Of a stretch of 64,000 nt of DNA, positions 1-64,000 are shown one piece after another. The notes beneath the pieces were generated by a model that ran no database searches, was not told the DNA's origin, and saw nothing but the letters and a program-made list of their open reading frames with translations. Each line of letters begins with the position of its first letter. Positions within the stretch are counted from its first letter, which is position 1. Position numbers and translations under genes: made by a program. This stretch comes from Catenulispora acidiphila DSM 44928. Its GTDB lineage: Bacteria; Actinomycetota; Actinomycetes; Streptomycetales; Catenulisporaceae. The stretch spans positions 7,688,001-7,752,000 of the forward strand of contig NC_013131.1 of assembly GCF_000024025.1 (NCBI RefSeq), in the 5' to 3' direction.

Positions 1-269
1 GCGGCGGCGGTGGCGTAGAAGGTGTTCGACGGCACGACCACGTCGTGGTTGGCCACGCCGACCACGCGCAGCGCGATCTCCAGCGCCGCGGTCCCGGTGG
101 ACACCGCCACGGCGTGCTGCGCGCGGTGCGCCGCCGCGAAGGCGGTCTCGAACCGCTCGGTGTGGGGTCCGAGCGTCAGGGCGCCGGTGGCCAGGCTCTC
201 GGCCACGGCGGCGGCGACCGCCGCCCGGTCGTCGGCGTCGAACACGATGCGAGCCGCGGGTACTGTCAC
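1..269 (-). CDS. DegT/DnrJ/EryC1/StrS-type PLP aminotransferase, 5' part only
   Basis: This gene runs leftwards off the window, so only about 89 N-terminal residues are visible. Translation from the GTG at 269 gives segments typical of the sugar aminotransferase family: LTLGPHTERFE, then AVSTGTAALEIALR (cofactor-phosphate loop region), then VVVPSNTFYATA. The family transfers an amino group to keto-sugars, or acts as a 3,4-dehydratase, in deoxysugar or cell-surface sugar biosynthesis. The GTG was chosen because a GGAGG lies 6-7 bases upstream (276-280 on the plus strand). The catalytic lysine lies outside the window. The gene diverges from the glycosyltransferase at 492, which would fit a glycan or glycosylation locus. 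The family is fairly sure; the substrate is unknown. Confidence 0.8.
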   Translation of the reverse strand, partial: MTVPAARIVFDADDRAAVAAAVAESLATGALTLGPHTERFETAFAAAHRAQHAVAVSTGTAALEIALRVVGVANHDVVVPSNTFYATAA

Positions 270-339
270 TGCACACCTCCGAAGTACGGATGAAAGCCGC
301 TTTCCCATGAAAGCTCCCGAGGGGGGTGTCAGCTAGCTG

Positions 340-452
340 AGCGGTCAAATGGGGTAGCCGTGCGCCGGGGGGAGAGAGAAGGAGCTGGCGCGAAACCATC
401 AGCCCGCCCTTGCATCCTTTTGAGCCACCGAAGCGGTCAAGTCTGGTAGCCG
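340..452. repeat. Pair of 21-bp direct repeats in the aminotransferase/glycosyltransferase divergent region
   Basis: A 21-bp motif occurs at 340-360 (AGCGGTCAAATGGGGTAGCCG) and again at 432-452 with three mismatches, 92 bp apart. Both copies contain AGCGGTCAA and GGTAGCCG. On the minus strand each reads TTGACC, which could be a -35-like element, but I see no matching -10. The 222-bp gap between divergent genes probably holds both promoters, and the repeats may be regulator sites. Confidence 0.5.
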
Positions 453-491
453 GTCACTTCACCGGCGCGGGGCGGACGGGGTGGGTGGCGC

Positions 492-2144
492 ATGGGGGAA
501 GGACGGATTGCCGTGGGGGCGGCGATCGAACGGGAGCGGGCCGCTGATCAGGTGGACCTTCCTCGGCAAAGCCGGCTCGCCGGCTGGGAGCCCGGGGACA
601 AGCTGTTCTGGTTCGCGGGCGTCCTGCTCGGGGCGTGGGCGCTGTTCCAGAGCTTCTTCAAGATCGGGACGGCGCCGATCCTCGCCGACGAGCCGGTCTA
701 CGTCGCCGCCGGCCGGCGCTACCTGCACGGCGAAGCCGGCTCGCCGCCGCGGTTCACCGGGCAGCTCGAACTGCCGGACAACTTCGAGCATCCGCCGCTG
801 ACGAAGTACCTGTTCGGTCTGGCGCAGATGTTCGTCGGGGCGCCGGAGGATCTGACCGCCGCGCGGTGTGTGAGCGCGACGGCGACGGTTCTGGCGGCGC
901 TCGTCGCGGGCGTCTGGATCGGCCGGATCGCGGGCCGCTGGACCGGGCTGCTCGCCGCCGGGCTGCTGGCGGTGCTGCCGCAGCCGGCCGGCGGCTCGGA
1001 CGGCCGCTTCGGACGGTTCGCGATGCTGGACCCGCTCGCGATGCTGTTCATGGTGGTGTCGGTCGTCCTGGCGTGGGAGTGGTCCCGGCGCAGCGGCCGG
1101 TCCGCGTGGGTCTTCGCGGTCTGGACCGGCGGCGCGGTCGCGCTGGCGGCCGGGGCGAAGGAGAACGGGTGGCTCGGCGCCGTCGGACCGGTCGCGCTGA
1201 TCCTGGCCGGCGCGGTCCGGAGCCGCGCGGGATCGCTGATCCGCGCTCGGATCGCGCAAGTCGCGGTGGCCGTCGTGATCGCCGTCGCCGGCTTCGCCGC
1301 GCTCTACCTTCCGATCAGCAATCCGGTCACGGCTATTAGATACCTGTTCGACTTCCAGTCGACGCACTCTTCCGACGGTCACCTAGTCGGCTTCGCCGGA
1401 CGGGTCACGGACCGGCCGCCGTGGTGGGCGAACCTGTGGTTCGCAGGGCATGCCTACGGCTCGGTCCTGACGTGCTTCATCGTGATCGCGGCGCTGTGCG
1501 CGGTGGCGCTCCGCCGGGACGCGCTCGTCGGCTGGTGCTCGGCTTCGCTGGCGGCTCCGTTCGTGTTCCACTGCTTCGTCGCGCATGTGGCGCTCGGCTT
1601 CTACTGGGTCCTGTGGACGCCGATGGTTCTGGTGCTCGCGGCGTTGGGGGCGTGCGAGGTCATCCGCGCGGTCACTGCCCGCCTCACACGCTTTCAACGC
1701 CCTGTCGCCGCGGGTGTGGCAATGGCTGTACTTGTCATCCCAGTGGTGGAGAGCGTCGACGGATCCGTTGTCACCGCTCGGATCCGTCCCGCCGGGGTGC
1801 AGGTGCTGCCGGCGGTGATGGCGCGCCACGGTCTGTCCGGACCGATCGTGAGCACCGGGGTCGGCGAGTGGGCGTACTCGTACTACCTGCCGTCGGTGAA
1901 GGTGGCGCCGCGCTTCGACGCGTCAGCGCCCGCCGACACGATCGTCATCGCCAAGCCGCAGTGCCGCGATCCGCTCGACCCCGCGGTGCGCGCACTGGTC
2001 GCCGTCAACGAGGCTTCCGGCACTGTCCGGCAGGTCTATAGCGACGCGGCGATCACGGTGTACGCCGCGGTCGGCACCCTCAGCGCGCCGACCGCGAGCC
2101 AAGTCGCCGACCAGCCGGTCAGCAAGGCGACCGACGACTGCTGA
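492..2144 (+). CDS. GT39-like membrane glycosyltransferase (PMT/ArnT superfamily)
   Basis: A 550-residue polytopic membrane protein. The first hydrophobic segment is near residue 40. It is followed by ADEPVY (acidic pair Asp66-Glu67) and NFEHPPLTK (near residue 98), which match the first outer loop of polyprenyl-phosphate-sugar transferases, where the Asp/Glu acts as catalytic base. Roughly ten more hydrophobic segments follow, and a soluble C-terminal part begins near residue 430. The family moves a sugar from polyprenyl phosphate to a protein, lipid or polysaccharide outside the membrane. The ATG at 492 is preceded only by a loose GGGGTGGG. The divergent sugar aminotransferase suggests glycan decoration. 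Acceptor and donor cannot be told. Confidence 0.75.
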   Translation: MGEGRIAVGAAIERERAADQVDLPRQSRLAGWEPGDKLFWFAGVLLGAWALFQSFFKIGTAPILADEPVYVAAGRRYLHGEAGSPPRFTGQLELPDNFEHPPLTKYLFGLAQMFVGAPEDLTAARCVSATATVLAALVAGVWIGRIAGRWTGLLAAGLLAVLPQPAGGSDGRFGRFAMLDPLAMLFMVVSVVLAWEWSRRSGRSAWVFAVWTGGAVALAAGAKENGWLGAVGPVALILAGAVRSRAGSLIRARIAQVAVAVVIAVAGFAALYLPISNPVTAIRYLFDFQSTHSSDGHLVGFAGRVTDRPPWWANLWFAGHAYGSVLTCFIVIAALCAVALRRDALVGWCSASLAAPFVFHCFVAHVALGFYWVLWTPMVLVLAALGACEVIRAVTARLTRFQRPVAAGVAMAVLVIPVVESVDGSVVTARIRPAGVQVLPAVMARHGLSGPIVSTGVGEWAYSYYLPSVKVAPRFDASAPADTIVIAKPQCRDPLDPAVRALVAVNEASGTVRQVYSDAAITVYAAVGTLSAPTASQVADQPVSKATDDC

Positions 2145-2190
2145 GGGCAGAGAACGCGCGCCGCCTCGGCGCCCCGCCTAGCATGGCTGC

Positions 2191-2412
2191 ATGTTCTCGC
2201 TGCGAAGAAGCCACCGGAACGAAGCGTGGGAAGGCATGGTCGTCGACAAGAAGCGCGGCATGACCGACGGCTCGTCCATGTACTTCTATCTCAAGGTGCG
2301 GGTGTCCGACGGCTCGACCAAACGCGTGCGGGTCCATCGCGACCTGTGGAAGACGCTCGAGGACGGCGACACCGTGGTGAAGGCCGCCGGGGCGGAGCCG
2401 GTGAAGAAGTAG
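2191..2412 (+). CDS. Small conserved-looking hypothetical protein, 73 aa
   Basis: A 73-residue hydrophilic protein with the core WEGMVVDKKRGMTDGSSMYF and then VRVSDGSTKRVRVHRDLW, ending in VVKAAGAEPVKK. The alternating strands and the W-x-G-x-V-V-D-K pattern suggest a small beta-rich fold of the kind seen in short actinobacterial proteins of unknown function. It has no signal peptide, membrane segment or cysteine. It starts 46 bp after the glycosyltransferase and could be cotranscribed. I do not recognise a function. It is considered real because its composition and codon third positions look genuine and the frame is clean. Confidence 0.6.
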   Translation: MFSLRRSHRNEAWEGMVVDKKRGMTDGSSMYFYLKVRVSDGSTKRVRVHRDLWKTLEDGDTVVKAAGAEPVKK

Positions 2413-2820
2413 CGGGCGCGCCAAGGGAGATACCGCACCGAACGGGCCGCCGCGCCGGCTGAACAAAACTGCTTCAGTTCGCCGCCGACGCGTCCCACGC
2501 GCCCCACGTTCGAATCAGCAAACTGCGATAGTGTCAGCTCCTTATCGCCGCCTTGATCGAGTTTTGGCCGCTTATCGGCCCAGTGATGCCAAGAATCATG
2601 GATTCGTCCCTTGTCATCTCAAGCGCGCGGTGCGTCAATGGACAACGGTTCCGATCGCTGACTGACCGTCAGATTCCGCGCGACTCACACGCGACAGTGC
2701 ACTGTGCGGGACTGGAGCCAGCCCACACGCGCGCCGGCGGCTTCCCGGCGTGCGGCGCGTCCCCCGCGCGGCGGCCGGCGACACGGACATCCGATCCCCC
2801 CATCCCGGAAGGGAAGAACC
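2413..2820. other. 408-bp intergenic region, no gene seen
   Basis: No convincing reading frame lies between the 73-residue protein and the secreted protein. There are two similar 10-mers, CCTTATCGCC and GCTTATCGGC, around 2540-2580. A small dyad, CTGAC-TGACC-GTCAG, lies at 2658-2672. Both could belong to the promoter region of the next gene. The stretch is slightly less GC-rich than its neighbours, as expected for regulatory DNA. Confidence 0.5.
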
Positions 2821-3288
2821 ATGCACATCGGCAAGCTCGGCATCAGCACCGCGACCGTCGCCGGCCTGGCAGTCGCCGGCGCGCTCGTCCTGGCCCCGGC
2901 CGCGAACGCGGTCACCCCCGGCAGCGCGACGCTGTCGTTCAACTGCGGGGCGTTCGGGTCGGGAACGGCCACCGTCACCGCCGCGCAGAGCGGGACGACC
3001 GCCACCTTCACCCTCACCACCTCGGCGATCACCAGCCCGATCAGCATCTCGGCGAACTCGGTCAGCTCCACGCTGACCATGGCCGCCAAGGCCGGCGGTA
3101 CCAAGACCTACACCGGCCACGCCAACCCGGCCATCACCGCCGGCCAGCCCATCTCGACCGGTCCGCTGACCGGCTCGGTCGCGGCCGGGGACAGCCTGTC
3201 GGCCTCCTCGCTGAAGGTCGTCGTCTTCGGCATCTCGGTGACCTGCACCGCCACCTCGGCACAGAGCCCGGGGCCGTTCCAGTTCTGA
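2821..3288 (+). CDS. Small secreted protein of unknown function
   Basis: A 155-residue protein with a clear Sec signal peptide: a short positive start (MHIGKLG), a hydrophobic Ala/Val/Leu core, and a likely cut after NAVA-type residues near position 30 (PAANA). The mature part is rich in Thr, Ser, Ala and Gly and predicted to be mostly beta strand. It has one cysteine early (FNCGAF) and one near the end (VTCTAT), which may form a disulphide. The ATG at 2821 has GGAAGGGAAG just upstream. I do not recognise a family. A perfect 17-bp-arm hairpin follows the stop, so it is probably a single-gene transcript. Confidence 0.7.
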   Translation: MHIGKLGISTATVAGLAVAGALVLAPAANAVTPGSATLSFNCGAFGSGTATVTAAQSGTTATFTLTTSAITSPISISANSVSSTLTMAAKAGGTKTYTGHANPAITAGQPISTGPLTGSVAAGDSLSASSLKVVVFGISVTCTATSAQSPGPFQF

Positions 3289-3303
3289 TCGTGCGCCACG
3301 AGG

Positions 3304-3337
3304 GCGCGCGGGACGTGGAGCTCCACGTCCCGCGCGC
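3304..3337. terminator. Perfect palindromic hairpin after the secreted protein
   Basis: Two 17-bp arms (3304-3320 and 3321-3337) are exact reverse complements with no spacer: GCGCGCGGGACGTGGAG followed by its complement. It lies 16 bp after the stop at 3288 and before the sigma factor gene. No T-tract follows, as is common for actinobacterial terminators. The structure is certain; the terminator role is inferred. Confidence 0.7.
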
Positions 3338-3414
3338 TTCGGCACATCGGTTCCTTTCCGCTGTCATAGTTCCGTGCCCATGCCGGCGTCCTTAGAGAGT
3401 GAAAGGGGGACGGC

Positions 3415-3960
3415 ATGGGAGTCGTTGATCAGAAGGACCGTGACGAGAGCGAGTTCCAGGGCTTCGTCCTGGCGCGCCGCAGGGCGTTGATGCGCACCGC
3501 GTACCTGCTCACCGGGGACACCGGGCGGGCCGAGGACCTGGTGCAGACCGCGCTGGCCAAGGCCTACGTCGCGTGGCGGCGGGTGCGGGACGTCGACGAC
3601 CCGAGCGCTTACGTGGCCCGGATCCTGATCAACGCACACACCTCCGAGCAGCGGCGCAAGCGGGTCCGGGAATGGTTTCCCGGGACCGTGCCGGAGCCGG
3701 CCGTGAGCGATCGGGCCGAGGCGGTCGCCGACCGCAGCGCCCTGATGGCGGCACTGGCCACGCTCGCACCCAGGCAGCGCGCGGTCGTCGTCCTCCGGTT
3801 CTGGGAGGACCGCAGCGAGAACGACGTCGCGCACCTGCTGGGCTGCTCGATCGGGACCGTGCGCAGCCAGGCCTTCCGGGGTCTGGCGAAGTTGCGCGCG
3901 AGTCCCGAGCTGTCCCGCCTGTTCGAGCACTCCAAGGTGACAGAAGGGTTGGGACGATGA
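3415..3960 (+). CDS. ECF RNA polymerase sigma factor, SigE family
   Basis: A 181-residue extracytoplasmic-function sigma factor. Region 2 is seen as LLTGDTGRAEDLVQTALAKA and YVAWRRVRD (residues about 28-60), which melts and binds the -10. Region 4 is seen as LAPRQRAVVVLRFWED and CSIGTVRSQAFRGLAKLR (residues about 120-165), a helix-turn-helix for the -35. Length and motifs fit the SigE-type ECF group common in Streptomyces relatives. The ATG has GAAAGGGGG upstream. The stop overlaps the next gene's start by 4 bp (ATGA), so the downstream membrane protein is probably its partner or regulator. Confidence 0.88.
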   Translation: MGVVDQKDRDESEFQGFVLARRRALMRTAYLLTGDTGRAEDLVQTALAKAYVAWRRVRDVDDPSAYVARILINAHTSEQRRKRVREWFPGTVPEPAVSDRAEAVADRSALMAALATLAPRQRAVVVLRFWEDRSENDVAHLLGCSIGTVRSQAFRGLAKLRASPELSRLFEHSKVTEGLGR

Positions 3961-4835
3961 CCAGAATGACGCACGGCCCCGGGGACGCGGTGTTCCCGGA
4001 CGGCGAGCGGCTGCACGACGCCTTCGCCGAAGAGGTGGACCGGCCGGGGCTCGAGGGACCCTCCTTCGACGCCGTGCTGCGCAGCGGAACCGCGCGCCGG
4101 CGACGGCACCGGGTGACCACGGGGACGACGTTCGCGGTGGCGAGCGTGGCCGCCGTCGCCACCGCGGTGCTCGCCACCGGCGGGGGGACGTCCCACGACG
4201 TGTCCACGGCTGCCGGTTCGACGGGCACGAACTCCACCACCACGTCTCAGACCTCCGGCATCACGACGCTCACCTCGCCGGCGGCAGGGCCCGCGAAGGC
4301 GGCGCCGTCCCTCCCGGCGGACGTCGTCCTGACCTCGGGCACCGTCGACGGCCACAGCTGGCAGCTCGTGCGCGCGTACGCCCCGGACCAGCCGCCCAAA
4401 AGCTCGGACGCGCACGATCCCGCGAACGGCTCGGCGCCGAAGTGGTGCGGCTACCTGAACGTGGTCGCGGACGGCGTCAAGACCAACGCCGGCACTGGTG
4501 ACACGCCCTGCCTGGGTCCGAACGGGAAGCCGGTGACCGCGGCGAATCCCGCCGAACCGGGATTCACCTCGATCGCGATCCTGGACGCGCACCAAGGCCG
4601 GCTCGGCGCGGTCGTGGCCGGGAGTGTCAGTCCGCAGATCGCGTCGGTCACCGCGCAGTGCGGCACGCAGTCGTTCACCACGAAGACGTCCCGGCCCGCC
4701 GGGGACGCGACCGCGTACTACACCTTCACCTTCCCGGCCGGCTCGTCCTGCCAGGTGGGGACCCTGTCGTTCTTCAACGCGGCGGGTACGCCCACGGCGT
4801 TCAAGAGCAATGTGGTGCTGGCGGCTGGCAAGTAG
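3957..4835 (+). CDS. One-pass membrane protein coupled to the ECF sigma factor (candidate anti-sigma or sensor)
   Basis: A 292-residue protein whose start overlaps the sigma factor stop by 4 bp. The first ~48 residues are cytoplasmic and acidic (GERLHDAFAEEVDRP, GPSFDAVLRSG). Then come arginines (TARRRRHRV), one membrane helix (about residues 50-70), a Thr/Ser/Pro-rich linker, and an outer domain of about 190 residues with cysteines in WCGYL, TPCLG, AQCGT and SSCQVG that may pair. The layout is that of membrane anti-sigma partners of ECF factors. There is no zinc-binding HxxxCxxC motif, so it is not a classic ZAS protein. The anti-sigma role is inferred from position only. Confidence 0.6.
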   Translation: MTRMTHGPGDAVFPDGERLHDAFAEEVDRPGLEGPSFDAVLRSGTARRRRHRVTTGTTFAVASVAAVATAVLATGGGTSHDVSTAAGSTGTNSTTTSQTSGITTLTSPAAGPAKAAPSLPADVVLTSGTVDGHSWQLVRAYAPDQPPKSSDAHDPANGSAPKWCGYLNVVADGVKTNAGTGDTPCLGPNGKPVTAANPAEPGFTSIAILDAHQGRLGAVVAGSVSPQIASVTAQCGTQSFTTKTSRPAGDATAYYTFTFPAGSSCQVGTLSFFNAAGTPTAFKSNVVLAAGK

Positions 4836-4853
4836 CTCGGCACCGGCACAGCA

Positions 4854-4896
4854 TCGAGCCCTGATACCGCCGCTCGCGACGGTTATCAGGGCTCGA
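4854..4896. terminator. Bidirectional hairpin terminator
   Basis: A 13-bp perfect stem, TCGAGCCCTGATA at 4854-4866 and its complement at 4884-4896, encloses a 17-base loop. It sits between the convergent membrane protein gene (stop 4835) and the exporter gene (stop 4906), so it can serve both. Confidence 0.8.
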
Positions 4897-4905
4897 CGGC
4901 GCGTG

Positions 4906-6477
4906 TCACGCGACCTCGGCGGGCGTCCCGGCTCCGGCTCCGACTCCGGCGCCGGTTTCGGCGGGCGCGGTGTCGCCCTTGTGCGGCGCGCGGATCGCGG
5001 CGAAGACAGCGCCGGCGAGCAGGACGACTATCGCGGTGACGAATGCCGCGTGCGCCGCGTCGACGAACGAGTTCTGCGCGGAGGTCAGCAGGTGCTGACC
5101 CTTCGGACCGAACTGCGTGAGCTTGCCGGAAGCGCTCTTCACGAAGGCGATCGAGGACTGCGCACCGGTCGCAGCCTGCTGAGGCAGTCCGACCGTGGCG
5201 GCGGAGACGTGGGAGCGGTAGGTGGCACTCAGGGTGCTGCCAAGCACCGCGATGCCCAGCGCGCTGCCGAGTTCGCGGGACAGGTCGTTCATCGCCGAGC
5301 CCACGCCCTGCTTGGCGGTCGGGAGCGAGGAGACGATCGCGGTGGTGGCGGGCGTCCCGGCCAGTCCCATCCCCGCGCCGAACAGCGCCAGACCGACGGC
5401 CAGGTGCCAGTAGACCAGGTGCGTGCCCAGGGTCGTCATCACGGCCAGTCCCGAAGCGCTCAGCACGAGGCCGAGCGGCAGCACGCGGTTGGCGCCGAGC
5501 TTCGCGGCGACCTTCGGCGCGTTGCGGGCGGTGGGGACCAGGAACATCGGCAGCGGCAGCAGCGCGATCGCGGCGCGGAAGGGCGAGAGGTTCGCGACGT
5601 ACTGCAGGTACTGCAGGATGATGAAGAACAGGCCGAAGCTGCCGAAGAACTGGATCATGATCACGCCGGAGCCGGCGCCGAACCCCTTGAGCCGGAACAG
5701 GCGCACGTCCAGCAGCGGCTCGGCACGGCGCAGCTCCCAGCCGACGAACGCGGCCAGCGCGAGCGCCCCGACGACGAACCCCGCGACGGTCAGCGCGTCG
5801 CCCCAGCCGCGGTCGGGTCCCTCGACGATCCCGAACACGATGCCCACCGCCGCCAGCAGCGAGAACAGCCCGCCGAGCGGGTCCAGGCGCGGGGCGTCGG
5901 CGTCACGGGAGGTCGGGATGACCAGCAGCGTGCCGAGCAGGGCGACGGCGGCCAGGACCACGTTCAGGGCGAAGAACGAGTTCCAGGCGAAGAATTCCAG
6001 CAGCGTGCCGGAAGCCAGCAGTCCGAGCACCGCGCCGCCGCCGGCCACGCCGACCCAGACCCCGACCGCGCGACCGCGCTCGGCGGGCGGGAACGACGTG
6101 GTGATGATCGACAGCGTGGTCGGCATGACCGCGGCGGCGCCCAACCCCATCGCCCCGCGCAGCGCGATGAGCGTGCTCGGCGAGGAGACGAACAGCGCGG
6201 CGGCCGCGGCGGCGCCGAAGACAGTCAGGCCGGCGACCAGCGTGCCCTTGCGGCCGTAGCGGTCGCCGATCGCTCCGGCCGGCAACAGGAAGCCGACGAA
6301 GACCAGGGTGTAGGCGTCCACGATCCAGATCACCTGGGTCTGCGAGGCGCCGGTGGCGGCGGACAGGTCGGGCAGCGCGACGTTCAGTCCGCTGACCGCG
6401 GAGACGACCATCATCAGCGCCAGCGCGACGACGGCCAGCACCAGGGTGCGGCGTCCTTTGGTGAGCTCGGGAGTCAT
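4906..6477 (-). CDS. MFS drug exporter, DHA2 (14-helix EmrB/QacA) type
   Basis: A 523-residue polytopic transporter. Family marks include the helix-1 region SAVSGLNVALPDLSAATGA, IVDAYTLVFVGFLLPAGAIG, and motif A GAIGDRYGRKG after helix 2. The motif-C-like helix-5 region reads VAGGGAVLGLLASG. About 14 hydrophobic segments fit the DHA2 proton-driven multidrug group (12-helix DHA1 proteins are nearer 400 residues). It probably exports hydrophobic drugs using the proton gradient. The divergent TetR gene, with operators in the shared 129-bp gap, is its likely local repressor. A Gly/Ala-rich C-terminal tail follows the last helix. Confidence 0.88.
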   Translation of the reverse strand: MTPELTKGRRTLVLAVVALALMMVVSAVSGLNVALPDLSAATGASQTQVIWIVDAYTLVFVGFLLPAGAIGDRYGRKGTLVAGLTVFGAAAAAALFVSSPSTLIALRGAMGLGAAAVMPTTLSIITTSFPPAERGRAVGVWVGVAGGGAVLGLLASGTLLEFFAWNSFFALNVVLAAVALLGTLLVIPTSRDADAPRLDPLGGLFSLLAAVGIVFGIVEGPDRGWGDALTVAGFVVGALALAAFVGWELRRAEPLLDVRLFRLKGFGAGSGVIMIQFFGSFGLFFIILQYLQYVANLSPFRAAIALLPLPMFLVPTARNAPKVAAKLGANRVLPLGLVLSASGLAVMTTLGTHLVYWHLAVGLALFGAGMGLAGTPATTAIVSSLPTAKQGVGSAMNDLSRELGSALGIAVLGSTLSATYRSHVSAATVGLPQQAATGAQSSIAFVKSASGKLTQFGPKGQHLLTSAQNSFVDAAHAAFVTAIVVLLAGAVFAAIRAPHKGDTAPAETGAGVGAGAGTPAEVA

Positions 6478-6498
6478 GGGGTCCTCGCGGGGTCAGGT

Positions 6499-6523
6499 GG
6501 AGTGTGGAGTGTGGAGTGTGGAG
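6499..6523. repeat. Tandem GTGTGGA repeat
   Basis: The heptamer GTGTGGA (or AGTGTGG) is repeated three times in a row upstream of the exporter start. It may lie in the exporter's 5' untranslated region. No function is evident. Confidence 0.6.
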
Positions 6524-6543
6524 CAGGCGGAGCCCGGACGGGT

Positions 6544-6584
6544 ATTCTGTACGTATAGAATTCTGCATCCACAGAATTCTGCAT
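6544..6584. promoter_or_regulatory. Operator cluster between the exporter and TetR genes
   Basis: An 18-bp near-perfect palindrome, ATTCTGTACGTATAGAAT, is at 6544-6561 (one symmetric mismatch). A perfect 10-bp palindrome, CAGAATTCTG, is at 6572-6581. The 12-mer AGAATTCTGCAT occurs twice, at 6557-6568 and 6573-6584, 16 bp apart. The area is AT-rich compared with the rest of the window. This is the expected binding site for the adjacent TetR protein, and probably overlaps both promoters. Confidence 0.75.
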
Positions 6585-6606
6585 GTCAAGAATTTCGGAG
6601 GAACCC

Positions 6607-7236
6607 ATGGTGGAGACCGGCGCACCCGCCGCCAAGCGCGGCCGCCGCACCGACGGCGGCCAGGCCAAGGAGGCCATCGAGCAAGCGGCGCGCCGACTGT
6701 TCGCCGACCACGGCTTCGACCGCACCTCGGTCCGCCAGGTGGCGCTGGCCGCCGGCGTCGACCCGATGCTGGTGACGCACTACTTCAAGACGAAGGCAGG
6801 ACTGTTCGCAGCGGTCGTCCAGCCACCGGTGGACCCGGCACTAGCGATCACCTTCGTCCTCGAAGAAGGTCCCGACCACGCCGGCGAGCGCCTGGCGCAC
6901 TTCGTCCTGCGCACCCTGGAGGACCCCGACAGCCAGAAATGGATCGTGGCCATGGTCCGCGCGGCAACGGCCGAACCCGAAGTCGCCGCCGTGGTCCGCG
7001 AACGCATGGTGGTACCGATGCTGATCCCCTTGGCCGAGGCCGTCGGCGCCAGCGACCCGGAGTACCGCGCGACGCTGGTGATGACGCAGCTGATCGGCTT
7101 GGCGGTAGGGCGCTACGTGCTCCAGGTGGAGCCGCTGGCGTCGCGGCCAGCGCAGGAGGTGGCCGCTGATCTGGCGGGGACTTTTCAGCGGTATTTGACG
7201 GGCTCGCTCAGCGGGTCGGAGGTAGGTGAGTCATAG
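6607..7236 (+). CDS. TetR-family repressor, likely controlling the DHA2 exporter
   Basis: A 209-residue TetR protein. The N-terminal helix-turn-helix is seen as RRLFADHGFDRTSVRQVALA followed by GVDPMLVTHYFKTKAGLF (residues about 25-65). The rest is a ligand/dimer domain resembling the Streptomyces TetR group with a long alpha-helical C-terminus. The ATG at 6607 was preferred over an in-frame ATG at 6583. It has GGAGG at 6597-6601, whereas the earlier ATG would start inside the operator. Divergence from the exporter and the palindromes between them suggest it represses the exporter, and probably itself, until an inducer binds. Confidence 0.85.
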   Translation: MVETGAPAAKRGRRTDGGQAKEAIEQAARRLFADHGFDRTSVRQVALAAGVDPMLVTHYFKTKAGLFAAVVQPPVDPALAITFVLEEGPDHAGERLAHFVLRTLEDPDSQKWIVAMVRAATAEPEVAAVVRERMVVPMLIPLAEAVGASDPEYRATLVMTQLIGLAVGRYVLQVEPLASRPAQEVAADLAGTFQRYLTGSLSGSEVGES

Positions 7237-7266
7237 CCCTGCCACATCGGCGGCAGAAGTTACGAC

Positions 7267-7854
7267 CTACGCCCGCAGCCCGTCGAGAATCAGCGCGAGC
7301 ATCCGGGGCGACCGATCCTCCGGTCCGGATGCCGCGCGCCACAACGCGCCGGTGAGCTGGAGGAAGTCGCCGGGGTCGGCGTCCTCGCGGATGGTGCCGT
7401 CTTTTGTGCCTGCGTCGAGGAATGCCTTGATCGCGGTGATGACCGGGCCGTAGGTCTGCTCGGTGATCGTTTGGTGGGCGCCGGAGCTGAGGGCGTCGCC
7501 GAGGCCGTGCTTGCGGCGCATCGCTTCTACGAGGTCGGTGGTCCAGGTTCGGAGTGCCTCGATCGGCGGGAGTTGGTCGAGGAGGGGGGCGACCTTGTCG
7601 ATGAGGCGGTCGACCTCCTCCTGGTAGACCGCCAGGACCAGTGCTTCGCGGGTGGGGAAGTTGCGGTACAGGGTGCCTGCGCCGACGCCGGCGCGCTGGG
7701 CGACCTGGTTCATCGATGTGGCGCCGTCTTGCGCGAAGGACTCGCGGGCGGCGGACAGGATGCGGGCGCGGTTCTCGCGCGCGTCGGAACGGACCACTGG
7801 ACCTTGGACCTCACTTCCCCGACCCCTCGGGTTGCTATGTGGAGAGCTCTCCAT
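7267..7854 (-). CDS. TetR-family repressor divergent from an aldo/keto reductase
   Basis: A 195-residue TetR regulator. The DNA-binding domain reads RENRARILSAARESFAQDG, then GVGAGTLYRNFPTREALV (residues about 25-75). The C-terminal half (YGPVITAIKAFLDAGTKDGT and LTGALWRAASG) resembles the TetR group with SbtR-like C-terminal domains. The start codon at 7854 lies inside the left operator arm and has no Shine-Dalgarno sequence, so the message may be leaderless and strictly autorepressed. An alternative GTG about 20 codons downstream (VVRSDAREN) is possible. It most likely controls the adjacent reductase gene. Confidence 0.85.
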   Translation of the reverse strand: MESSPHSNPRGRGSEVQGPVVRSDARENRARILSAARESFAQDGATSMNQVAQRAGVGAGTLYRNFPTREALVLAVYQEEVDRLIDKVAPLLDQLPPIEALRTWTTDLVEAMRRKHGLGDALSSGAHQTITEQTYGPVITAIKAFLDAGTKDGTIREDADPGDFLQLTGALWRAASGPEDRSPRMLALILDGLRA

Positions 7855-7881
7855 TACGGTAAACGGAGAGTTCTCCACATA
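7836..7881. promoter_or_regulatory. Large inverted-repeat operator between TetR and aldo/keto reductase
   Basis: Arms TATGTGGAGAGCTCTCC (7836-7852) and GGAGAGTTCTCCACATA (7865-7881) are 17-bp inverted repeats with one mismatch and a 12-bp spacer. Each arm is itself a palindrome: GGAGAGCTCTCC is exact, and the other copy has one change. This gives two adjacent TetR sites arranged symmetrically, covering the TetR start codon and lying 15 bp before the reductase start. Confidence 0.85.
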
Positions 7882-7896
7882 CCGTAGAGGTGCAGC

Positions 7897-8946
7897 ATGC
7901 AGTACATCAAGCTTGGCACGACCGGCCTGGACGTCTCCCCCATCGCGATCGGCGCGATGAGCTACGGCGAGCCGGATCGCGGGCATCCCGTGTGGTCCAA
8001 GGGCGAGCAGGAGGCGCGACCGCTGATCCAGCACGCCCTGGCCGCCGGGATCAACTTCTTCGACACCGCGAACATGTACTCCAACGGCTCCAGCGAGGAG
8101 ATCCTCGGCCGGGCGCTGAAGGACTTCGCCGATCGCGACGAGGTGGTGATCGCCACCAAGCTGCGCCATCCGATGCGGACCGGCCCGAACGGGCGCGGCC
8201 TGTCGCGCAAGGCGGTCATGACCGAGGTCGACCACTCGCTGCGCCGCCTGGGCACCGACTACATCGACCTGTACCAGATCCACCGCAACGACCACGCGAC
8301 CCCGTGGGAGGAGACGCTCGAAGCGCTCAGCGACCTGGCGAAGGCCGGCAAGGTGCGCTACCTCGGCGCCTCGTCCATGCACGCCTGGGAGTTCGCTAAA
8401 GCGCTGCACCTGCAAAAGCAGCACGGCTGGGCGCGCTTCGTGTCCATGCAGGACCACTACAACCTGCTCGCCCGCGAGGAGGAGCGCGAGATGATCCCGC
8501 TGTGCCTGGACGAGGGCGTCGGCACGATCGTCTGGTCCCCGCTGGCCCGCGGCCGCCTCGCCCGCGCCTGGGACGAGGGCAAGGCGACGGCGCGCGCGGA
8601 GACCGACGGCGCCTTCGCGGACCTGCTCTACAGCCCTGAGACCGAAGCGTCCAACCACGCGATCGTCGACGCGGTCGGCAAGGTCGCCGCCGCGCACGGC
8701 GTCAGCCGCGCCCAGATCGCCCTGGCGTGGCTGCGCCGGCAGCCGGTCGTCACGGCTCCGCTGGTCGGCGCCGGCACGGTCCAGCAGATCGACGACGCCG
8801 TCGCCTCCCTCGACGTGGAACTCGGCGACGAGGAGGTGCGGGCGTTGCAGGCTCCTTACACACCGCGGCACGACTGGCAGGGCGTCTCGGACGAAGCTGA
8901 GATGGAAGCCATTCGGCGACGCATCCCGGGGATGTCCTTGGCGTGA
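7897..8946 (+). CDS. Aldo/keto reductase
   Basis: A 349-residue NADPH-dependent TIM-barrel oxidoreductase. The catalytic tetrad is visible: Asp56 and Tyr61 (NFFDTANMYSNGSSEE), Lys88 (IATKLR) and His129 (YQIHRND). The cofactor region near the C-terminus reads ALAWLRRQPVVTAPLVGAGT. The length and the insertion of residues after FDTANMYSNG fit the AKR11/YajO-like group, which reduces small aldehydes. AGAGG lies 9 bases before the ATG at 7897. It is divergent from the TetR gene with a double operator between, so expression is probably induced by a reactive carbonyl or a drug-like ligand. Substrate unknown. Confidence 0.88.
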   Translation: MQYIKLGTTGLDVSPIAIGAMSYGEPDRGHPVWSKGEQEARPLIQHALAAGINFFDTANMYSNGSSEEILGRALKDFADRDEVVIATKLRHPMRTGPNGRGLSRKAVMTEVDHSLRRLGTDYIDLYQIHRNDHATPWEETLEALSDLAKAGKVRYLGASSMHAWEFAKALHLQKQHGWARFVSMQDHYNLLAREEEREMIPLCLDEGVGTIVWSPLARGRLARAWDEGKATARAETDGAFADLLYSPETEASNHAIVDAVGKVAAAHGVSRAQIALAWLRRQPVVTAPLVGAGTVQQIDDAVASLDVELGDEEVRALQAPYTPRHDWQGVSDEAEMEAIRRRIPGMSLA

Positions 8947-8970
8947 GACGCCCTGCCGGTCAGCGGTGGT

Positions 8971-11778
8971 TCACGAACAGGCCGCGCCGTTCACCGAGAA
9001 CGCTGTCGGACTGGTGTCGTTCGACGTCCATGTGCCCTGGAACCCGAACGACGCCGACGATCCCGAGGCCACAGAACCGTTGTAGGCCACGTTCGTGGCA
9101 CTGACCTTGGCTCCGGTCTGGGTCACGGTGGCGTTCCAACCGTTGGTCACCTTCTGGTCGCCGGGATAGGTCCAGGCGACCGTCCAGGCGGTCCACGGGC
9201 TCGCGCCGGTGTTGGCGACGGTGATGTTCGCCGTGAAGCCGCCACCCCATTCGCTCGCCTTGGTGTAGGTCACGTGGCACGTGCCCGCCGGGGCACTGGA
9301 CGACGGCGTCGTGGACGGGGTCGCGCTCGGGGTGGTGGAAGGCGTCGTCGAGGGTGTCGTCGAGGGAGTGGTGGACGGCGTGGTGCTCGGTGTCGTCGAA
9401 GGAGAAGAGGAAGACGAACTCCCCGTCCCCGTCATAGTCCCGTAGACGATCCCTCGTCCGTTGGTCCCGACATAAACCCGTCCGTACACCCGCGGGTCGC
9501 CGGTGATCGCGGCGCCGATGTTGCCCCACTGGTGCTGGTCGTCGTTGATGCGGGTCCAAGTGCTGCCGTCGTCGTCGGAGCGGAAGATGCCGCGCACGCC
9601 GCCGATCTCGGCGATCGTGTACAGCGCCTTGTTCGTGCGGCCGGGTGCGGGAGCGCCGAAGCCGATGTTGTCGGCCTGCTGGACGTTCGCCAGCTTCGTC
9701 CAGGTGGCGCCGGAGTCCGTGGAGTGCCACAGACCGTAGGCGCCGGAGGTGGAGCCGCCGGCCAGCCAGAGGTCGCCCTCGGTGCCGGGGACTGCGTGGA
9801 CGTAGGCGCCTCCCGTGCCCGAGGGCAGGTTCGTGGCAGCGGAGGCGGTGAAGGTCTTGCCGCCGTCGGTGCTGAGGTAGAACGTGCCGGTGGCGTAGTT
9901 GAAGCCGTAGAACTTCTTCGGGTTGACCCGGTCGCTGCGCACCTGCGCGCCGGCGGGTATGCCGGTCGAAGCAGTCCACGAACTCCCGGTCGTGGTCGTG
10001 TAGCTGACCGCGGCACTGGTCGGCGACCACACCGCCGCGCTGCCGTCGGCCGCCATCGCCACCGTGCCGCCGGCGGTGACGCCCGAGGGCTGCGACGACG
10101 CCGCGTACCAGTCGGCGCCGTCGTCCGAGGAGAACGCCGCCGAGTTCACGGTCGAGCTGCCGTTGCCGACGCGGACCACGTCGTTCGGGTTCGCCTCGGC
10201 GTAGTCGATACTCGTGGACGTGCTCCAGTTCGGGCTCTGATACATCATCGCCGGGACCTTGGTGAGGTCCGTGTGCCGGAAGCCGTCCACATCACCGAGC
10301 GCGGACAGCAGCGGCGCGCCGGACGGCGGCGACACCAGGTCGGTGACCGCGGTCTCCTCGATCCCTTGCGCCATCACGGAGAGCTTCACCTTCGCCGTGC
10401 TGGAGTCCCACGCCGTCAGGTTCGTCGTGCCGTACAGCGTCGCGCCGGTGCCGAACATCATGCGGTCGCTGTTGAAGGGGTCGATCGCCAACCCCTCGCT
10501 CATCCACCCGAGCTTCGGCGTCTCCTCCGGCGGCGAGGGGTAGTTGCCCCACGACAGCCACGGCGAGGCGGAGACGTCCAGCGTGTACTTGTCGACGCGG
10601 GTCGGATACCCGTTGTAGGACCAAGCGTTCGTCCACGTCGCGCCGCCGTCGGTGGAGCGGTAGATAAAGGTGTCCGGCCACCACGAGCTGTAGCCGGTGA
10701 CCATGATGGTGTTCGGGTGCTGCTGGTCGATGGTCAGCCCGCTGTAACCGTAGAAGTCGTTCGACGTGTCGCTGGACTTGACCGGGCTGATCTGCGTCCA
10801 GGTCCCGGAGGCGATCGCGTACTTCCACACGTCCCCGGAAGCGCCGTCGTAGGGACCACCCTTGTCGCTGGTGGTGATGTACAGGTAGGCGCCGGTCGGA
10901 TCCACCAGGCCCTTGTGTGCCAGGAAGCCGGTCGGCTGCCCGGCGACGCGGCTCCACGTCGCGCCGCCGTTGGTCGACTCGTAGACCGTGTTCTGCACGT
11001 CCGCGACGCCGACGAAGATGGTCTTGGTCGGCGTGCCGGCGGCTCCGGTCGTCCCGGAGGCCTTGTCGAAGGCGACCCAGGCGACGCCCTGGTTGTCCGA
11101 GAGGTAGCCGGTGGTGTCGGTCGAGTCCTGCACGTAGTTGCCGACGTTCGGGAACGCCGTCACCTGCGCCCACGTCACGCCGTAGTCAGTGCTCTTCCAC
11201 AGTCCGTGCCCGCTGGGCATTCCCATGTACAGCACGGCGTCGTCGTTGGGGTCGACCATCAGCCGCTCCCCCATTCCGCGCCCCGGCATGTTCCCGCCGA
11301 GCTTGAACGGCAGCGGCGTCGCAGACCACGTACTCCCCTGGTCGGTGGAGCGCAGGATCGCGCCGTTGTTCGGGTCCCAGCTGTTCGTGTACATCCCGAC
11401 CGCCGCGTAGACGCGGTTGGTCTGCACCGGATCCGCGGCGACCGAGACGACGCCCTGCTCGTTCCAGTTGGTGAAGCCGACCCAGTCCAACAGCGGCGTC
11501 CAACTGCTCGAGCTCTGATTCCAGCGGTACATCCCACCGATGTCGGTGCGGGCATAGGCGACGTTCTTCGCGCCGGTGTTGAAGACGACGTCCGGCACGA
11601 AGCCGCCGCCGACGATCGGCACGTTCTGCCACGTATAACCGGAACCGGAGGCCGCCGAGGCTGCCGAGGCCGCGGCGGCGGTACTGCCGCTCAACGACAC
11701 ACTGACGACGCCGAGCCCGGCGACGGCGAGCACGGCGCCGAGCACCGCGCTTACCGCGTTCTTCCAGCTTCTTCGCAT
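8971..11778 (-). CDS. Secreted GH74 xyloglucanase/endoglucanase with C-terminal CBM2
   Basis: A 935-residue secreted enzyme. It has a signal peptide (MRRSWKNAVSAVLGAVLAVAG and on, cut near residue 38). The twin seven-bladed propeller catalytic region spans about 45-770 with many repeats of the STDGGATW / SSDDGADW kind. Acidic residues in ARTDIGGMYRW and SALGDVDGFRHTD match the two catalytic aspartates known in GH74. A Ser/Thr-Pro linker (PSTTPSTTPS repeats) leads to a CBM2 with CHVTYTKASEWGGGF and a terminal cysteine. GH74 enzymes cut xyloglucan or beta-1,4-glucan. GAGGAGGG precedes the ATG. A 14-bp LacI-type palindrome lies 36 bp upstream. Here the CBM is C-terminal, unlike the two neighbouring cellulases. 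Confidence 0.92.
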   Translation of the reverse strand: MRRSWKNAVSAVLGAVLAVAGLGVVSVSLSGSTAAAASAASAASGSGYTWQNVPIVGGGFVPDVVFNTGAKNVAYARTDIGGMYRWNQSSSSWTPLLDWVGFTNWNEQGVVSVAADPVQTNRVYAAVGMYTNSWDPNNGAILRSTDQGSTWSATPLPFKLGGNMPGRGMGERLMVDPNDDAVLYMGMPSGHGLWKSTDYGVTWAQVTAFPNVGNYVQDSTDTTGYLSDNQGVAWVAFDKASGTTGAAGTPTKTIFVGVADVQNTVYESTNGGATWSRVAGQPTGFLAHKGLVDPTGAYLYITTSDKGGPYDGASGDVWKYAIASGTWTQISPVKSSDTSNDFYGYSGLTIDQQHPNTIMVTGYSSWWPDTFIYRSTDGGATWTNAWSYNGYPTRVDKYTLDVSASPWLSWGNYPSPPEETPKLGWMSEGLAIDPFNSDRMMFGTGATLYGTTNLTAWDSSTAKVKLSVMAQGIEETAVTDLVSPPSGAPLLSALGDVDGFRHTDLTKVPAMMYQSPNWSTSTSIDYAEANPNDVVRVGNGSSTVNSAAFSSDDGADWYAASSQPSGVTAGGTVAMAADGSAAVWSPTSAAVSYTTTTGSSWTASTGIPAGAQVRSDRVNPKKFYGFNYATGTFYLSTDGGKTFTASAATNLPSGTGGAYVHAVPGTEGDLWLAGGSTSGAYGLWHSTDSGATWTKLANVQQADNIGFGAPAPGRTNKALYTIAEIGGVRGIFRSDDDGSTWTRINDDQHQWGNIGAAITGDPRVYGRVYVGTNGRGIVYGTMTGTGSSSSSSPSTTPSTTPSTTPSTTPSTTPSTTPSATPSTTPSSSAPAGTCHVTYTKASEWGGGFTANITVANTGASPWTAWTVAWTYPGDQKVTNGWNATVTQTGAKVSATNVAYNGSVASGSSASFGFQGTWTSNDTSPTAFSVNGAACS

Positions 11779-11813
11779 GTTTCCCTCCTCAGGGAAGTGA
11801 GATGATCAAACTG

Positions 11814-11827
11814 TCGAAGCGCTTCGA
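11814..11827. promoter_or_regulatory. LacI-type operator upstream of the GH74 gene
   Basis: The perfect 14-bp palindrome TCGAAGCGCTTCGA has the AGCGCT core of CebR-like LacI operators. It sits 36-49 bp upstream of the GH74 start, where a repressor would block transcription. The same core is in the palindrome by the LacI gene at 15 kb. Confidence 0.75.
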
Positions 11828-11888
11828 TTGAGTGGCCGGAAAGAGCCCGGTGCCGCGTGGCACCGGGCCCGCCCGATCCGCTCAGTGG

Positions 11889-13790
11889 CTACATCGCGGG
11901 ATAGGCGTTCTCCACCTCCTGCTGGAATTCAGCGGCGAACCACTGTCCGGCCGGCACGTCGTAGCCGGGGATCGACCCGGTCGAGTAGGTCCCGCCGTTG
12001 CCGTCGGTGTTGGTCCCGGCCGGGTCGCAGTGCGGGTCGCCGTGGCTGTGCGAGGCGCTCGGGTAGTCGCCGTCGGACTCCCCCGGAGGCTTGATCCACA
12101 CGTAGGCGATGATGTGGTTGGACGCGCCGTACGGCTGTACCGTCGGCCGCGAGCCGACCCCCGCGCCGTTCTGGTTGCACCAGTCACCGCGGAAGGAGCG
12201 CTGGTCCACCTTGTTGGCCGCGACGTAGGTGTCCACGGTCGTCGGCGAGGAGTTCAGCGCGGTCGGGCGGTTCGGGCCGCCCCAGCCGTTGCGCGAGGTG
12301 TCGATGAGCATCCCGATGTTGGCCGAGAAGCCCTGGCCGACCAGTTGGCTGTACATCGCCTGGTCGTAGTCGTACTCGTCGAAGTACGGGTTGTACTGGT
12401 AGAACTTCGCCGAGTCCAGCGGGTTGCCGCCGACCTGCAGGGTCGAGTTCGGCAGGAACGGCTCGGTGGTCGGGGTGTAGTTGGCCGTGTTGGAGATGAA
12501 GCCGTCGACGCTGGCGAACCCGGCCGTCGTGGCCCGGGCCACCTTGGCGAACTCCTGCGCCGCCGGACCCATGTTGGAGGACCAGCCCAGCCACGCCGAG
12601 TGCGCGATGTCCACGTAGTTGTAGACGTTGGAGATCGCGTGCAGCTTGTTCAGGGCGTATTCGACCCCGGACTCGTAGAACGGCGTCGCCGTCGCGCACG
12701 CGGACTTGCTCTGGTTGGTCACCGCGTTCGGCAGCGAGTCCGGTTCGACGATCGCGACGATCCGGATGCCGGAGTACTTCGGGTCGGCCAGGATCGCCGA
12801 GATCGGGTCGATGTACTGCGACTCGTACTCGGTCAGGCCGGCGGCGGTCGCCGGGATCTCGCCGTTGGAGGCCAGTGCGGCGCAGTCGCGCCCCGGCAGG
12901 TCGTAGATGACGACCTCGAAGGTGATCGGAGTCCCCGCCTTCTGCTGGCTCAGCGCCTGATCCAGATGCCACTGCAGACCGTGGTGCACGCTGTCGCCGG
13001 TGCCGGTGATGGCCGCGATCCGGTCCATCCAGACCGCGGTCGCGTAGCCGGCCATCTTCGACTCGGAGGCTGCCAGAGCCGGGTTCGACGACTGGTCGGC
13101 GGCCGCCTGGGCGTTGACCTCGCCGGCGTAGTCCGGGCTCAGGTACTGCGAGGCGCCCACGAACGGGTTGGCCACGTGCCCGCCTCCGCCGCCGCCGGTC
13201 GACGGGGTCGTCGAGGGCGTGGTGGACGGCGTGGTGGAGGGCGTCGTAGACGGGGTCGTGGACGGGGTCGTGCTCGGCGTGGTCGTCGGCGTCGTGGACG
13301 GCGTGGACGGCGTGGTCGTCGGCGTCGTCGGCGGCGGAGTGGTCCCGCTGCACGTCATCCCGTTGACCGAGAACGACGTCGGCGCCGCGTTGGTCCCGGA
13401 GTAGCCGAAGTTCCCCGCCGGGGTCACGGTTCCGCCGGAGGCCACCGCGCCGTTATAGGACGCGTTGGTGACGGTGACCGTCTTGCCGGACTGGTTCCAG
13501 GTGCCGTTCCAGCCGTTCTGCAGCGTCTGGTTGCCGGCGTAGGAGTAGCTGAGCGTCCAGTTCGTCCACGCCGGACCGTTGTCGGTGATGACCACCTGCG
13601 CGCCGAAGCCGCTCCCGGAGTCCCACGTCGTGGAGTACACCGCGGTGCATCCGGCGGCGGTCGCCGCGTTCGAGCTGGTCGTGGTCAGCGCCGCGAGCCC
13701 GCCGGCCACCCCAAGCGTCACACCGGCTGCCACGAAGGCACTGGTGAGGCGTCTGGCTCTGCCGGTGGCGCTGGGTGAGCTTTGTCCCAT
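11889..13790 (-). CDS. Secreted GH6 cellobiohydrolase-type cellulase with N-terminal CBM2
   Basis: A 633-residue secreted cellulase. It has a signal peptide (about 1-43). A CBM2 from Cys48 to Cys147 carries the exposed tryptophans of this module (PAWTNWTL, NGWNGTW). A Pro/Thr/Ser linker of about 50 residues with PSTTPSTT repeats ends in Gly6, and a GH6 barrel runs from about 208. Catalytic aspartates are seen in IYDLPGRDCAA (Asp302) and AIVEPDSLPN (Asp351). The late loop region with WCNQNGAG and GDPHCDPAGTNTDGN resembles exo-acting bacterial GH6 enzymes (Cel6B type). They release cellobiose from the non-reducing chain end. AGGAGAGG precedes the ATG. No AGCGCT palindrome was found just upstream, unlike its neighbours. 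Confidence 0.93.
   Translation of the reverse strand: MGQSSPSATGRARRLTSAFVAAGVTLGVAGGLAALTTTSSNAATAAGCTAVYSTTWDSGSGFGAQVVITDNGPAWTNWTLSYSYAGNQTLQNGWNGTWNQSGKTVTVTNASYNGAVASGGTVTPAGNFGYSGTNAAPTSFSVNGMTCSGTTPPPTTPTTTPSTPSTTPTTTPSTTPSTTPSTTPSTTPSTTPSTTPSTGGGGGGHVANPFVGASQYLSPDYAGEVNAQAAADQSSNPALAASESKMAGYATAVWMDRIAAITGTGDSVHHGLQWHLDQALSQQKAGTPITFEVVIYDLPGRDCAALASNGEIPATAAGLTEYESQYIDPISAILADPKYSGIRIVAIVEPDSLPNAVTNQSKSACATATPFYESGVEYALNKLHAISNVYNYVDIAHSAWLGWSSNMGPAAQEFAKVARATTAGFASVDGFISNTANYTPTTEPFLPNSTLQVGGNPLDSAKFYQYNPYFDEYDYDQAMYSQLVGQGFSANIGMLIDTSRNGWGGPNRPTALNSSPTTVDTYVAANKVDQRSFRGDWCNQNGAGVGSRPTVQPYGASNHIIAYVWIKPPGESDGDYPSASHSHGDPHCDPAGTNTDGNGGTYSTGSIPGYDVPAGQWFAAEFQQEVENAYPAM
13168..13345. 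repeat. Tandem codon repeat encoding the Pro/Thr linker of the GH6 enzyme
   Basis: The linker is encoded by repeated GTCGTGGACGGG-like 12-mers on the plus strand (PSTT on the coding strand). Similar repeats lie in the GH74 linker (about 9290-9400) and the GH5 linker (about 15675-15785). These are within coding DNA and are recombination-prone. Confidence 0.7.
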
Positions 13791-13875
13791 GATCCTCTCC
13801 TCTCTGCTGGTTGTCCCAGGCTCCGAAGAGCCCTGATATGCGAGCCCTCCTGGGTTCGAGGGCGCGGCGGCGGAG

Positions 13876-13895
13876 CCGTCCCCACCGCGGGACGG
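13876..13895. terminator. Hairpin after the LacI gene
   Basis: A 7-bp stem, CCGTCCC at 13876-13882 and GGGACGG at 13889-13895, has a 6-base loop. It lies about 20 bp beyond the LacI stop and before the GH6 gene on the same strand, which suggests that the two are transcribed separately. Confidence 0.5.
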
Positions 13896-13915
13896 ATGTC
13901 AGTGCTCGGCGATGC

Positions 13916-14932
13916 TCAGCCGGAGTCGCGCACCACCAGCTCGGTGGGGAACACCGTCGCCGGGGGCATGTCGACCTCCCCGATGAGCCGCCTGGTGAGA
14001 TGCCGGGCCATCGCCTCTCCCATGTCCTCCACGGGCTGGCGGACGGTGGTCAGGCGCGGATCGGTGTGCAGGGCCAGCGGCGCGTCGTCGAAGCCGACGA
14101 CCGCGACGTCGTCCGGGACCCGGCGTCCGGCCCGCCGCAGGGCGCGCAGGGCGCCCAGGGCCATCAGGTCGGACGCGGCGAACACCGCGTCCAGGTCCGG
14201 GTGGTGCTCCAAGAGCCGCTGCATCGCGTGCTCCCCGGAGGTCGGGGTGAAGTCGCCGTAGGCGATGGTGCCCACGGCGTCGGCTTCGGCGATCGCGTCG
14301 CGGTAGCCGGCCCGGCGGTCGGCGCCGACCGCCATGTCGGGCGGTCCGGCGATCGACACCACCTTGCGGCGCCCGGACTTCAGCAGACGGTTCACCGCCT
14401 CGTACGCGCCGCAGCGGTTGTCGGCGTCGACGTAGGGCAGCTCGCCCGGCGTCATCGGACGGCCGGCGGCGACCGTCGGCACGCGCATGGCGCGCAGCAT
14501 CGGGACCAACGGGTCCCGATCGTGAGCGCTGATCAGGAGAACGCCGTCGGCGAGCCCCTTGGACAGGTAGCGCTCGACCGAGCCGTGGTCGGCCGGTCCG
14601 CGCACGACGAGCAGGACCAACTGGATGTCGCCGGTGCGCAGAGCCTGCCCGGCGCCGAGCAATATTCGGGAGAAGAAGGTGTCCGCGAAAAGCCGCACAC
14701 CGTCCTCGCACACCACCGCGGCGATCGAGCTGACCTTGGCCCGGCGCGAGGCGCGGGCCCGCTGGCGGACGTAGGACAGGCGGGAAACTGCGTTGTGTAC
14801 TTCGGTACGGGCGCTGCCGCTGACCCCTGCGGTGCCGTTGAGCACACGCGAGGCGGTGGCTGGGGAAACACCGGCCAACGCGGCCACGTCGGCCAGGGTG
14901 GGGCGCGGACCCGGAGTGGCGGAACGGGTCAT
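13916..14932 (-). CDS. LacI-family repressor of the cellulase cluster (CebR-like)
   Basis: A 338-residue LacI/GalR regulator. The N-terminal helix-turn-helix and hinge read PTLADVAALAGVSPATASRV followed by LNGTAGVSGSARTEV. A periplasmic-binding-protein-like sugar domain follows (SSIAAVVCEDGVRLFADTFF, VAVVGFDDAPLALHTDPRLT). The ATG at 14932 was chosen because GGAG lies 10 bases upstream. A GTG 19 codons earlier is in frame but has no ribosome site. Its position between GH6 and GH5 genes, and the 22-bp palindrome ahead of it, suggest cello-oligosaccharide-responsive repression of this cluster and autoregulation. No cellobiose transporter is in the window. Confidence 0.85.
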   Translation of the reverse strand: MTRSATPGPRPTLADVAALAGVSPATASRVLNGTAGVSGSARTEVHNAVSRLSYVRQRARASRRAKVSSIAAVVCEDGVRLFADTFFSRILLGAGQALRTGDIQLVLLVVRGPADHGSVERYLSKGLADGVLLISAHDRDPLVPMLRAMRVPTVAAGRPMTPGELPYVDADNRCGAYEAVNRLLKSGRRKVVSIAGPPDMAVGADRRAGYRDAIAEADAVGTIAYGDFTPTSGEHAMQRLLEHHPDLDAVFAASDLMALGALRALRRAGRRVPDDVAVVGFDDAPLALHTDPRLTTVRQPVEDMGEAMARHLTRRLIGEVDMPPATVFPTELVVRDSG

Positions 14933-14995
14933 CTCAAAGTTCTCCGACTTGTGGGGGGACGGATGAACAGCGGGTGTCGGACGGCTCACGTCAAG

Positions 14996-15017
14996 TTCAT
15001 GAGAGCGCTCTCATGAA
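14996..15017. promoter_or_regulatory. Perfect 22-bp LacI-type operator between LacI and GH5 genes
   Basis: TTCATGAGAGC (14996-15006) and GCTCTCATGAA (15007-15017) form an exact 22-bp palindrome centred on AGCGCT. It lies 64 bp before the chosen LacI start and about 180 bp before the GH5 start. A further dyad, ATGAAAGTTTCAT, at 15084-15096 and a degenerate GAAAGCGTTC at about 15150 lie closer to GH5. The main palindrome is the most plausible site for autorepression. Confidence 0.8.
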
Positions 15018-15199
15018 ACTCGTCGCACCGCACGGAGTTGTCAAGACCCGGGGTGGACGATCGGGGTGCCCGGTACCGGTGGAATGAAAGTTTCATCACC
15101 TGACGGGTGCCGTCCTGGGGATTAGCGGCTCCGACCTTGCGCCGTCGTTGAAAGCGTTCCTACGTTCCGCGCGACATGTCGGAGCGATGAAGGAGGCTT

Positions 15200-16801
15200 A
15201 TGTTCGCCAGACAGAGGCTGAGACCGCGGCCAAGACTGCGGGCGGCCCTCGGCGCGACGGCCGCCGTGGCGCTCATGGCCGGTTCGGCGACCGCGGCGGT
15301 GCTCGTACCCGGGACCGCGAGCGCCGCGACCACCGTGCAGTGTCAGGTCACGTATACGGTCGCCAACGACTGGGGTTCCGGGTTCACCACGAACATCACG
15401 ATAGCCAACGTCGGCACGAGCGCGTGGACCGGGTGGACGCTGGGCTACAGCTATTCCGGCAACCAGACGCTGCAAAGCGGCTGGAACGGAACCTGGTCGC
15501 AGTCGGGCAAGGCGGTGACGGTCGCCAACGTCTCCTATAACGGTTCAGTCGCCGCCGGCGCCACCACCAGCATCGGAGCCAATTTCACGTACAGCGGCGC
15601 GAACACCGCGCCGACCGTGTTCAGCGTCAACGGCACTACGTGCAACGGCGTGGGCTCGCCGTCCTCGCCGACGGGTACGACGCCGAGCACCACTCCCAGC
15701 ACGACGCCGAGCACTACTCCCAGCACGACCCCGAGCACCACCCCGAGTACGACGCCCAGCACCACCCCGAGCTCCCCTCCCCCGACGTCCGGCGCCCCGG
15801 CGCTGCACGTCTCGGGCAACCAGCTCCTGGACAGCACCGGCAAGGTCTTCGTCCCGCACGGGGTGAACCGCTCCGGCGCGGAGTTCGCGTGCGTGCAGGG
15901 CAAGGGCATCTTCGACGGTCCGGTCGACGACGCCTCGGTGGCGGCGATCGCCTCCTGGAAGGTGAACGTCGTCCGGGTTCCGCTGAACGAGGACTGCTGG
16001 CTCGGTGAGTCCACCGTGCTGCCGCAGTACGGCGGAGCCACGTACCAGGCGGCGATCGAGAGCTTCGTCAGTCTGCTGCACAAGCACGGCATGGCGGTCA
16101 TCCTGGACCTGCACTGGACCGACGGCGTCTACACCGGCCAGTCCTCGGCATGTTCGGTGGCGACGGCGACCTGCCAGAAGCCGATGCCCGACGCGGCGAA
16201 CGCCCCGGCGTTCTGGGCTTCGGTGGCCGGGGCGTTCAAGAACGACCAGTCGACCGTCTTCGACCTGTTCAACGAGCCCTACCCGGACTTCGCCGCGGGC
16301 TTCAACGCCGCGCTGGGCTGGTCCTGCTGGCAGAACGGCGGGACCTGCACCGGCATCAACTACCAGGTCGCCGGAATGCAGTCGCTGGTCAACGCGGTGC
16401 GCGGCGCCGGGGCGGGCAACGTCCTGATGCTCGGCGGCGTGGCGTACTCCAACGACCTGAGCCAGTGGCTGGCCCACGAGCCGACGGACCCCTCGCACAA
16501 CCTCGTGGCGTCCTGGCACTCGTACAACTTCAACTCGTGCTCGTCCTCGTCGTGCTGGGACTCCCAGGTCGCACCGGTCATCGCGCAGGTGCCGGTGATC
16601 CCTGGGGAGATCGGCGAGAACGACTGCGGCCACTCCTACATCGACACGCTGATGGCGTGGCTGGACAGCCACCACACCGGCTACGCGGCGTGGACGTGGA
16701 ACACCTGGGACTGCTCCTCGGGTCCCTCGTTGATCAGCGCGTACGACGGAACGCCCACGAACTACGGCGCCGGATACAAGGCGCACCTGGGCACCTTCTG
16801 A
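15200..16801 (+). CDS. Secreted GH5 endoglucanase with N-terminal CBM2
   Basis: A 533-residue secreted cellulase. It has a signal peptide with an Arg-rich start (cut after about residue 43, TASA). The CBM2 spans Cys48 to Cys148 (SAWTGWTL, SGWNGTWSQ). A TTPS-repeat linker covers 158-195, and a GH5 barrel runs from about 200 to the end. The acid/base is Glu359 in DLFNEPYPD and the nucleophile is Glu470 in VIPGEIGEN; HGVNRSG and the NVVRVPLNEDCW strand also match. GH5 enzymes of this kind cut internal beta-1,4-glucosidic bonds of cellulose. GAAGGAGG sits 6 bases before the ATG. It works with the GH6 exo-enzyme and GH74 enzyme nearby, and is divergent from the LacI gene. Confidence 0.92.
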   Translation: MFARQRLRPRPRLRAALGATAAVALMAGSATAAVLVPGTASAATTVQCQVTYTVANDWGSGFTTNITIANVGTSAWTGWTLGYSYSGNQTLQSGWNGTWSQSGKAVTVANVSYNGSVAAGATTSIGANFTYSGANTAPTVFSVNGTTCNGVGSPSSPTGTTPSTTPSTTPSTTPSTTPSTTPSTTPSTTPSSPPPTSGAPALHVSGNQLLDSTGKVFVPHGVNRSGAEFACVQGKGIFDGPVDDASVAAIASWKVNVVRVPLNEDCWLGESTVLPQYGGATYQAAIESFVSLLHKHGMAVILDLHWTDGVYTGQSSACSVATATCQKPMPDAANAPAFWASVAGAFKNDQSTVFDLFNEPYPDFAAGFNAALGWSCWQNGGTCTGINYQVAGMQSLVNAVRGAGAGNVLMLGGVAYSNDLSQWLAHEPTDPSHNLVASWHSYNFNSCSSSSCWDSQVAPVIAQVPVIPGEIGENDCGHSYIDTLMAWLDSHHTGYAAWTWNTWDCSSGPSLISAYDGTPTNYGAGYKAHLGTF

Positions 16802-16842
16802 CACGGTTTACCCAACACTGTTTACCTAACACGGTTTATCTG
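16801..16842. repeat. Three tandem 14-mers after the GH5 stop
   Basis: ACACGGTTTACCCA (16801-16814), ACACTGTTTACCTA (16815-16828) and ACACGGTTTATCTG (16829-16842) are head-to-tail copies. The next bases (ACACCTGACACAGG) may be a decayed fourth unit. The block lies between the GH5 stop codon and the terminator, and its role is unknown. Confidence 0.75.
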
Positions 16843-16873
16843 ACACCTGACACAGGTTCCGACACCTGGGGAT

Positions 16874-16910
16874 CGTCCGGTGCCGCCAGCAGGACCGGCG
16901 GCACCGGACG
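16874..16910. terminator. Bidirectional terminator between GH5 and xylB
   Basis: A 14-bp perfect stem, CGTCCGGTGCCGCC at 16874-16887 and its complement at 16897-16910, has a 9-base loop. It lies between two convergent genes. Confidence 0.85.
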
Positions 16911-16932
16911 AGAGTGTCGCGCCGCGACCGGG

Positions 16933-18315
16933 TCAGGCGGCCCGGTCGCGGTAGGCGTGGTAGCGCTCGCGGACTTCCGGGAGCGGCTTGGCCTCGTAGG
17001 TCTCAGTGCCCTGAGTGACGCGCCGAGGCGGCTCCTCCGAGCCCTCCAAGACCCAGGCGGCCTGCGCAGCGGCGCCGTCGGCGACGTACTCCCCCGGCGG
17101 CGGCACGGTCACCGAGTGCCCCAGGACCGCCGGAGCGATGGTGCGGACGGCCTCGGAGCGCGCTCCGCCGCCGATGAGCAGTATCCGTGAAACCGGTACG
17201 CCCACCTCGGTGAGGGCGTCCAGACCGTCCGCCAGGCCGCACAGCATGCCCTCCACGGCGGCGCGCGCCAGGTGCGCCGAGGTCGCGTTGGCCAGGCGCA
17301 GTCCGTGGATCGAGCCGGCGGCGTCGGGCAGGTTCGGCGTGCGCTCGCCTTCCAGGTACGGGATGAGCGTGAGCCCGTCCGCGCCGGGTGCGGCCGACAG
17401 CGCGAGGTCCGACAGCTCGTGGAGATCCACGCCGGCCATCCCCGCCGCGGCGTCCAAAACGCGTGCGGCGTTGAGCGTGCAGACCAGCGGGAGGTGGCGG
17501 CCGGTGGCATCGGCGAACCCCGCGACAGTGCCGGTCGGTTCGGCGGTCGGGGTGTCGCAGACCGCGAACACGGTCCCCGACGTACCGATCGAGACCACGA
17601 CGTCGCCGACCCGGGCGCCCAGGCCCAGGGCGGCCGCGGCGTTGTCGCCGGCGCCGGGACCGAGCACGATGTCGCCGAAATGTCCGACGGCTTCCCGGAT
17701 TCCGGCGACGCGCGGCAGGACCAGGTCCCGCCCGAACGCCAGCGTCAGGAGATCGCGGCGGTACTCCTCCGTGGCCGGGGACCAGTAGGCGGTTCCCGAG
17801 GCGTCGCTACGATCCGTGGTCAGTTCACTGATATCGGTACTGCCGCGCAGGCGCCAGGTGAGCCAGTCGTGCGGCAGGCAGACCGCCGCCACCCGCGCGG
17901 CGTTCTCCGGTTCGTGCTCGGCGAGCCAGCGCAGCTTGGTGGCGGTGAACGAGGCGACCGGCACCGAGCCGATCGCCTGCGCCCACGCCTCGGCGCCGAG
18001 TTCGCGCACGAGATCGTCCGCCGCCTGCGCGGACCGGGTGTCGTTCCACAGCAGCGCGGGACGCACCACGGCGCCGTTCTCGTCGAGGCACACCATGCCG
18101 TGCTGCTGGCCGCCGACCGCCAGCGCCTCGACGCCGCCCGGTCCGCCGGCCGCCTCGATCGCCGCGGTCAGCGCGCGCCACCACGCCTCGGGGTCCACCT
18201 CGGTCCCGGCCGGGTGCGGGGCGGAGCCCTGGCGTACCAGGGCTCCGCTGTCCACATCCCGGATCACGACCTTGCACGACTGCGTCGAGGAGTCGACGCC
18301 GGCCGCCAGCCTCAC
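16933..18315 (-). CDS. xylB: Xylulokinase
   Basis: A 460-residue FGGY-family sugar kinase that phosphorylates D-xylulose with ATP to feed the pentose phosphate pathway. The N-terminal phosphate loop reads [17 protein letters not shown], with [11 protein letters not shown] and [12 protein letters not shown] typical of xylulokinases. The second ATP-binding half shows [13 protein letters not shown] and [15 protein letters not shown], with the catalytic Asp in [11 protein letters not shown]. The GTG start at 18315 overlaps the xylA stop by 4 bp (GTGA), so translation is coupled. A longer open frame upstream is an artefact of the overlapping xylA. Length is slightly under the usual 480-500. Confidence 0.93.
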
Positions 18316-19481
18316 CGCGCGCCCATCAGGTGCTCGACGGCGAGTTGGGTCAGGCGGACCGCGCCGAGACCGCGCTCGGCGGCCTCCTCGGGGTCGAAGT
18401 CCTCGAAGGCGGTGCGGTCGGCGAGCAGGTCGGCGTAGGTCTCGCCGGCGGCGAGGGTCGGCGTCCCCAGGTCGTCCACGCGGGCCGCGGCGCGCGCCTC
18501 GACGACCTCGGGGTCGGCGCGGAAGGCCGCGGCGCGCTCCTTGAGCAGCAGGTAGGTGCTCATGTTCGCGGCGGCGGACTGCCAGACGCCGGTGATGTCC
18601 TCGGTGCGGGAGGGCTTGTAGTCGAAGTGCCGCGGCCCTTCGTAGCCGCCGGTCTCCAGCAGGTCCACCAGGAAGAAGGCGTTGAGCAGGTCGCCGTGGC
18701 CGAAGACCAGGTCCTGGTCGAACTTGATGCCGCGCTGGCCGTTGAGGTCGATGTGGAACAGCTTGCCCTGCCACAGCGCCTGCGCGATGCCGTGGGCGAA
18801 GTTCAGGCCGGCCATCTGCTCGTGCCCGACCTCGGGGTTGAGCCCGACCATGTCGGCGTGCTCCAGGGTGCTGATGAAGCCCAGGGCGTGGCCGATGGTC
18901 GGCAGCAGGATGTCGCCGCGGGGCTCGTTGGGCTTGGGCTCCAGGGCGAAGCGGATGCCGTAGCCGCGGTCGGTGACGTAGGCGGCCAGCATGTCCAGAC
19001 CCTCGCGGTAGCGGTCCAGCGCGGCGCGCACGTCCTTGGCGGCGTCGGACTCCGAGCCCTCGCGGCCGCCCCAGAAGACGTAGGTGTCCGCGCCGAGTTC
19101 GGCGGCCAGGTCCAGGTTGCGCATGACCTTGCGCAGCGCGTAGCGGCGGACGTCGCGGTCGTTGCTGGTGAACGCGCCGTCCTTGAAGACCGGGTGCTTG
19201 AACAGGTTGGTGGTCGCCATCGGCACCTTCAGGCCGGTGGCGTCCAGGGCCTCGCGGAAGCGGGCGATGTGCTTGGCGCGCTCGTCGTCGGCGGAGCCGA
19301 ACGGGATGAGGTCGTCGTCGTGGAAGGTGACGCCGTAGGCGCCGAGCTCGGCGAGCCGGTGGACGGTCTCCACCGGGTCCAGCGCGGGGCGGGTCGGGTC
19401 GCCGAACGGATCCTGGGCCTGCCAGCCCACGGTCCACAGGCCGAAGGTGAATTTGTCAGCGGGGGACGGTGCGACGGTCAT
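18312..19481 (-). CDS. xylA: Xylose isomerase
   Basis: A 389-residue class I xylose isomerase, the same size as the Streptomyces enzyme (388). It converts D-xylose to D-xylulose using two divalent metals. Metal and substrate residues are visible in [14 protein letters not shown] (His), [13 protein letters not shown] (Glu, Lys), [16 protein letters not shown] (Glu, His) and [15 protein letters not shown] (the Asp/His second-metal site). The ATG at 19481 has AGGAG at about 10 bases, whereas an earlier in-frame start would lie in the promoter region. First gene of the xylA-xylB operon, divergent from the ROK regulator with a likely operator between. Confidence 0.95.
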
Positions 19482-19514
19482 CGCGGACTCCTGGGCACGG
19501 CTCGTCGGGGAATT

Positions 19515-19529
19515 GTTCAATGGATGAAC
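19515..19529. promoter_or_regulatory. Likely ROK/XylR operator in the xylA-xylR gap
   Basis: GTTCA-ATGGA-TGAAC is an exact 5-bp inverted repeat with a 5-base spacer, 34 bp upstream of xylA and 30 bp before the chosen regulator start. The GTTCA...TGAAC form resembles sites described for ROK-type xylose repressors. Binding is inferred. Confidence 0.6.
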
Positions 19530-19558
19530 TTATGGACGGACTGTGGCATTGTCAAGAC

Positions 19559-20752
19559 ATGCCCGCGCCCACCAGCCCCGCCGGCCCGGCCAGAGCGACC
19601 GGCTCCGCCGACCGCGCCGTCCCCAACCCCGCCCGGCAGGGGAGCATCCGCAACGCCAACCTGGCGCTGCTCTACGGCCTGATCCTGGACGCCCCGGCGC
19701 CGCTGTCCCGCGCCGCGCTGGCCGCCACCACCGGTGTGACCCGCGCCACAGCCTCCGCGCTGGCCGACACGCTGCTGGAGGCGGGACTGGTCGCGGAAGT
19801 CTCACCGCCGCCGGCCACCGGCGCGGGCCGTCCGGCCGCCGGCCTGGTCCCGGCCGCCGAGGGCCCGGCCGGGCTCGGGCTGGAGATCAACGTGGACTAC
19901 CTGGCGGCCTGCGTGGTGGACCTGACCGGCGCCGTCCGCGCCACCGTCATATCCGCGGGCGACCAGCGCGACCGCTCGGTGTCGGAGGTGCTGGCCGATC
20001 TGGCCGGGCTGGCGCGCCAGGCCGTCTCGGAGGCCGGGCTGACCGTCGCCGGCGCCGCGGTCGCCGTCCCGGGTCTGGTCGAGGCGCCGCACGGACGGAT
20101 CCGGAGCGCGCCGAACCTGGTGTGGCAGGACGTGGAGATCGGCGCGGCGCTGCGCAGCGCGCTGCCGGAGACGCCGTTCGAGCCGGTCGTCGGGAACGAG
20201 GCGGATTTCGCAGCCCTGGCCGAGGCGCACGGGGTTTTCGACGGGGACGCGGACGGCCCGGCGGCGCCGCTGACCGACTTCCTGTACGTCTCGGGCGAGA
20301 TAGGCGTCGGCGCGGGCGTCATCCTGGACCGCGAGCTGTTCCGCGGCGCGCGGGGGTGGGCCGGCGAGATCGGGCACGTCACGGTCCAGCCCGAGGGGGT
20401 CCAGTGCCGCTGCGGCGCGCGGGGCTGTCTGGAGACTGTCGCAGGACTCGAAGCGCTGCGCCGCGACGGACCCGAAGCCGCTGCTTCGGCACTCGGCCGG
20501 GCGGCAGCGGCCGCGGTGAACCTGCTGGATCTGCCGGCGGTCGTCCTCGGCGGCGCCTATGCCCGGCCGGAGTTCGCCGCGCTGGTTCCGGGGGTGGAGA
20601 AGGCACTGGCCGACCATGTGATCTCGGCGCGATGGGCTCCGGTCGCCGTGCACGTGTCGCGGCGCGGAACCGCGGCGGCGGTGACCGGCGCGGCGACGGC
20701 GGTCATCCGGCGGGTGCACGCCGATCCGGCGGCTTGGATGGCGGCACGCTGA
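19559..20752 (+). CDS. xylR: ROK-family transcriptional repressor of xylose genes (XylR-like)
   Basis: A protein of about 397 residues. The winged helix-turn-helix is at the N-terminus (GSIRNANLALLYGLIL, then LSRAALAATTGVTRATASAL). A ROK sugar-kinase-like domain follows, with LGLEINVDYLAACVVDLTG, ARGWAGEIGHVTVQPEGVQC and CRCGARGCLETVAG. The three cysteines are the usual ROK zinc motif. The domain senses the sugar; most ROK repressors lack kinase activity. The ATG at 19559 starts MPAPTSP; ATGs upstream at about 19520 are in frame but inside the operator. No strong ribosome site is seen, so the message may be leaderless. The divergent position points to control of xylAB, and perhaps the transporter at 23.6 kb. 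Confidence 0.85.
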   Translation: MPAPTSPAGPARATGSADRAVPNPARQGSIRNANLALLYGLILDAPAPLSRAALAATTGVTRATASALADTLLEAGLVAEVSPPPATGAGRPAAGLVPAAEGPAGLGLEINVDYLAACVVDLTGAVRATVISAGDQRDRSVSEVLADLAGLARQAVSEAGLTVAGAAVAVPGLVEAPHGRIRSAPNLVWQDVEIGAALRSALPETPFEPVVGNEADFAALAEAHGVFDGDADGPAAPLTDFLYVSGEIGVGAGVILDRELFRGARGWAGEIGHVTVQPEGVQCRCGARGCLETVAGLEALRRDGPEAAASALGRAAAAAVNLLDLPAVVLGGAYARPEFAALVPGVEKALADHVISARWAPVAVHVSRRGTAAAVTGAATAVIRRVHADPAAWMAAR

Positions 20753-20893
20753 TCGGTGGGCGTCGACCTGCCACGCCGGCCTCGACCCCTGGCGCGCCAC
20801 GTCACCCGGATGACGGCGACCGACAGGACACGCCCGCGCCCCCGATGAGTTGCTGGGTGGGGGTCCACTCGACCTGAAGGAGGTCTTGAGGCG

Positions 20894-21319
20894 ATGTCCA
20901 AGTCGAGCAAGAAGAACGAGGGCGGCGGCGAGCACGTCGCGAAGTCCGAGGTGCGCCACCGGTACAAGGTGACGGAGCTCGCCGACTTCACGCGGCGCGA
21001 GACGAAGCCCGACGGCACGGAGAAACTCATGCCGCGCGTGGCCGTCCTGACCCCGATGAACGGGGGTAAACAGGTGCGGGCCTACGTCCCGGGCAACCTC
21101 GACGAGCCGGTCGAGGTCGGCACGGTCGTGATGTGCCGCGCACACGACAAGCCCAACAAGGGCGACGGTCCGCCGGTGAAGTTCCGGATCACCAACGTCC
21201 TCGGCTCGGGCGCCGGAGCCGCGTCCGACACCATGAGCGCCGCGCAGAACGCGCAGCTCGCAGGCCGCGCCCCGGCCGGGGCGATGCCGATGGAGTCGAG
21301 CGAGACCGTCCGCCGGTGA
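20894..21319 (+). CDS. Small conserved-looking hypothetical protein, 141 aa
   Basis: A 141-residue soluble basic protein. It begins with a Lys/Ser-rich tail (MSKSSKKNEGGGEH). A central part is predicted to be mainly beta strand (VRHRYKVTELADFTRRE, RVAVLTPMNGGKQVRAYVPG, VEVGTVVMCRAHD, VKFRITNVLG). An Ala/Gly/Met tail ends it. AAGGAGG lies about 10 bases before the ATG. There is no membrane segment or cysteine cluster. I do not recognise it. It stands between the xylose regulator and small membrane proteins, with a weak hairpin after it. Confidence 0.6.
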   Translation: MSKSSKKNEGGGEHVAKSEVRHRYKVTELADFTRRETKPDGTEKLMPRVAVLTPMNGGKQVRAYVPGNLDEPVEVGTVVMCRAHDKPNKGDGPPVKFRITNVLGSGAGAASDTMSAAQNAQLAGRAPAGAMPMESSETVRR

Positions 21320-21347
21320 CGTTCCGGCACGGATGAGGTCGACGATT

Positions 21348-21374
21348 CGGGGCGTCCCGCAACGGGGCGCCCCG
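21348..21374. terminator. Hairpin between convergent small genes
   Basis: CGGGGCG (21348-21354) and CGCCCCG (21368-21374) form a 7-bp stem with a 13-base loop, between the 141-residue protein and the DUF3817-type gene. Confidence 0.5.
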
Positions 21375-21391
21375 GATTCATACCCCTGATA

Positions 21392-21664
21392 TCAGAGCTC
21401 TGTTTGTGCTGCTGGTACCTCAGTGTTCAGCTGCCGCAGCACCAGGTAGCCGCCGATACCGGGCAGCAGCGCGAGCACCTTGGCGGGAGTCGCCGCACTC
21501 CCGTTGCGCCACGTCGCGAGGACGATGACGAGGTACGCGCAGCCGTGCGCCGGCCCGAACAACGACGTGATCGGCTGCCAATGAACGGTCGCGAGGTTGC
21601 CCAGCAGCACGAGCAACGTCACGAACTCGACGAACGCGGCGATGCGGAAAAACCGGGTAGGCAC
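21392..21664 (-). CDS. Small DUF3817-type integral membrane protein
   Basis: A 90-residue membrane protein with three hydrophobic segments. It begins near PTRFFRIAAFVEFVTLLVLL, has LFGPAHGCAYLVIVLATW in the middle, and ends with VLALLPGIGGYLVLRQLNTE, which together match the DUF3817 pattern (a Glu in helix 1, an H-G pair in helix 2). The function of the family is unknown. The GTG at 21664 was chosen because it follows the upstream gene's TGA by 2 bases; a longer frame would read far into that gene. Probably made together with the next membrane protein. Confidence 0.7.
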   Translation of the reverse strand: MPTRFFRIAAFVEFVTLLVLLGNLATVHWQPITSLFGPAHGCAYLVIVLATWRNGSAATPAKVLALLPGIGGYLVLRQLNTEVPAAQTEL

Positions 21665-21666
21665 GC

Positions 21667-22110
21667 TCAAGCTCCCGTCGTCGAGCCGGGCCGCACGATC
21701 ATCAGGACCGTGACAGTCGCCCACAACAGGTTGAAGACCCCGGCTGCGGCAGCCAGCCGACTTGCCGCCACAGCCGTCACTTCTTCAAGCGCAGCCTGTT
21801 GCGCGGGCAATATCCACAACCCGAGAACCGCCGCCGCCACAGCCGTCAGCGTGATGGCGGTGATCAGCCAGGCGCTCCCCAGAACGCCCATATTGCTCGC
21901 GGTCGCGAACCCGAAAACGGGAACGGCGATGGCGATCCCCGCGTACACCCGGCACACGCGATGCAGCAGACGGAGCCCGGTCACAGCATCAGGGTCCTCA
22001 GAAGCGGAAGCCTGTCGCAGGGCCCTGGGAAACATGCTCGCGGCGACGGCCACCGGCCCGACCGCGATGATGGCCGCCACGACGTGCAGCGACAGCAAGA
22101 ATTTGGTCAC
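21667..22110 (-). CDS. Small four-helix membrane protein, DUF2269-like
   Basis: A 147-residue membrane protein. It opens with KFLLSLHVVAAIIAVGPVAV, containing a histidine in the first helix, followed by LLHRVCRVYAGIAIAVPVFG and two further helices. The HVVAAI start and RVYAGIAI second helix resemble predicted integral membrane proteins of the DUF2269 group, whose role is unknown. It is first of a two-gene unit with the 90-residue membrane protein. There are no catalytic motifs. Confidence 0.65.
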   Translation of the reverse strand: MTKFLLSLHVVAAIIAVGPVAVAASMFPRALRQASASEDPDAVTGLRLLHRVCRVYAGIAIAVPVFGFATASNMGVLGSAWLITAITLTAVAAAVLGLWILPAQQAALEEVTAVAASRLAAAAGVFNLLWATVTVLMIVRPGSTTGA

Positions 22111-22262
22111 CTCGTGACGCTATCCAGCCGCCGCCCCGCGCCCCAGTGGCAATAATGACAGGTTCCACCGGGAAAACGCCAACCGCCTCGCTATACTCCT
22201 GAACTGCAGAAACATGTTCACAGTCCGCAGTTTTCCGATCCTCGCCGAGGTATGTTCCCGCC

Positions 22263-23204
22263 ATGCACACCGTCGCCATCATCGCCCTGGACGGCGTGAT
22301 CCCCTTCGACCTCGCGACGCCGATCGAGGTGTTCACCCGCTCCCGTCTGCCCGACGGACGCTCCGGCTACCAAGTGCGCGTGTGCGCCGAGCATCCCGAG
22401 CTCGACGCGGGAGCCTTCACTCTGCGCGCGCCATGGGGACTGGAAGCGCTCCAGGACGCCGACACGATCATCGTCCCCGGCGTCGCTGAACCCCTCGCGC
22501 CGCTGCCGACGACCGTCCGCGAAGCCCTGCGCGCCGCCGCGGCGAACGGCACCCGCATCGCCTCGATCTGCACCGGCACCTTCCCTCTCGCCGCGACCGG
22601 CCTGCTCGACGGCCTGCGCGCCACCACCCACTGGATCGCCGCCGAGCGTCTCGCCGCCGCGTACCCGGCGATCGACGTGGACGCCAGCGTCCTGTACGTC
22701 GACAACGGCCAGATCCTCACCTCCGCCGGCGCCGCCGCCGGTCTGGACCTGTGCCTGCACCTGATCCGCAAGGACTACGGCTCCGCCGTCGCCGCGCACG
22801 CCGCCCGCCTGTCGGTGATGCCGCTGGAGCGCGAGGGCGGCCAAGCCCAGTTCATCGTGCACGACCACACTCCCGTCGCACCGCGGGGCGCCACGCTGGA
22901 ACCGCTGCTCGCCTGGCTCCGGGACAACCTCAACCGCGACCTGACCCTCCCCGACATCGCTGCCGAAGCCGGACTGAGCACCCGCACGCTGATCCGCCGC
23001 TTCCGCGAGCAGACCGGCACGACCCCGCTTCAGTGGCTGCACCGGGCCCGCGTCCGGCGCGCGCAACATCTGCTGGAGACCACGCAGCACCCGGTCGAGC
23101 GGATCGCGACGCAGGTGGGGTTCGGGTCGGCGACAGCCTTCCGCGACCGGTTCAAGAAGACCACCGGGACCAGCCCGAACGCCTACCGCCGGACGTTCAG
23201 CTGA
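22263..23204 (+). CDS. GlxA-type AraC-family regulator with DJ-1/PfpI domain
   Basis: A 313-residue regulator. The N-terminal half is a class-I glutamine-amidotransferase/DJ-1-like domain (VAIIALDGVIPFDLATPIEV at the start, ASICTGTFPLAATGLLDGLR around the nucleophile-elbow cysteine, residues about 95-115). The C-terminal half has two AraC helix-turn-helices (LPDIAAEAGLSTRTLIRRFR and PVERIATQVGFGSATAFRDR, then FKKTTGTSPNAYRRTF). Such proteins activate genes in response to small metabolites. The target is not obvious; the adjacent xylose-type transporter lies on the same strand 374 bp downstream. The start follows a CCGCC rather than a clear ribosome site. Confidence 0.85.
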   Translation: MHTVAIIALDGVIPFDLATPIEVFTRSRLPDGRSGYQVRVCAEHPELDAGAFTLRAPWGLEALQDADTIIVPGVAEPLAPLPTTVREALRAAAANGTRIASICTGTFPLAATGLLDGLRATTHWIAAERLAAAYPAIDVDASVLYVDNGQILTSAGAAAGLDLCLHLIRKDYGSAVAAHAARLSVMPLEREGGQAQFIVHDHTPVAPRGATLEPLLAWLRDNLNRDLTLPDIAAEAGLSTRTLIRRFREQTGTTPLQWLHRARVRRAQHLLETTQHPVERIATQVGFGSATAFRDRFKKTTGTSPNAYRRTFS

Positions 23205-23577
23205 GCGGTCGCGGAAGCGCTCCCCCAGCGATCCGGGCGAGGCAAGCAGACCGGGCGGTCCGAGCAAACTGCGCGAACCGAGCGGACCGAGCGCACCGAC
23301 CAGACCAAGCAAACCAAGCGAGCCGACTGCCACCCCGGCCGACCAGGCACGCAAGCGCAAGCGCGCCACCACACGCACACGCCCAAGCAAGCCCGCCCCA
23401 CCCGCACGATCGCACACACTTCCGAACCCCCACCCCCGCAACCACCCACCCGCCACCCGCGCCGCGCGAACAACCCTTATGGCCCTCTCCAACTGGCGCC
23501 CCACCCCTAAAAGGATCTCTAGTGGGTTTTCAGTAGGCCGCCGAACCACCGGTGGCCGCGAGAGGAATGAGCGCACC
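23205..23577. repeat. 373-bp intergenic region with degenerate ACCAAGC-type repeats
   Basis: Between the GlxA-type gene and the transporter there is no believable gene. Bases about 23235-23335 consist of degenerate 8-10-mers such as ACCGAGCGG, ACCGAGCGC, ACCAAGCAA and ACCAAGCGA. A 12-bp near palindrome with the AGCGCT core (GGAAGCGCTCCC, 23213-23224) lies just after the regulator's stop. The last 50 bases (TAAAAGGATCTCTAGTGG) are AT-richer and may hold the transporter promoter. Confidence 0.55.
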
Positions 23578-24663
23578 ATGCAGCACCTGCGTCCGGCCCG
23601 GACCGCCGGTATCGTCCTCGCCGCGGCCCTGCTGGCCGCGGCCGCCGCCGGATGCGGCAGTGCCGGATCGAGCAACAAGTCCAGCTCCTCGGGAGGCACC
23701 GCGACCGGCTCGAACTCCAGCGTCCGCATCGGCATCCTGCTGCCGGAGTCCAAGACCACCCGGTACGAGGCTTTCGACAAGCCGCTGCTGGAGGCCGAGC
23801 TCCAGGCCCGGATGCCCGGCGTGCAGGTCGACTACTACAACGCCGGGCAGGACGCCACGGTGCAGCAGACCCAGGTCGACACCGCCCTGACCAAGGGCGA
23901 CAAGGTCCTGATCCTGGACGCCGTGGACTCCAAGTCCATCCAGGCCTCCGTGCAGAAGGCGCACGACGCCGGCGTGAAGGTCGTCGCCTACGACCGTCTC
24001 GCGCAGGGGCCGGTGGACGCGTACGTCTCCTTCGACAACGTGAAGGTCGGCGAGCTGCAGGGCACCGCGCTGCTGGCCGCGCTGGGCTCGAACGCCGCCA
24101 CCCAGCAAATCGTGATGATCAACGGCTCGCCCACCGACCCGAACGCCGCGCAGTTCAAGCAGGGCGCGCACTCGGTGCTCAACGGCAAGGTGAAGATCGG
24201 CAAGGAGTACGACACCCCGAACTGGGACCCGAACACCGCCAACCAGGAGATGGCCGGCGCCATCACCGCGCTGGGGGCGCCGAACATCCACGGCGTCTAC
24301 TCCGCCAACGACGGCATGGCCGCCGGTATCGCCACCGCGCTGAGCGCGGCGAACCTGCACGTGCCGCTGACCGGCCAGGACGCCCAGCTCGACGCGCTGC
24401 AGCGGATCCAGGCCGGCACGCAGACCATGACGATCTACAAGCCGTACAAGCCGGAGGCCACCGCGGCCGCCGACGTGGCCGTGGAGTTCGCGCAGGGCCG
24501 GACCCCCGGCAACGACCTGCTGCCGGACAAGCAGACCTCGGGCTCCGGCAACGTGGTCCCGTCCAAGCTGATCACCCCGATCGTCGTGGACAAGACGAAC
24601 ATGTGCACCACCGTCGTCAAGGACGGCCTGTACACCGCCGCGCAGATCGGCATCACCTGCTGA
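23578..24663 (+). CDS. xylF: Sugar-binding lipoprotein of a xylose-type ABC importer
   Basis: A 361-residue lipoprotein. The signal ends in a lipobox (LLAAAAAGC with Cys22), followed by a Ser/Gly tether and a periplasmic-binding-protein fold of the XylF/ChvE type: RIGILLPESKTTRYEAFDKP, KVLILDAVDSKSIQASV, VKVVAYDRLAQG, VYSANDGMAAGIATAL and GQDAQLDALQRIQAGTQTMT. This combination is typical for D-xylose or aldose binders. It delivers sugar to the permease encoded two genes on. The ATG at 23578 has GAGAGGA about 11 bases before. The xylA/xylB locus 3 kb away supports xylose as ligand. Confidence 0.88.
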   Translation: MQHLRPARTAGIVLAAALLAAAAAGCGSAGSSNKSSSSGGTATGSNSSVRIGILLPESKTTRYEAFDKPLLEAELQARMPGVQVDYYNAGQDATVQQTQVDTALTKGDKVLILDAVDSKSIQASVQKAHDAGVKVVAYDRLAQGPVDAYVSFDNVKVGELQGTALLAALGSNAATQQIVMINGSPTDPNAAQFKQGAHSVLNGKVKIGKEYDTPNWDPNTANQEMAGAITALGAPNIHGVYSANDGMAAGIATALSAANLHVPLTGQDAQLDALQRIQAGTQTMTIYKPYKPEATAAADVAVEFAQGRTPGNDLLPDKQTSGSGNVVPSKLITPIVVDKTNMCTTVVKDGLYTAAQIGITC

Positions 24664-24728
24664 TCCCTCCCGGGTCGCCGCCAGAGAGCAGCAGAACACC
24701 GAGCCCCGAGCCACGCGGAGGTACGCCC

Positions 24729-25517
24729 ATGCCCGACACCACTTCGCAACCCGTGCTGGAACTGCGCGGTGTCTCCAAACGGTTCGGGGCCGTGCAGGCC
24801 CTCACCAACGTCGACCTATCGGTCCACGCCGGCGAGGTGGTCGCCCTGGTCGGCGACAACGGCGCCGGCAAGTCCACCCTGGTGAAGACCATCGCCGGGG
24901 TGAACCAGCCGGACGAGGGCGACATCGTCTGGCAGGGCGGCTCGGTCGGCATCAAAGGACCGCACGACGCCCAGAAGCTCGGCATCGCCACCGTCTACCA
25001 GGACCTGGCGCTCGCCGACAACCTGGACGTGGTCGGCAACCTGTTCCTGGGCAGCGAGATCCGGCGGGCCGGGGTCCTGGACGAGATCGCGATGGAGGGC
25101 CGCTCGCGGGAGCTGCTGCAGACGCTGTCGATCCGCATCCCCAGCGTCCGCATCCCGGTCGCCTCGCTGTCCGGAGGCCAGCGGCAGACCGTGGCGATCG
25201 CCCGCTCGCTGATCGGCGATCCCAAGGTGGTGCTGCTCGACGAACCCACCGCGGCCCTCGGCGTGGAGCAGACCGCGCAGGTGCTGGACCTGGTCGAGCG
25301 GCTGCGCGTCCGGAACCTCGGGGTGATCCTGATCAGCCACAGCATGGAGGACGTGATGGCCGTCGCCGACACCATCGTGGTCCTGCGGCTGGGCCGGAAC
25401 AACGGGATCTTCGAGCGGGACCAGACCACCCAGGAGGAGATCATCTCGGCGATCACCGGCGCCACCGACAACGCCGTCACCAGGCGGGCGGCCCGGCACT
25501 CGGAGGGACAGCAATGA
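24729..25517 (+). CDS. xylG: ABC importer ATP-binding subunit (single-domain XylG-like)
   Basis: A 262-residue ATPase. Walker A is GDNGAGKST, the signature LSGGQRQTVAIARSL, Walker B VVLLDEPTAALG, with the switch His in ILISHSMEDV. The match to sugar-importer ATPases (FxxxxALxNVDLSVHAGEVV) is strong. Unlike E. coli XylG, which fuses two ATPase domains, this protein has one, so it must dimerise. CGGAGG lies 9 bases before the ATG. The TGA overlaps the permease start by 4 bp. Powers uptake with the lipoprotein and permease around it. Confidence 0.9.
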   Translation: MPDTTSQPVLELRGVSKRFGAVQALTNVDLSVHAGEVVALVGDNGAGKSTLVKTIAGVNQPDEGDIVWQGGSVGIKGPHDAQKLGIATVYQDLALADNLDVVGNLFLGSEIRRAGVLDEIAMEGRSRELLQTLSIRIPSVRIPVASLSGGQRQTVAIARSLIGDPKVVLLDEPTAALGVEQTAQVLDLVERLRVRNLGVILISHSMEDVMAVADTIVVLRLGRNNGIFERDQTTQEEIISAITGATDNAVTRRAARHSEGQQ

Positions 25518-27004
25518 GCCAGAACCCGAACCCCGGCGACCCGGGCGGCCCGGGCGGCTCCGAGCACGGCGAGGACGCCGCGCCGCTCGGCCTGTCCGGC
25601 GCCGGCGACACCGCCGACGAGCGCGGGGCACCGGTCGGCAGCCCCCAGTCGGTCACCGGCAAGGTCGAGGAACTCCTGGCCGCCGGCGCCACCCCGGCGG
25701 AGGCCACGGCGCAGGCCGCGAAGGCGACCGGGGAGTCCAGGGAGGTCGTCCGGGAGATCGTCGAGACGATGGTCCCGGCGGCCGGTTCGGCTGCCGACCC
25801 GCGGCTGTTGCAGCAACAGGCCGGCCTGGCCGGCTACTGGGCGGCGTTCGTGCGCCGGCTCAAGGGCGGCGAGCTCGGCTCGCTGCCGGTGGTCGCGGCG
25901 CTGATCATCATCTGGATCGTGTTCTACGCCCTGAACAGCACATTCCTGTCGGCGCAGAACCTGTCCAACCTCTCCCAGCAGATCGTCGGCACCGGGATGA
26001 TCGCCCTGGGCATCGTCTTCGTGCTGCTGCTCGGCGAGATCGACCTGGCGGCGGGCTCGGTGTCGGGTCTGGCGGCCGCGGTGTTCGCCGTGGAGTCGGT
26101 GAACAACGGGGTCAACCAGTATCTGGCGCTGCTGCTGGCCCTGGCCACCGGCGCCGGGACCGGGTTCGTCCACGGCTTCTTCTTCGCCCGGATCGGCGTG
26201 CCGGCGTTCGTCGTCACCCTGGCCGGCAACCTGGGCTGGAACGGCCTGATGCTCAACATTCTGGGCTCCACCGGCACCGTCAACCTGCCCAACAACGGCA
26301 TCGTCTCCAAGCTCTACAACACGATCTACGGCCAACTCGCCGCGGCGTACGGCGCCGCGATCATCGCGGTCGTGCTCTACGCGCTGGTGGCCCTGTACGG
26401 CCGGGCGCGCCGGGTCAGGGCCGGGATCCCGGCGCCGCCGATCGGCGAGATCGCGGCGCGGGTGGTCCTGCTGGCGATCGTCGCCTTCCTCACGGCCTAC
26501 GTGTTCAACCAGTACAAGGGCCTGCCGCTGGCGCCGCTGATCTTCCTGATCTTCATCGTGGTCGGCGACTTCATCCTGCGCCGCACGGTCTACGGCCGCC
26601 GCATCTTCGCCGTCGGCGGCAACATCGAGGCCGCCCGGCGGGCCGGTATCAGCGTGCCGTTCATCCGGCTCACGGTCTTCATGATCAGCGGCCTGATGGC
26701 CGCGGTCGGCGGTCTGTTCCTGGCCGGCCAGATCGAGTCCGCCTCCCAGACCTCCGGCGGCGGCAACCTGCTGCTGAACGCGATCGCCGCGGCGGTCATC
26801 GGCGGCACGAGCCTGTTCGGCGGACGCGGCAAGACCTGGTCGGCGCTGCTCGGTGCGCTGGTCATCGGCTCGATCCAGTCCGGCATGAACATCCAGGGCC
26901 TGTCGAACAGCATCCAGTTCATGGTCACCGGCGCCGTGCTGCTGGCCGCGGTGGTCATCGACTCCGTGGCGCGGCGGACGCAGAAGGCGAGCGGTCGCGT
27001 TTAG
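25514..27004 (+). CDS. xylH: ABC importer permease, XylH-like, with long N-terminal extension
   Basis: A 496-residue permease of the branched-sugar family. The membrane part starts near residue 115 (VVAALIIIWIVFYALNSTFL). It includes GEIDLAAGSVSGLAAAVFA and the cytoplasmic coupling region AVGGNIEAARRAGISV, and then GGTSLFGGRGKTWSALLGAL. E. coli XylH is about 390 residues. The extra 100 residues are a Gly/Pro/Asp-rich start and a helix-forming stretch (VEELLAAGATPAEATAQAA). Its start overlaps the ATPase stop by 4 bp. Last gene of the operon; a terminator follows at 27073. Confidence 0.88.
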   Translation: MSQNPNPGDPGGPGGSEHGEDAAPLGLSGAGDTADERGAPVGSPQSVTGKVEELLAAGATPAEATAQAAKATGESREVVREIVETMVPAAGSAADPRLLQQQAGLAGYWAAFVRRLKGGELGSLPVVAALIIIWIVFYALNSTFLSAQNLSNLSQQIVGTGMIALGIVFVLLLGEIDLAAGSVSGLAAAVFAVESVNNGVNQYLALLLALATGAGTGFVHGFFFARIGVPAFVVTLAGNLGWNGLMLNILGSTGTVNLPNNGIVSKLYNTIYGQLAAAYGAAIIAVVLYALVALYGRARRVRAGIPAPPIGEIAARVVLLAIVAFLTAYVFNQYKGLPLAPLIFLIFIVVGDFILRRTVYGRRIFAVGGNIEAARRAGISVPFIRLTVFMISGLMAAVGGLFLAGQIESASQTSGGGNLLLNAIAAAVIGGTSLFGGRGKTWSALLGALVIGSIQSGMNIQGLSNSIQFMVTGAVLLAAVVIDSVARRTQKASGRV

Positions 27005-27072
27005 CGGTCGCAGCCTGCTGCTAACCAGTAACGACAGCTCGCGCCATACACAGTTACGAATATCGGCCTCAC

Positions 27073-27109
27073 CGCCGCGCAGTCCGCGTCATCCGCGGGC
27101 TGCGCGGCG
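27073..27109. terminator. Bidirectional hairpin between the permease and PucR-type genes
   Basis: A stem of about 16 bp between CGCCGCGCAGTCCGCG (from 27073) and its complement ending at 27109 contains one U-G wobble and a 5-base loop. It lies between convergent genes. Confidence 0.7.
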
Positions 27110-27133
27110 CTGTATCGCCACTCGCCACCCCTG

Positions 27134-28366
27134 CTACGCCGGCGACGCGGCAGCCTCGGCCACCGCCGCGCGAATCCCGCTGTCGATCTCGTAGGCGAGG
27201 ATCAGCTCGGCGATGGCACGCGGGTTCGACAGCGAGCGCCCCGTCTGCTTCTCCAGCCGCCGCAACCGGTTCCGCACCGTGTTCGGGTGCACGAACAGCC
27301 TGCGTCCGGCCTCCCCCGCCGAGCCGTCGGCGTCCAGCCAGGCGCCGAAGGTGTCCAGCAGCAGCGTGCGGTCCTGGATCGGCAGCTCCTCGAGCCCGGC
27401 CAGGATTCCGCGCGCCACGCGCGGCATGATGTCCGGCGCGCTGCCCGCCACCGCCGACAGCGGATCGCTGCCGAACACCACGACGCGGCGGCGCTCTGCC
27501 GCGCCGTGCAAAGCGATCCGGGCCAGGCGCAACGCCAGCGACGTCGAGCGCAGGTCGTCGTAAGGCGGCGACACGCCCACGCGCGCGCCCTCGCCGACGT
27601 GCAACGCGGTGACCAGGCGGTCCAGCTGTGCGCTCGGTCCGGGCAGCGCGGCGACGCCGATCTCGACGTCGTGCATCAGCCGCCAGGCCGAGTCGATGCC
27701 GAGGACGCCGAGGCCCTGCTCGATGTGCGGCAGCGCGTGCCGCCCTATCGCCGGCACGCGGGCGGCGATCACCACGAACGGACCGCTGGCGGGCAGCCGC
27801 AGCTGTTCGGCGGCCTCCCACAGGTTGGTGTCCGCGAGGCGCCCTTCGAGCAGCGCCTGGACCACCGCGGCGCGGCGCTGTTCCTCGCTGCGGATCTGGC
27901 GGCTCAGCTCGTCGCGGTAGCCGGTGGACATCTCGCGGGTGAAGGCTTCCAGCGACGCGATCAAGATGGTCGCGGCGTCCAGGCACGCGTCGGAGGACAT
28001 CCCCATCCCGCGTGCCGTCTCCACGATCGCCGACCACACCACGCGGAAGGCGACGCGGTAGCCGTCCATCACGACGGTCAGCGGGATGCCGTCGGCGGCT
28101 CCTACGCGGCCGGTGGGTCCGGCGGCGCGCAGGTCGGCTTTCTGGCTGCGGGCCATCGGATCGAAGGCGGAGACGACGTGATCGTGCACTGATGCCCGCA
28201 ACATCTCGCGGCTGACCATGCCGGCGTAGACAGGGAACTGCTTGTAGACCCGCGTCACCACCGTCTCGGTGAGCTCCTCCGCCCGCTCCAGCATCAAAGC
28301 GGCGAGCATCGTCAGCTCGGCCAACTTCTGTTCGTCGTACTCCTGCCGCGAGCTCCCGATCTCCAC
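27134..28366 (-). CDS. PucR/CdaR-type transcriptional regulator
   Basis: A 410-residue regulator. The first ~170 residues are helical (a RsbR-like or sensor region, LAALMLERAEELTETVVTRV). A middle GGDEF-like region follows (VVIAARVPAIGRHALPHIEQ). The C-terminal PucR helix-turn-helix reads LLLDTFGAWLDADGSAGEAG, then LFVHPNTVRNRLRRLEKQTG. This C-terminus defines the family, which regulates purine, sugar-diacid or secondary metabolism. The GTG at 28366 (VEIGSSRQEY) has AGGTG 7 bases upstream; a longer frame to 28546 begins with improbable Arg/Cys-rich sequence. Target unknown. It lies 88 bp downstream of an unrecognised gene on the same strand. Confidence 0.82.
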   Translation of the reverse strand: MEIGSSRQEYDEQKLAELTMLAALMLERAEELTETVVTRVYKQFPVYAGMVSREMLRASVHDHVVSAFDPMARSQKADLRAAGPTGRVGAADGIPLTVVMDGYRVAFRVVWSAIVETARGMGMSSDACLDAATILIASLEAFTREMSTGYRDELSRQIRSEEQRRAAVVQALLEGRLADTNLWEAAEQLRLPASGPFVVIAARVPAIGRHALPHIEQGLGVLGIDSAWRLMHDVEIGVAALPGPSAQLDRLVTALHVGEGARVGVSPPYDDLRSTSLALRLARIALHGAAERRRVVVFGSDPLSAVAGSAPDIMPRVARGILAGLEELPIQDRTLLLDTFGAWLDADGSAGEAGRRLFVHPNTVRNRLRRLEKQTGRSLSNPRAIAELILAYEIDSGIRAAVAEAAASPA

Positions 28367-28454
28367 ACGGCGCACCTTAGTGCGGCGGCGGTCTGCTGAC
28401 AGGACGAATCGCAGATCCTCACTCTTAGGTGGGCGGTTCTGCCCACCCGGCGGC

Positions 28455-29819
28455 CTAACGTGGCTGGTTTCCGACAGCCTCCTGCCACGGGAAGGGCCGG
28501 TCCAGCGCCTCCTCGCGGCGCAGCATCGCGACGGAAGTGACAGCATCCTGATCCACGCCGCGATAGGGATCGGCGACCGCCGCTTCGAGCAACGGGACGA
28601 CCGATCCAGACTCCATCGACGCCCGCACCGCCGGATGCATCGCCTCCAGCGCGCCGGCCCGTTCCATCTCCAACGTCCACACGACTTCGATGCCTGACAT
28701 CCGCGCGACGTGCGCGTAGGCGAACAGGCGGGCCGCGATCGGCAGCTCCGGATCCGCGTCCCGGATCAGCACGTGCATCAACGGCACGTCCTTGGCAGTC
28801 AACGACGCGATCAGCTGGACCTGGCGGACCACCTCGGCGTCGCGCTGGAGTGCCTCGCGTGCCTGCTCCCGGACGGCGGGATCGCGGACTTCGCGGTACG
28901 CGGCGAGCCGCACGGCCGGGGAGGTGCACTCGTGCAGGCTGATCGCGGCGGCGACGCCCGGCTCGCGGCCCGCGTACGTCAGCAGCCTGACGAGCACGGC
29001 GTTCGGCGTCAGCGGGTTCCCGGCCAGCGCCATCCGGACGCGCGCGCTGGTCTGCGGGCGCAGCGCGTAGTCGACGACGGGCCGGGACAGCGGGGCGTGA
29101 CCGGCGATCCGGACGAGCGCGCGGGCGTTGCGGACGGCGTGCGGCTCCCCGACGATGGCGCCGGTCGCGCCCATGGGCGCCGCGTCGGCCGCGATGTGCG
29201 GCAGCGTCTCCGGCGGCGCCAGGGCGAGCAGGATGTTGGCGCCGCGCCACAGATGCTCGTCCAAGCCCAGCAAGGCGTGGACCGGGATGTCGTCCCCGGG
29301 CTGCGGTTGCTGTTTCAGCAGGCTGCGAATGCTTCCCGGCCACGCGTCGACGGTGACGACAGCCTCGGTCCAGTCTGCGACTCCCCGTCCGGCGCCGTGC
29401 CGGATCCGCCGGGCCAGCGCCGACGCGGCGTCCCCGGTTCCGGCGTCCAGCAGGACGGTCAGCGCGACCAGGGCCGGACGCACCCGGCTGTAGAGGTCCT
29501 CGACGCTGATCGTGCCGACCCGCAGGCCGATGAGGACCAGGTCGCGCAAGTGGCCGAAGGCGTCGTGGGCCGGGTGGCCGAGGCGCTCCAGGTCGTGGTC
29601 GTAGTCGTCGATGGTGGGACGGGCCCGCAAAGCCGGCGGCGGCAGGAGATGGCGCTGCAGCATCGGATCCGGCATCTCCTGGCTGAAGGCGGTCAAGAGG
29701 TCGGAGTAGGTCCCCTTGAACGTGTCCTGATAATCGGCGATCAGCCGCTGGGCCTCCGCGACGCGCGCGGCCGCCTCGGCCTGGTCGTAGTCGTCGATGT
29801 GCTCGCGTCCTGGCTCCAT
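28455..29819 (-). CDS. Hypothetical soluble protein, 454 aa, HEAT-like helices
   Basis: A 454-residue protein with no signal peptide or membrane helix. It starts with an acidic helix (EPGREHIDDYDQAEAAARVA) and continues with repeated helical pairs, for example RIAGHAPLSRPVVDYALRPQ, VRMALAGNPLTPNAVLVRLL and CTSPAVRLAAYREVRDPAVR. The (AxNPxTPxxVLxxL) spacing resembles leucine-rich-variant or HEAT-type repeats in proteins of unknown role. The ATG at 29819 lacks a ribosome site, so it may be leaderless. It is divergent from the XRE regulator across a 75-bp gap with a nested dyad, so that regulator may control it. No function is assigned. Confidence 0.55.
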   Translation of the reverse strand: MEPGREHIDDYDQAEAAARVAEAQRLIADYQDTFKGTYSDLLTAFSQEMPDPMLQRHLLPPPALRARPTIDDYDHDLERLGHPAHDAFGHLRDLVLIGLRVGTISVEDLYSRVRPALVALTVLLDAGTGDAASALARRIRHGAGRGVADWTEAVVTVDAWPGSIRSLLKQQPQPGDDIPVHALLGLDEHLWRGANILLALAPPETLPHIAADAAPMGATGAIVGEPHAVRNARALVRIAGHAPLSRPVVDYALRPQTSARVRMALAGNPLTPNAVLVRLLTYAGREPGVAAAISLHECTSPAVRLAAYREVRDPAVREQAREALQRDAEVVRQVQLIASLTAKDVPLMHVLIRDADPELPIAARLFAYAHVARMSGIEVVWTLEMERAGALEAMHPAVRASMESGSVVPLLEAAVADPYRGVDQDAVTSVAMLRREEALDRPFPWQEAVGNQPR

Positions 29820-29835
29820 ACACACAACACGCAAC

Positions 29836-29870
29836 CTTGTACCGAACGGGTCTCAGACCCCTTTTACAAG
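29836..29870. promoter_or_regulatory. Nested dyad operator between the 454-aa protein and XRE regulator genes
   Basis: Outer arms CTTGTA (29836-29841) and TACAAG (29865-29870) enclose an inner exact dyad GGGTCT-C-AGACCC (29848-29860). It sits in the 75-bp gap between divergent starts, a usual position for an autoregulating XRE protein. A related arrangement, CTTGTAAGGGTCCAGACC, occurs at 40538-40555. Confidence 0.65.
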
Positions 29871-29894
29871 CTCAACGCTGGTTATGGTGGAAAC

Positions 29895-31133
29895 GTGTCC
29901 GAGTTCGGGATCGAGATGCGCCGCCTGCGCATGCGCCGCGAGTTGTCGCTGGCCGGTCTGGCTGACCGCGTGCACTACGACAAGGGTTATCTGAGCAAGA
30001 TCGAGACCGGGCGGCTGCCGGCCAACCGCCGGCTGGCCATCCTGGTCGATGTGGAGCTGGGCGCCGACGGAGACCTGGTCGCGTTGGTGCCCGAAGAGCC
30101 GCGGCGCCGGGGCGGATCCGGCGTCGCGGCCGTCTCGGACGCCGAGCCGGACTGGGGCGGCGAGCTGGTCGCCTTCGGCGAGGCGCTGGCCGTCCCGCTG
30201 GGACTGCCGCCGATGGCCGGCCGCGACCACACCGACGACCAGCGGCTGCTTACTCACTACCGCGACGAGTTCGACCGGCACCGCCGGCTGAGCCAGCAGC
30301 TGCCGCCGGAACTGGTGCTGCGGCGGCTGATCGTCGATTTCAATACCCTGATGGAGTTGGCGCAGACCTCGACGACGTCGGCCTCACCGCTGCACCTGCT
30401 GGCAGCCCGCTACGCCGAGTTCATCGGCTGGATGTGCCAGGAAGCCGGGCGCTTGGACCTCGCGCTGTCCTGGACGCGCCGCACCGCGGATCTGGCGACC
30501 CGCGCCGAAGCCGCCGACCTCGCCGTCTACACGCTGGTGCGGGAGGCGGAACTGGCGCTGTACGACGGGGATCCGGTGACCGCGATGGAACTGGCCGAGC
30601 GCGTGCTGGAGGATCCGCGGGCCCGAGCGCGCAGCCGCGGACTGGCCGCGCACCGCCAGGCGCAGGCTTTTGCGATACGCGGAGACCACGCGCGCTGCCT
30701 GAGTTCGCTGGCCCACGCGCGCGATCTGCTCCATCCCGAACGCCTCGCGCAGGACGAGCCGGTGGTCGGCTCCGTCACTGTCGGCGGGCTGGACAACGCG
30801 ATAGCCGGCTGGTGTCACTACGACCTGGGACGTCCGCAGCGCGCCAGCGAGTTCCTGGCCGACGCTCTGGAGCGGACACCGGCTGAGGCGCATCGCTCGC
30901 GCGCGCTGTTCGGTGCGCGGCTCGCGCTCGCCTATGAGGCGTCCGGCGAACTCGAGGAGATGCAGGCTGTGACGCTTCGCGTCTTGGACGACGCCAGCTT
31001 GGTGCGCTCTGCGGGCGCCAACGCCGAGCTGCGCGGGCTGTCGCGGGCTCTGATGCGCCACCACAATGTCCGTGCCCTGCGAGAGTTGCGAACCAGCCTC
31101 GATGAGGCGCTCGTCGGCGCGCGACGCGCCTGA
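29895..31133 (+). CDS. XRE-family regulator with TPR-like C-terminal domain
   Basis: A 412-residue protein. The N-terminal XRE helix-turn-helix is clear (GIEMRRLRMRRELSLAGLAD, YDKGYLSKIETGRLPANRRL; residues 5-55). After a linker, about 300 helical residues form TPR-like pairs (EAGRLDLALSWTRRTADLAT, GDPVTAMELAERVLEDPRAR, GDHARCLSSLAHARDLLHPE, LGRPQRASEFLADALERTPA). This layout is common in actinobacterial regulators that bind a peptide or a partner protein. The GTG at 29895 has GTGGAAA just before. The stop overlaps the NUDIX start by 1 base (TGATG). The dyad upstream suggests autoregulation. Confidence 0.82.
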   Translation: MSEFGIEMRRLRMRRELSLAGLADRVHYDKGYLSKIETGRLPANRRLAILVDVELGADGDLVALVPEEPRRRGGSGVAAVSDAEPDWGGELVAFGEALAVPLGLPPMAGRDHTDDQRLLTHYRDEFDRHRRLSQQLPPELVLRRLIVDFNTLMELAQTSTTSASPLHLLAARYAEFIGWMCQEAGRLDLALSWTRRTADLATRAEAADLAVYTLVREAELALYDGDPVTAMELAERVLEDPRARARSRGLAAHRQAQAFAIRGDHARCLSSLAHARDLLHPERLAQDEPVVGSVTVGGLDNAIAGWCHYDLGRPQRASEFLADALERTPAEAHRSRALFGARLALAYEASGELEEMQAVTLRVLDDASLVRSAGANAELRGLSRALMRHHNVRALRELRTSLDEALVGARRA

Positions 31134-31780
31134 TGAGCGAGAGGAGCGCACGCTGTGCGGCGACTGGTAGCGGAGTGAACGCGACCGATAGCCCAGCCAT
31201 AGAAGTCAACACAGTCGCCGAGATAGCCGAAGCTGCGGAGACGACCGACTGGCGGCGGCTGGACAGCGTCGTGGTCTTGGCGACGCCCTGGTTCGACGTA
31301 CGTCAGGATGCTGTCATCCGTCCCGACGGCGCGGCGGACGTCTATCACCACGTCGCCACTCCCGGCTCGGTGACGGTGCTGCCGGTCGCGGAGGACGGGC
31401 GCGTTCTGTTGACCCGCCAATGGATCTACACGCACGGCGGCGTCCAGTGGCGCCTTCCCGCCGGCACCATCGAGCGCTTCGACGAGCGCCCCGTCGCCGC
31501 CGCGCGCCGCGAGCTGGCTGAGGAGACCGGGCTGCGCGCCGCACGCTGGGTCGCGCTCGGAGCCGTCAACGGCGCCGACAGTCTGACGAACCATGTCGAC
31601 CATGTCTTCGTCGCCCAGGAGCTGACGCAGGGCGAGGCCGCGCGCGAGGGCGGCGAGGCGGACATGGCGCTGTGCTGGCTGTCCTTCGAGCAGGCGCTGG
31701 AGCTGGTGTGGTCGGGGCAGATCCGGCATGCCGGGAGCGCGTATGCGCTGATGTCTTTTAAGCATCTGCGGGAGCTGTAG
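31133..31780 (+). CDS. NUDIX hydrolase, ADP-ribose-pyrophosphatase-like, variant Nudix box
   Basis: A 215-residue hydrolase that begins with an extra ~45-residue N-terminal stretch. The NUDIX fold is seen from HVATPGSVTVLPVAEDGRVL to LSFEQALELV. The box reads PAGTIERFDERPVAAARREL followed by AEETGL. The REL-x-EE-x-G part is intact, but one residue is added between the Gly and the Glu (normal spacing is G-x5-E). The upstream layout (LTRQWIYTHGGVQWRLPAGT) fits ADP-ribose or sugar-nucleotide hydrolases. It is translationally coupled to the XRE regulator and ends 19 bp from the convergent TIR gene. Substrate unproven; ADP-ribose is the interesting option, as TIR enzymes make it. Confidence 0.8.
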   Translation: MSERSARCAATGSGVNATDSPAIEVNTVAEIAEAAETTDWRRLDSVVVLATPWFDVRQDAVIRPDGAADVYHHVATPGSVTVLPVAEDGRVLLTRQWIYTHGGVQWRLPAGTIERFDERPVAAARRELAEETGLRAARWVALGAVNGADSLTNHVDHVFVAQELTQGEAAREGGEADMALCWLSFEQALELVWSGQIRHAGSAYALMSFKHLREL

Positions 31781-31799
31781 ATGCGGCGTCGCAGAGCTC

Positions 31800-32720
31800 T
31801 TACTGATCGTCAGAGTGCTGATTGTCGTCCGGGTCCTCGGCGAGCAAGTGCTCGATAGCCTTTTCGCACAACTCGCGGATCATTTCCGGCGGGATCGCGT
31901 AGTCCCGTCCGGGCAGGAACGAGACGGGGTCCGCCAGCGCGCCGTCCGGGCCGAAGGGCTCGACGACGACTTCGATGTCGACCACATCGCCCTCGGTGAG
32001 TCCGAGGACCACGTCGGAGTCCTCGGCGAAGAGCTCGCCGGCGTGCTGATACCGGTAGCTGAAGCGAACGCCTACTGCCCCTCCGTACTCCGAGGCCTCC
32101 GTCGGGAGCGCCAGCTGCTCGCTGAGCGCGGCGACGAGCTGCCGCGATGTGGCGCCCACGGGGATCCGGACTTCGTGCGAGACCTGGAGCGACTGGTTGC
32201 GCGCGTAGATGTGTATGGTCTGCTCGTGCTGCTCGTGCTCGTCGCGCGGGGACGGCTCGCGGACCGGCGCGGGTGCGGGCAGGACCTTGGTGCCGACCGC
32301 GCGGTCGCGCGTCCAGACCGCCGTCAGCTGCTCGGCGGCGGCCTGTCGGCGTCCGCCGAAGGCGTCCAGGTATCGGCGGGGAGCCAGGACCGGCGGCAGT
32401 TCGCTGTCGTCCAGGCGCACGATGAAGACGAAGGGGCGCGCGCGGCGCTGCTCCAGCACCATCGCCGCGGAGATCTCGCTGTTGACCCAGTAGCGGTCGC
32501 GTGCCGCCGCGGACCAGACGAGCACGTAGAAGTCCGAGCGTTCCAGGGCGCCGTTGATGCTCATCACGACGTCGTCGCCCGGGAGGATGTCCATGATGTC
32601 GAGGAAGGGGTCGATCCCGCGCTCCAGGAGGTCTTGGTGGAACTTCAGGACCTCGGTGCGGTCGGCTGTCGCGTAGGAGATGAAGACCGCGGGACCGCGG
32701 CCGTCGGGATGATGCGGCAT
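31800..32720 (-). CDS. TIR-domain protein with ubiquitin-like C-terminal domain
   Basis: A 306-residue protein. Residues about 10-125 are a TIR domain: AVFISYATADRTEVLKFHQD, then LERGIDPFLDIMDILPGDD (BB-loop region) and FYVLVWSAAARDRYWVNSEI. Glu82 in WVNSE is at the position of the catalytic glutamate of TIR NAD-cleaving enzymes. A Pro/Arg/His/Glu linker follows. Residues about 168-260 look like a beta-grasp, ubiquitin/YukD-like fold (TIHIYARNQ, HEVRIPVGATSRQLVAALSE, TEGDVVDIEVVVE). The ATG at 32720 lies 16 bp after the CHAT stop, so they are cotranscribed. NADase activity is plausible from known TIR biochemistry but is not shown. It could instead be a scaffold. Confidence 0.8.
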   Translation of the reverse strand: MPHHPDGRGPAVFISYATADRTEVLKFHQDLLERGIDPFLDIMDILPGDDVVMSINGALERSDFYVLVWSAAARDRYWVNSEISAAMVLEQRRARPFVFIVRLDDSELPPVLAPRRYLDAFGGRRQAAAEQLTAVWTRDRAVGTKVLPAPAPVREPSPRDEHEQHEQTIHIYARNQSLQVSHEVRIPVGATSRQLVAALSEQLALPTEASEYGGAVGVRFSYRYQHAGELFAEDSDVVLGLTEGDVVDIEVVVEPFGPDGALADPVSFLPGRDYAIPPEMIRELCEKAIEHLLAEDPDDNQHSDDQ

Positions 32721-32736
32721 GTTCTCTCATTCGGTC

Positions 32737-35700
32737 TCAAGGCGTACGGAACAGGCGGCGGATCAACTGCGCCGGCCGACGGGCCGACGCTCGCAATATA
32801 GGCGCCTTCACCTGATGCCCTGAATCCCCGTACAGAGTCCAACACGCCCACCAGGCCGGATGCCCTGGGTCCGGCACGGCCGCGTTCGGCGCCACGCGGC
32901 CGTCGCGGACGTCGAGCTGCGCGCGCCGGAGCGCGACGTCGCGCGGGAGGTAGCGCAGATAGCTCTCGAAGCGGTCCAGCAGGACTGTGGTGATGGAGAC
33001 CTCTGCGATCCATCGCGCGGCCACGACCGAGGCGGCGCCGGCGTGGAGACCGGCGCGGACGAAGCCGGTGCGCTCATCGCGGCCTACGCGCTGCGCCATG
33101 CCTGATTCGCACGCGCCGAGGATCAGGGTCCCGCATGCTTGGAGATCTGCTTGCTGGAAGCGTGCCGGCTGGATCCGACCGTCACGCTGATCTTTGTTCT
33201 TGCCCGCAAACTGAAGCCAGGTCTGCGAGGCATCCCTCGGATCGGTCTGACCGTGCCCCAGAATCCGCACACGCCGATATGCCTTCTGTTTCAGCTCGCG
33301 CTCGAACCCCTCCGGCGTGGCGTCGAAGGCACTGATCATCAGTGCTCTGCCACCCCGATTGCCCGCAGACCTGTGCCGAAGCAGCGGACGCGCCGACAGA
33401 CACGGCAGGTCCGACACCGCGAAGCGGCAGACGATCGGCGCCGGCTCGCCGTCCGGACCGTCCTTGATCGGCAGCGCTGCCAACGGAATATCGGACAGCA
33501 CGCCCCCCGCGACAACCACCAGCCGCTTGATCCGCCGCGGCATCAGACCCAGCACCGTCTCGACCCCGATCTCGGCGCCGAGCTGCTCGATCAGCTGGGA
33601 GACACGCTCTCGACCCTCGGCCTGACCGAGCCGGAATTCGTTGCACTCCCTTCGCAGGGCTTTGACGAGCTTCTCCAGCGTGCTGCGATTCGCCGGGAGG
33701 TCGATGTGGTGCGCCAGGTCGCGGCCGATGATGCCGTGGTGCACGCGTTCGGGGCGGGCGTGCATGATCCAGATCGCCTCGTCGCGGGCCGTGGCGTCGG
33801 CGATGCCCCGCAGCCACCGCCACGCGGCGGCGCCGTCGCCGGGATGCGGGAGCCGGCGCAGCGCGCGCTCGGCGTCGGGCGCGATGCGGCCGAGGATCGC
33901 GGCGCCGCGTGCCGACTCCATCGCCACGATCGCGGCGGCGACGGCCGTGGCCGCCGAGGCACCCGCGGGACCGGTCAGCGCGAGGTCGGCGGCGACGCGG
34001 ATGCGCTCGTCGTGCTCGGTGGGGATGTCCTCCAGCAGCGTGGCGCGGATCTCGTCACTGACCTGCCGCGCGACCAGGTCCTCCTCCAGCGCGTGGGCGC
34101 GCGCCCAGCAATCCGAAGCCAGCTCCGGCTGCTTCAGCAACTCGTACGCCTCGCCGAGCTGTCGCAGAGCCCGGATACGGATCTCGAGCAGCGGTTCGGG
34201 CGCGGCGTACTCCAACGCGGCACTCAGATCCCGCACCGCCTCGGCGAGATCCGCCTCCCCCTTCCGACGCTTGAACGCCGCGATCCCCACTTCGCCGGAC
34301 GCCAGATGCCAGTAGGCACGATCCCGGTCCGAGGCGGCGAGCGCGCGGATCGCATCCAGCTCGGTCCGTGCCCGCTCCGTCTCGCCACGATCGAGCAGGC
34401 TGAGGCTGTTCAGCAGCGTTCCGACGAACCGCGCAGCCGGCGATTCGCTCCCCCGCGCCGCACCGCCAACCCCCACCAAGGTCGTCGCGAGCTCCGCACT
34501 GATAGCCTTCAGCGCTTTACCGCGCCGCAGCGCGACCAGCAGCACGACCAGTTCCTCGAGCACCGGCAGCCGCAGGGCGTCGTCGAGGTCATCGCGCGCC
34601 AGCGTCGCCACGACAACTTGCAGCGCCTCCTCATAACGCTGCCGATTCCTAAGCGCGAACGCACGGGCCAACGCGCGCGGCACCGAGGTCATCGCGCCGG
34701 CATCCTCGGCAAGAATCGCCGCCACAGCCTCCTCGGACCCATCGCGCGCCCGCAGCAGCCGCAAATCCGCCTCGACAACAGCCGCCGAAGCCGCATCGCC
34801 GATGGACTCAAAAACCGCACGCGCCTCACTCAAATACCGATCGGCCACACCGCGATCATGCGCCGCCAACCCCTCAACGCGCCGCAGCCGAGCATGATCG
34901 CCAATCTCAAGCTCCGCACCCGAATCACCCGCAACAACCCCCCGAACCTCCGCAGCATCAGCCGCCGCAGCATCATGCAACCCCGACTCCGACCGCACCA
35001 AAGCCCGCTCAAGCAACAACGCCACCCGCGCCCCCGACCCCAGCACCCGCCCCGCGCCCAGATACCCCTCACACCGCAAACCAGCCCCCGCCAACACCCC
35101 CATAGCCCGCACAACACCCACATGCTCCGCAGCAATCAACCCCCACAACGCCTCATCACCAACACCCACCAACGCCAGCACGACGCCATAAGCAACATCA
35201 ACCGCCGCCACCGCGCTCGCGACGGCTCCAGCCGCAGCCGCACCGCCACGAGGCTGCCCCGCACCGACGCCAGCTCCGGCCGCGATATTTGTCGCTCTCA
35301 CCGAACTCGCGCCGGCTCCAGCCTCGCCCGCACCAGCTCCGGCTGCGCCACTCGCCTCCACCGCACCTGCACCAGCTCCAGCCGCACCGCGACCGGGTTG
35401 CCCCGCGCCAACACCCGCTCCCGCCGCGATCCCCGCCGCCTGCACCGAACTCGCGCCAATTCCAGCTGCACTGTCGCCAGTCTCGTCCGGAACGGCGCCA
35501 GTTTTGATCGCGCCATCCGCCGCCCCTGAACCCACGCCCCTGCTAGCCGCACTGCCGCTGGTCTCGCCAGCTCCAGCCGCAGTACCAGCAGCCTGCCGCG
35601 CACTCGCGCCAGCTCCAGCTCCAGCTCCAGCTCCAGCCTCACTGCCACCGGACTTCCTTGCGCCGACGCCAGCTCCGGCTGCGATGTCTGCCGCCCTCAC

Positions 35701-35883
35701 CGAACTCGTGCCAGCTCCAGCCTCACTGCCACCAGGCTGCCCCGCCCCAGCGCCGGCTCTGGCTGCCGTGGTCGCACCGCCACCAGCCGCCCGCGCCCGA
35801 ATCGCCTGCCGCGCGACCGACCGTGCCCGTTCCAGGGCCTTCGCAAGTGGCTCGTTGCCGTCGAGGATGTAGTTCTCGGTCAC
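32737..35883 (-). CDS. CHAT (caspase-like) protease with Ala/Gly repeat N-terminus and helical repeats
   Basis: A 1048-residue protein. The N-terminal ~240 residues are Ala/Gly-rich, with three copies of SSVRAADIAAGAGVGA-like units. Residues about 245-700 are helical, TPR-like (VFESIGDAASAAVVEADLRL, LRIRALRQLGEAYELLKQPE-type). The C-terminal CHAT peptidase domain spans about 775-1025: RLVVVAGGVLSDIPLAALPI, His877 in RILGHGQ, Cys925 in LILGACESG, and WWACWTLYGDSG near the end. His and Cys are the caspase-type dyad. The GTG at 35883 has AAAGGA upstream. It is 19 bp after the membrane protein stop and 16 bp before TIR. The protease substrate is unknown. Confidence 0.82.
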   Translation of the reverse strand: MTENYILDGNEPLAKALERARSVARQAIRARAAGGGATTAARAGAGAGQPGGSEAGAGTSSVRAADIAAGAGVGARKSGGSEAGAGAGAGAGASARQAAGTAAGAGETSGSAASRGVGSGAADGAIKTGAVPDETGDSAAGIGASSVQAAGIAAGAGVGAGQPGRGAAGAGAGAVEASGAAGAGAGEAGAGASSVRATNIAAGAGVGAGQPRGGAAAAGAVASAVAAVDVAYGVVLALVGVGDEALWGLIAAEHVGVVRAMGVLAGAGLRCEGYLGAGRVLGSGARVALLLERALVRSESGLHDAAAADAAEVRGVVAGDSGAELEIGDHARLRRVEGLAAHDRGVADRYLSEARAVFESIGDAASAAVVEADLRLLRARDGSEEAVAAILAEDAGAMTSVPRALARAFALRNRQRYEEALQVVVATLARDDLDDALRLPVLEELVVLLVALRRGKALKAISAELATTLVGVGGAARGSESPAARFVGTLLNSLSLLDRGETERARTELDAIRALAASDRDRAYWHLASGEVGIAAFKRRKGEADLAEAVRDLSAALEYAAPEPLLEIRIRALRQLGEAYELLKQPELASDCWARAHALEEDLVARQVSDEIRATLLEDIPTEHDERIRVAADLALTGPAGASAATAVAAAIVAMESARGAAILGRIAPDAERALRRLPHPGDGAAAWRWLRGIADATARDEAIWIMHARPERVHHGIIGRDLAHHIDLPANRSTLEKLVKALRRECNEFRLGQAEGRERVSQLIEQLGAEIGVETVLGLMPRRIKRLVVVAGGVLSDIPLAALPIKDGPDGEPAPIVCRFAVSDLPCLSARPLLRHRSAGNRGGRALMISAFDATPEGFERELKQKAYRRVRILGHGQTDPRDASQTWLQFAGKNKDQRDGRIQPARFQQADLQACGTLILGACESGMAQRVGRDERTGFVRAGLHAGAASVVAARWIAEVSITTVLLDRFESYLRYLPRDVALRRAQLDVRDGRVAPNAAVPDPGHPAWWACWTLYGDSGHQVKAPILRASARRPAQLIRRLFRTP
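35220..35860. repeat. Low-complexity degenerate repeats in the CHAT N-terminal coding region
   Basis: GCCAGCTCCAGC-type hexamers and longer segments (such as ATCGCCGCAGGC on the coding strand) recur, giving tandem Ala-Gly codons and three copies of an ~16-residue unit. It is consistent with slippage within a coding region. Confidence 0.6.
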
Positions 35884-35902
35884 GGTCGTCCTTTGTCTCG
35901 CC

Positions 35903-38900
35903 TCAGCACACGGGTTGGGCCTTGCCTGCCGGGCTGATCAGCAGGATTGTGCCTGGGGCTGCCGGCGAGGTCGACGGTGTGGTCGGCGAGGGTGATGGCG
36001 ATGGGCTCGGCGTTCCGCTGCCGTTGGCGCCTGGCACGTTCACCAGCCCGCCGCCGCCGGTGAAGGGTGGGCAGCTGGATTTGCCGGTGGCGTGGATGAG
36101 GCCGGCGGTGCTGGCTAGGCGCCATTGGGCGCCTTCGTAGGTGCGGATGTCTGGTTGGGCTGTTGTGCTGTCGGCTCGGGGGTCGTGGCCGATGGAGACT
36201 GGGACGACTGTTACGCGGATTGTCGGTGGGAGGGACTCTGGGACGATCGGGCCGTTTGCCAGGTGGAGTGCGGTGCGGAGGGCGGGGCTGAAGTAGACGC
36301 CGTCGATGCCTGGCATGCGGAGGACGGTGCCGAGGAACATGGTTGTGGGGGTGCTGGTGGGGGTTAGGGGGGTGGTGTCGACTTGTTCGATGTCGTCGGG
36401 GATGCCTTGGTGTTGCTTGAGGATGTCGAAGACGGCTGTGCCGTTCGTGTCTGGGCCGAGGGCGCGGAGGACGCGGTTGGTGATGGCGTTGCCGGGGGAT
36501 GCGAGGATCAGCGTGCCGTCGTCTGCTGCCAGGGCGGCGCCGTCGTCGCCGAGGGCTGTGGCGTGCAGGGTGCCGTCCTTGACCTTTCCTGCTTCGAGGA
36601 GCAGCTGCTTGATCTTGGGGAAGTCGCGGAGGAGGGCGGCGCCTTCGGAGGCGCCGTTGAGGCCGAGGACCGGGTCGCTCGCCAGGGCCTGCGCGGTGGC
36701 GCCGTCCTCGGTGACCTGGGCGGTCTGGCCGCTCAGTGTCCTGACGGTGACCGTCTGGTCCTTGTGGTCCGGCGGGCCCACGAAGGCGGCTATCGCGGCG
36801 TTGCCTCCTGAGGGCGGCAGGACGCTGAGATAGCTGCCGTCCGGGGGCGGTCCGGGTCCGGCGGTGAAGCTGCCGTCCATGAACGAGGCCGTGCCCGTCT
36901 TCGGGTCCGGTCCGCCGACTCGGAACGCCAGGGTGTCCGCGGCCGCCGGGACGTTGGTGCTGACGCCGAGCCAGGGCTGGCCGGGTCCGCCCAGGCGGTC
37001 CTTGACCGTGCCGTCGGAGGTCTTCACCTGGTACAGCACGCCGTCGGACGCGGTCGGGACCTTGCTGGTCGCGCCCTTGGACAGCTTCGCCTGGATGGAG
37101 GTCAGCGCGCGCCGGGCCTTGTCCGCGATGCCGGAGCGCCACTGGACCGTGACGATGTTCGCGGTGTCGGTGGTGTCGAGCGAGCCGAAGTCCTGGCCCT
37201 GATACGACAGGTCCTCGTGCACGCTGTGCCCCGAGGCGCGCACGCTGTAGCCGAGGTCCCGGTTGGAGTCGGAGGAGCGCCAGACCTTCACGTCGCCGAG
37301 CGGGATGACCTTGCGTCCGGACGCCTTGACGTCCACGGTCGCCGTGTCGCCGTCGCCGGACATCGCCAGCGTGCGGTCGACGCGTTCGGAGACCTTCCCC
37401 GAGTCGTCGATCGACAGCCTGCTGATCTCGCCGGTCCCGGAGGCCTCGTCGTAGGTCGACTTCGGATCGAACAGCCCGGCGCGCGTGACCGAGGTCGGCA
37501 GCGCCGGCTGGTAGTCCTGGCCATCGGTGCGGGCATAGTAGTCGCTGAGGGAGACCCCGCCCTCGATCTCGACGAACCCGCAGTCCTGGAAGTCCCGGCT
37601 GGGGTTGACGATCAGCGCCTCCTGCTTCGCCGAGGGCGGCGTGACGAAGGCGATCGGCGCCCGCTCGCGCAGCTCGTTGTGCGAGGCGTACCAGTCCTTG
37701 AACGAGACCGGCGCGGGGATCTGCGACCCCGCCTCCACCGGGAGCAGCTGCGACCCCTCGTGCGTCAGCCACTCCAGGGCACCGCTCCAGCGCATGATCT
37801 GGTCCAGGCGCTGGTATTGCGGCTCGTAGTCCTCGATGTCCTGCTGGTGCACGTCCCACCATTGCAGGGCCCGCCCGAACGCGTAGCTGGGCTCGACCTC
37901 GGCGCCGTTCTGCCCGTCGTCGCGGACGAACAGCCGGGCCGCCTCGGCGCCGACGTCGATGTGATCGCTGGTGGAGGAGAACGCGTCGTCGTTGCGGCCG
38001 AACCACAGCCGTCCGGCCTCCGACGTCGGATCGTTCGGACCCGGGCATTCGCTCCACGGCGTCACGGCCGCGGGGTCGGCGATGAAGCCGCCGACGGCCT
38101 GGGTCGGCACGCCCAGCCCGACGCCGGCGACCCAGTTCTTGGTCACGTAGTCGACGTAGGCAAGCGAGTCGCCGACGGCGGTCCCGGCCAGCCCGCCGTC
38201 GTAGCGCTCCTGGCTCATCGTGGTCTGGCCGTTGAGGAACTGGTCCAGCGCCCACAGCTGCGTGCGGTCGGTCGGCAGGCCGATCCGCGGCATCAGCGCG
38301 GCCTGGTCGGCGGAAGGGTTGTAGAGCTCGTTCTCGATCTGGTCCCGGACGTCGGAGGCGGCGCCGAACGGCGAGCCGCTCCAATCGTTGGACACCATGC
38401 GCGCGGCGATGTCAGGGCTCACCGATGGCGCCATCGCCTGGATGTCGCCGACCTTCGTGACGCGCAGCGGATCCAGCGAGAAGCCCGGCGCCGGACCGGT
38501 GCCGCCGGCGTCCGCCTCGTAGCCGTTCTGCAGAACACTGACATCGTCGAGGGTCATCGGGACCGAGGGCACCCCGGGCCAGGACCAGCCGTCGGCCCAG
38601 ACCACGCCGTCCTTCACCGACAGCTGGGACAGCGACTGGGTCTTGGCCAGGAACGAGGAGAGGTCTTCCACGCTGCCGACCGGCATGCTCACGTAGCCGT
38701 GGTCGGTCCGGACCTGGTCGGGCGTGCTGATCTGGTCGGCGGTGACGTCCACCGTCTGCGCGGACTGGTCGATCGCGTAGTGGTGGATCTGGACCAGCGA
38801 GGGGTCCGCGCCGTGGTCGGTGCGGTACTGGTCCATCAGCTGACCGACGGTGCGGTTCTCATACCGGTCGCCTTGCGGGACCAGCAGATGCAGCACGCCG

Positions 38901-39304
38901 CTGGTGTCCACGAGTTCACGCCCCGGGCCCACCTGCTGGTCGGCGAGGTCGGTGAAGCCCTGGTCGCGGACCGGCAGGGTGTCGTAGGAGGCGTCGCGGA
39001 TCGCCGAGGTGCTCATGCCCAGGTGCGCCGCCAGCGCGGTACGGATCCAGTCGCGGACCTGGTCGACGGTGTCCGCGGTATCGAGACCGGTCAGGCGGGA
39101 GGCCGCGGCGGAGTAGGAGACGACGAAGCCGGTCCGCGGCGCGACGACCTGCGACGGTGCCCCGACCTTCGCCGCGCCGCCACCGCCGCCGCCGGACCAG
39201 CCCCACACCCCGAGGCCGACGCCGGCGGCCAGGACGACCGCCGTCGCCGCGCCGAGGGTGCGGCGACGGTCGGCCAAAGCGCCGCGCAGTGTCCAAGAGC
39301 TCAT
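35903..39304 (-). CDS. Giant single-pass membrane protein, 1133 aa, unknown function
   Basis: A 1133-residue protein with a short cytoplasmic start (SSWTLRGALADRRRTLG) and one membrane helix (about 19-36). Then come a Gly7 stretch, a large outer region, and a Ser/Pro/Thr linker (SPSPSPSPTTPSTSP) near the end. The outer region has few cysteines (ECPGP, DCGFVE, SSCPPF, and a terminal Cys). No enzyme or adhesion motif is recognised. The final ~130 residues contain Pro-rich and Gly-rich linkers. It is not EccB, although the topology (one N-terminal helix, large outer part) is similar. It lies 89 bp after the lipoprotein gene and 19 bp before CHAT, on the same strand. I infer an envelope sensor or anchor for the CHAT/TIR proteins. 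Confidence 0.7.
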   Translation of the reverse strand: MSSWTLRGALADRRRTLGAATAVVLAAGVGLGVWGWSGGGGGGAAKVGAPSQVVAPRTGFVVSYSAAASRLTGLDTADTVDQVRDWIRTALAAHLGMSTSAIRDASYDTLPVRDQGFTDLADQQVGPGRELVDTSGVLHLLVPQGDRYENRTVGQLMDQYRTDHGADPSLVQIHHYAIDQSAQTVDVTADQISTPDQVRTDHGYVSMPVGSVEDLSSFLAKTQSLSQLSVKDGVVWADGWSWPGVPSVPMTLDDVSVLQNGYEADAGGTGPAPGFSLDPLRVTKVGDIQAMAPSVSPDIAARMVSNDWSGSPFGAASDVRDQIENELYNPSADQAALMPRIGLPTDRTQLWALDQFLNGQTTMSQERYDGGLAGTAVGDSLAYVDYVTKNWVAGVGLGVPTQAVGGFIADPAAVTPWSECPGPNDPTSEAGRLWFGRNDDAFSSTSDHIDVGAEAARLFVRDDGQNGAEVEPSYAFGRALQWWDVHQQDIEDYEPQYQRLDQIMRWSGALEWLTHEGSQLLPVEAGSQIPAPVSFKDWYASHNELRERAPIAFVTPPSAKQEALIVNPSRDFQDCGFVEIEGGVSLSDYYARTDGQDYQPALPTSVTRAGLFDPKSTYDEASGTGEISRLSIDDSGKVSERVDRTLAMSGDGDTATVDVKASGRKVIPLGDVKVWRSSDSNRDLGYSVRASGHSVHEDLSYQGQDFGSLDTTDTANIVTVQWRSGIADKARRALTSIQAKLSKGATSKVPTASDGVLYQVKTSDGTVKDRLGGPGQPWLGVSTNVPAAADTLAFRVGGPDPKTGTASFMDGSFTAGPGPPPDGSYLSVLPPSGGNAAIAAFVGPPDHKDQTVTVRTLSGQTAQVTEDGATAQALASDPVLGLNGASEGAALLRDFPKIKQLLLEAGKVKDGTLHATALGDDGAALAADDGTLILASPGNAITNRVLRALGPDTNGTAVFDILKQHQGIPDDIEQVDTTPLTPTSTPTTMFLGTVLRMPGIDGVYFSPALRTALHLANGPIVPESLPPTIRVTVVPVSIGHDPRADSTTAQPDIRTYEGAQWRLASTAGLIHATGKSSCPPFTGGGGLVNVPGANGSGTPSPSPSPSPTTPSTSPAAPGTILLISPAGKAQPVC

Positions 39305-39393
39305 CGCGTCCCCACCGTCCTGCCGCCCGCGGCCTGTGCCGAGTCAGTGCACGTTGTTTCCACTCGGGGTGTCGCCGGAATCCCCCAGCCCGA

Positions 39394-40371
39394 TCACGGG
39401 TTCGGCGCGTCGCCCGGGTTCAGCGGCGACACCGACAGGTTGCCGTTGACCTGCTCGGTCAGCGTCAGCGTCCAGTCCGAGTCGCTGAAGTCCCACGTCG
39501 AGTCGGTCTTGGTGAACCCGCACTGCCGCGTGAACTTCTGCGCCGCGCTGTCCCAGTCCTGCCCGGAGGTGACGTAGATGTCGAAGACGCTGCCCGGGAT
39601 GTCGCTCAGCGTCGTCTTGGCGTTGGCGCGGACGTAGACCGAGGCGACCGGGGTCTTCGTCCCGGTCTTGGTCAGCGTGACCACGGCGTCGGTGCCGGAG
39701 TTGTTGATCGTCAGCGAGCCCGGGCCGGAGGAGTGCCGCAGTACCTGCCCGTTGCCCAGCTGCCGGTTCTGGTCGGCGATCGGCGCCGGCAGGAAGCCCG
39801 CGAGGGCCTTGCCGTAGGTGGGATCCACGGAGTTCAGCGAGGTGGCGACGTCGCGCAGGCCCGTGGCGCCGGCCGAGCGCGTGAACTCCGCCAGCGCCGA
39901 GGCCGAGGTGCACACCTCGGTCCCGACGTCCTTCGCCGTGGTGTCCGCCGACGTCGACAGGTCGGCCAGCGCCCGCGACAGCTTCCCGTTCGGTGCGGAC
40001 AGCGCGTCCGGCGGATCGTTGGGCACCCCGTTGTCCGACAGCGCCTGCGCGTCCGCGGACAGCTTGGTCAGCGCGGACTTCACGGCGTCCGGCGTCTCGG
40101 CGGTGACGACCGCCTGGAAGTCCGGCCCGAGCTGCCCGCTGATGGCCGTCAGGCTCTGCGCATACGCCGCCGAGCTCATGGCCGTGGGACTCGGCGAGGA
40201 CGTGGTGACGGCGACCGAGGTCGAGTCGGAGGACCCGGCGTCCGACGTCTGCGCGGCCGCCGTGCTCTTGCTGCTCCCACCCCCGCACGCCGCCAGCGAA
40301 CCCACCAGAAGAACACCGGCCAGGGCGTAGGCGCCTTGGACGCGAGACCTCGATATCAGACCATTGACCAT
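39394..40371 (-). CDS. Lipoprotein of unknown function, 325 aa
   Basis: A 325-residue lipoprotein. It has a signal peptide with a lipobox (LVGSLAAC, Cys28 or nearby). A Ser/Thr/Pro-rich tether follows. Then comes a helical domain (AQSLTAISGQLGPDFQAVVT, KLSADAQALSDNGVP, LSRALADLSTSADTTAKDVG), and then a beta-rich C-terminal domain (GSLTINNSGTDAVVTLTKTG, KFTRQCGFTKTDSTWDFSDS). No family recognised. The ATG at 40371 follows GGGGGTACGAAA. It is first in the lipoprotein / membrane protein / CHAT / TIR unit, with a motif like the XRE dyad 167 bp upstream. Confidence 0.75.
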   Translation of the reverse strand: MVNGLISRSRVQGAYALAGVLLVGSLAACGGGSSKSTAAAQTSDAGSSDSTSVAVTTSSPSPTAMSSAAYAQSLTAISGQLGPDFQAVVTAETPDAVKSALTKLSADAQALSDNGVPNDPPDALSAPNGKLSRALADLSTSADTTAKDVGTEVCTSASALAEFTRSAGATGLRDVATSLNSVDPTYGKALAGFLPAPIADQNRQLGNGQVLRHSSGPGSLTINNSGTDAVVTLTKTGTKTPVASVYVRANAKTTLSDIPGSVFDIYVTSGQDWDSAAQKFTRQCGFTKTDSTWDFSDSDWTLTLTEQVNGNLSVSPLNPGDAPNP

Positions 40372-40537
40372 TTTCGTACCCCCATCTCGCGAAACCGGCG
40401 CGGCGCGCCGCCCCCCGGTCCTCGGACACCCGTGCCGAGGGACACCAATATTCTGATGCCCACAGCGGCTGCGTCGAGGCGTTATCGGCAGGGTTGCGTG
40501 TTGCGATTCCACAGAGTAGGGCAGGGGGACCACATAT

Positions 40538-40555
40538 CTTGTAAGGGTCCAGACC
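40538..40555. promoter_or_regulatory. Candidate XRE-type site upstream of the lipoprotein operon
   Basis: CTTGTAAGGGTCCAGACC resembles the reverse complement of the nested dyad at 29836-29870 (CTTGTAAAAGGGGTCTGAGA and on). Shared elements are CTTGTAA, GGGTC and AGACC, with different spacing. It is 167 bp before the lipoprotein start and next to the response regulator stop. Low certainty. Confidence 0.35.
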
Positions 40556-40562
40556 AGTGCCG

Positions 40563-41339
40563 CTACACCTGGGGCTGCGGCTGCCCCGCCACCACCAGAC
40601 CCGACTCGTAAGCCAGCACCACGGCCTGCGCCCGGCTGGACAGGTTCAGCTTGGCCATCGCGCGGTTCAGGTGCGTCTTCACCGTGCCCTCGCTGACCAC
40701 CAGCCGTTCGGCGATCTCGCCGTTGGACAGGCCGGTGGCGACCAGCCGCAGGACGTCGGTCTCGCGCGTGGTGAGCGCGGCCAGGGCGGCCCGTTCGGCA
40801 GAGGAGGGACCGTCCGGACGCCGCGAGCGCGGGACCAGGCCCGGCGCCGGCGTCGCCACCGGTCCGGGTCCCGGGCCGGGTCCGGGGCCCTGCGGCTCGC
40901 CGTCCAGCCCGGTGGCCGTGACGTAGGCCTGCACCAGGCGGCGGGTCACGGTCGAGGAGAACAGCGTGTCCCCGTCCGCGACCGCCTTCAGCGCCGCGAG
41001 CAGCCGCTCGGGCGGGGTGTCCTTCAGGACGAAGCCGTCCGCGCCGGCGCGCAGCGCCTCATAGACGTACTGGTCCATGTCGAAGGTGGTGAGGATGAGG
41101 ATGCGCGGCAGGTTCTCCCGCCCGGAGCCCAGGATCGCGCGGGTCGCGGCGATCCCGTCCATGTCCGGCATCCGGATGTCCATCAGCACCACGTCGGGCT
41201 CGGTGAGCGCGGCCATGGTGACGGCCTCGACGCCGTCGCACGCCTCGCCGACCACCTCATAGCCGGGGGCGGCGCGCAGTATGGCCGCCATCCCGGCGCG
41301 GATCAACACTTGGTCGTCGACGATCAGAACCTTGACCAT
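40563..41339 (-). CDS. NarL/LuxR-type response regulator
   Basis: A 258-residue response regulator. The receiver domain has the phospho-acceptor Asp54 (VVLMDIRMPDMDG), the acidic pair VDD near the start, TT in ILTTFDMD and Lys in FVLKDTPPE. A Gly-Pro repeat linker (PGPGPGPGP) at about 156-165 joins a LuxR helix-turn-helix (LTTRETDVLRLVATGLSNGE, VVSEGTVKTHLNRAMAKLNL). Phosphorylation is expected to switch DNA binding. No kinase gene is next to it; the histidine kinase of the matching NarL-partner type is 7.3 kb away at 48673. The start at 41339 has no strong ribosome site. Confidence 0.88.
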   Translation of the reverse strand: MVKVLIVDDQVLIRAGMAAILRAAPGYEVVGEACDGVEAVTMAALTEPDVVLMDIRMPDMDGIAATRAILGSGRENLPRILILTTFDMDQYVYEALRAGADGFVLKDTPPERLLAALKAVADGDTLFSSTVTRRLVQAYVTATGLDGEPQGPGPGPGPGPVATPAPGLVPRSRRPDGPSSAERAALAALTTRETDVLRLVATGLSNGEIAERLVVSEGTVKTHLNRAMAKLNLSSRAQAVVLAYESGLVVAGQPQPQV

Positions 41340-41444
41340 CCCGCGTCCCGCCGCCTTCTGTTCACCGGCGTCCGTCGCCGCACTCGCTGTACCCCGACGT
41401 TACCGGACCATGCATGCTCGGTGGTTGGCAACCCGGTGAAATCC

Positions 41445-43439
41445 TCAGACGTTTCCGTCCTCCGACCACAACTCACTGGGATCGCCGTCGCACGCCGCCT
41501 CCGCCACGGACCCGCCCGAAGTCTTCAGGCACATGCCGTCGACGGCGTTCATCAGTTGCGTGGAGCCGCCGGAGCCGCCGGTCTTCGACCACAGCTGCGT
41601 CCGGCTCCCGCTGCACGATTTCACACTCACCCCGCCGGGCCCCCCGGTCAGGCAGTCGCTGGTGCCTCCGTTGACCAGTTCCTCCTGGCCGGTGACGGCC
41701 CCGAGGATGCCGGTGAGGGGCACTGTGAACTCCCATCCCTGCGTCTTGCTGTCCACACAGCCCTGGTGCGCCGCCGCAGCGGAGCCGCTGGGCTGCGTCA
41801 GGCAGTCCCCGCTGCCCGAGTTCTGGAACCGATGGTAGTTCGCCGGCAGCAGCGGTCCGGTCGGCGAAGTGGTGACCGGCGGCGGGAGCGCGGCGCTGGA
41901 GGAGGCCGCGGTCGTGGTCACCGTGTGCGTCGGCGTCCCGGAGCTCGACGTGTGCCGGGTCGCCGACGGCGAGCTGCTGGAGCTGGAACGCGTCGGGGTG
42001 GCGGTGGGCGTGCTCTGCACGGCTGAGGACGCGCCGGGCGATCCGGTGTCCGTCGCGCTCGGCGTCTGTGCGGCGGTGGCGTCCTTGGGGGAAGAGCCAG
42101 AACCCTGCGACGTCACCAGCACCCACGCGCCGACCGCGACCAGGGCGACGACCGCCACCAGCGCGATGGGCTTGCCGATCCCGCGTCCCTCGTCGCCCGC
42201 CCCGGCGGCGACGGCGGTCCGGTCGCCGCGACCGCCCTGGCCGCCGCGCCGATTGCGGGCGGCGTCCGGTCCGCGCCGATCGTCGAAGCCGCGCCGATCG
42301 TCCGGGCGGCGCCGACCGCTGCCGGTGCGCGGACCGGGGATCGGGGCGTCGGCGTCCACCCGGTCCGGCCGGACCATGGTGTCGTCCGGAGGCGAGATGT
42401 ACTCGTCGTCGTCGGAGTAGCCATCGGCGTAGTCATCGGAGTGGTCGCCGGCGTACATGTCCATCGCGTCGGTCGCGTCAGCCGACCGGGACGGGTTGAT
42501 CACAGCCGGGAACTCCACCGCCATCGGATCCGCCATCACCAGCGCGGCCGAGCGGCCGTCGGGTATCAGGGCTCGAAGCGCGCGCCCGAAGGCGGCCGCG
42601 TCCGGGAACCGGTCCTCGGGCTCCTTGGCCATGGCGCGGCCGATGACCTCCGGCAGCCCCGGCAGATCCGGGCACTCCAGCCGCGGCGCCGGCTCGCTGA
42701 GCGCCAGATAGATGGTCCGGCGCACGTCCTGACCCGGCGCGCCGAACGGCGGACGGCCGGCGATCAGCTCGTACAGCGTCGAGCCGAGCGCGTACACGTC
42801 GGAGGAGGCCGTCGGCACGCCGCGCGTCATCAGCTCCGGCGCGGCGTGCTGCGGGGAGAAAACGTCGAGCACTGAGCTGGAGTTGCTGGCGTCCAGCAGC
42901 CACGAGACCCCGAAGTCGGCCAGCGCCGGCTCGCCGTAGCGGGAGATGAGGATGTTGTTGGGCTTCACGTCCCGGTGCAGCACCCCGAGCGCGTGCGCGG
43001 CGTGCAGCGCGTCGGCGATCTTCGCGCCGACCCCGGCCGCCTGCGCGCCGCTGAGCCGGCCGCGCCGTTGCAGCCACTGCTTCATCGACCCGCCGTCGTA
43101 CAGGTCCATGGCCAGATACGGCCGGCCCGAGGCGGTCGTCCCGGTGTCCAGCACGGTCACCACGTGCGGGTGGTCGCTGAGCCGGCCGGCGAGCCGGACC
43201 TCGCGCTCGAACCGGCGCCGGGTGTCCTCGTCCGGGCCGACAATCGTCAGCAGCTTGAGGGCGACGTCGCGGTCGAAGGACTCTTGCACGGCGCGGTAGA
43301 CCACGCTGAAACCGCCGTGCCCGATGCGCGTCAAGTCCCGGTATCCCGGGACGTGCTCGGGCGTCTCCGACGCCTGATTCACCTTCGGCGCCGTACCCGT
43401 CGTACCCGTCGTACCCGTCGAACCACTGTGGCGTGTCAT
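41445..43439 (-). CDS. Membrane Ser/Thr protein kinase with ricin-like outer domain
   Basis: A 664-residue protein. The cytoplasmic kinase (about 35-290) has the glycine loop IGHGGFSVVYRAV, the lysine in VALKLL, the catalytic loop VLHRDVKPNNILIS and DFGVSWLL. A disordered acidic/Arg/Gly-rich region (about 300-425) precedes one membrane helix (PIALVAVVALVAVGAWVLV). Outside lies a Ser/Thr/Pro tether and a C-terminal beta-trefoil-like region with repeated DCLTQ/DCLTGG/MCLKTSGG and QGW/QLW/ELW motifs, as in ricin-type carbohydrate-binding domains. The ATG at 43439 was preferred (AGGA upstream). It may phosphorylate proteins read by the FHA domain of the ATPase two genes away. Confidence 0.85.
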   Translation of the reverse strand: MTRHSGSTGTTGTTGTAPKVNQASETPEHVPGYRDLTRIGHGGFSVVYRAVQESFDRDVALKLLTIVGPDEDTRRRFEREVRLAGRLSDHPHVVTVLDTGTTASGRPYLAMDLYDGGSMKQWLQRRGRLSGAQAAGVGAKIADALHAAHALGVLHRDVKPNNILISRYGEPALADFGVSWLLDASNSSSVLDVFSPQHAAPELMTRGVPTASSDVYALGSTLYELIAGRPPFGAPGQDVRRTIYLALSEPAPRLECPDLPGLPEVIGRAMAKEPEDRFPDAAAFGRALRALIPDGRSAALVMADPMAVEFPAVINPSRSADATDAMDMYAGDHSDDYADGYSDDDEYISPPDDTMVRPDRVDADAPIPGPRTGSGRRRPDDRRGFDDRRGPDAARNRRGGQGGRGDRTAVAAGAGDEGRGIGKPIALVAVVALVAVGAWVLVTSQGSGSSPKDATAAQTPSATDTGSPGASSAVQSTPTATPTRSSSSSSPSATRHTSSSGTPTHTVTTTAASSSAALPPPVTTSPTGPLLPANYHRFQNSGSGDCLTQPSGSAAAAHQGCVDSKTQGWEFTVPLTGILGAVTGQEELVNGGTSDCLTGGPGGVSVKSCSGSRTQLWSKTGGSGGSTQLMNAVDGMCLKTSGGSVAEAACDGDPSELWSEDGNV

Positions 43440-43604
43440 GACCTGCGTTCCTGTCCGTTCCACGACATCCGCGAGAAAACACGACGAGGCGGCGGCGTGG
43501 CGGCACGCTCTTTCCGTGCCGCCACGCCACCGCCGTCGCCGGGTGGGTGCTTGCTGTTCAGTTCAGTCCGCTCGCTCGCTCCGTCCGGCGGGTCAGGCCG
43601 GGTC

Positions 43605-43955
43605 CTACAGGCCCTGGGTCAGGCCGCCGACCAGGCCGCCGACGACCGGCAGCTGGCCCACGACCGGCAGGCCGCTGCCGGCCGAGGTGACGTTGCTGAG
43701 TATGCCGCCGACCTGCTGCTGCAGCTCCATCAGCGTGCCGCGCACCGAGTCCAGCTGGGACTGCGCGGCCGGCCAGATGGTGCTGCTGAACATCGACGCC
43801 GCCGGGCCCTCCCAGACCGCGGGGTCGGTCAGCGCCAGGCCGTGCGAGGTGATCTGCGACAGCACATCGCCCAGCGGGCCCTGGAGGAGGTTCAGCAGCT
43901 GCCCGATGTGCAGGTGCGCTTCGGCAGTGACCTTGACCGTGCCGCCGTCACTCAT
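43605..43955 (-). CDS. WXG100-family protein (ESAT-6-like)
   Basis: A 116-residue helical protein with W-x-G in the middle (DPAVWEGPAASMFSSTIWPA, residues about 46-65) and two flanking helices, the hairpin fold of WXG100 secretion substrates. The C-terminal YxxxD/E export signal is absent. Instead, a Gly/Val/Leu-rich tail (LPVVGQLPVVGGLVGGLTQG) follows. Two ATGs are adjacent; 43955 gives better spacing to GGAG. It lies 102 bp after the FHA-FtsK ATPase gene on the same strand, supporting a type VII-like pair. There is only one WXG100 gene, so it may form a homodimer. Confidence 0.72.
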   Translation of the reverse strand: MSDGGTVKVTAEAHLHIGQLLNLLQGPLGDVLSQITSHGLALTDPAVWEGPAASMFSSTIWPAAQSQLDSVRGTLMELQQQVGGILSNVTSAGSGLPVVGQLPVVGGLVGGLTQGL

Positions 43956-44057
43956 CATGGTGCTCCGTTTTCTTGGTACGTCCGCGGACCTGCTTGGACA
44001 GGCCCGCCAGGTGGCTATTGGTACGCCGTGGAGTTCCTCGGCGGTACGAGTAGAACG

Positions 44058-47000
44058 CTAGGCCCATCCAGTTGTCCGGTCGTCTAACGAGCGCTGTATT
44101 TCCGCGCTACCACGGTCGTTAGAGAAATCACCGGGCGTTGACAACACAAGTTGTACGCCCTCGATCGTGCCGTCGCAGACGAGGTAGCCGCGGCCGGGCA
44201 GCGGCGCCATCCGGTGCTGGCGCGGAAGCGGCGTGCCGAGCAGGTCGTGGTCGTGATCGTGGTCCGGGACCAGCAGGATTCCGCAGCGGGCCTCCCGGAT
44301 CCGCTGCGTCCACTGCCCGAACTGCCTGCGCACGCCGTCGTTGCGCCCGGCGACGATGGCGTGCCGTCCGGGCTTGGCGATGAACCGGTCGAGGACCCCC
44401 AGGGTGTCGGTGACGGTGTCGGCGTCGTCAACCAGGAGGAGTGCCCGGTCACCGGCGGCGTCCAGGGAACGTTCGAGTTCTGCGTACTCGGTGCAGCTGA
44501 TGACCGTCGGCGGCAGGTCGCGCAGCGGCGAGCGCCGGGGCGCGAACGCCACCAGCGCCGGCGGCTCCGCCCCGGTCAGCACCATGTGCGCGATGGCGAC
44601 CAATGCGCTGCTGCGGCCCGAGCGCGAGGGCCCGGCGATCAGGGCGTGTTCGTGCTCGTGCAGCCGGAGCACGGCGGCTGCCAGGGTGCTGTCGGTGAAG
44701 CCGACCGGGATGGACCACGGCTCGCCGCCGGTGGTCGCGGCGACTCCGGCACGGCGCATCCGGTCGATCGGGATCACCTCGGGCAGCAGCCGGACCTTGT
44801 TCGCGGTGCGCGGCGCCCCGGTCCAGCGCTGCGCGACCGCGCCGACGGCGGCGGCCAGGTCGGCGCCGGGGTAGCCGATCTGCACGACCTGGCGGGTCGC
44901 CACGACCACGGCGCGCCCCGGCACGGCGGCGGGCACGGCGCGGCGCGGGATGTCGAAGTTCGCGTAGTCGGCGGCGTCGGCGAGGCGCAGCAACAGTTTC
45001 TGCCTGCTCAGGGCGCCCCAGGCGCTGGGGATCGCGCCGAGCCGGTCGCCGGTGGCCGCGATGTACAGCCCGACCGCCGGACCGTCGGCGAAGACCCGCT
45101 CCAGGTCGTCCAGGACGCTCAGCCCGCCGTAGTCCTTCTCCAGCTCCGAGCGCAGCGACCCGACGTTGTCGATGAGCACCAGCACGCGCGGCGGACCGGG
45201 GACGTTGGGGTCGCGCACCGAGCCGCCGGCCTTGCGGGTGTTCAGTTCGGCTCGCAGCATCCTGATGAGGCGGATCTGCCGGGCGCGGTCGCCGGGACCG
45301 ATGTAGGCGCCGGTGTGCGGCAGCCCTTGCAGTGGCGCGAGGGCGCCGGAGCCGAGGTCCAGGACGTACAGGTGCAGGCGATCGGGCGCTTCGGGAGCGG
45401 CGGCGGCCAGCGCGAGCGCCGACAGCGCCGTGGAGGTCCCGGAGTTGACGCCGCCGTATATCAGGATGTTGCCGACCGCCGGGTCCCAGCCGACCGTGTA
45501 CTGCGCCTGCCGGTCCGGGTCGTCGAGCAGCGCGTACGCGGGCAGGCCCGCGGTGTCGGTCTGCAATCCCTTCACCGCCGGTCCCAGTTCGTGCAGCGGG
45601 ATGGCGGTCGGCAGCGGGTCCGGCCAGGGGCGCCGGGGTTGGGCGAAGCCGGCGGAGTAGCTGGCGTGCTGCGCGGCTTCGACGAGGCGGGCCAGGTCGG
45701 TCGGCTGCCCGGCGGCGGCCTGCTCGGGGGCGACGACGGCTCCGGCGCGCTCCCCCGACGTCAACCTGAAGGGCAGGAGGGACAGCCGGCCTGCGGCGTT
45801 GTCGACGGGAGTGATGCCGGTGGACAGCGCGGTCTGGACCGGGAGCACTTCGCCGGCGCTCACCCGGTAGAAACCGCGACCCCACTGGCGGCTGCCGATG
45901 CTCGCGGCGATCGGGGAGTCGATGACGTCGGTGGAGTCGGCGCCGCTTTCCAGCCGCAGCGCCAGGCGCAGTTTGACGTTGTTCTTGATGGCGTCGTTGA
46001 CCGAGCCGGAGGGGCGCTGGGTCGCCATCACCAGGTGCATGCCGAGGCTGCGTCCGCGCTGAGCGATGCTGACCAGCGCGTCGACGAACTCCGGCAGGGC
46101 TTTGACCAGCGTGGCGAACTCGTCGATGACGACCACCAGGCGGGGCATCGGTTCCAGGTCGGGGCGTTGGGCGTCGCGCAGCCGCTGGTAGTCGCGGACA
46201 TGGCTCAGGCCCACGCCGCGCAGCGCGTGTTCGCGGTGGCGCAGTTCGGCTTCCAGGCAGCGCAGGGCGCGTTCGCCGAGTTGCTCGTCCAGGTCGGTGA
46301 CCAGGCCGACGACGTGCGGCAGGCGCGCGCATTCGTCCAGGGCGCCGCCGCCTTTGTAGTCGACGAGGGCGAAGGTCAGGTGTTCGGGGTCGGCGCCGAC
46401 GGCGAGGCTGGCTATCAGGGTGCGCAGAAGCTCGCTCTTGCCGGAGCCGGTGGTGCCGGCGATCAGGCCGTGCGGTCCGTCGTCGTCGAGGTCGATCTCG
46501 AACTCGCCGTGGTCGGTGACGCCGAGGACGGCGCGGGCGCGCAGCGTGCCGACCGTGGTGCGCCAGCGGTCGGCGAGGGCGGCGTCCAGGGTGCCGGTCA
46601 GATGCAGCAGCGGCAGAAGGTTCACGCGGTCCGGCATTCCGGCGCCCGCGGCTTTGACTTCCGGGTCCTCGAATCGGGCCAGCGAACGAGCCACGGTGCG
46701 AGCCCTTTGCCGGGTCATACCGGCGATCAACACGTCATCGACGCGCTGTCCGGAGGCGACGCGGTGCAGGCGACCGAAGCCGTCCGCCGACACCGACAGG
46801 ACCTCGGTGCACAGCGCGGGCAGCCGTCGGGTCAGCACGATCCCGGCGACCGCTCCGGCCTGCCCGGCGAGCAGGTCGCGCAGGGCGCAGGGACGGCCTT
46901 CGAGCAGGGTGGCGCCGTCCACGACGAGCAGCAGCGTCGGCATGCCGGTGACGGTGGGGTCGGCGGGACGTCCCGCGCCGTATCCGCCCGGACCGGCGTT

Positions 47001-48440
47001 GGCTTCGGCGAGTTCGGCGAGCAGGCTGCGGGCCAGTGTCTCGCAGTGGTCGGCGCCGACGGCGACATAGCGCGAGGCGCTCGAGCGCGGGTCGGCGCCG
47101 TGCGGCAGCCACTTGGTCCAGTCCCAGTCGGCGCTGCGGTCGTCGTCGGCGAAGACCGCGACCGCGACGTCGGCCGGACCGCTCTCGGCGACGGCTTGGC
47201 ACAGCAGCGATCGGGCCGCCGCCAGCGCTGCACCGCGGTCGCCTTCGAGGCCGAGCACGCCGCCGTCGGCGAGGTTCACCGCGACCGGGACCTGGCTGAG
47301 CCACGAGGCGTTGGCGATGGCATCCGTGATGGCTGGATCAGGCTCCTGATCTGTTCCTGTACGGCGGCCATGGTCGACCGGCGGTACCCAGTTCTGGTCG
47401 GCCAGACCTGCCGACAGGCGCAGGAAGTCGCCCGCGCCGAGGCGCCGCTCCCACAGCCGCAAGCCGGGAACCGAGGCGCGGTAGAGGACTTCGGCCGGGT
47501 CGGGGTACTCCTCGCGCAGCCGGTCTTCCTGGTCCTCGCGGCGTTCCTGGAGTTCGTCGTGGACCTCGGCGAGCCTCGCGGCGTAATCGCGCTTCCCGCG
47601 CCGGAAGCCGGACCGGCCGCGGGTGCGGTCCTCCAGCTGTGTGCCGATCATCATGACCGGGCTGAACAGCGCGAACAGCGCGAAGGCGGGGTTCTTGAGG
47701 ATCGCGACCATGACGGCGGCCAGGATGATCGGCGCGACGATCGTGGTGATCCGCATCGGCTGGGAGCTGGAGCGCTTGGGCGCCTGCGGCAGCTTGACCG
47801 GTCCGGCGTCCGCCGACGCGGCCAGGCGCGGGGCGCGGTTGAACGGCAGCGTGCCGCCGGAGCCGGCTTCGTGGGCCGGGTTGACGTACTGGACCGGGCC
47901 GAGGTCGGCGACCGGCAGGACGCGAAACGGCACGCGGCCGGCGGCGGAGACGATGTCCTGCGGCCCGACCCGCGCCGGTCCGGTCAGCCGCTCGCCGTTC
48001 AGGTCGGTTCCGTTGCGCGAGCCGAGGTCCCGGACCCGGACCAGGCCGTCCCGGGTGACGTCGATCTCGCAATGCAGGCGCGACAGGTCCGGGCTGTCCA
48101 CCCGCACGTCCGCCTGCTCGCCGCGGCCGAGCTTGTAGCGCCCGGGCATCAGCGGCACGGACAACCCGGCGTCCAGCCCGCCGATGACGCGCAGCACGAA
48201 GCCCCGGTCGGACATCGTGCCGGTGTCGGTCTCCGGCGCCACGGTGAGCGACACCTCGGCGCCCATGACGAGCCCGGATTCGGTCAACGGCGTGGCCGGC
48301 GGGGTCAGCCGGCCGTCGATCATCACCGCGCCGCCGTACCCGCCGAGCGCGACCGCCAGGTCTGCGGCGACCGCGTCCTGGCGGCCGAGCCGCAGCTCCA
48401 TATCGCGTTCGACCCCAGCGTCCCGATGGACGAACCTCAT
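44058..48440 (-). CDS. FHA-FtsK/SpoIIIE ATPase of type VII secretion (EssC/EccC-like)
   Basis: A 1460-residue protein. An N-terminal region (1-70) resembles the first small domain of EssC. An FHA domain (about 90-165) shows YKLGRGEQADVRVDSPDLSR and the phosphothreonine-loop RDLGSRNGTDLNG. Two membrane helices span about 228-267. Three tandem FtsK ATPase domains follow. The first has an intact Walker A (AGTTGSGKSE, near residue 665) and LVVVIDEFATL. The second (GGVNSGTST, near 998) has Thr where Lys is expected. The third (GPSRSGRSS, near 1269) has Arg. The motor drives WXG100 export. The usual membrane partners (EccB, EccD, EccE, MycP) are not in the window. Confidence 0.88.
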   Translation of the reverse strand: MRFVHRDAGVERDMELRLGRQDAVAADLAVALGGYGGAVMIDGRLTPPATPLTESGLVMGAEVSLTVAPETDTGTMSDRGFVLRVIGGLDAGLSVPLMPGRYKLGRGEQADVRVDSPDLSRLHCEIDVTRDGLVRVRDLGSRNGTDLNGERLTGPARVGPQDIVSAAGRVPFRVLPVADLGPVQYVNPAHEAGSGGTLPFNRAPRLAASADAGPVKLPQAPKRSSSQPMRITTIVAPIILAAVMVAILKNPAFALFALFSPVMMIGTQLEDRTRGRSGFRRGKRDYAARLAEVHDELQERREDQEDRLREEYPDPAEVLYRASVPGLRLWERRLGAGDFLRLSAGLADQNWVPPVDHGRRTGTDQEPDPAITDAIANASWLSQVPVAVNLADGGVLGLEGDRGAALAAARSLLCQAVAESGPADVAVAVFADDDRSADWDWTKWLPHGADPRSSASRYVAVGADHCETLARSLLAELAEANAGPGGYGAGRPADPTVTGMPTLLLVVDGATLLEGRPCALRDLLAGQAGAVAGIVLTRRLPALCTEVLSVSADGFGRLHRVASGQRVDDVLIAGMTRQRARTVARSLARFEDPEVKAAGAGMPDRVNLLPLLHLTGTLDAALADRWRTTVGTLRARAVLGVTDHGEFEIDLDDDGPHGLIAGTTGSGKSELLRTLIASLAVGADPEHLTFALVDYKGGGALDECARLPHVVGLVTDLDEQLGERALRCLEAELRHREHALRGVGLSHVRDYQRLRDAQRPDLEPMPRLVVVIDEFATLVKALPEFVDALVSIAQRGRSLGMHLVMATQRPSGSVNDAIKNNVKLRLALRLESGADSTDVIDSPIAASIGSRQWGRGFYRVSAGEVLPVQTALSTGITPVDNAAGRLSLLPFRLTSGERAGAVVAPEQAAAGQPTDLARLVEAAQHASYSAGFAQPRRPWPDPLPTAIPLHELGPAVKGLQTDTAGLPAYALLDDPDRQAQYTVGWDPAVGNILIYGGVNSGTSTALSALALAAAAPEAPDRLHLYVLDLGSGALAPLQGLPHTGAYIGPGDRARQIRLIRMLRAELNTRKAGGSVRDPNVPGPPRVLVLIDNVGSLRSELEKDYGGLSVLDDLERVFADGPAVGLYIAATGDRLGAIPSAWGALSRQKLLLRLADAADYANFDIPRRAVPAAVPGRAVVVATRQVVQIGYPGADLAAAVGAVAQRWTGAPRTANKVRLLPEVIPIDRMRRAGVAATTGGEPWSIPVGFTDSTLAAAVLRLHEHEHALIAGPSRSGRSSALVAIAHMVLTGAEPPALVAFAPRRSPLRDLPPTVISCTEYAELERSLDAAGDRALLLVDDADTVTDTLGVLDRFIAKPGRHAIVAGRNDGVRRQFGQWTQRIREARCGILLVPDHDHDHDLLGTPLPRQHRMAPLPGRGYLVCDGTIEGVQLVLSTPGDFSNDRGSAEIQRSLDDRTTGWA

Positions 48441-48546
48441 CGCCTGCCACCCAGTTTTGTTCTCAACGCTTACAGCGCACGACGCTACGCAACCGCGCGA
48501 AAGTCTAGGGTTCCAGGCTCGGTCGGTCCGCCGCGTTACCCACAGG

Positions 48547-48572
48547 TTGACAATGAAGATCCGCTCTATAAC
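48547..48572 (+). promoter_or_regulatory. Possible promoter upstream of the histidine kinase
   Basis: TTGACA (48547-48552) is followed by TATAAC (48567-48572) with a 14-base spacer, which is shorter than the usual 16-18. It lies about 100 bp before the kinase ATG. Weak support. Confidence 0.3.
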
Positions 48573-48672
48573 CAGCGGGGCAGTGACGCATACCGCACAG
48601 GTTTACCCTCGTTCGGCTGAAACCCGGCGCCAACTGAGGACAAAGCCTGGATGTGCTCCCTAGTTTGGCTGG

Positions 48673-49998
48673 ATGCTCCGCATGCACGACGCCGCCAAAC
48701 CCCTGGCGTCGATACCCCCGCTCGTCCTCGATATCGCCCTCGCGGCAGCCGTCACCTGGCTAGCCGTCGCCGCCTCGGTCCGTCCCCACGCATTACACGG
48801 CAGCAGGCACATAGACGGCATCGCCATCACTCTGGTCATCGCGATGGGCGCCGCCCTGATCCTCCGCCGCAGGTTTCCCTTAGCGGTGCTGGGAGTCTGC
48901 GCCGCACTAGTGGCGGGCTACGAGGCGCACGGCTACCGCATGGGACTGGCACAGATCGGACTGCTGCTGGCGATGTTCACGGTCGGAGCACTGCGCGCGC
49001 GTCCCTGGGCGGCACTGGCAGCGGGCATCACCTACGCAGAGCTCTTGTACGACCACTCCCACACCTGGTCCGGCTCGCACGTCTGGTTCTACCTGGGGAC
49101 CGCACTGTGGGTAGCGGCGGTGGCGATCATCGCCGACGGCGCGCGGCGACTGACCGAAAGCCGCGAACTGCTGGCGGCATATAAGGAGCAGGTGCAGCGC
49201 AAGCACCGCGACCGCGAGCAGCGTGCGGTCCTGCTGGAGCGCATCCGCATCGCCCGCGAACTGCACGACGTGACGGCGCACCACCTGTCGGTCATCGCGG
49301 TGCAGGCCGGAGTCGCGCGCTTCGTCATCGACAAGGAACCGGAAACCGCCGACCAGGCACTCCGCGCCATCTCGGAGGTCGGCAGCGAAGGCCTGGCCGA
49401 ACTGCGCCGCCTGATCAGCCTCCTGCGCCCCGAGGACGACGAAGGCGCCCGCGCGCACACCTCCGACCCGCCGGCACCAGGCGTGGCGCAACTCCCGGTG
49501 CTTATAGAGCGCGTCGGCCTGTCCGGCACCCCCTCCCGCTACACGGTCGCCGGCCACAAGCGCACCCTCCCAGCGGGCATCGAGCTCTGCGTCTACCGCG
49601 TGGTCCAGGAATCCCTGACCAACGTCCTGAAGCACGCCCCCGGCAGCTCCGTCGAAGTCCGCCTCGAATACGAACCCGAAACCATCCGCGTCACCATCAC
49701 CGACACCGGCACCCACCCCGTCCCACCCCGCAAATCAGGCATCCCCGCCGCCGCCATCACCCAAGCCACCCGCCACAGCGGCAGCGGCGTAGGCCTCACC
49801 GGCATGCGCGAAAGAGCAGCCCTCTACGGCGGCGAACTCTCCGCCGGCCGCACCACCAACGGCGGCTTCGAGGTGGCGCTGGCACTCCCGGTAGTGGCGG
49901 AGCCCGCGGAGGCGGAGGAGGCCGAAACCGAGAGCGAGGGCGGGGACGGGAAGATCGCGGCGCCTGCGGAGGCGGCGAAGGTTGGGGTCGGGGCTTGA
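48673..49998 (+). CDS. NarL-type (HisKA_3) sensor histidine kinase
   Basis: A 441-residue membrane kinase. About five hydrophobic segments fill the first 160 residues. The dimerisation/phospho-acceptor region reads RIARELHDVTAHHLSVIAVQ (His198), which is the HisKA_3 pattern. The ATP-binding domain has RVVQESLTNVLKHAPGS (N-box), ITDTGTHPVP (G1) and SGVGLTGMRERAALYGGE (G2). An acidic Ala-rich tail follows. It should phosphorylate a NarL-family regulator; the nearest candidate is the orphan response regulator at 40563-41339. It is divergent from the FHA-FtsK ATPase. The second ATG at 48682 is possible. Confidence 0.87.
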   Translation: MLRMHDAAKPLASIPPLVLDIALAAAVTWLAVAASVRPHALHGSRHIDGIAITLVIAMGAALILRRRFPLAVLGVCAALVAGYEAHGYRMGLAQIGLLLAMFTVGALRARPWAALAAGITYAELLYDHSHTWSGSHVWFYLGTALWVAAVAIIADGARRLTESRELLAAYKEQVQRKHRDREQRAVLLERIRIARELHDVTAHHLSVIAVQAGVARFVIDKEPETADQALRAISEVGSEGLAELRRLISLLRPEDDEGARAHTSDPPAPGVAQLPVLIERVGLSGTPSRYTVAGHKRTLPAGIELCVYRVVQESLTNVLKHAPGSSVEVRLEYEPETIRVTITDTGTHPVPPRKSGIPAAAITQATRHSGSGVGLTGMRERAALYGGELSAGRTTNGGFEVALALPVVAEPAEAEEAETESEGGDGKIAAPAEAAKVGVGA

Positions 49999-50618
49999 GG
50001 TAGGCATTCTTTATGCGCGGCGGCGGCGCTGCTGGCTGCGCGGGGCTGGAGGCGGAGCGGCGGTTTGTGTGCGGCGGCGCTGCTGACTGTGCGGGGCTTA
50101 AGGCGGGGCGGTGCTTTCGTGTGCGGCGACGCTACTGGCTGCGCGGGGCTCGAAATGGGGCGACGGTTTCGTGTGCGGCGACGCTGCTGGCGGTGCGGGC
50201 TTGAGGTGAGGCGGCGGTTTTGTGCGCGGCTGCGCTGCTGGCTGCGCGGGGCTGGAAGCGAGGCGGCGGTTTCGTGCGCGGCGACGCTGCTGGCGACGCG
50301 GAGCTCGAGGCGAGGCGGCGGTTTCGTGTGCGGCTGCGCTGCTGGCTGCGCGGGGCTGGAAGCGGAGCGGCGGTTTCGTGCGCGGCTGCGCTGCTGGCTA
50401 CGCGGAGCTCGAGGCGAGGCGGCGGTTTTGTGTTCCGTGGTGTGTGCGCGGCGGCGCTGCTGGCTGCGCGGGTGAGTTTGTGGGTGTGCGTGGTTGCTAC
50501 ATGGCGGCTGGCGGTGGTGGTTGTTCACGACCGCCGGCCGCCAGCGCCACCCGGATACGCTCCACCGAACTGCGTTCCCTGCGAGGCCATCAAACCGTGC
50601 GCGAAGCCGTAAAAGCTG
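49999..50618. other. 620-bp intergenic region, dominated by a minisatellite
   Basis: No gene is supported. Bases about 50019-50475 are the 52-bp tandem repeat listed separately. The rest (50476-50618) contains short GC-rich and AAAA-containing bases near the rhaB stop, without a clear hairpin. Confidence 0.7.
50019..50475. repeat. Nine-copy ~52-bp tandem minisatellite
   Basis: Units begin near the CTGCTGG element at 50029, 50080, 50132, 50184, 50235, 50287, 50339, 50391 and 50457, so the period is 51-52 bp except the last full unit (66 bp, with an insertion). A typical unit reads CTGCTGGCTGCGCGGGGCTG then GAAGCGGAGCGGCGGTTTCG then TGCGCGGCTGCG. Units alternate between two versions (GCGGGGCTGGA and GCGGAGCTCGA). 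The length is not a multiple of 3, so the repeat is unlikely to be coding. Confidence 0.9.
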
Positions 50619-52085
50619 TTAAAACCCACCACTCAACCGCGCCGCCGCCTCATCCCAAGCAGCGCGATCCCCGCCGGGCACATACCGCGTGAGCGACTGC
50701 GTGCGGGCTACCAGTGCGCGCATCTCGGTGCGGTCGCCGAGTAGGCCGAGGGCTCGCGCTTGGACCAGGACGTTGCCGAGGGCTGCTGCTTCGGTGGGAC
50801 CGGCGACCACCGGTAGGCCGCATGCGTCGGCGGTCAGTTGGCACAGGAGTGTGTTGCGTACGGCGCCGCCGACCATGTGGACCACGTCTATGGGCTGATC
50901 GGCGAGGCGTTGGGCGTCCTCGATCGCGCGGCGGTGTGCCAGGGCGAGTGAGTCGAGGATGCAGCGGGTGATTTCCGGTGGTGTGTTGGGGACCGGTTGC
51001 CCTGTGGCGCGGCATGCTTCGCGGATGCGGTCGGGCATGTGGTCCGGTGCGAGGAAGGTGGCGTCCGCGGCGTCGATCACCGAGCGCAGTCCTGGCACCT
51101 TACGGGCAGCAGCGAGTAGTGCGGGAAGCTCGACCCGCCACTCGCGCACGCACTCCTGCAGCAGCCACAGACCCATGATGTTGCGCAGGTAGCGGATCGT
51201 GCCGTCGATCCCGGCCTCGTTCGTGAAGTTCGCGGCCCGGCTCGCCTCGGACAGCACTGGATGCTCGAGCTCGAGTCCGGCCAGTGACCATGTTCCGGTG
51301 CTGATATACGCGAAGCGCTCCCCCGCTGCGGCCGGTACGGCGACCACCGCCGACGCCGTGTCATGCGAAGCCACCGCCGTCACCGGAACCGGACCGCGCA
51401 ACCCGGCGGCCTCCAGCACGGCAGGCAGCAGGTCCCCGATCCGCGCTCCCGGTTGCCGCAGCGGCGGGAACAGCCCGACGTCCACCCCGAGCCGACCGGC
51501 CAGATCCGCAGACCATGTTCGGCTGGAGGCATCGAGCAGCTGTGTGGTGGAAGCGTTGGTGACCTCAGTGCCGGCGATCCCGGTCAGCCAATAGGCCATC
51601 AAATCCGGAATCAGCAGTGCCTGGCGAGCAGCAGCCAACGCACCAGTCCCCCGCGCCGCAATGAGCTGATACAGCGTGTTGAATGGCGCGTGCTGAATGC
51701 CGGTGACCGCATACAGTGCCTCGGCAGGCACCGTTTTCCATGCGCGCTCGGCAACACCCTCTGTCCGCGCGTCGCGATAGTGCACCGGATTGCCGACCAA
51801 GGCACCGTCAGCGTCGAGCAAGCCGTAGTCCACGGCCCAACTGTCGATTCCGATCGATGCGACCTGACCACCGGCGCGCAGCCCATCCACAATGCCCTGA
51901 TACAGCGCGAGCGCATCCCAATACAACGTCCCGCCGACGCGCACCGGACGGTTCTCGAACCGATGCGCCTCACGCATCTTCAAGCAGTCTGTACCGACCC
52001 GCGCGACCATCACCCGTCCGCTGGACGCGCCCAGATCAACCGCCGCGACGGTCCCGGTGGTCCCGGTCTCGGTCCCGCCGCTCAT
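50619..52085 (-). CDS. rhaB: L-rhamnulokinase
   Basis: A 488-residue FGGY kinase that phosphorylates L-rhamnulose. The rhamnulokinase-specific start reads AAVDLGASSGRVMVARVG, with HRFENRPVRVGGTLYWDALA, IGIDSWAVDYGLLDADG and NPVHYRDARTEG. The C-terminal ATP half has THE AYISTGTWSLAGLELEHP strand and MVGGAVRNTLLCQLTADACG. The ATG overlaps the aldolase stop by 4 bp. Last gene of the rhaI-rhaD-rhaB operon. The long non-coding repeat region follows it downstream. Confidence 0.93.
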   Translation of the reverse strand: MSGGTETGTTGTVAAVDLGASSGRVMVARVGTDCLKMREAHRFENRPVRVGGTLYWDALALYQGIVDGLRAGGQVASIGIDSWAVDYGLLDADGALVGNPVHYRDARTEGVAERAWKTVPAEALYAVTGIQHAPFNTLYQLIAARGTGALAAARQALLIPDLMAYWLTGIAGTEVTNASTTQLLDASSRTWSADLAGRLGVDVGLFPPLRQPGARIGDLLPAVLEAAGLRGPVPVTAVASHDTASAVVAVPAAAGERFAYISTGTWSLAGLELEHPVLSEASRAANFTNEAGIDGTIRYLRNIMGLWLLQECVREWRVELPALLAAARKVPGLRSVIDAADATFLAPDHMPDRIREACRATGQPVPNTPPEITRCILDSLALAHRRAIEDAQRLADQPIDVVHMVGGAVRNTLLCQLTADACGLPVVAGPTEAAALGNVLVQARALGLLGDRTEMRALVARTQSLTRYVPGGDRAAWDEAAARLSGGF

Positions 52086-54115
52086 CGCAGGAACGCCGCC
52101 GCGACACCGGCATCCACCGGAATGTGCAGCCCAGTGGTGTGCGTCAGGTCGCCGCCGACGAGCGCGAACACCGCGTTGGCGACGTGCTCCGGCAACACCT
52201 CGCGCTTGAGAATGGTGCGCTGCGCATAGAACTCCCCGAGCTTCTCCTCTTCAATGCCATAGGTAGCCGCACGCTGCGCGCCCCAACCGCCGGCGAAGAT
52301 GCCCGAGCCGCGCACCACCCCATCGGGATTGATGCCGTTGACGCGAATGCCGTGTTCGCCGAGTTCGGCTGCCAGCAACCGCACCTGATGCGCCTGATCA
52401 GCCTTGGTCGCGGAGTAGGCGATGTTGTTCGGCCCGGCGAACACCGAGTTCTTACTGGCGATATAGACGATGTCCCCGCCGAGCCCCTGCCCGATCATGA
52501 CCCGCGCCGCCTCCCGCGACACCAGGAACGAACCACGCGCCATGATGGCGTGCTGCACATCCCAGTCAGCCGCACTCGTCTCGAGCAGCGGCTTGGAAAT
52601 GCTGATCCCGGCGTTGTTGACCACCAGATCCACACCTCCGAAAGCCAGCAGCGCGGCATCGAAAGCCGCCGTGATCTGCTCCTCGTCGGTCACATCGACG
52701 GTCACGGCGACCGCACGGTCGGCACCGCCGAGTTCGGCAGCCACCGCCTCGGCCGCCCCCGCGTCCCGGTCGGCGACGACGACACACGCGCCCTCCGCGA
52801 CCAGCCGATGCGCGATGGCTTTGCCGATCCCGGATCCGGCGCCGGTCACCACCGCGATCCGAGTGGCTAGCGGCTTAGGCTTGGGCATGCGGGCAAGCTT
52901 GGCCTCCTCCAGGTCCCAATACTCGATTCGAAACTTCTCCGACTCCTCGATGGGTGCGTAGGAGGAGACAGCCTCGGCACCGCGCATGACGTTGATCGCG
53001 TTGACGTAGAACTCTCCGGCCACCCGCGCCGTCTGCTTGTCCCGACCGAAGCTAAACATGCCCACGCCGGGGATCAGGACGATCGCCGGGTCCGCACCCC
53101 GCATCGGCGGTGAATCAGGGCTCGCATGGCGCTCGTAATAGGCGCGGTAGTCCTCGCGGTAGGCGGCGTGGAGCTCACGCAGGCGTGCGATGACGTCGTC
53201 AAGCGGCGCGGTCGGCGGCAGGTCCAGCACCAGCGGCCGCACCTTGGTGCGCAGGAAGTGGTCGGGACAGGACGTACCGAGCCCGGCCAGTCGCGGGTGC
53301 TCGGCGCGTGCCAAGAAGTCCAAGACGACGTCGGCGTCGGCGAAGTGCCCAACCTGCGCACGATCAGCCGAAGCCAGCGCTCTGATATACGGCGCCAACG
53401 CAGCAGCGCGCACTCGCCGTTCCGCCTCCGGCAGCGCTTCGTAGCCCGCCAGGACCGGACCGAACGGCTCGCGCCTACCGTGCTCGGCGAGGAACGCCTC
53501 AGCAGTCCGAATGATCCGCAGCGAGTTCGCCTCGCACGCCTGCGACGTCGCGCCCCAAGCCGTGATCCCGTGCCCGCCGAGCACGCACCCGATCGCCTGC
53601 GGATGGGCAGCCTTGACCGCCGCGATGTCCAGACCGAGCTGAAAACCGGGGCGCCGCCAGGGAATCCACACCACGGCGTCGCCGAAGCACTCCGCCGTCA
53701 GCTTCTCCCCGTCAGCGGCACACGCCAGCGCGATCCCCGAATCAGGATGCAGATGATCCACATGCTCCGCATCGACCAGCCCATGCATCGCGGTGTCGAT
53801 CGACGGCGCGGCGCCGCCCTTGCCGTGCAGACAGAAGTCGAACGCCGCGACCATCTCGTCCTCGCGCTCGACGCCGGGATAGACGTCGACCAGCGCGCGC
53901 AACCGATCCAGCCGCAGCACCGCCAGACCGGCCTCGGCCAACGTCCCCAAGTCGCCCCCGGAACCCTTGACCCACAACAGCTCGACGTCGCCGCCGGTCA
54001 CCGGATCGGTCACGGTCCCCTTGGCTGAGGTGTTGCCGCCGGCGTAGTTCGTATTCCTCGGATCGGCGCCGAGACGATGGGACCGGTTCAGCAGAGCATT
54101 GACGTTCTCGTGCAT
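52082..54115 (-). CDS. rhaD: Bifunctional rhamnulose-1-phosphate aldolase / short-chain lactaldehyde dehydrogenase
   Basis: A 677-residue fusion. The N-terminal class-II aldolase domain (about 1-420) has the metal-binding histidines in EHVDHLHPDSGIALA and a further one in LGGHGITAWG. It splits L-rhamnulose 1-phosphate to dihydroxyacetone phosphate and L-lactaldehyde. The C-terminal SDR domain (about 430-677) has TGAGSGIGKAIAHRL, NNAGISISK and the active Tyr/Lys in AYSATKADQAHQ, and would oxidise or reduce lactaldehyde. The ATG at 54115 shares one base with the isomerase stop (TGATG). This fused RhaD/RhaE form is typical for actinobacteria and some other bacteria. Confidence 0.92.
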   Translation of the reverse strand: MHENVNALLNRSHRLGADPRNTNYAGGNTSAKGTVTDPVTGGDVELLWVKGSGGDLGTLAEAGLAVLRLDRLRALVDVYPGVEREDEMVAAFDFCLHGKGGAAPSIDTAMHGLVDAEHVDHLHPDSGIALACAADGEKLTAECFGDAVVWIPWRRPGFQLGLDIAAVKAAHPQAIGCVLGGHGITAWGATSQACEANSLRIIRTAEAFLAEHGRREPFGPVLAGYEALPEAERRVRAAALAPYIRALASADRAQVGHFADADVVLDFLARAEHPRLAGLGTSCPDHFLRTKVRPLVLDLPPTAPLDDVIARLRELHAAYREDYRAYYERHASPDSPPMRGADPAIVLIPGVGMFSFGRDKQTARVAGEFYVNAINVMRGAEAVSSYAPIEESEKFRIEYWDLEEAKLARMPKPKPLATRIAVVTGAGSGIGKAIAHRLVAEGACVVVADRDAGAAEAVAAELGGADRAVAVTVDVTDEEQITAAFDAALLAFGGVDLVVNNAGISISKPLLETSAADWDVQHAIMARGSFLVSREAARVMIGQGLGGDIVYIASKNSVFAGPNNIAYSATKADQAHQVRLLAAELGEHGIRVNGINPDGVVRGSGIFAGGWGAQRAATYGIEEEKLGEFYAQRTILKREVLPEHVANAVFALVGGDLTHTTGLHIPVDAGVAAAFLR

Positions 54116-55281
54116 CACGCGCCCCATCCCGCCTGTGTGCCGCCCACTCGATCGGCGACGATCTTCTCCGCGTAGCCGGAAGCGCGGTAGGCCGCCAGCG
54201 GATCGCGGTCCAACCCCATCTCCTCGCGCAGATCCGCCAGCAGCGGGCGCACGTCGGTGTCGTACGCGTCCATCAGCACCGCGTGCGCACCGAGCACGTC
54301 CCCCGCCGCCTGCGCCTCACGCAACGCCGGCAGATCCACCAGCAGCACCTTCGCCGTGGCTTCCTGCACGTTCATCACCGAGCGGATCATCGCCGGGATC
54401 TTCGCCTCGATGTTGTGGCACTGGTCCAGCATGAACGCCACGCCGTGGGCCTTGTCGAACCCGCCGTTCTTCGCCACCTCGTGCAGAATCCGGAACAGTT
54501 GGAAGGGATCCGCCGCGCCGACCATCAGATCGTCGTCGGCGTAGAACCGGGAGTTGAAGTCGAACGCCCCGAGCTTCCCCTCCCGCAGCAAGAACGCGAC
54601 GATGAACTCGATGTTCGTCCCCGGCGCGTGATGCCCGGTGTCCACGACCACCTTCGCCTTCGGTCCCAGCTTCAGACAGTGCGCGTAGGACGTGCCCCAG
54701 TCCGGAACGTCGGTGGAGTAGAAGGCCGGCTCGAAAAGCTTGTACTCCAACACCATCCGCTGATGCTCGCCAAGGCGCGCGTAGACCTCTGACAGCGCCT
54801 CGAAAAGCCGGTCCTGCCGCGCGACGATGTCGTCCTGACCGGGGTAGTTCGTGCCGTCGGCGAACCACAGCTTCAGCGAGTCCGATCCGGTCGCGTCCAT
54901 GATGTCGACGCACTCCATCAGATGCGCCACCGCCTTGCGCCGCACCGCCGCGTCCGGATGCGCCACCGAGCCGAGCTTGAAGTCGTCGTCCTGGAAGGTG
55001 TTGGAGTTGATCATCCCTATACGCACGCCCAGATTCGCGGCGTGCGCGGCCAGCGCGCCGTAGTCGTCGACACGGTCCCACGGGATGTGGAGCGACACCA
55101 GCGGCGCGACCCCCGTCGCGGCGTGCACCTGCGCGGCGTCGGCCAGCTTCTCGAACGGGTCCCGGGGCACTCCGGCCTGCGCGAACACCTTGAACCGGGT
55201 GCCGGAGTTCGCGTAGCCCCAGGAGGGGGTCTCGATCTCCTGCGCCTGCAGAGCGGCCTTCACAGCCGACGGGTCGGGCAT
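54115..55281 (-). CDS. rhaI: L-rhamnose isomerase (RhaI type)
   Basis: A 388-residue TIM-barrel isomerase converting L-rhamnose to L-rhamnulose. Family features are EIETPSWGYANSGTRFKVFA at the start, SLHIPWDRVDDY, MINSNTFQDDDFKLGSVAHP, the metal residues in LEYKLFEPAFYSTDVPDWG and VVVDTGHHAPGTNIEFIVAF, and AFDFNSRFYADDDLMVG. The sequence matches the Pseudomonas-type enzyme, not E. coli RhaA. The ATG at 55281 has GAGGTGGA 4-10 bases upstream. First gene of the operon, behind the 16-bp palindrome. Confidence 0.92.
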   Translation of the reverse strand: MPDPSAVKAALQAQEIETPSWGYANSGTRFKVFAQAGVPRDPFEKLADAAQVHAATGVAPLVSLHIPWDRVDDYGALAAHAANLGVRIGMINSNTFQDDDFKLGSVAHPDAAVRRKAVAHLMECVDIMDATGSDSLKLWFADGTNYPGQDDIVARQDRLFEALSEVYARLGEHQRMVLEYKLFEPAFYSTDVPDWGTSYAHCLKLGPKAKVVVDTGHHAPGTNIEFIVAFLLREGKLGAFDFNSRFYADDDLMVGAADPFQLFRILHEVAKNGGFDKAHGVAFMLDQCHNIEAKIPAMIRSVMNVQEATAKVLLVDLPALREAQAAGDVLGAHAVLMDAYDTDVRPLLADLREEMGLDRDPLAAYRASGYAEKIVADRVGGTQAGWGA

Positions 55282-55302
55282 GGCTCCACCTCGCGGATCG
55301 GG

Positions 55303-55318
55303 ATTGAATCGATTCAAT
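55303..55318. promoter_or_regulatory. LacI-type operator before the rhamnose operon
   Basis: The perfect palindrome ATTGAATCGATTCAAT is centred 30 bp before the rhaI start, in a 208-bp gap to the divergent LacI gene. A partial match, TGAAACCATTCA at about 55450, may be a second site near the regulator. Likely repressed without rhamnose. Confidence 0.8.
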
Positions 55319-55489
55319 GCCTCGCTGGTGCCGACCTTAAGCGGCACCTCGGACGCCGTCAAGAGGAGATCCCCGGGCGCGGACACGATCTTGAACGAAC
55401 CCCCAGGTCGACCAGGTGAGAAGCGTGCCCTGTAAGGTGACCTCGACGGGTGAAACCATTCAGTCCCAACCAGCAGGCGGACCGCACAG

Positions 55490-56518
55490 GTGACCAAGAA
55501 GACAGTCGGGATCTCGGACGTCGCACGCGAGGCCGGCGTGTCCGTCGGCACGGTCTCCAACAGCTTCAACCGCCCGGATTCGGTGGCGCCGGAGACCCGC
55601 GCCCGCATCCTGGCGGTGGTGGAGCGGCTGGGTTACGTACGCAGCGAATCCGCCCGCCAGCTGCGCACGGGGACCAGCCGCATCGTCGCCCTGCTGGTAC
55701 TGGACCTGGCGAACCCCTTCTTCGTGGAGGTCGCGAACGGCGCCGAACGAGCGGCACGCGCCGCGGGCCTCGGCGTGATGGTGTGTACGAGCGCGCAGTC
55801 CCCGTCGGAGGAGGCGGAGTACGTCGGACTGTTCACCGAGCAGCAGGTGCGCGGCGTCCTGGTGATACCGGCCGACCCGACCGGACGCTCGCTGGAACCG
55901 TTGCGCCGTCAGGGAATCCCCTACGTCGTGGTGGACCGCCTGGTCGAAGACGCCGAAGTCTGCTCGGTATCAGTGGACGACGTCGCCGGCGGCCGCCTGG
56001 CCGTCGAGCACCTGCTCGCCCAGGGCCACCGCCGCGTCGCCTACATCAGCGGCCCGGCGCACCTGCAACAGATCCGCGACCGCCGCACCGGCGCCCTGCA
56101 CGCCATCGCCGCCGCCGGCCTCCCCCCGCACACCCTGCACGAACTCCCCACCGCGCACATGACCATCGCCGCCGGCCGCGACGCCGCCGCCCGCCTCCTC
56201 GGCCTCGCCGACCGCCCCACCGCAGTGTTCTGCGCCAACGACCTCCTGGCACTCGGCCTGGAACAGGCCCTGTACTCAGCCGGAGTGAAGGTCCCCGAAG
56301 AGGTGGCGATAGTCGGCTACGACGACATCGAATTCGCCTCCGCAGTCGCCGTGCCACTCACCTCAGTCCGCCAACCCGCCGCAGAGATGGGACGGCTCGC
56401 GGCGCAAATGCTGCTGGCCGAGGCCGCCGGCGACGACGGGATCGACCACGAGCACCGGTCGGTGGTGCTGCAACCGGAGTTGGTGGTGCGGACCTCGAGC
56501 CTGCACCGGGTCGGGTAG
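55490..56518 (+). CDS. LacI-family repressor of the rhamnose operon
   Basis: A 342-residue LacI/GalR regulator. The DNA-binding domain reads VGISDVAREAGVSVGTVSNS then FNRPDSVAPETRARILAVVE. The ligand domain carries VALLVLDLANPFFVEVANGA, AVFCANDLLALGLEQALYSA and VAIVGYDDIEFASAVAVPLT. GTG start at 55490 (VTKKTVG). Divergent from rhaI with a 16-bp palindrome between, so it is the likely rhamnose- or rhamnulose-responsive repressor. Confidence 0.88.
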   Translation: MTKKTVGISDVAREAGVSVGTVSNSFNRPDSVAPETRARILAVVERLGYVRSESARQLRTGTSRIVALLVLDLANPFFVEVANGAERAARAAGLGVMVCTSAQSPSEEAEYVGLFTEQQVRGVLVIPADPTGRSLEPLRRQGIPYVVVDRLVEDAEVCSVSVDDVAGGRLAVEHLLAQGHRRVAYISGPAHLQQIRDRRTGALHAIAAAGLPPHTLHELPTAHMTIAAGRDAAARLLGLADRPTAVFCANDLLALGLEQALYSAGVKVPEEVAIVGYDDIEFASAVAVPLTSVRQPAAEMGRLAAQMLLAEAAGDDGIDHEHRSVVLQPELVVRTSSLHRVG

Positions 56519-56579
56519 CAGCTCAGCTTCAGGAGAAACGGCGGCCGGCTGAGTGCCGACCGCCTGGCACACTGGCGAC

Positions 56580-56810
56580 GTGGCGAAAAAGCAGCCGGGA
56601 AAGGACCCGGAGACCGTGACCCTCCAGGTCACGCTGCCCGCGCAGGTGGCGAAAGACCTCGTGGCGCTGGCCGAGCTGTATCACGCGACGCCCGAGCGCA
56701 TGGTCGCGTCGTGGACGCAGACGTACGTCGAGAACCTGGTCGCCGGGCTGACCCCTAGCGGAGCCGCCCCCGAAACGCCCGATAGCTCGCAGCCGCACCG
56801 ACCTCGGTGA
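56580..56810 (+). CDS. Small hypothetical protein, possible ribbon-helix-helix type
   Basis: A 76-residue protein from the GTG at 56580 (VAKKQPGKDPETVTLQVTLP). The strand TVTLQVTLP followed by two helices (AQVAKDLVALAELYHATPER, MVASWTQTYVENLVAG) suggests a short ribbon-helix-helix-like fold, or a small antitoxin-like protein, but the match is weak. Its 3' end overlaps the convergent ribokinase gene by 56 bp, which makes the last part suspect. It has no partner toxin nearby. Function unknown. Confidence 0.45.
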   Translation: MAKKQPGKDPETVTLQVTLPAQVAKDLVALAELYHATPERMVASWTQTYVENLVAGLTPSGAAPETPDSSQPHRPR

Positions 56811-57717
56811 CCGACAGACTCGCCGCCCGCACTGCACGCTCGACCGCCGCGCGCACCTCAAAGCCCTGCGCCAACGCGGCGGCAAGCACGCCGACCAGTG
56901 CGTCGCCGGCGCCGGTGGTGTCGCGGACGCGGTCGGGACGCGGAGCGCAGACATGGTCGATCGCGTCGGCGGTGATGAGCACAGCACCGGATGCGCCGAG
57001 CGTCACCAGCACCGAGCGCGCGAGGCTGCGCAGACGTGGCGCGGCGTCGGTGACGTCCTGCAAGCCGGTGAGTTCAGCGCCGGCTTCAAGGAGCTGAGCG
57101 GCCTCGATCTCGTTGACCACCAACGGATCCGCGTGCGCCAGCTCCTCGCCGAGATCCTGAACCGGCGCGAGATTCACCACCGCGCGCACCCCGAGTTCGG
57201 CCGCCAGCCGCAGCGCCGCACGGTTCACACTCGGCGCCACCTCGCCCTGCACCACCATCACCGCGGCGTCGCACAGCGTGTCCCGGCTCAGGGCTCCGGC
57301 GTCAAAAGCCTGATTCGCGCCGCCGATCACGATGATCTCGTTCTCCCCGGCATCGCTCAGTATCACCAGCGCGCGCCCGCTGGCGATCCCGTCGAGCCTC
57401 GCGACCATCGACGTGTCTACCCCGTACTCCGCCAGCTGCTCCAACGCCATCGCGCCGCGTTCGTCCGCCCCGACGGCGCCGACGAGCGCGACCCGGCCGC
57501 CGCTGTCACCGGCACCAGCACCGGCGACAGCGGCGGCCACAGCCTGGTTCGCACCCTTCCCGCCCAAGCCGGTCGCCCGCTCGCGTCCGAGCACCGTCTC
57601 CCCCGGCGCCGGCAACTCCGCCACGCCCACAACCTCGTCGACGTTGATGCTGCCGATCACGACCACTCGTTGCGACACCGCACGCTCCACTGGTCCGCCG
57701 GATCCGATCGCCTCCAT
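56755..57717 (-). CDS. Ribokinase-family (PfkB) sugar kinase
   Basis: A 320-residue PfkB carbohydrate kinase. It starts VVVIGSINVDEVVGVAELPA with GLGGKGANQAVAAA, as in ribokinase. It has the anion hole and base in DTTGAGDALVGVLAAALAQG (Asp of GAGD). Ribokinase phosphorylates D-ribose on O5. The ATG at 57717 follows another ATG; AAGGCGGA lies just before. An N-terminal extension in frame is not believable. It lies 42 bp downstream of the SDR gene on the same strand and could be cotranscribed. Substrate could be ribose or another sugar. Confidence 0.85.
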   Translation of the reverse strand: MEAIGSGGPVERAVSQRVVVIGSINVDEVVGVAELPAPGETVLGRERATGLGGKGANQAVAAAVAGAGAGDSGGRVALVGAVGADERGAMALEQLAEYGVDTSMVARLDGIASGRALVILSDAGENEIIVIGGANQAFDAGALSRDTLCDAAVMVVQGEVAPSVNRAALRLAAELGVRAVVNLAPVQDLGEELAHADPLVVNEIEAAQLLEAGAELTGLQDVTDAAPRLRSLARSVLVTLGASGAVLITADAIDHVCAPRPDRVRDTTGAGDALVGVLAAALAQGFEVRAAVERAVRAASLSVTEVGAAASYRAFRGRLR

Positions 57718-57758
57718 CATTCCGCCTTGAGCGCCGCGCCTTCCGTTCCAACACGGGA

Positions 57759-58538
57759 TCAGATGTATCGCGTCGCAAGCTCCGGAGACTGAGCACCGAA
57801 CGCGGCGAGATCCGCGGCGAACACCGCCTGCAGAAGGTCGTCGCGCTCGACGCCGGGAGCGCACACCACCTCGTCGAGTTCCAGTCCGCGCAGGCTCGCG
57901 GTGACCACGTCGTCAGCTGACATGCGCGGCACGGCGCTGAGGTCGAGCCCTTGCCGCTCATGGAATTCGGTCGCCACGACGCCCGGACACAGCACCTGCA
58001 CCCGCAGTCCCTGCTCCTTGACCTCCTCGTGCAGCACCTGCGAGAAGGCGACGATGTTCGCCAGCGTTCCGGCGTACACCGCGCGGCGCACCTGGACCTG
58101 TTCCAGCGTCGCCGGACCGCTGAAGGCGATCATGCCCGCGACGTTGACGATCGTGCCCACGCCGCGCGCCAGCATGCCGGGGACCGCGGCGCGGGACAGC
58201 ATGACCGGCGCGACGACCTTCACGTGCAGCAGTTCGGCGGCCTTCGCGGCGGGGAGGTCGACGAACGGCATGTAGTGCGCGACACCGGCGTTGTTGACCA
58301 GCAGCGTCAGGGCTTCGGTCGCGCAGATGTCGGCGACCGCCGCGACGCCCTCGTCGGTGGCCAGGTCGGCGACCAGCGGACGCACGGTGACCTGCGGCAG
58401 CAGCTCCTCGACGAGCGCTTCGAGGCGGTCGCGCCGGCGTCCGACGACGACCAGGTCGTACCCGAGGCCGCCGAGACGCCGCGCGAAAGCCTGGCCGATT
58501 CCCGAGGAAGCGCCGGTGACCAGCGCCAACCCGGTCAT
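57759..58538 (-). CDS. Short-chain dehydrogenase with altered active site
   Basis: A 259-residue SDR. The dinucleotide motif TGASSGIGQAFARRL and LLVNNAGVAHYMPF are intact. The active Tyr lies in RRAVYAGTLANIVAFSQVLH, but the lysine four residues on (YxxxK) is replaced by Leu (YAGTL), and the preceding Ser is displaced. It may lack normal redox activity or have a changed mechanism. The ATG at 58538 has GGAG 8 bases before. It is divergent from the TetR gene, with operators in between, so it is probably the regulated target. Confidence 0.8.
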   Translation of the reverse strand: MTGLALVTGASSGIGQAFARRLGGLGYDLVVVGRRRDRLEALVEELLPQVTVRPLVADLATDEGVAAVADICATEALTLLVNNAGVAHYMPFVDLPAAKAAELLHVKVVAPVMLSRAAVPGMLARGVGTIVNVAGMIAFSGPATLEQVQVRRAVYAGTLANIVAFSQVLHEEVKEQGLRVQVLCPGVVATEFHERQGLDLSAVPRMSADDVVTASLRGLELDEVVCAPGVERDDLLQAVFAADLAAFGAQSPELATRYI

Positions 58539-58602
58539 GAGCGCGCTCCGGCAACGGTGATGTGGTTCATGGCAGACCCTTCGATCGGTGCTCGACCCTC
58601 GC

Positions 58603-58650
58603 TTAACCATCCGGTTAGTCAAAAATAGGCCTTAGCTAACCGGTTAGTCA
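58603..58650. promoter_or_regulatory. TetR operators between SDR and TetR genes
   Basis: A perfect 12-bp palindrome CTAACCGGTTAG lies at 58636-58647. A second dyad TAACC-ATCC-GGTTA lies at 58604-58617. The 11-mer CCGGTTAGTCA occurs twice (58611-58621 and 58640-58650), 29 bp apart. AT-rich compared with flanks. Confidence 0.8.
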
Positions 58651-58667
58651 ACCGATAAGCTGAGCGC

Positions 58668-59255
58668 ATGGCCGCACAGGAGACCAAGGCGCGCATCCTC
58701 GCCGCCGCGTTCCAGGAGTTCGCCGAATACGGCGTGGCCGGCGCGCGGGTGGACCGCATAGCGAAGAACGCGGCGTGTAACAAGAACCTGATTTACGTCT
58801 ACTTCGCCAGCAAAGAGAACCTTTTCGCGACGGTTCTCGACCACCACCTCGCCGACGCCTACGCCGGACTGGAGTTCACCCCCCAGAACCTCCCCGACCT
58901 GACCCGGCGCGTCTTCGACTACGTCCAAGCCAACCCGGACGTCTATCGCCTCCTGGCGTGGGCCACCCTGGAGCGCACCGCGGCACGCCCGCCCGCCCGC
59001 GCCCGCGAGCACGACCGCAAGATCCCCCTGATCCGCGACGAGCAGACGTCAGGGACGGTGGACGGCGCGCTCCCGCCCGAGCTGATCCTGATGGCGGTCA
59101 TGGCGCTGGCGACGGCGTGGTCCCCGGCGTTCCCGTTCGGCGCCACCGCGAATCCGGGCACGTCGTTGGAGCCCGCGGTCATCCGCGAAGCGGTCGGCGA
59201 GATGGTCGAACGGATCGTGCGGCCGGCACCGGCTCAGGAGAGCTCACAGAGGTAG
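58668..59255 (+). CDS. TetR-family repressor, divergent from SDR
   Basis: A 195-residue TetR protein. The DNA-binding region reads ETKARILAAAFQEFAEYGVA, then CNKNLIYVYFASKENLFATV (about residues 5-55). The rest is helical ligand-binding. No ribosome site is visible before the ATG at 58668, 18 bp after the operator, so it may be leaderless. Likely repressor of itself and the SDR. Its 3' end overlaps the convergent GNAT gene by 22 bp. Confidence 0.85.
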   Translation: MAAQETKARILAAAFQEFAEYGVAGARVDRIAKNAACNKNLIYVYFASKENLFATVLDHHLADAYAGLEFTPQNLPDLTRRVFDYVQANPDVYRLLAWATLERTAARPPARAREHDRKIPLIRDEQTSGTVDGALPPELILMAVMALATAWSPAFPFGATANPGTSLEPAVIREAVGEMVERIVRPAPAQESSQR

Positions 59256-59716
59256 GTCACCGCCGGCTTGCCGTTGAGCACCAGATCTCCGGTCGCCACG
59301 AAGCCGTTGTGCTCCAGCACCTTGTGCGAGGCGGGATTGTCGAGCGTCACCTTGGCGCGCAGCGTGGTGAGGCCGTAAGCGTCCGCGGCGAGTTTGCGCA
59401 CCTCCCCCACGGCGGCAGTGGCGAGTCCCTGCCCTGCGAAGGCGCGGCCGATGCGGTAGCCGAGTTCCGCTGAGGCGTCCTTGACCTCGACCAGGTTCAC
59501 GCGGCCGGCGATCTGCCCCGTCTCGGTCACCAGGAGGTGGAAGTAGTCCGTGCCGGCTGCCTGCCACTCCAGAAGCCGGGCGTGCCGGGCGCCGAACTCG
59601 GCGAAGTAGTCGTCGCCGCGGTCGGGGATCGAGGCCGCGAAGTACTCGCGGTTCTCCAACTCGAAGGCGAGCAAAGCGTCCGCGTGGTCGGAACGGACGG
59701 GCTCAAGTCGTGGCAT
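59234..59716 (-). CDS. GNAT-family N-acetyltransferase, RimJ/RimL-like
   Basis: A 160-residue acetyltransferase. The acetyl-CoA site is AELGYRIGRAFAGQGLATAA (RxGxG-type, about residues 84-103), followed by LTTLRAKVTLDNPASHKVLE, which is the typical last helix-strand of the family. Acetylates an amine on a protein or small molecule; substrate unknown. The start at 59716 overlaps the end of the DUF2264 gene by 14 bp, so it is probably the last gene of that operon. Confidence 0.82.
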   Translation of the reverse strand: MPRLEPVRSDHADALLAFELENREYFAASIPDRGDDYFAEFGARHARLLEWQAAGTDYFHLLVTETGQIAGRVNLVEVKDASAELGYRIGRAFAGQGLATAAVGEVRKLAADAYGLTTLRAKVTLDNPASHKVLEHNGFVATGDLVLNGKPAVTYLCELS

Positions 59717-61694
59717 CGGTTCTCCAGGGCCAGAAAAGGTGGCCGAGGTCGACGGTGACCGTCGGGCCCTCAGCCCATCGCGCGGTCACCTCGGCACCGA
59801 GCAGTTCGACGTCGACCACATCGGCCACGCCGAGCCCGCCACCAAGCCCGCCATCGGTCCCGACGTCCAGGACATGTAGCGCGACATGCACGGACTCGGT
59901 CCGCAGCAGGCGACCGGACAGGTACGGTACAGCGCTGTGCTCCCCGAGCGCATTCGCATTTCGGTAGCGCGCCACGGCACCGGAGTCGTACCCGTACACA
60001 CCGTGCACCAGCGACCGCACACCGTCGCCGACAGCCCACGCGACAGCGCCTTCCGAACCGGATTCCGCCGCTGCCGCGACCTCGGCTTCCGTGTCCGAGG
60101 CGACCGCGTGCCCGCCTTCGCGCAGCGACCAGCCGACCGGCGCCGTCACCAGATGACACCGCAGCTCATAGCGGCTGGTCACCAAGGAAGCGGTCACGAT
60201 CCGCGTCCCGGCCAACTCCCGTCCCGATGCCCCGAGGCGCGGAACGTGCCAGGAGGCGACGTATCCCTCCCCCGCCGCGGTCCTCATGATCCGACCGCGC
60301 CGCGTCGCCCGACCCCACTCGTCGACGAGCGCCACATGTCCGTCCACACCGGTGGCCCACGCACGGTCCGACCACGCCTCCCCGGTACCAGGAGCGGTGC
60401 GCGTCGAATACGCGAACTTCGCGTAGTGCGGATCGCCGGGGTCGTCGGCGGAGGTGGCGTGGTCGCTGCCGTGGTTGACGACGCGCACGATCCCGTCGTC
60501 GCGACCATGCTGCACCGCCCAACCAAGCGCGGGAAAGATTGTGGCGGAGCGAAAGATCGTGGCGGACTCCTCGGCGGGCTCATCAGGGTCCGCCGAAGCT
60601 GCCCACAACGGATGAGAAGCCGGAGCCGCCAAGCCCAAAAACCCCATCCCCGCAAAGTAAGCGGAGCCTGGTCCGCTGTACTCCTGCACCGCTGGAAGGA
60701 ACTCCCGCGCGCCCCACCCGAGGCTCGGCGCCTCAGCACCGTCCACCCCGAGCCGACGGAAGTAGTCCAACGTCCGCCCCGCGATCCCGCGCACGACGCC
60801 AGGTGCCAGCGGATCGGCTCCAGCCAGTCCGGCGGTCCACAACCCGCCCAACACAGCGTGCCGATACGCCAGCGAACGCCCCAGATGCACCGGCGCACCA
60901 TCGTCGCCGAACAGCAGCGCATAGGACGAAGCGAACTCCGCCAACCGCGCGCGAAACCGCTCGACCCGCGACTGCGGCGCGGCATCTGCGCGCAGCAGAT
61001 ACCACTGCCACAGGAAGGGCTGAAACACCCAGGAGTTGTAGTGATCGAGGTTCCGTCCCGGCGCCGCGAGCGGACCGTCGTTGTACCAGCCGTCGCCGAG
61101 GTACCAGGACTCGACGCGTTCGACGTTCTCCGCGCCGTGTCCGCCCTCGACCGGAATCCCGACCGACTCCAGGAACGCCTCGATCACCGCCGGAAACAAC
61201 AGCCAGTTGTTGTGCTGCCACACCCGCAGCCGTGCGTGATGCGCCAGCCAGTCAGCCAGCTGCTCACGCACCGAATCAGCAAGCTGATCCCAGACCTGCT
61301 CCCGGCACAGCGCCAGTCCGAACGCCAGGTTCGCGGCCTCCACCGCCGGCTGCGTGATCCCGGCGCGCGGCCAGTCCTCGAACCCGACGGCGCGCGGCCA
61401 GAAGCCCGCCGCCGCAGGATCCATCGCCGCCGCAAGGCCTTCGGCGTACCACTCAGCGTGGCCGTGCGGGTCGTCCTCTCCCCCGCCGAGGCGTGCCCCG
61501 GCGATCAGGAAGCTGCGAGCGAAGCCCTCCATGCCGTCGCTGAGCGGGCCGCTCTGCGACGGCGGTCCCGGCGGGCAGATCAGCGCGCCGCCGTGGACGG
61601 CGTGCTTGCGGGCGGTCAGCAGCCAGCGGTCGGCTTCGGCCTCCCAGTCGGCGCGCGAGGGCTCGGCGCGCGGGAGATCGGCGCGTGCAGACAA
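59703..61694 (-). CDS. DUF2264-type protein (likely glycoside hydrolase-like)
   Basis: A 663-residue soluble protein. The N-terminal ~380 residues are an alpha/alpha barrel-like domain (MEGFARSFLIAGARLGG, WQHNNWLLFPAVIEAFLESV, YLGDGWYNDGPLAAPG with Tyr/Asp/Trp-rich motifs, GRNLDHYNSWVFQPFLWQWY). The C-terminal part is beta-rich. This matches DUF2264, a family placed among uronic-acid-acting hydrolases in recent schemes; I recall that only loosely. No signal peptide, so it would act on imported oligosaccharides. TTG at 61694 with AAAGG upstream. It lies between a LacI regulator and a GNAT gene in one operon. Confidence 0.75.
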   Translation of the reverse strand: MSARADLPRAEPSRADWEAEADRWLLTARKHAVHGGALICPPGPPSQSGPLSDGMEGFARSFLIAGARLGGGEDDPHGHAEWYAEGLAAAMDPAAAGFWPRAVGFEDWPRAGITQPAVEAANLAFGLALCREQVWDQLADSVREQLADWLAHHARLRVWQHNNWLLFPAVIEAFLESVGIPVEGGHGAENVERVESWYLGDGWYNDGPLAAPGRNLDHYNSWVFQPFLWQWYLLRADAAPQSRVERFRARLAEFASSYALLFGDDGAPVHLGRSLAYRHAVLGGLWTAGLAGADPLAPGVVRGIAGRTLDYFRRLGVDGAEAPSLGWGAREFLPAVQEYSGPGSAYFAGMGFLGLAAPASHPLWAASADPDEPAEESATIFRSATIFPALGWAVQHGRDDGIVRVVNHGSDHATSADDPGDPHYAKFAYSTRTAPGTGEAWSDRAWATGVDGHVALVDEWGRATRRGRIMRTAAGEGYVASWHVPRLGASGRELAGTRIVTASLVTSRYELRCHLVTAPVGWSLREGGHAVASDTEAEVAAAAESGSEGAVAWAVGDGVRSLVHGVYGYDSGAVARYRNANALGEHSAVPYLSGRLLRTESVHVALHVLDVGTDGGLGGGLGVADVVDVELLGAEVTARWAEGPTVTVDLGHLFWPWRTDATT

Positions 61695-61710
61695 GGATCA
61701 AGCCTTTCGT

Positions 61711-62835
61711 TCACGGAGCGGGCGCGGGCGGCGGCGCCGTCGAATCCCGGATCACCACGTGCGTCCCGACGTGGCGGGTACCGGTCGGGCCGTCGGACTC
61801 CCCGCGCAGCGCGACCGCCAGCCGCACCGCCTCGCGTCCCATCTGCTCCAACGGCAGATGCACGGTGGTCAGCGCCGGGGTCACCTCGGCGGCCAGCGGG
61901 ATGTCGTCGTATCCGACCACTGAGACGTCCCGCGGCACGCGCAGTCCGGCCTCGCGCAGCGCCTGCATCGCGCCGACCGCGACACCGTCGTTGGCGCCGA
62001 AGACCGCGGTGAACTCCCCGGCGGAGCCGTCGCGCAGCAGCTGCGCGACACGCTCGTACCCGAACCGCCGGCTGAAGGCGCCGGGCTGGATCAGCCGCTC
62101 GTCGACCTCGAGCCCCCGGCTGGCGTGCGCGCGCCGGAAGCCCGCCACGCGCGCCTGGTGCACGGACAGCTGTTCCGGACCGCCGACGTACAGGATCCGC
62201 CGGTGCCCGAGCCCGAGCAGGTACTCCGTTATGGCGTGCGCGCCGCCGGTGTTGTCGTAATCGACGACGCCGGCCGGGACGCCGTCCTCCAGCGCGGGAC
62301 GGCCGCACAGCACCAGCCACGAGCCTTCGCGGCCCAGCGCCCGGGCGCGGTCGGCGAGCTTGCGCCGGTAGGCGGGGTCGTCCACGCCGCCGCCGACCAG
62401 GATCACGGCGTCGGCGCGCTGTTCGTGCAGGGCGTCGATCAGGTCCAGTTCGCCGCCGACCACGCCGTAGGTGCTGCACACCAGGCACAGCTTCCCGTCC
62501 TCGGCGGCTTGGCGCTGCACTCCGTGCGCGATGAAGGTGTAGAAGGGGTCGATGATGTCCTGGACGATGATGCCGACCGTCCGGGTCCGCGAGCCGGCCA
62601 GAGCCCGGGCGTGCGCGTTCACCACGTAGCCGAGGGTGCGCACGGCTTGTTCGACCTTGCGGCGGGTCTCGGTGGCGACCGGATAGTTGCCGTTGAGGAC
62701 GCGGGACACCGTGGCCGTGGACACCCCCGCGGCCTCGGCGACCTCCTGGACGGTGGCGCGCTTGGGCCCGTCGGTCTCCCGCGGCGTCCTCGGCGCCCTC
62801 GGTGTCCGCGACGGTTTGCCCTGCGGCGTCGGCAC
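61711..62835 (-). CDS. LacI-family repressor
   Basis: A 374-residue LacI/GalR regulator with a basic Thr/Pro/Arg tail before the helix-turn-helix (ATVQEVAEAAGVSTATVSRV, LNGNYPVATETRRKVEQAVR). The ligand domain shows VGIIVQDIIDPFYTFIAHGV, FTAVFGANDGVAVGAMQALR and VSVVGYDDIPLAAEVTPALT. The GTG at 62835 has AAAGGAG 8 bases upstream. An alternative GTG at 62877 overlaps the upstream stop by 4 bp and has GGAG at a similar distance. It stands between the dehydrogenase and DUF2264 genes and probably senses their sugar. Confidence 0.85.
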   Translation of the reverse strand: MPTPQGKPSRTPRAPRTPRETDGPKRATVQEVAEAAGVSTATVSRVLNGNYPVATETRRKVEQAVRTLGYVVNAHARALAGSRTRTVGIIVQDIIDPFYTFIAHGVQRQAAEDGKLCLVCSTYGVVGGELDLIDALHEQRADAVILVGGGVDDPAYRRKLADRARALGREGSWLVLCGRPALEDGVPAGVVDYDNTGGAHAITEYLLGLGHRRILYVGGPEQLSVHQARVAGFRRAHASRGLEVDERLIQPGAFSRRFGYERVAQLLRDGSAGEFTAVFGANDGVAVGAMQALREAGLRVPRDVSVVGYDDIPLAAEVTPALTTVHLPLEQMGREAVRLAVALRGESDGPTGTRHVGTHVVIRDSTAPPPAPAP

Positions 62836-62873
62836 CCTGACCGCTCCTTTCGTCCTGCTGTTCGTCTGTGGCC

Positions 62874-63986
62874 TCACGCCAGCCGCTCCAGCTGGTCGGG
62901 AAGTACCTCATACCGTAGTGGCAGACCGGCTACGTACCGTTCCACCTCTTCCACGGCCAGGCGTCCCAGCCGCAGGACTTCGCCGCCCAGCGCGCCGGCG
63001 ATGTGCGGCGTGAGGAAGACGTTCGGCAGCGTGAACAGCACCGAGTCCGGCGGCAGCGGCTCGGTCGCGGTGACGTCCAGGACCGCGTCGATGCGGCCGG
63101 AAACCAGTTCGGCGGTCAGCGCCGTCTGGTCGACGATCCCGCCCCGGGCGGTGTTCACCAGAACCGCGCCGTCGCGCATCAGCGCCAAGCCGCGCGCGTC
63201 GAGCATGCCGCGGGTGAGCGGGGTCAGCGGGGCGTGCAGGCTCACCACTTCGGATGCGGCCAGCAGCTCCTCCAGCGAGGTCAGCCGGACGCGCGGGTCG
63301 GCGGTCAGGTCGCCGGCGCCATAGGGGTCGTAGATCAGCACGTCGGCGTCGAGCACGTCGCGCAGCAGCCGCACGACCTTGCGGCCGATCCGCGAGGCGC
63401 CGACCACGCCGACGGTCATCCGGTGCGTGCCGATCGGGCTGATGCCGTCCAGGTTGCGGTGGGTGCCGTCGGCCGAGCGCAGGCCGCGCCGGTAGCGCGC
63501 GGCGGCGGTGAAGGCGCGCTTGGCGCCCAGGATGATCGCGGCCAGCGTGTACTCGGCGACCGGTACCGCGTTGGCCTCGGCGGCCGAGCAGACCCGCACG
63601 CCGGCGGCGAAGGCCTCCGGGGCCATCAGGAACTTCACCGTGCCGGCGGCGTGCACCACCAGGCGCAGCCTCGGCGCGGCGGCCAGCAGCTCGGCGTCGA
63701 TCCGCGGCGAGGACCACGACGTCAGCAGGATCTCGGTGCCGGCCAGCGCGGCGGTGAACGCCGGCTCCCCCAGGCTCGGGAGCGGGCCGCCGCTGACGAG
63801 GCCGGCGGTGGCCGCCAGCCGCTGGTGGCTCTCGGCGTCCAGGACCAGCGCGGACTCCTCGGCGGTCACCGCCAAAAGCAGGGTCGGGCGGTCCGGCGCC
63901 GTGGCCGGAGCCGGGACGGACGCGGCCGTGTGGGACGTGGTCAGGATGATCTCCCCCTCCGCAGTGTGTCGGTGGGGATGGTACAC
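62874..63986 (-). CDS. D-isomer 2-hydroxyacid dehydrogenase family protein
   Basis: A protein of up to 370 residues with the family's Rossmann fold. The NAD loop reads TVGVVGASRIGRKVVRLLRD (GASRIG in place of GxGxxG). Catalytic residues are visible: Arg in VNTARGGIVDQTAL, Glu in ATEPLPPDSVLFTLPN and His in FLTPHIAGALGG. Such enzymes interconvert 2-keto and 2-hydroxy acids, or reduce glyoxylate-like metabolites. The start is unsettled: the GTG at 63986 lacks a ribosome site. GGAGGGGGAG at about 63952-63961 points to a non-standard start (for example CTG, then TTSHTAA) just after it. First gene of an operon with LacI, DUF2264 and GNAT. Confidence 0.8.
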   Translation of the reverse strand: MYHPHRHTAEGEIILTTSHTAASVPAPATAPDRPTLLLAVTAEESALVLDAESHQRLAATAGLVSGGPLPSLGEPAFTAALAGTEILLTSWSSPRIDAELLAAAPRLRLVVHAAGTVKFLMAPEAFAAGVRVCSAAEANAVPVAEYTLAAIILGAKRAFTAAARYRRGLRSADGTHRNLDGISPIGTHRMTVGVVGASRIGRKVVRLLRDVLDADVLIYDPYGAGDLTADPRVRLTSLEELLAASEVVSLHAPLTPLTRGMLDARGLALMRDGAVLVNTARGGIVDQTALTAELVSGRIDAVLDVTATEPLPPDSVLFTLPNVFLTPHIAGALGGEVLRLGRLAVEEVERYVAGLPLRYEVLPDQLERLA

Positions 63987-64000
63987 GCTTACTACAGTCC

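What the first reader, a model, noticed from the sequence alone, without database searches (positions are those of the whole stretch)
50019..50475. Nine-copy 52-bp minisatellite with two alternating unit types
A long array of about 52 bp units with GCGGGGCTGGA and GCGGAGCTCGA versions lies between the histidine kinase stop and rhaB stop. No frame stays open through the non-triplet period. Possible structural RNA, recombination hot spot, variable-number locus, or transcription/topology control.
Basis: seen in the sequence. Interest (0 to 1): 0.5.

Follow-up and report, generated by a model that had tools for sequence, protein, structure and literature searches.

The report
Minisatellite between two facing genes
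A real but ordinary-looking tandem DNA repeat sits between the ends of two genes that face each other; no product or function was found for it, and its main interest is that in the sampled part of this genome such non-coding repeats lie mostly between facing genes.

Summary
The array is real: eight full units of 51-52 bp and a partial ninth, window 50020-50475, between the stops of a histidine kinase gene (+, 49998) and an FGGY sugar-kinase gene (-, 50619), far above shuffles. Strict alternation holds only for the last four units, a duplicated 104-bp dimer. The unit was found at no other place in the genome, folds no better than shuffles on either strand, and is not called as coding, although one minus-strand frame is stop-free. 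Two relatives with the same directly facing gene pair have 37-bp and 120-bp spacers without it. The kinase gene's last bases align in register as a possible founder unit. In 27% of the genome, arrays with a period not divisible by three occur in 17 of 158 convergent spacers against 5 of 956 others; 8 of 10 in a replication set were convergent. So the array belongs to a class tied to position, not sequence. Best reading: slippage or unequal recombination growing repeats at a gene end, tolerated and perhaps promoted where transcription converges. Copy-number variation and transcription could not be tested. The spacer also holds one arm of a dispersed inverted-repeat family, itself mostly in convergent spacers.

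The parts
50020..50433 (+). eight full 51-52 bp tandem units (minisatellite)
   Evidence: null
50226..50433 (+). two copies of a 104-bp dimer (u5u6 / u7u8), the only strictly alternating part
   Evidence: 96% and 92% identity
50434..50447 (+). 14-bp insertion between unit 8 and the partial ninth unit
50448..50475 (+). partial ninth unit
49972..50019 (+). end of the kinase gene with its stop codon and the bases after it; aligns in register to unit 4, possible founder unit (inferred)
   Evidence: weaker unregistered test
48673..49998 (+). upstream gene: HisKA_3 / HATPase_c sensor histidine kinase
50503..50542 (+). GC-rich hairpin (13 + 4 pairs, 4-nt loop), no U-run; possible bidirectional terminator (inferred)
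   Evidence: z -4.89 for 50500-50565; one search finds no terminator with a T-run
50484..50642 (+). one arm of a dispersed inverted-repeat family; its outer end overlaps the last 24 bases of the facing gene

Best explanation
A non-coding, lineage-specific minisatellite in the spacer between two convergent genes. Shown: its anatomy, the duplicated dimer, its absence from two sister spacers, the lack of a coding or folding signal, and its membership of a class of arrays with unlike units concentrated between convergent genes. Inferred: it grew by replication slippage or unequal recombination, possibly starting from the kinase gene's end; it persists because little between two stop codons has to be kept in place; and the strong bias against other spacers suggests that convergence itself (meeting transcription, positive supercoiling, untranslated transcript ends) raises the birth or growth rate of repeats. 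No function of its own is proposed.
For: Array far above shuffles. Duplicated 104-bp dimer. Same facing gene pair with 37-bp (G011) and 120-bp (G012) spacers without array. Unit found nowhere else in the own genome above the control level, nor in plasmids or phages; no exact match of a unit pattern in genome contigs (the own or very near records may be left out there). Class: arrays with period >=20, score >=100 and period not divisible by 3 are convergent in 10 of 14 (discovery) and 8 of 10 (replication), against 12.9% and 11.6% of spacers >=100 bp; by distinct spacers 17 of 23 in all, 7 of 9 in the replication set. 17 of 158 convergent against 5 of 956 other spacers hold one, odds ratio 23, p 2.4e-11. 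Without the arrays these convergent spacers have ordinary length (median 197 against 190 bp). Convergent arrays tend to be G-rich on the sense strand of the nearer gene (29 arrays, rho -0.46, p 0.012, uncorrected).
Against: The bias is weaker in 80 loci of other bacteria: 4 of 12, p 0.057, so no general rule is shown. Counting also arrays with periods divisible by three, 29 of 64 are convergent. Arrays in tandem spacers show no sense-strand G bias: 19 of 40, and T skew does not follow position (rho 0.06). Three other arrays were sought in relatives by sequence only, not by locus. The gene calls are my own and incomplete (77-81% of bases). No transcription, supercoiling or copy-number data. Relaxed constraint alone may explain part of the bias.
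Confidence: 0.8

Rival explanations
1. The array is a functional 3'-end device: as part of the kinase transcript's 3' end it slows or ends transcription, or sets mRNA stability, and insulates the two facing genes.
For: It starts 22 bp after the kinase stop and lies before a strong hairpin; convergent placement of the class; G-rich on the kinase sense strand.
Against: Absent in two sister species that keep the gene pair; folds no better than shuffles; no G-quadruplex motif (0 found); arrays of the class have unlike units (listed), so no shared signal is seen.
Confidence: 0.12
2. A hypervariable VNTR locus whose copy number switches or tunes a neighbouring gene.
For: Dimer duplication; presence/absence between species.
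Against: 25 of 28 unit pairs differ by 12-23%, which should lower slippage; it lies downstream of both genes, not in a promoter or a called reading frame; no second strain available here.
Confidence: 0.1
3. A coding repeat: the stop-free minus-strand frame (234 aa) is a real repetitive protein.
For: ORF 49824-50528 is open through the array.
Against: 52-bp units put successive copies in different frames; no gene called there; no Pfam family; the sister spacers of 37 and 120 bp lack the array that makes up most of it. Plus-strand ORFs of 130-156 aa overlap the array as well, as expected in GC-rich DNA.
Confidence: 0.02
4. Origin: the array was seeded by tandem duplication of the kinase gene's end, stop codon included (compatible with the best explanation).
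For: Aligned in register, the 60 bases before unit 1 score 17 against unit 4; 15 of 19,997 random 60-mers and 12 of 3000 G-rich 60-mers score as high; blastn joins 49972-50019 to the array. The stop context is similar in G011, which has no array.
Against: Test set up after the blastn match was seen; without fixed register 53 of 4354 windows score as high; the kinase end is itself G-rich and repetitive.
Confidence: 0.35

Closest known systems
Bacterial minisatellites / VNTR loci used for strain typing (general class; passages of PMC2884548 seen)
   Same: Tandem units over 20 bp, non-coding, between genes, with a sign of later duplication.
   Different: 25 of 28 unit pairs are 77-88% identical, below the 90% setting of that paper; variation within the species not tested.
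MIRU-VNTR units of mycobacteria (size and a site beside a two-component kinase gene recalled; only the listing seen)
   Same: GC-rich actinobacterial tandem units of similar size near a histidine kinase gene.
   Different: MIRUs are dispersed to many loci (recalled); this unit was found at one locus. Sequences were not compared.
Intergenic stem-loops preferring gene 3' ends and convergent spacers (passages of PMC1590033 seen)
   Same: Same placement preference between convergent genes.
   Different: Those are stem-loops; no inverted repeat was found in the spacer by the seed-based search and the array has no stable fold. The neighbouring dispersed arm and hairpin fit this kind better.

Membership tests
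minisatellite (general sense) | several head-to-tail copies of a unit of tens of bp, beyond chance | tested here: met
   shuffles at most 95 against 520/572
minisatellite by the search setting of PMC2884548 | identity of at least 90% between repeats | tested here: not met
   3 of 28 unit pairs reach 90%
VNTR locus | copy number differs between strains of the species | not testable with these tools
   one genome per species held; two sister spacers lack the array
MIRU-type interspersed unit | related units at many loci of the genome (feature recalled) | tested here: not met
   7 of 8 pattern matches in the array, control 5; one further 49-bp 82% match, 40 of 257 candidates scored; none elsewhere in 2.864 Mb
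structured RNA | fold more stable than shuffles | tested here: not met
   Rfam
protein-coding repeat | coding statistics in a continuous frame | tested here: not met
   no gene called; 52-bp unit
CRISPR array | near-identical repeats separated by unlike spacers | tested here: not met
   the whole unit is repeated

The most novel reading that the evidence does not exclude
In this organism, converging transcription itself breeds minisatellites: spacers between facing genes are about twenty times more likely to hold a non-coding array than other spacers, with unlike units that tend to be G-rich on the sense strand of the nearer gene, so that repeat birth marks sites where polymerases or positive supercoils meet.
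Probability: 0.3. Interest if true: 0.6.

Novelty: new member of a known kind. Interest (0 to 1): 0.3.

Why it matters
The single array matters little. The class does more: a strong, replicated bias of non-coding tandem arrays towards convergent spacers in one bacterial genome gives a simple way to ask whether meeting transcription generates repeats, or whether only these spacers tolerate them. If the arrays vary between strains they could also serve as typing markers.

Tried and rejected
Structural RNA on either strand: rejected. Mobile or dispersed repeat unit: rejected for the array. Coding repeat: rejected. G-quadruplex: no motif, 0 against a shuffle mean of 0.25; a two-G pattern gives 9 against 6.5. 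Origin from the inverted-repeat arm: not supported, 16 arms with median score 18.5, 36% of 4000 random windows and 53% of shuffled arms as high. Arrays tied to the inverted-repeat family: of 158 convergent spacers 9 hold an arm, 17 an array and 2 both, little more than the one expected by chance. A common G+T strand bias of arrays: 26 arrays with period not divisible by three, rho 0.30, p 0.14, same sign in 12 of 26; over 78 non-coding arrays rho 0.41, but array-free convergent spacers show 0.36.

Rows dropped before the class counts: arrays with score under 100 or period under 20; arrays at stretch ends (2 with a period not divisible by three, both in the replication set); stretch L078 with a CRISPR-like array (3 rows); spacers under 100 bp. 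Arrays with periods divisible by three were counted apart (convergent 11, tandem 29, divergent 1), because 29 against 4 in tandem spacers points to coding genes that were missed; including them gives 29 of 64 convergent. The sampled stretches leave gaps, and the replication set holds nothing beyond 8.02 Mb.

Full report
What is there. The window is part of a single-contig genome of 10,467,782 bases. From memory this size is that of Catenulispora acidiphila; no call names the organism. The array occupies 50020-50475: eight units of 51 or 52 bp, a 14-bp insertion, and a partial ninth unit. Its score of 520 (572 at the three-unit period) stands against a maximum of 95 in 500 shuffles of the 620-bp spacer. 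The spacer runs from the stop of a sensor histidine kinase gene to the stop of a facing FGGY sugar-kinase gene.

What it is not. Neither strand of the array folds better than shuffles (plus z 0.66, minus z 1.69), nor do single units and dimers (z between -0.65 and 1.38). Rfam gives two microRNA-family matches with E 0.17 and 0.91, far below their gathering scores and lying at 50471-50565, mostly outside the array. A unit pattern with up to three mismatches has 8 matches in the own genome, 7 in the array; the reversed control has 5. A DNA search of the own genome gave one further match, 49 bp at 82%, inside a different 135-bp repeat, with 40 of 257 first candidates scored. Seven of 13 relatives have matches, of 28-146 bp and weak. 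Plasmid and phage collections have none at E 1e-5.

Age and origin. Ten of 13 relatives hold a kinase gene at 64% identity or more, two of them in part only. The sugar-kinase gene was found beside it in three, within short flanks; for G006 the contig ends just after the kinase match, so nothing can be said. The spacer is 37 bp in G011 and 120 bp in G012, without array; in G013 it is 491 bp with another open frame of 124 aa and a very weak match to the inverted-repeat arm (10.5 bits). The array is thus special to this lineage, or lost in the others. The bases before unit 1, which include the kinase stop codon, align in register to unit 4: 15 of 19,997 random and 12 of 3000 G-rich 60-mers score as high. 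The test was set up after a blastn match suggested it, and without fixed register the level is about 1% (53 of 4354). A founder unit at the kinase gene's end is therefore possible, not shown.

The class. I took 140 stretches of 20 kb and the window (2.864 Mb, 27% of the genome), called genes and listed arrays. Of the arrays inside called genes 57 of 57 had periods divisible by three, and 65 of 66 (15 of 17 in the other bacteria), which supports the calls; arrays with other periods outside genes are taken as non-coding. In the discovery set (80 stretches and the window) 10 of 14 such arrays lay between convergent genes, in the replication set (60 stretches) 8 of 10; by distinct spacers 17 of 23 in all. 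Convergent spacers are 12-13% of spacers of 100 bp or more. With the last caller 17 of 158 convergent, 4 of 609 tandem and 1 of 347 divergent spacers hold such an array (odds ratio 23, p 2.4e-11). Without the focal array it is 17 of 23 arrays. The bias remains within classes of spacer length less the arrays: 6 of 91 against 3 of 530 (100-250 bp), 5 of 32 against 1 of 252 (250-500), 2 of 21 against 0 of 147 (500-1500); 4 of the 17 and 1 of the 5 array spacers fall outside these classes. Tandem spacers also have a promoter-free half, so tolerance alone should give more arrays there than are seen; this is an argument, not a proof. In 80 loci of other bacteria (1.51 Mb; two are Chloroflexi by their titles, nearly all the rest are named as Actinobacteria), 4 of 12 such arrays were convergent, expected 12.8%, p 0.057.

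Strand bias. Arrays in convergent spacers are more G-rich on the plus strand near the plus-strand gene and more C-rich near the other (29 arrays, rho -0.46, p 0.012; 18 with periods not divisible by three, p 0.049; no correction for several tests). T skew shows no such trend (rho 0.06), and arrays in tandem spacers show no sense-strand bias, 19 of 40. The focal array fits the first trend: G skew +0.33, starting 22 bp after the kinase stop. Array-free convergent spacers show a weaker G bias of the same sense (+0.03 in the first and -0.06 in the last 60 bases, p 0.0014).

The neighbour. The spacer's right part, 50484-50642, is one arm of a dispersed family. A search with 50476-50618 gave 58 matches in this genome and 40, 41, 30 and 7 in G007, G013, G012 and G011; only 40 first candidates per genome were scored, so these are probably lower bounds. 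In the survey 17 arms were found in 11 spacers; 15 of the 16 arms that could be placed, and 9 of 10 spacers, are convergent; 5 of the 11 spacers hold an inverted pair, each arm next to a gene end. The hairpin at 50503-50542 lies at its inner end. Stem-loops preferring convergent spacers are known in general (PMC1590033, passages). By alignment the array did not arise from this arm.

Literature. Papers were seen as listings and passages (PMC2884548; PMC8360656; PMC1590033). PMC8360656 reports enrichment of a positive-supercoil sensor between convergent genes in E. coli and yeast. None of the listings showed a paper whose title or abstract start describes minisatellites concentrated in convergent spacers of a bacterium; subscription journals are mostly not held.

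Verdict. A confirmed, non-coding, lineage-specific minisatellite, ordinary as a single locus, belonging to a positionally biased class that deserves a full survey.

Noticed in passing
window 50484-50642; L051 15714-16272, L130 294-913, L085 1410-2702 and others: Dispersed inverted-repeat family with arms of about 170 bp: 58 matches in this genome and many in four sister species; 15 of 16 placed arms lie between convergent genes, 5 of 11 spacers hold inverted pairs. No Rfam match at gathering level in four stretches holding it, none in plasmids; no match in G005, G006, G008, G009.
   Followed up: partly
L078 12855-13802: Three tandem-repeat rows of 61-bp period with a GC-rich palindromic repeat, CRISPR-like (label recalled), in a stretch of the own genome.
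   Followed up: no
window 50619-50642: The outer end of the inverted-repeat arm overlaps the end of the sugar-kinase gene; an element may have shaped that gene's last codons. Inferred by eye from the sequences.
   Followed up: no
L088 11083-11723: Another convergent-spacer array with 88-bp unit; a second match of 83% overlaps it on the left, so it is longer than first listed.
   Followed up: partly
L002 1141-1588: A 135-bp repeat at 6.22 Mb of the own genome, where the only other short match to the array lies.
   Followed up: partly
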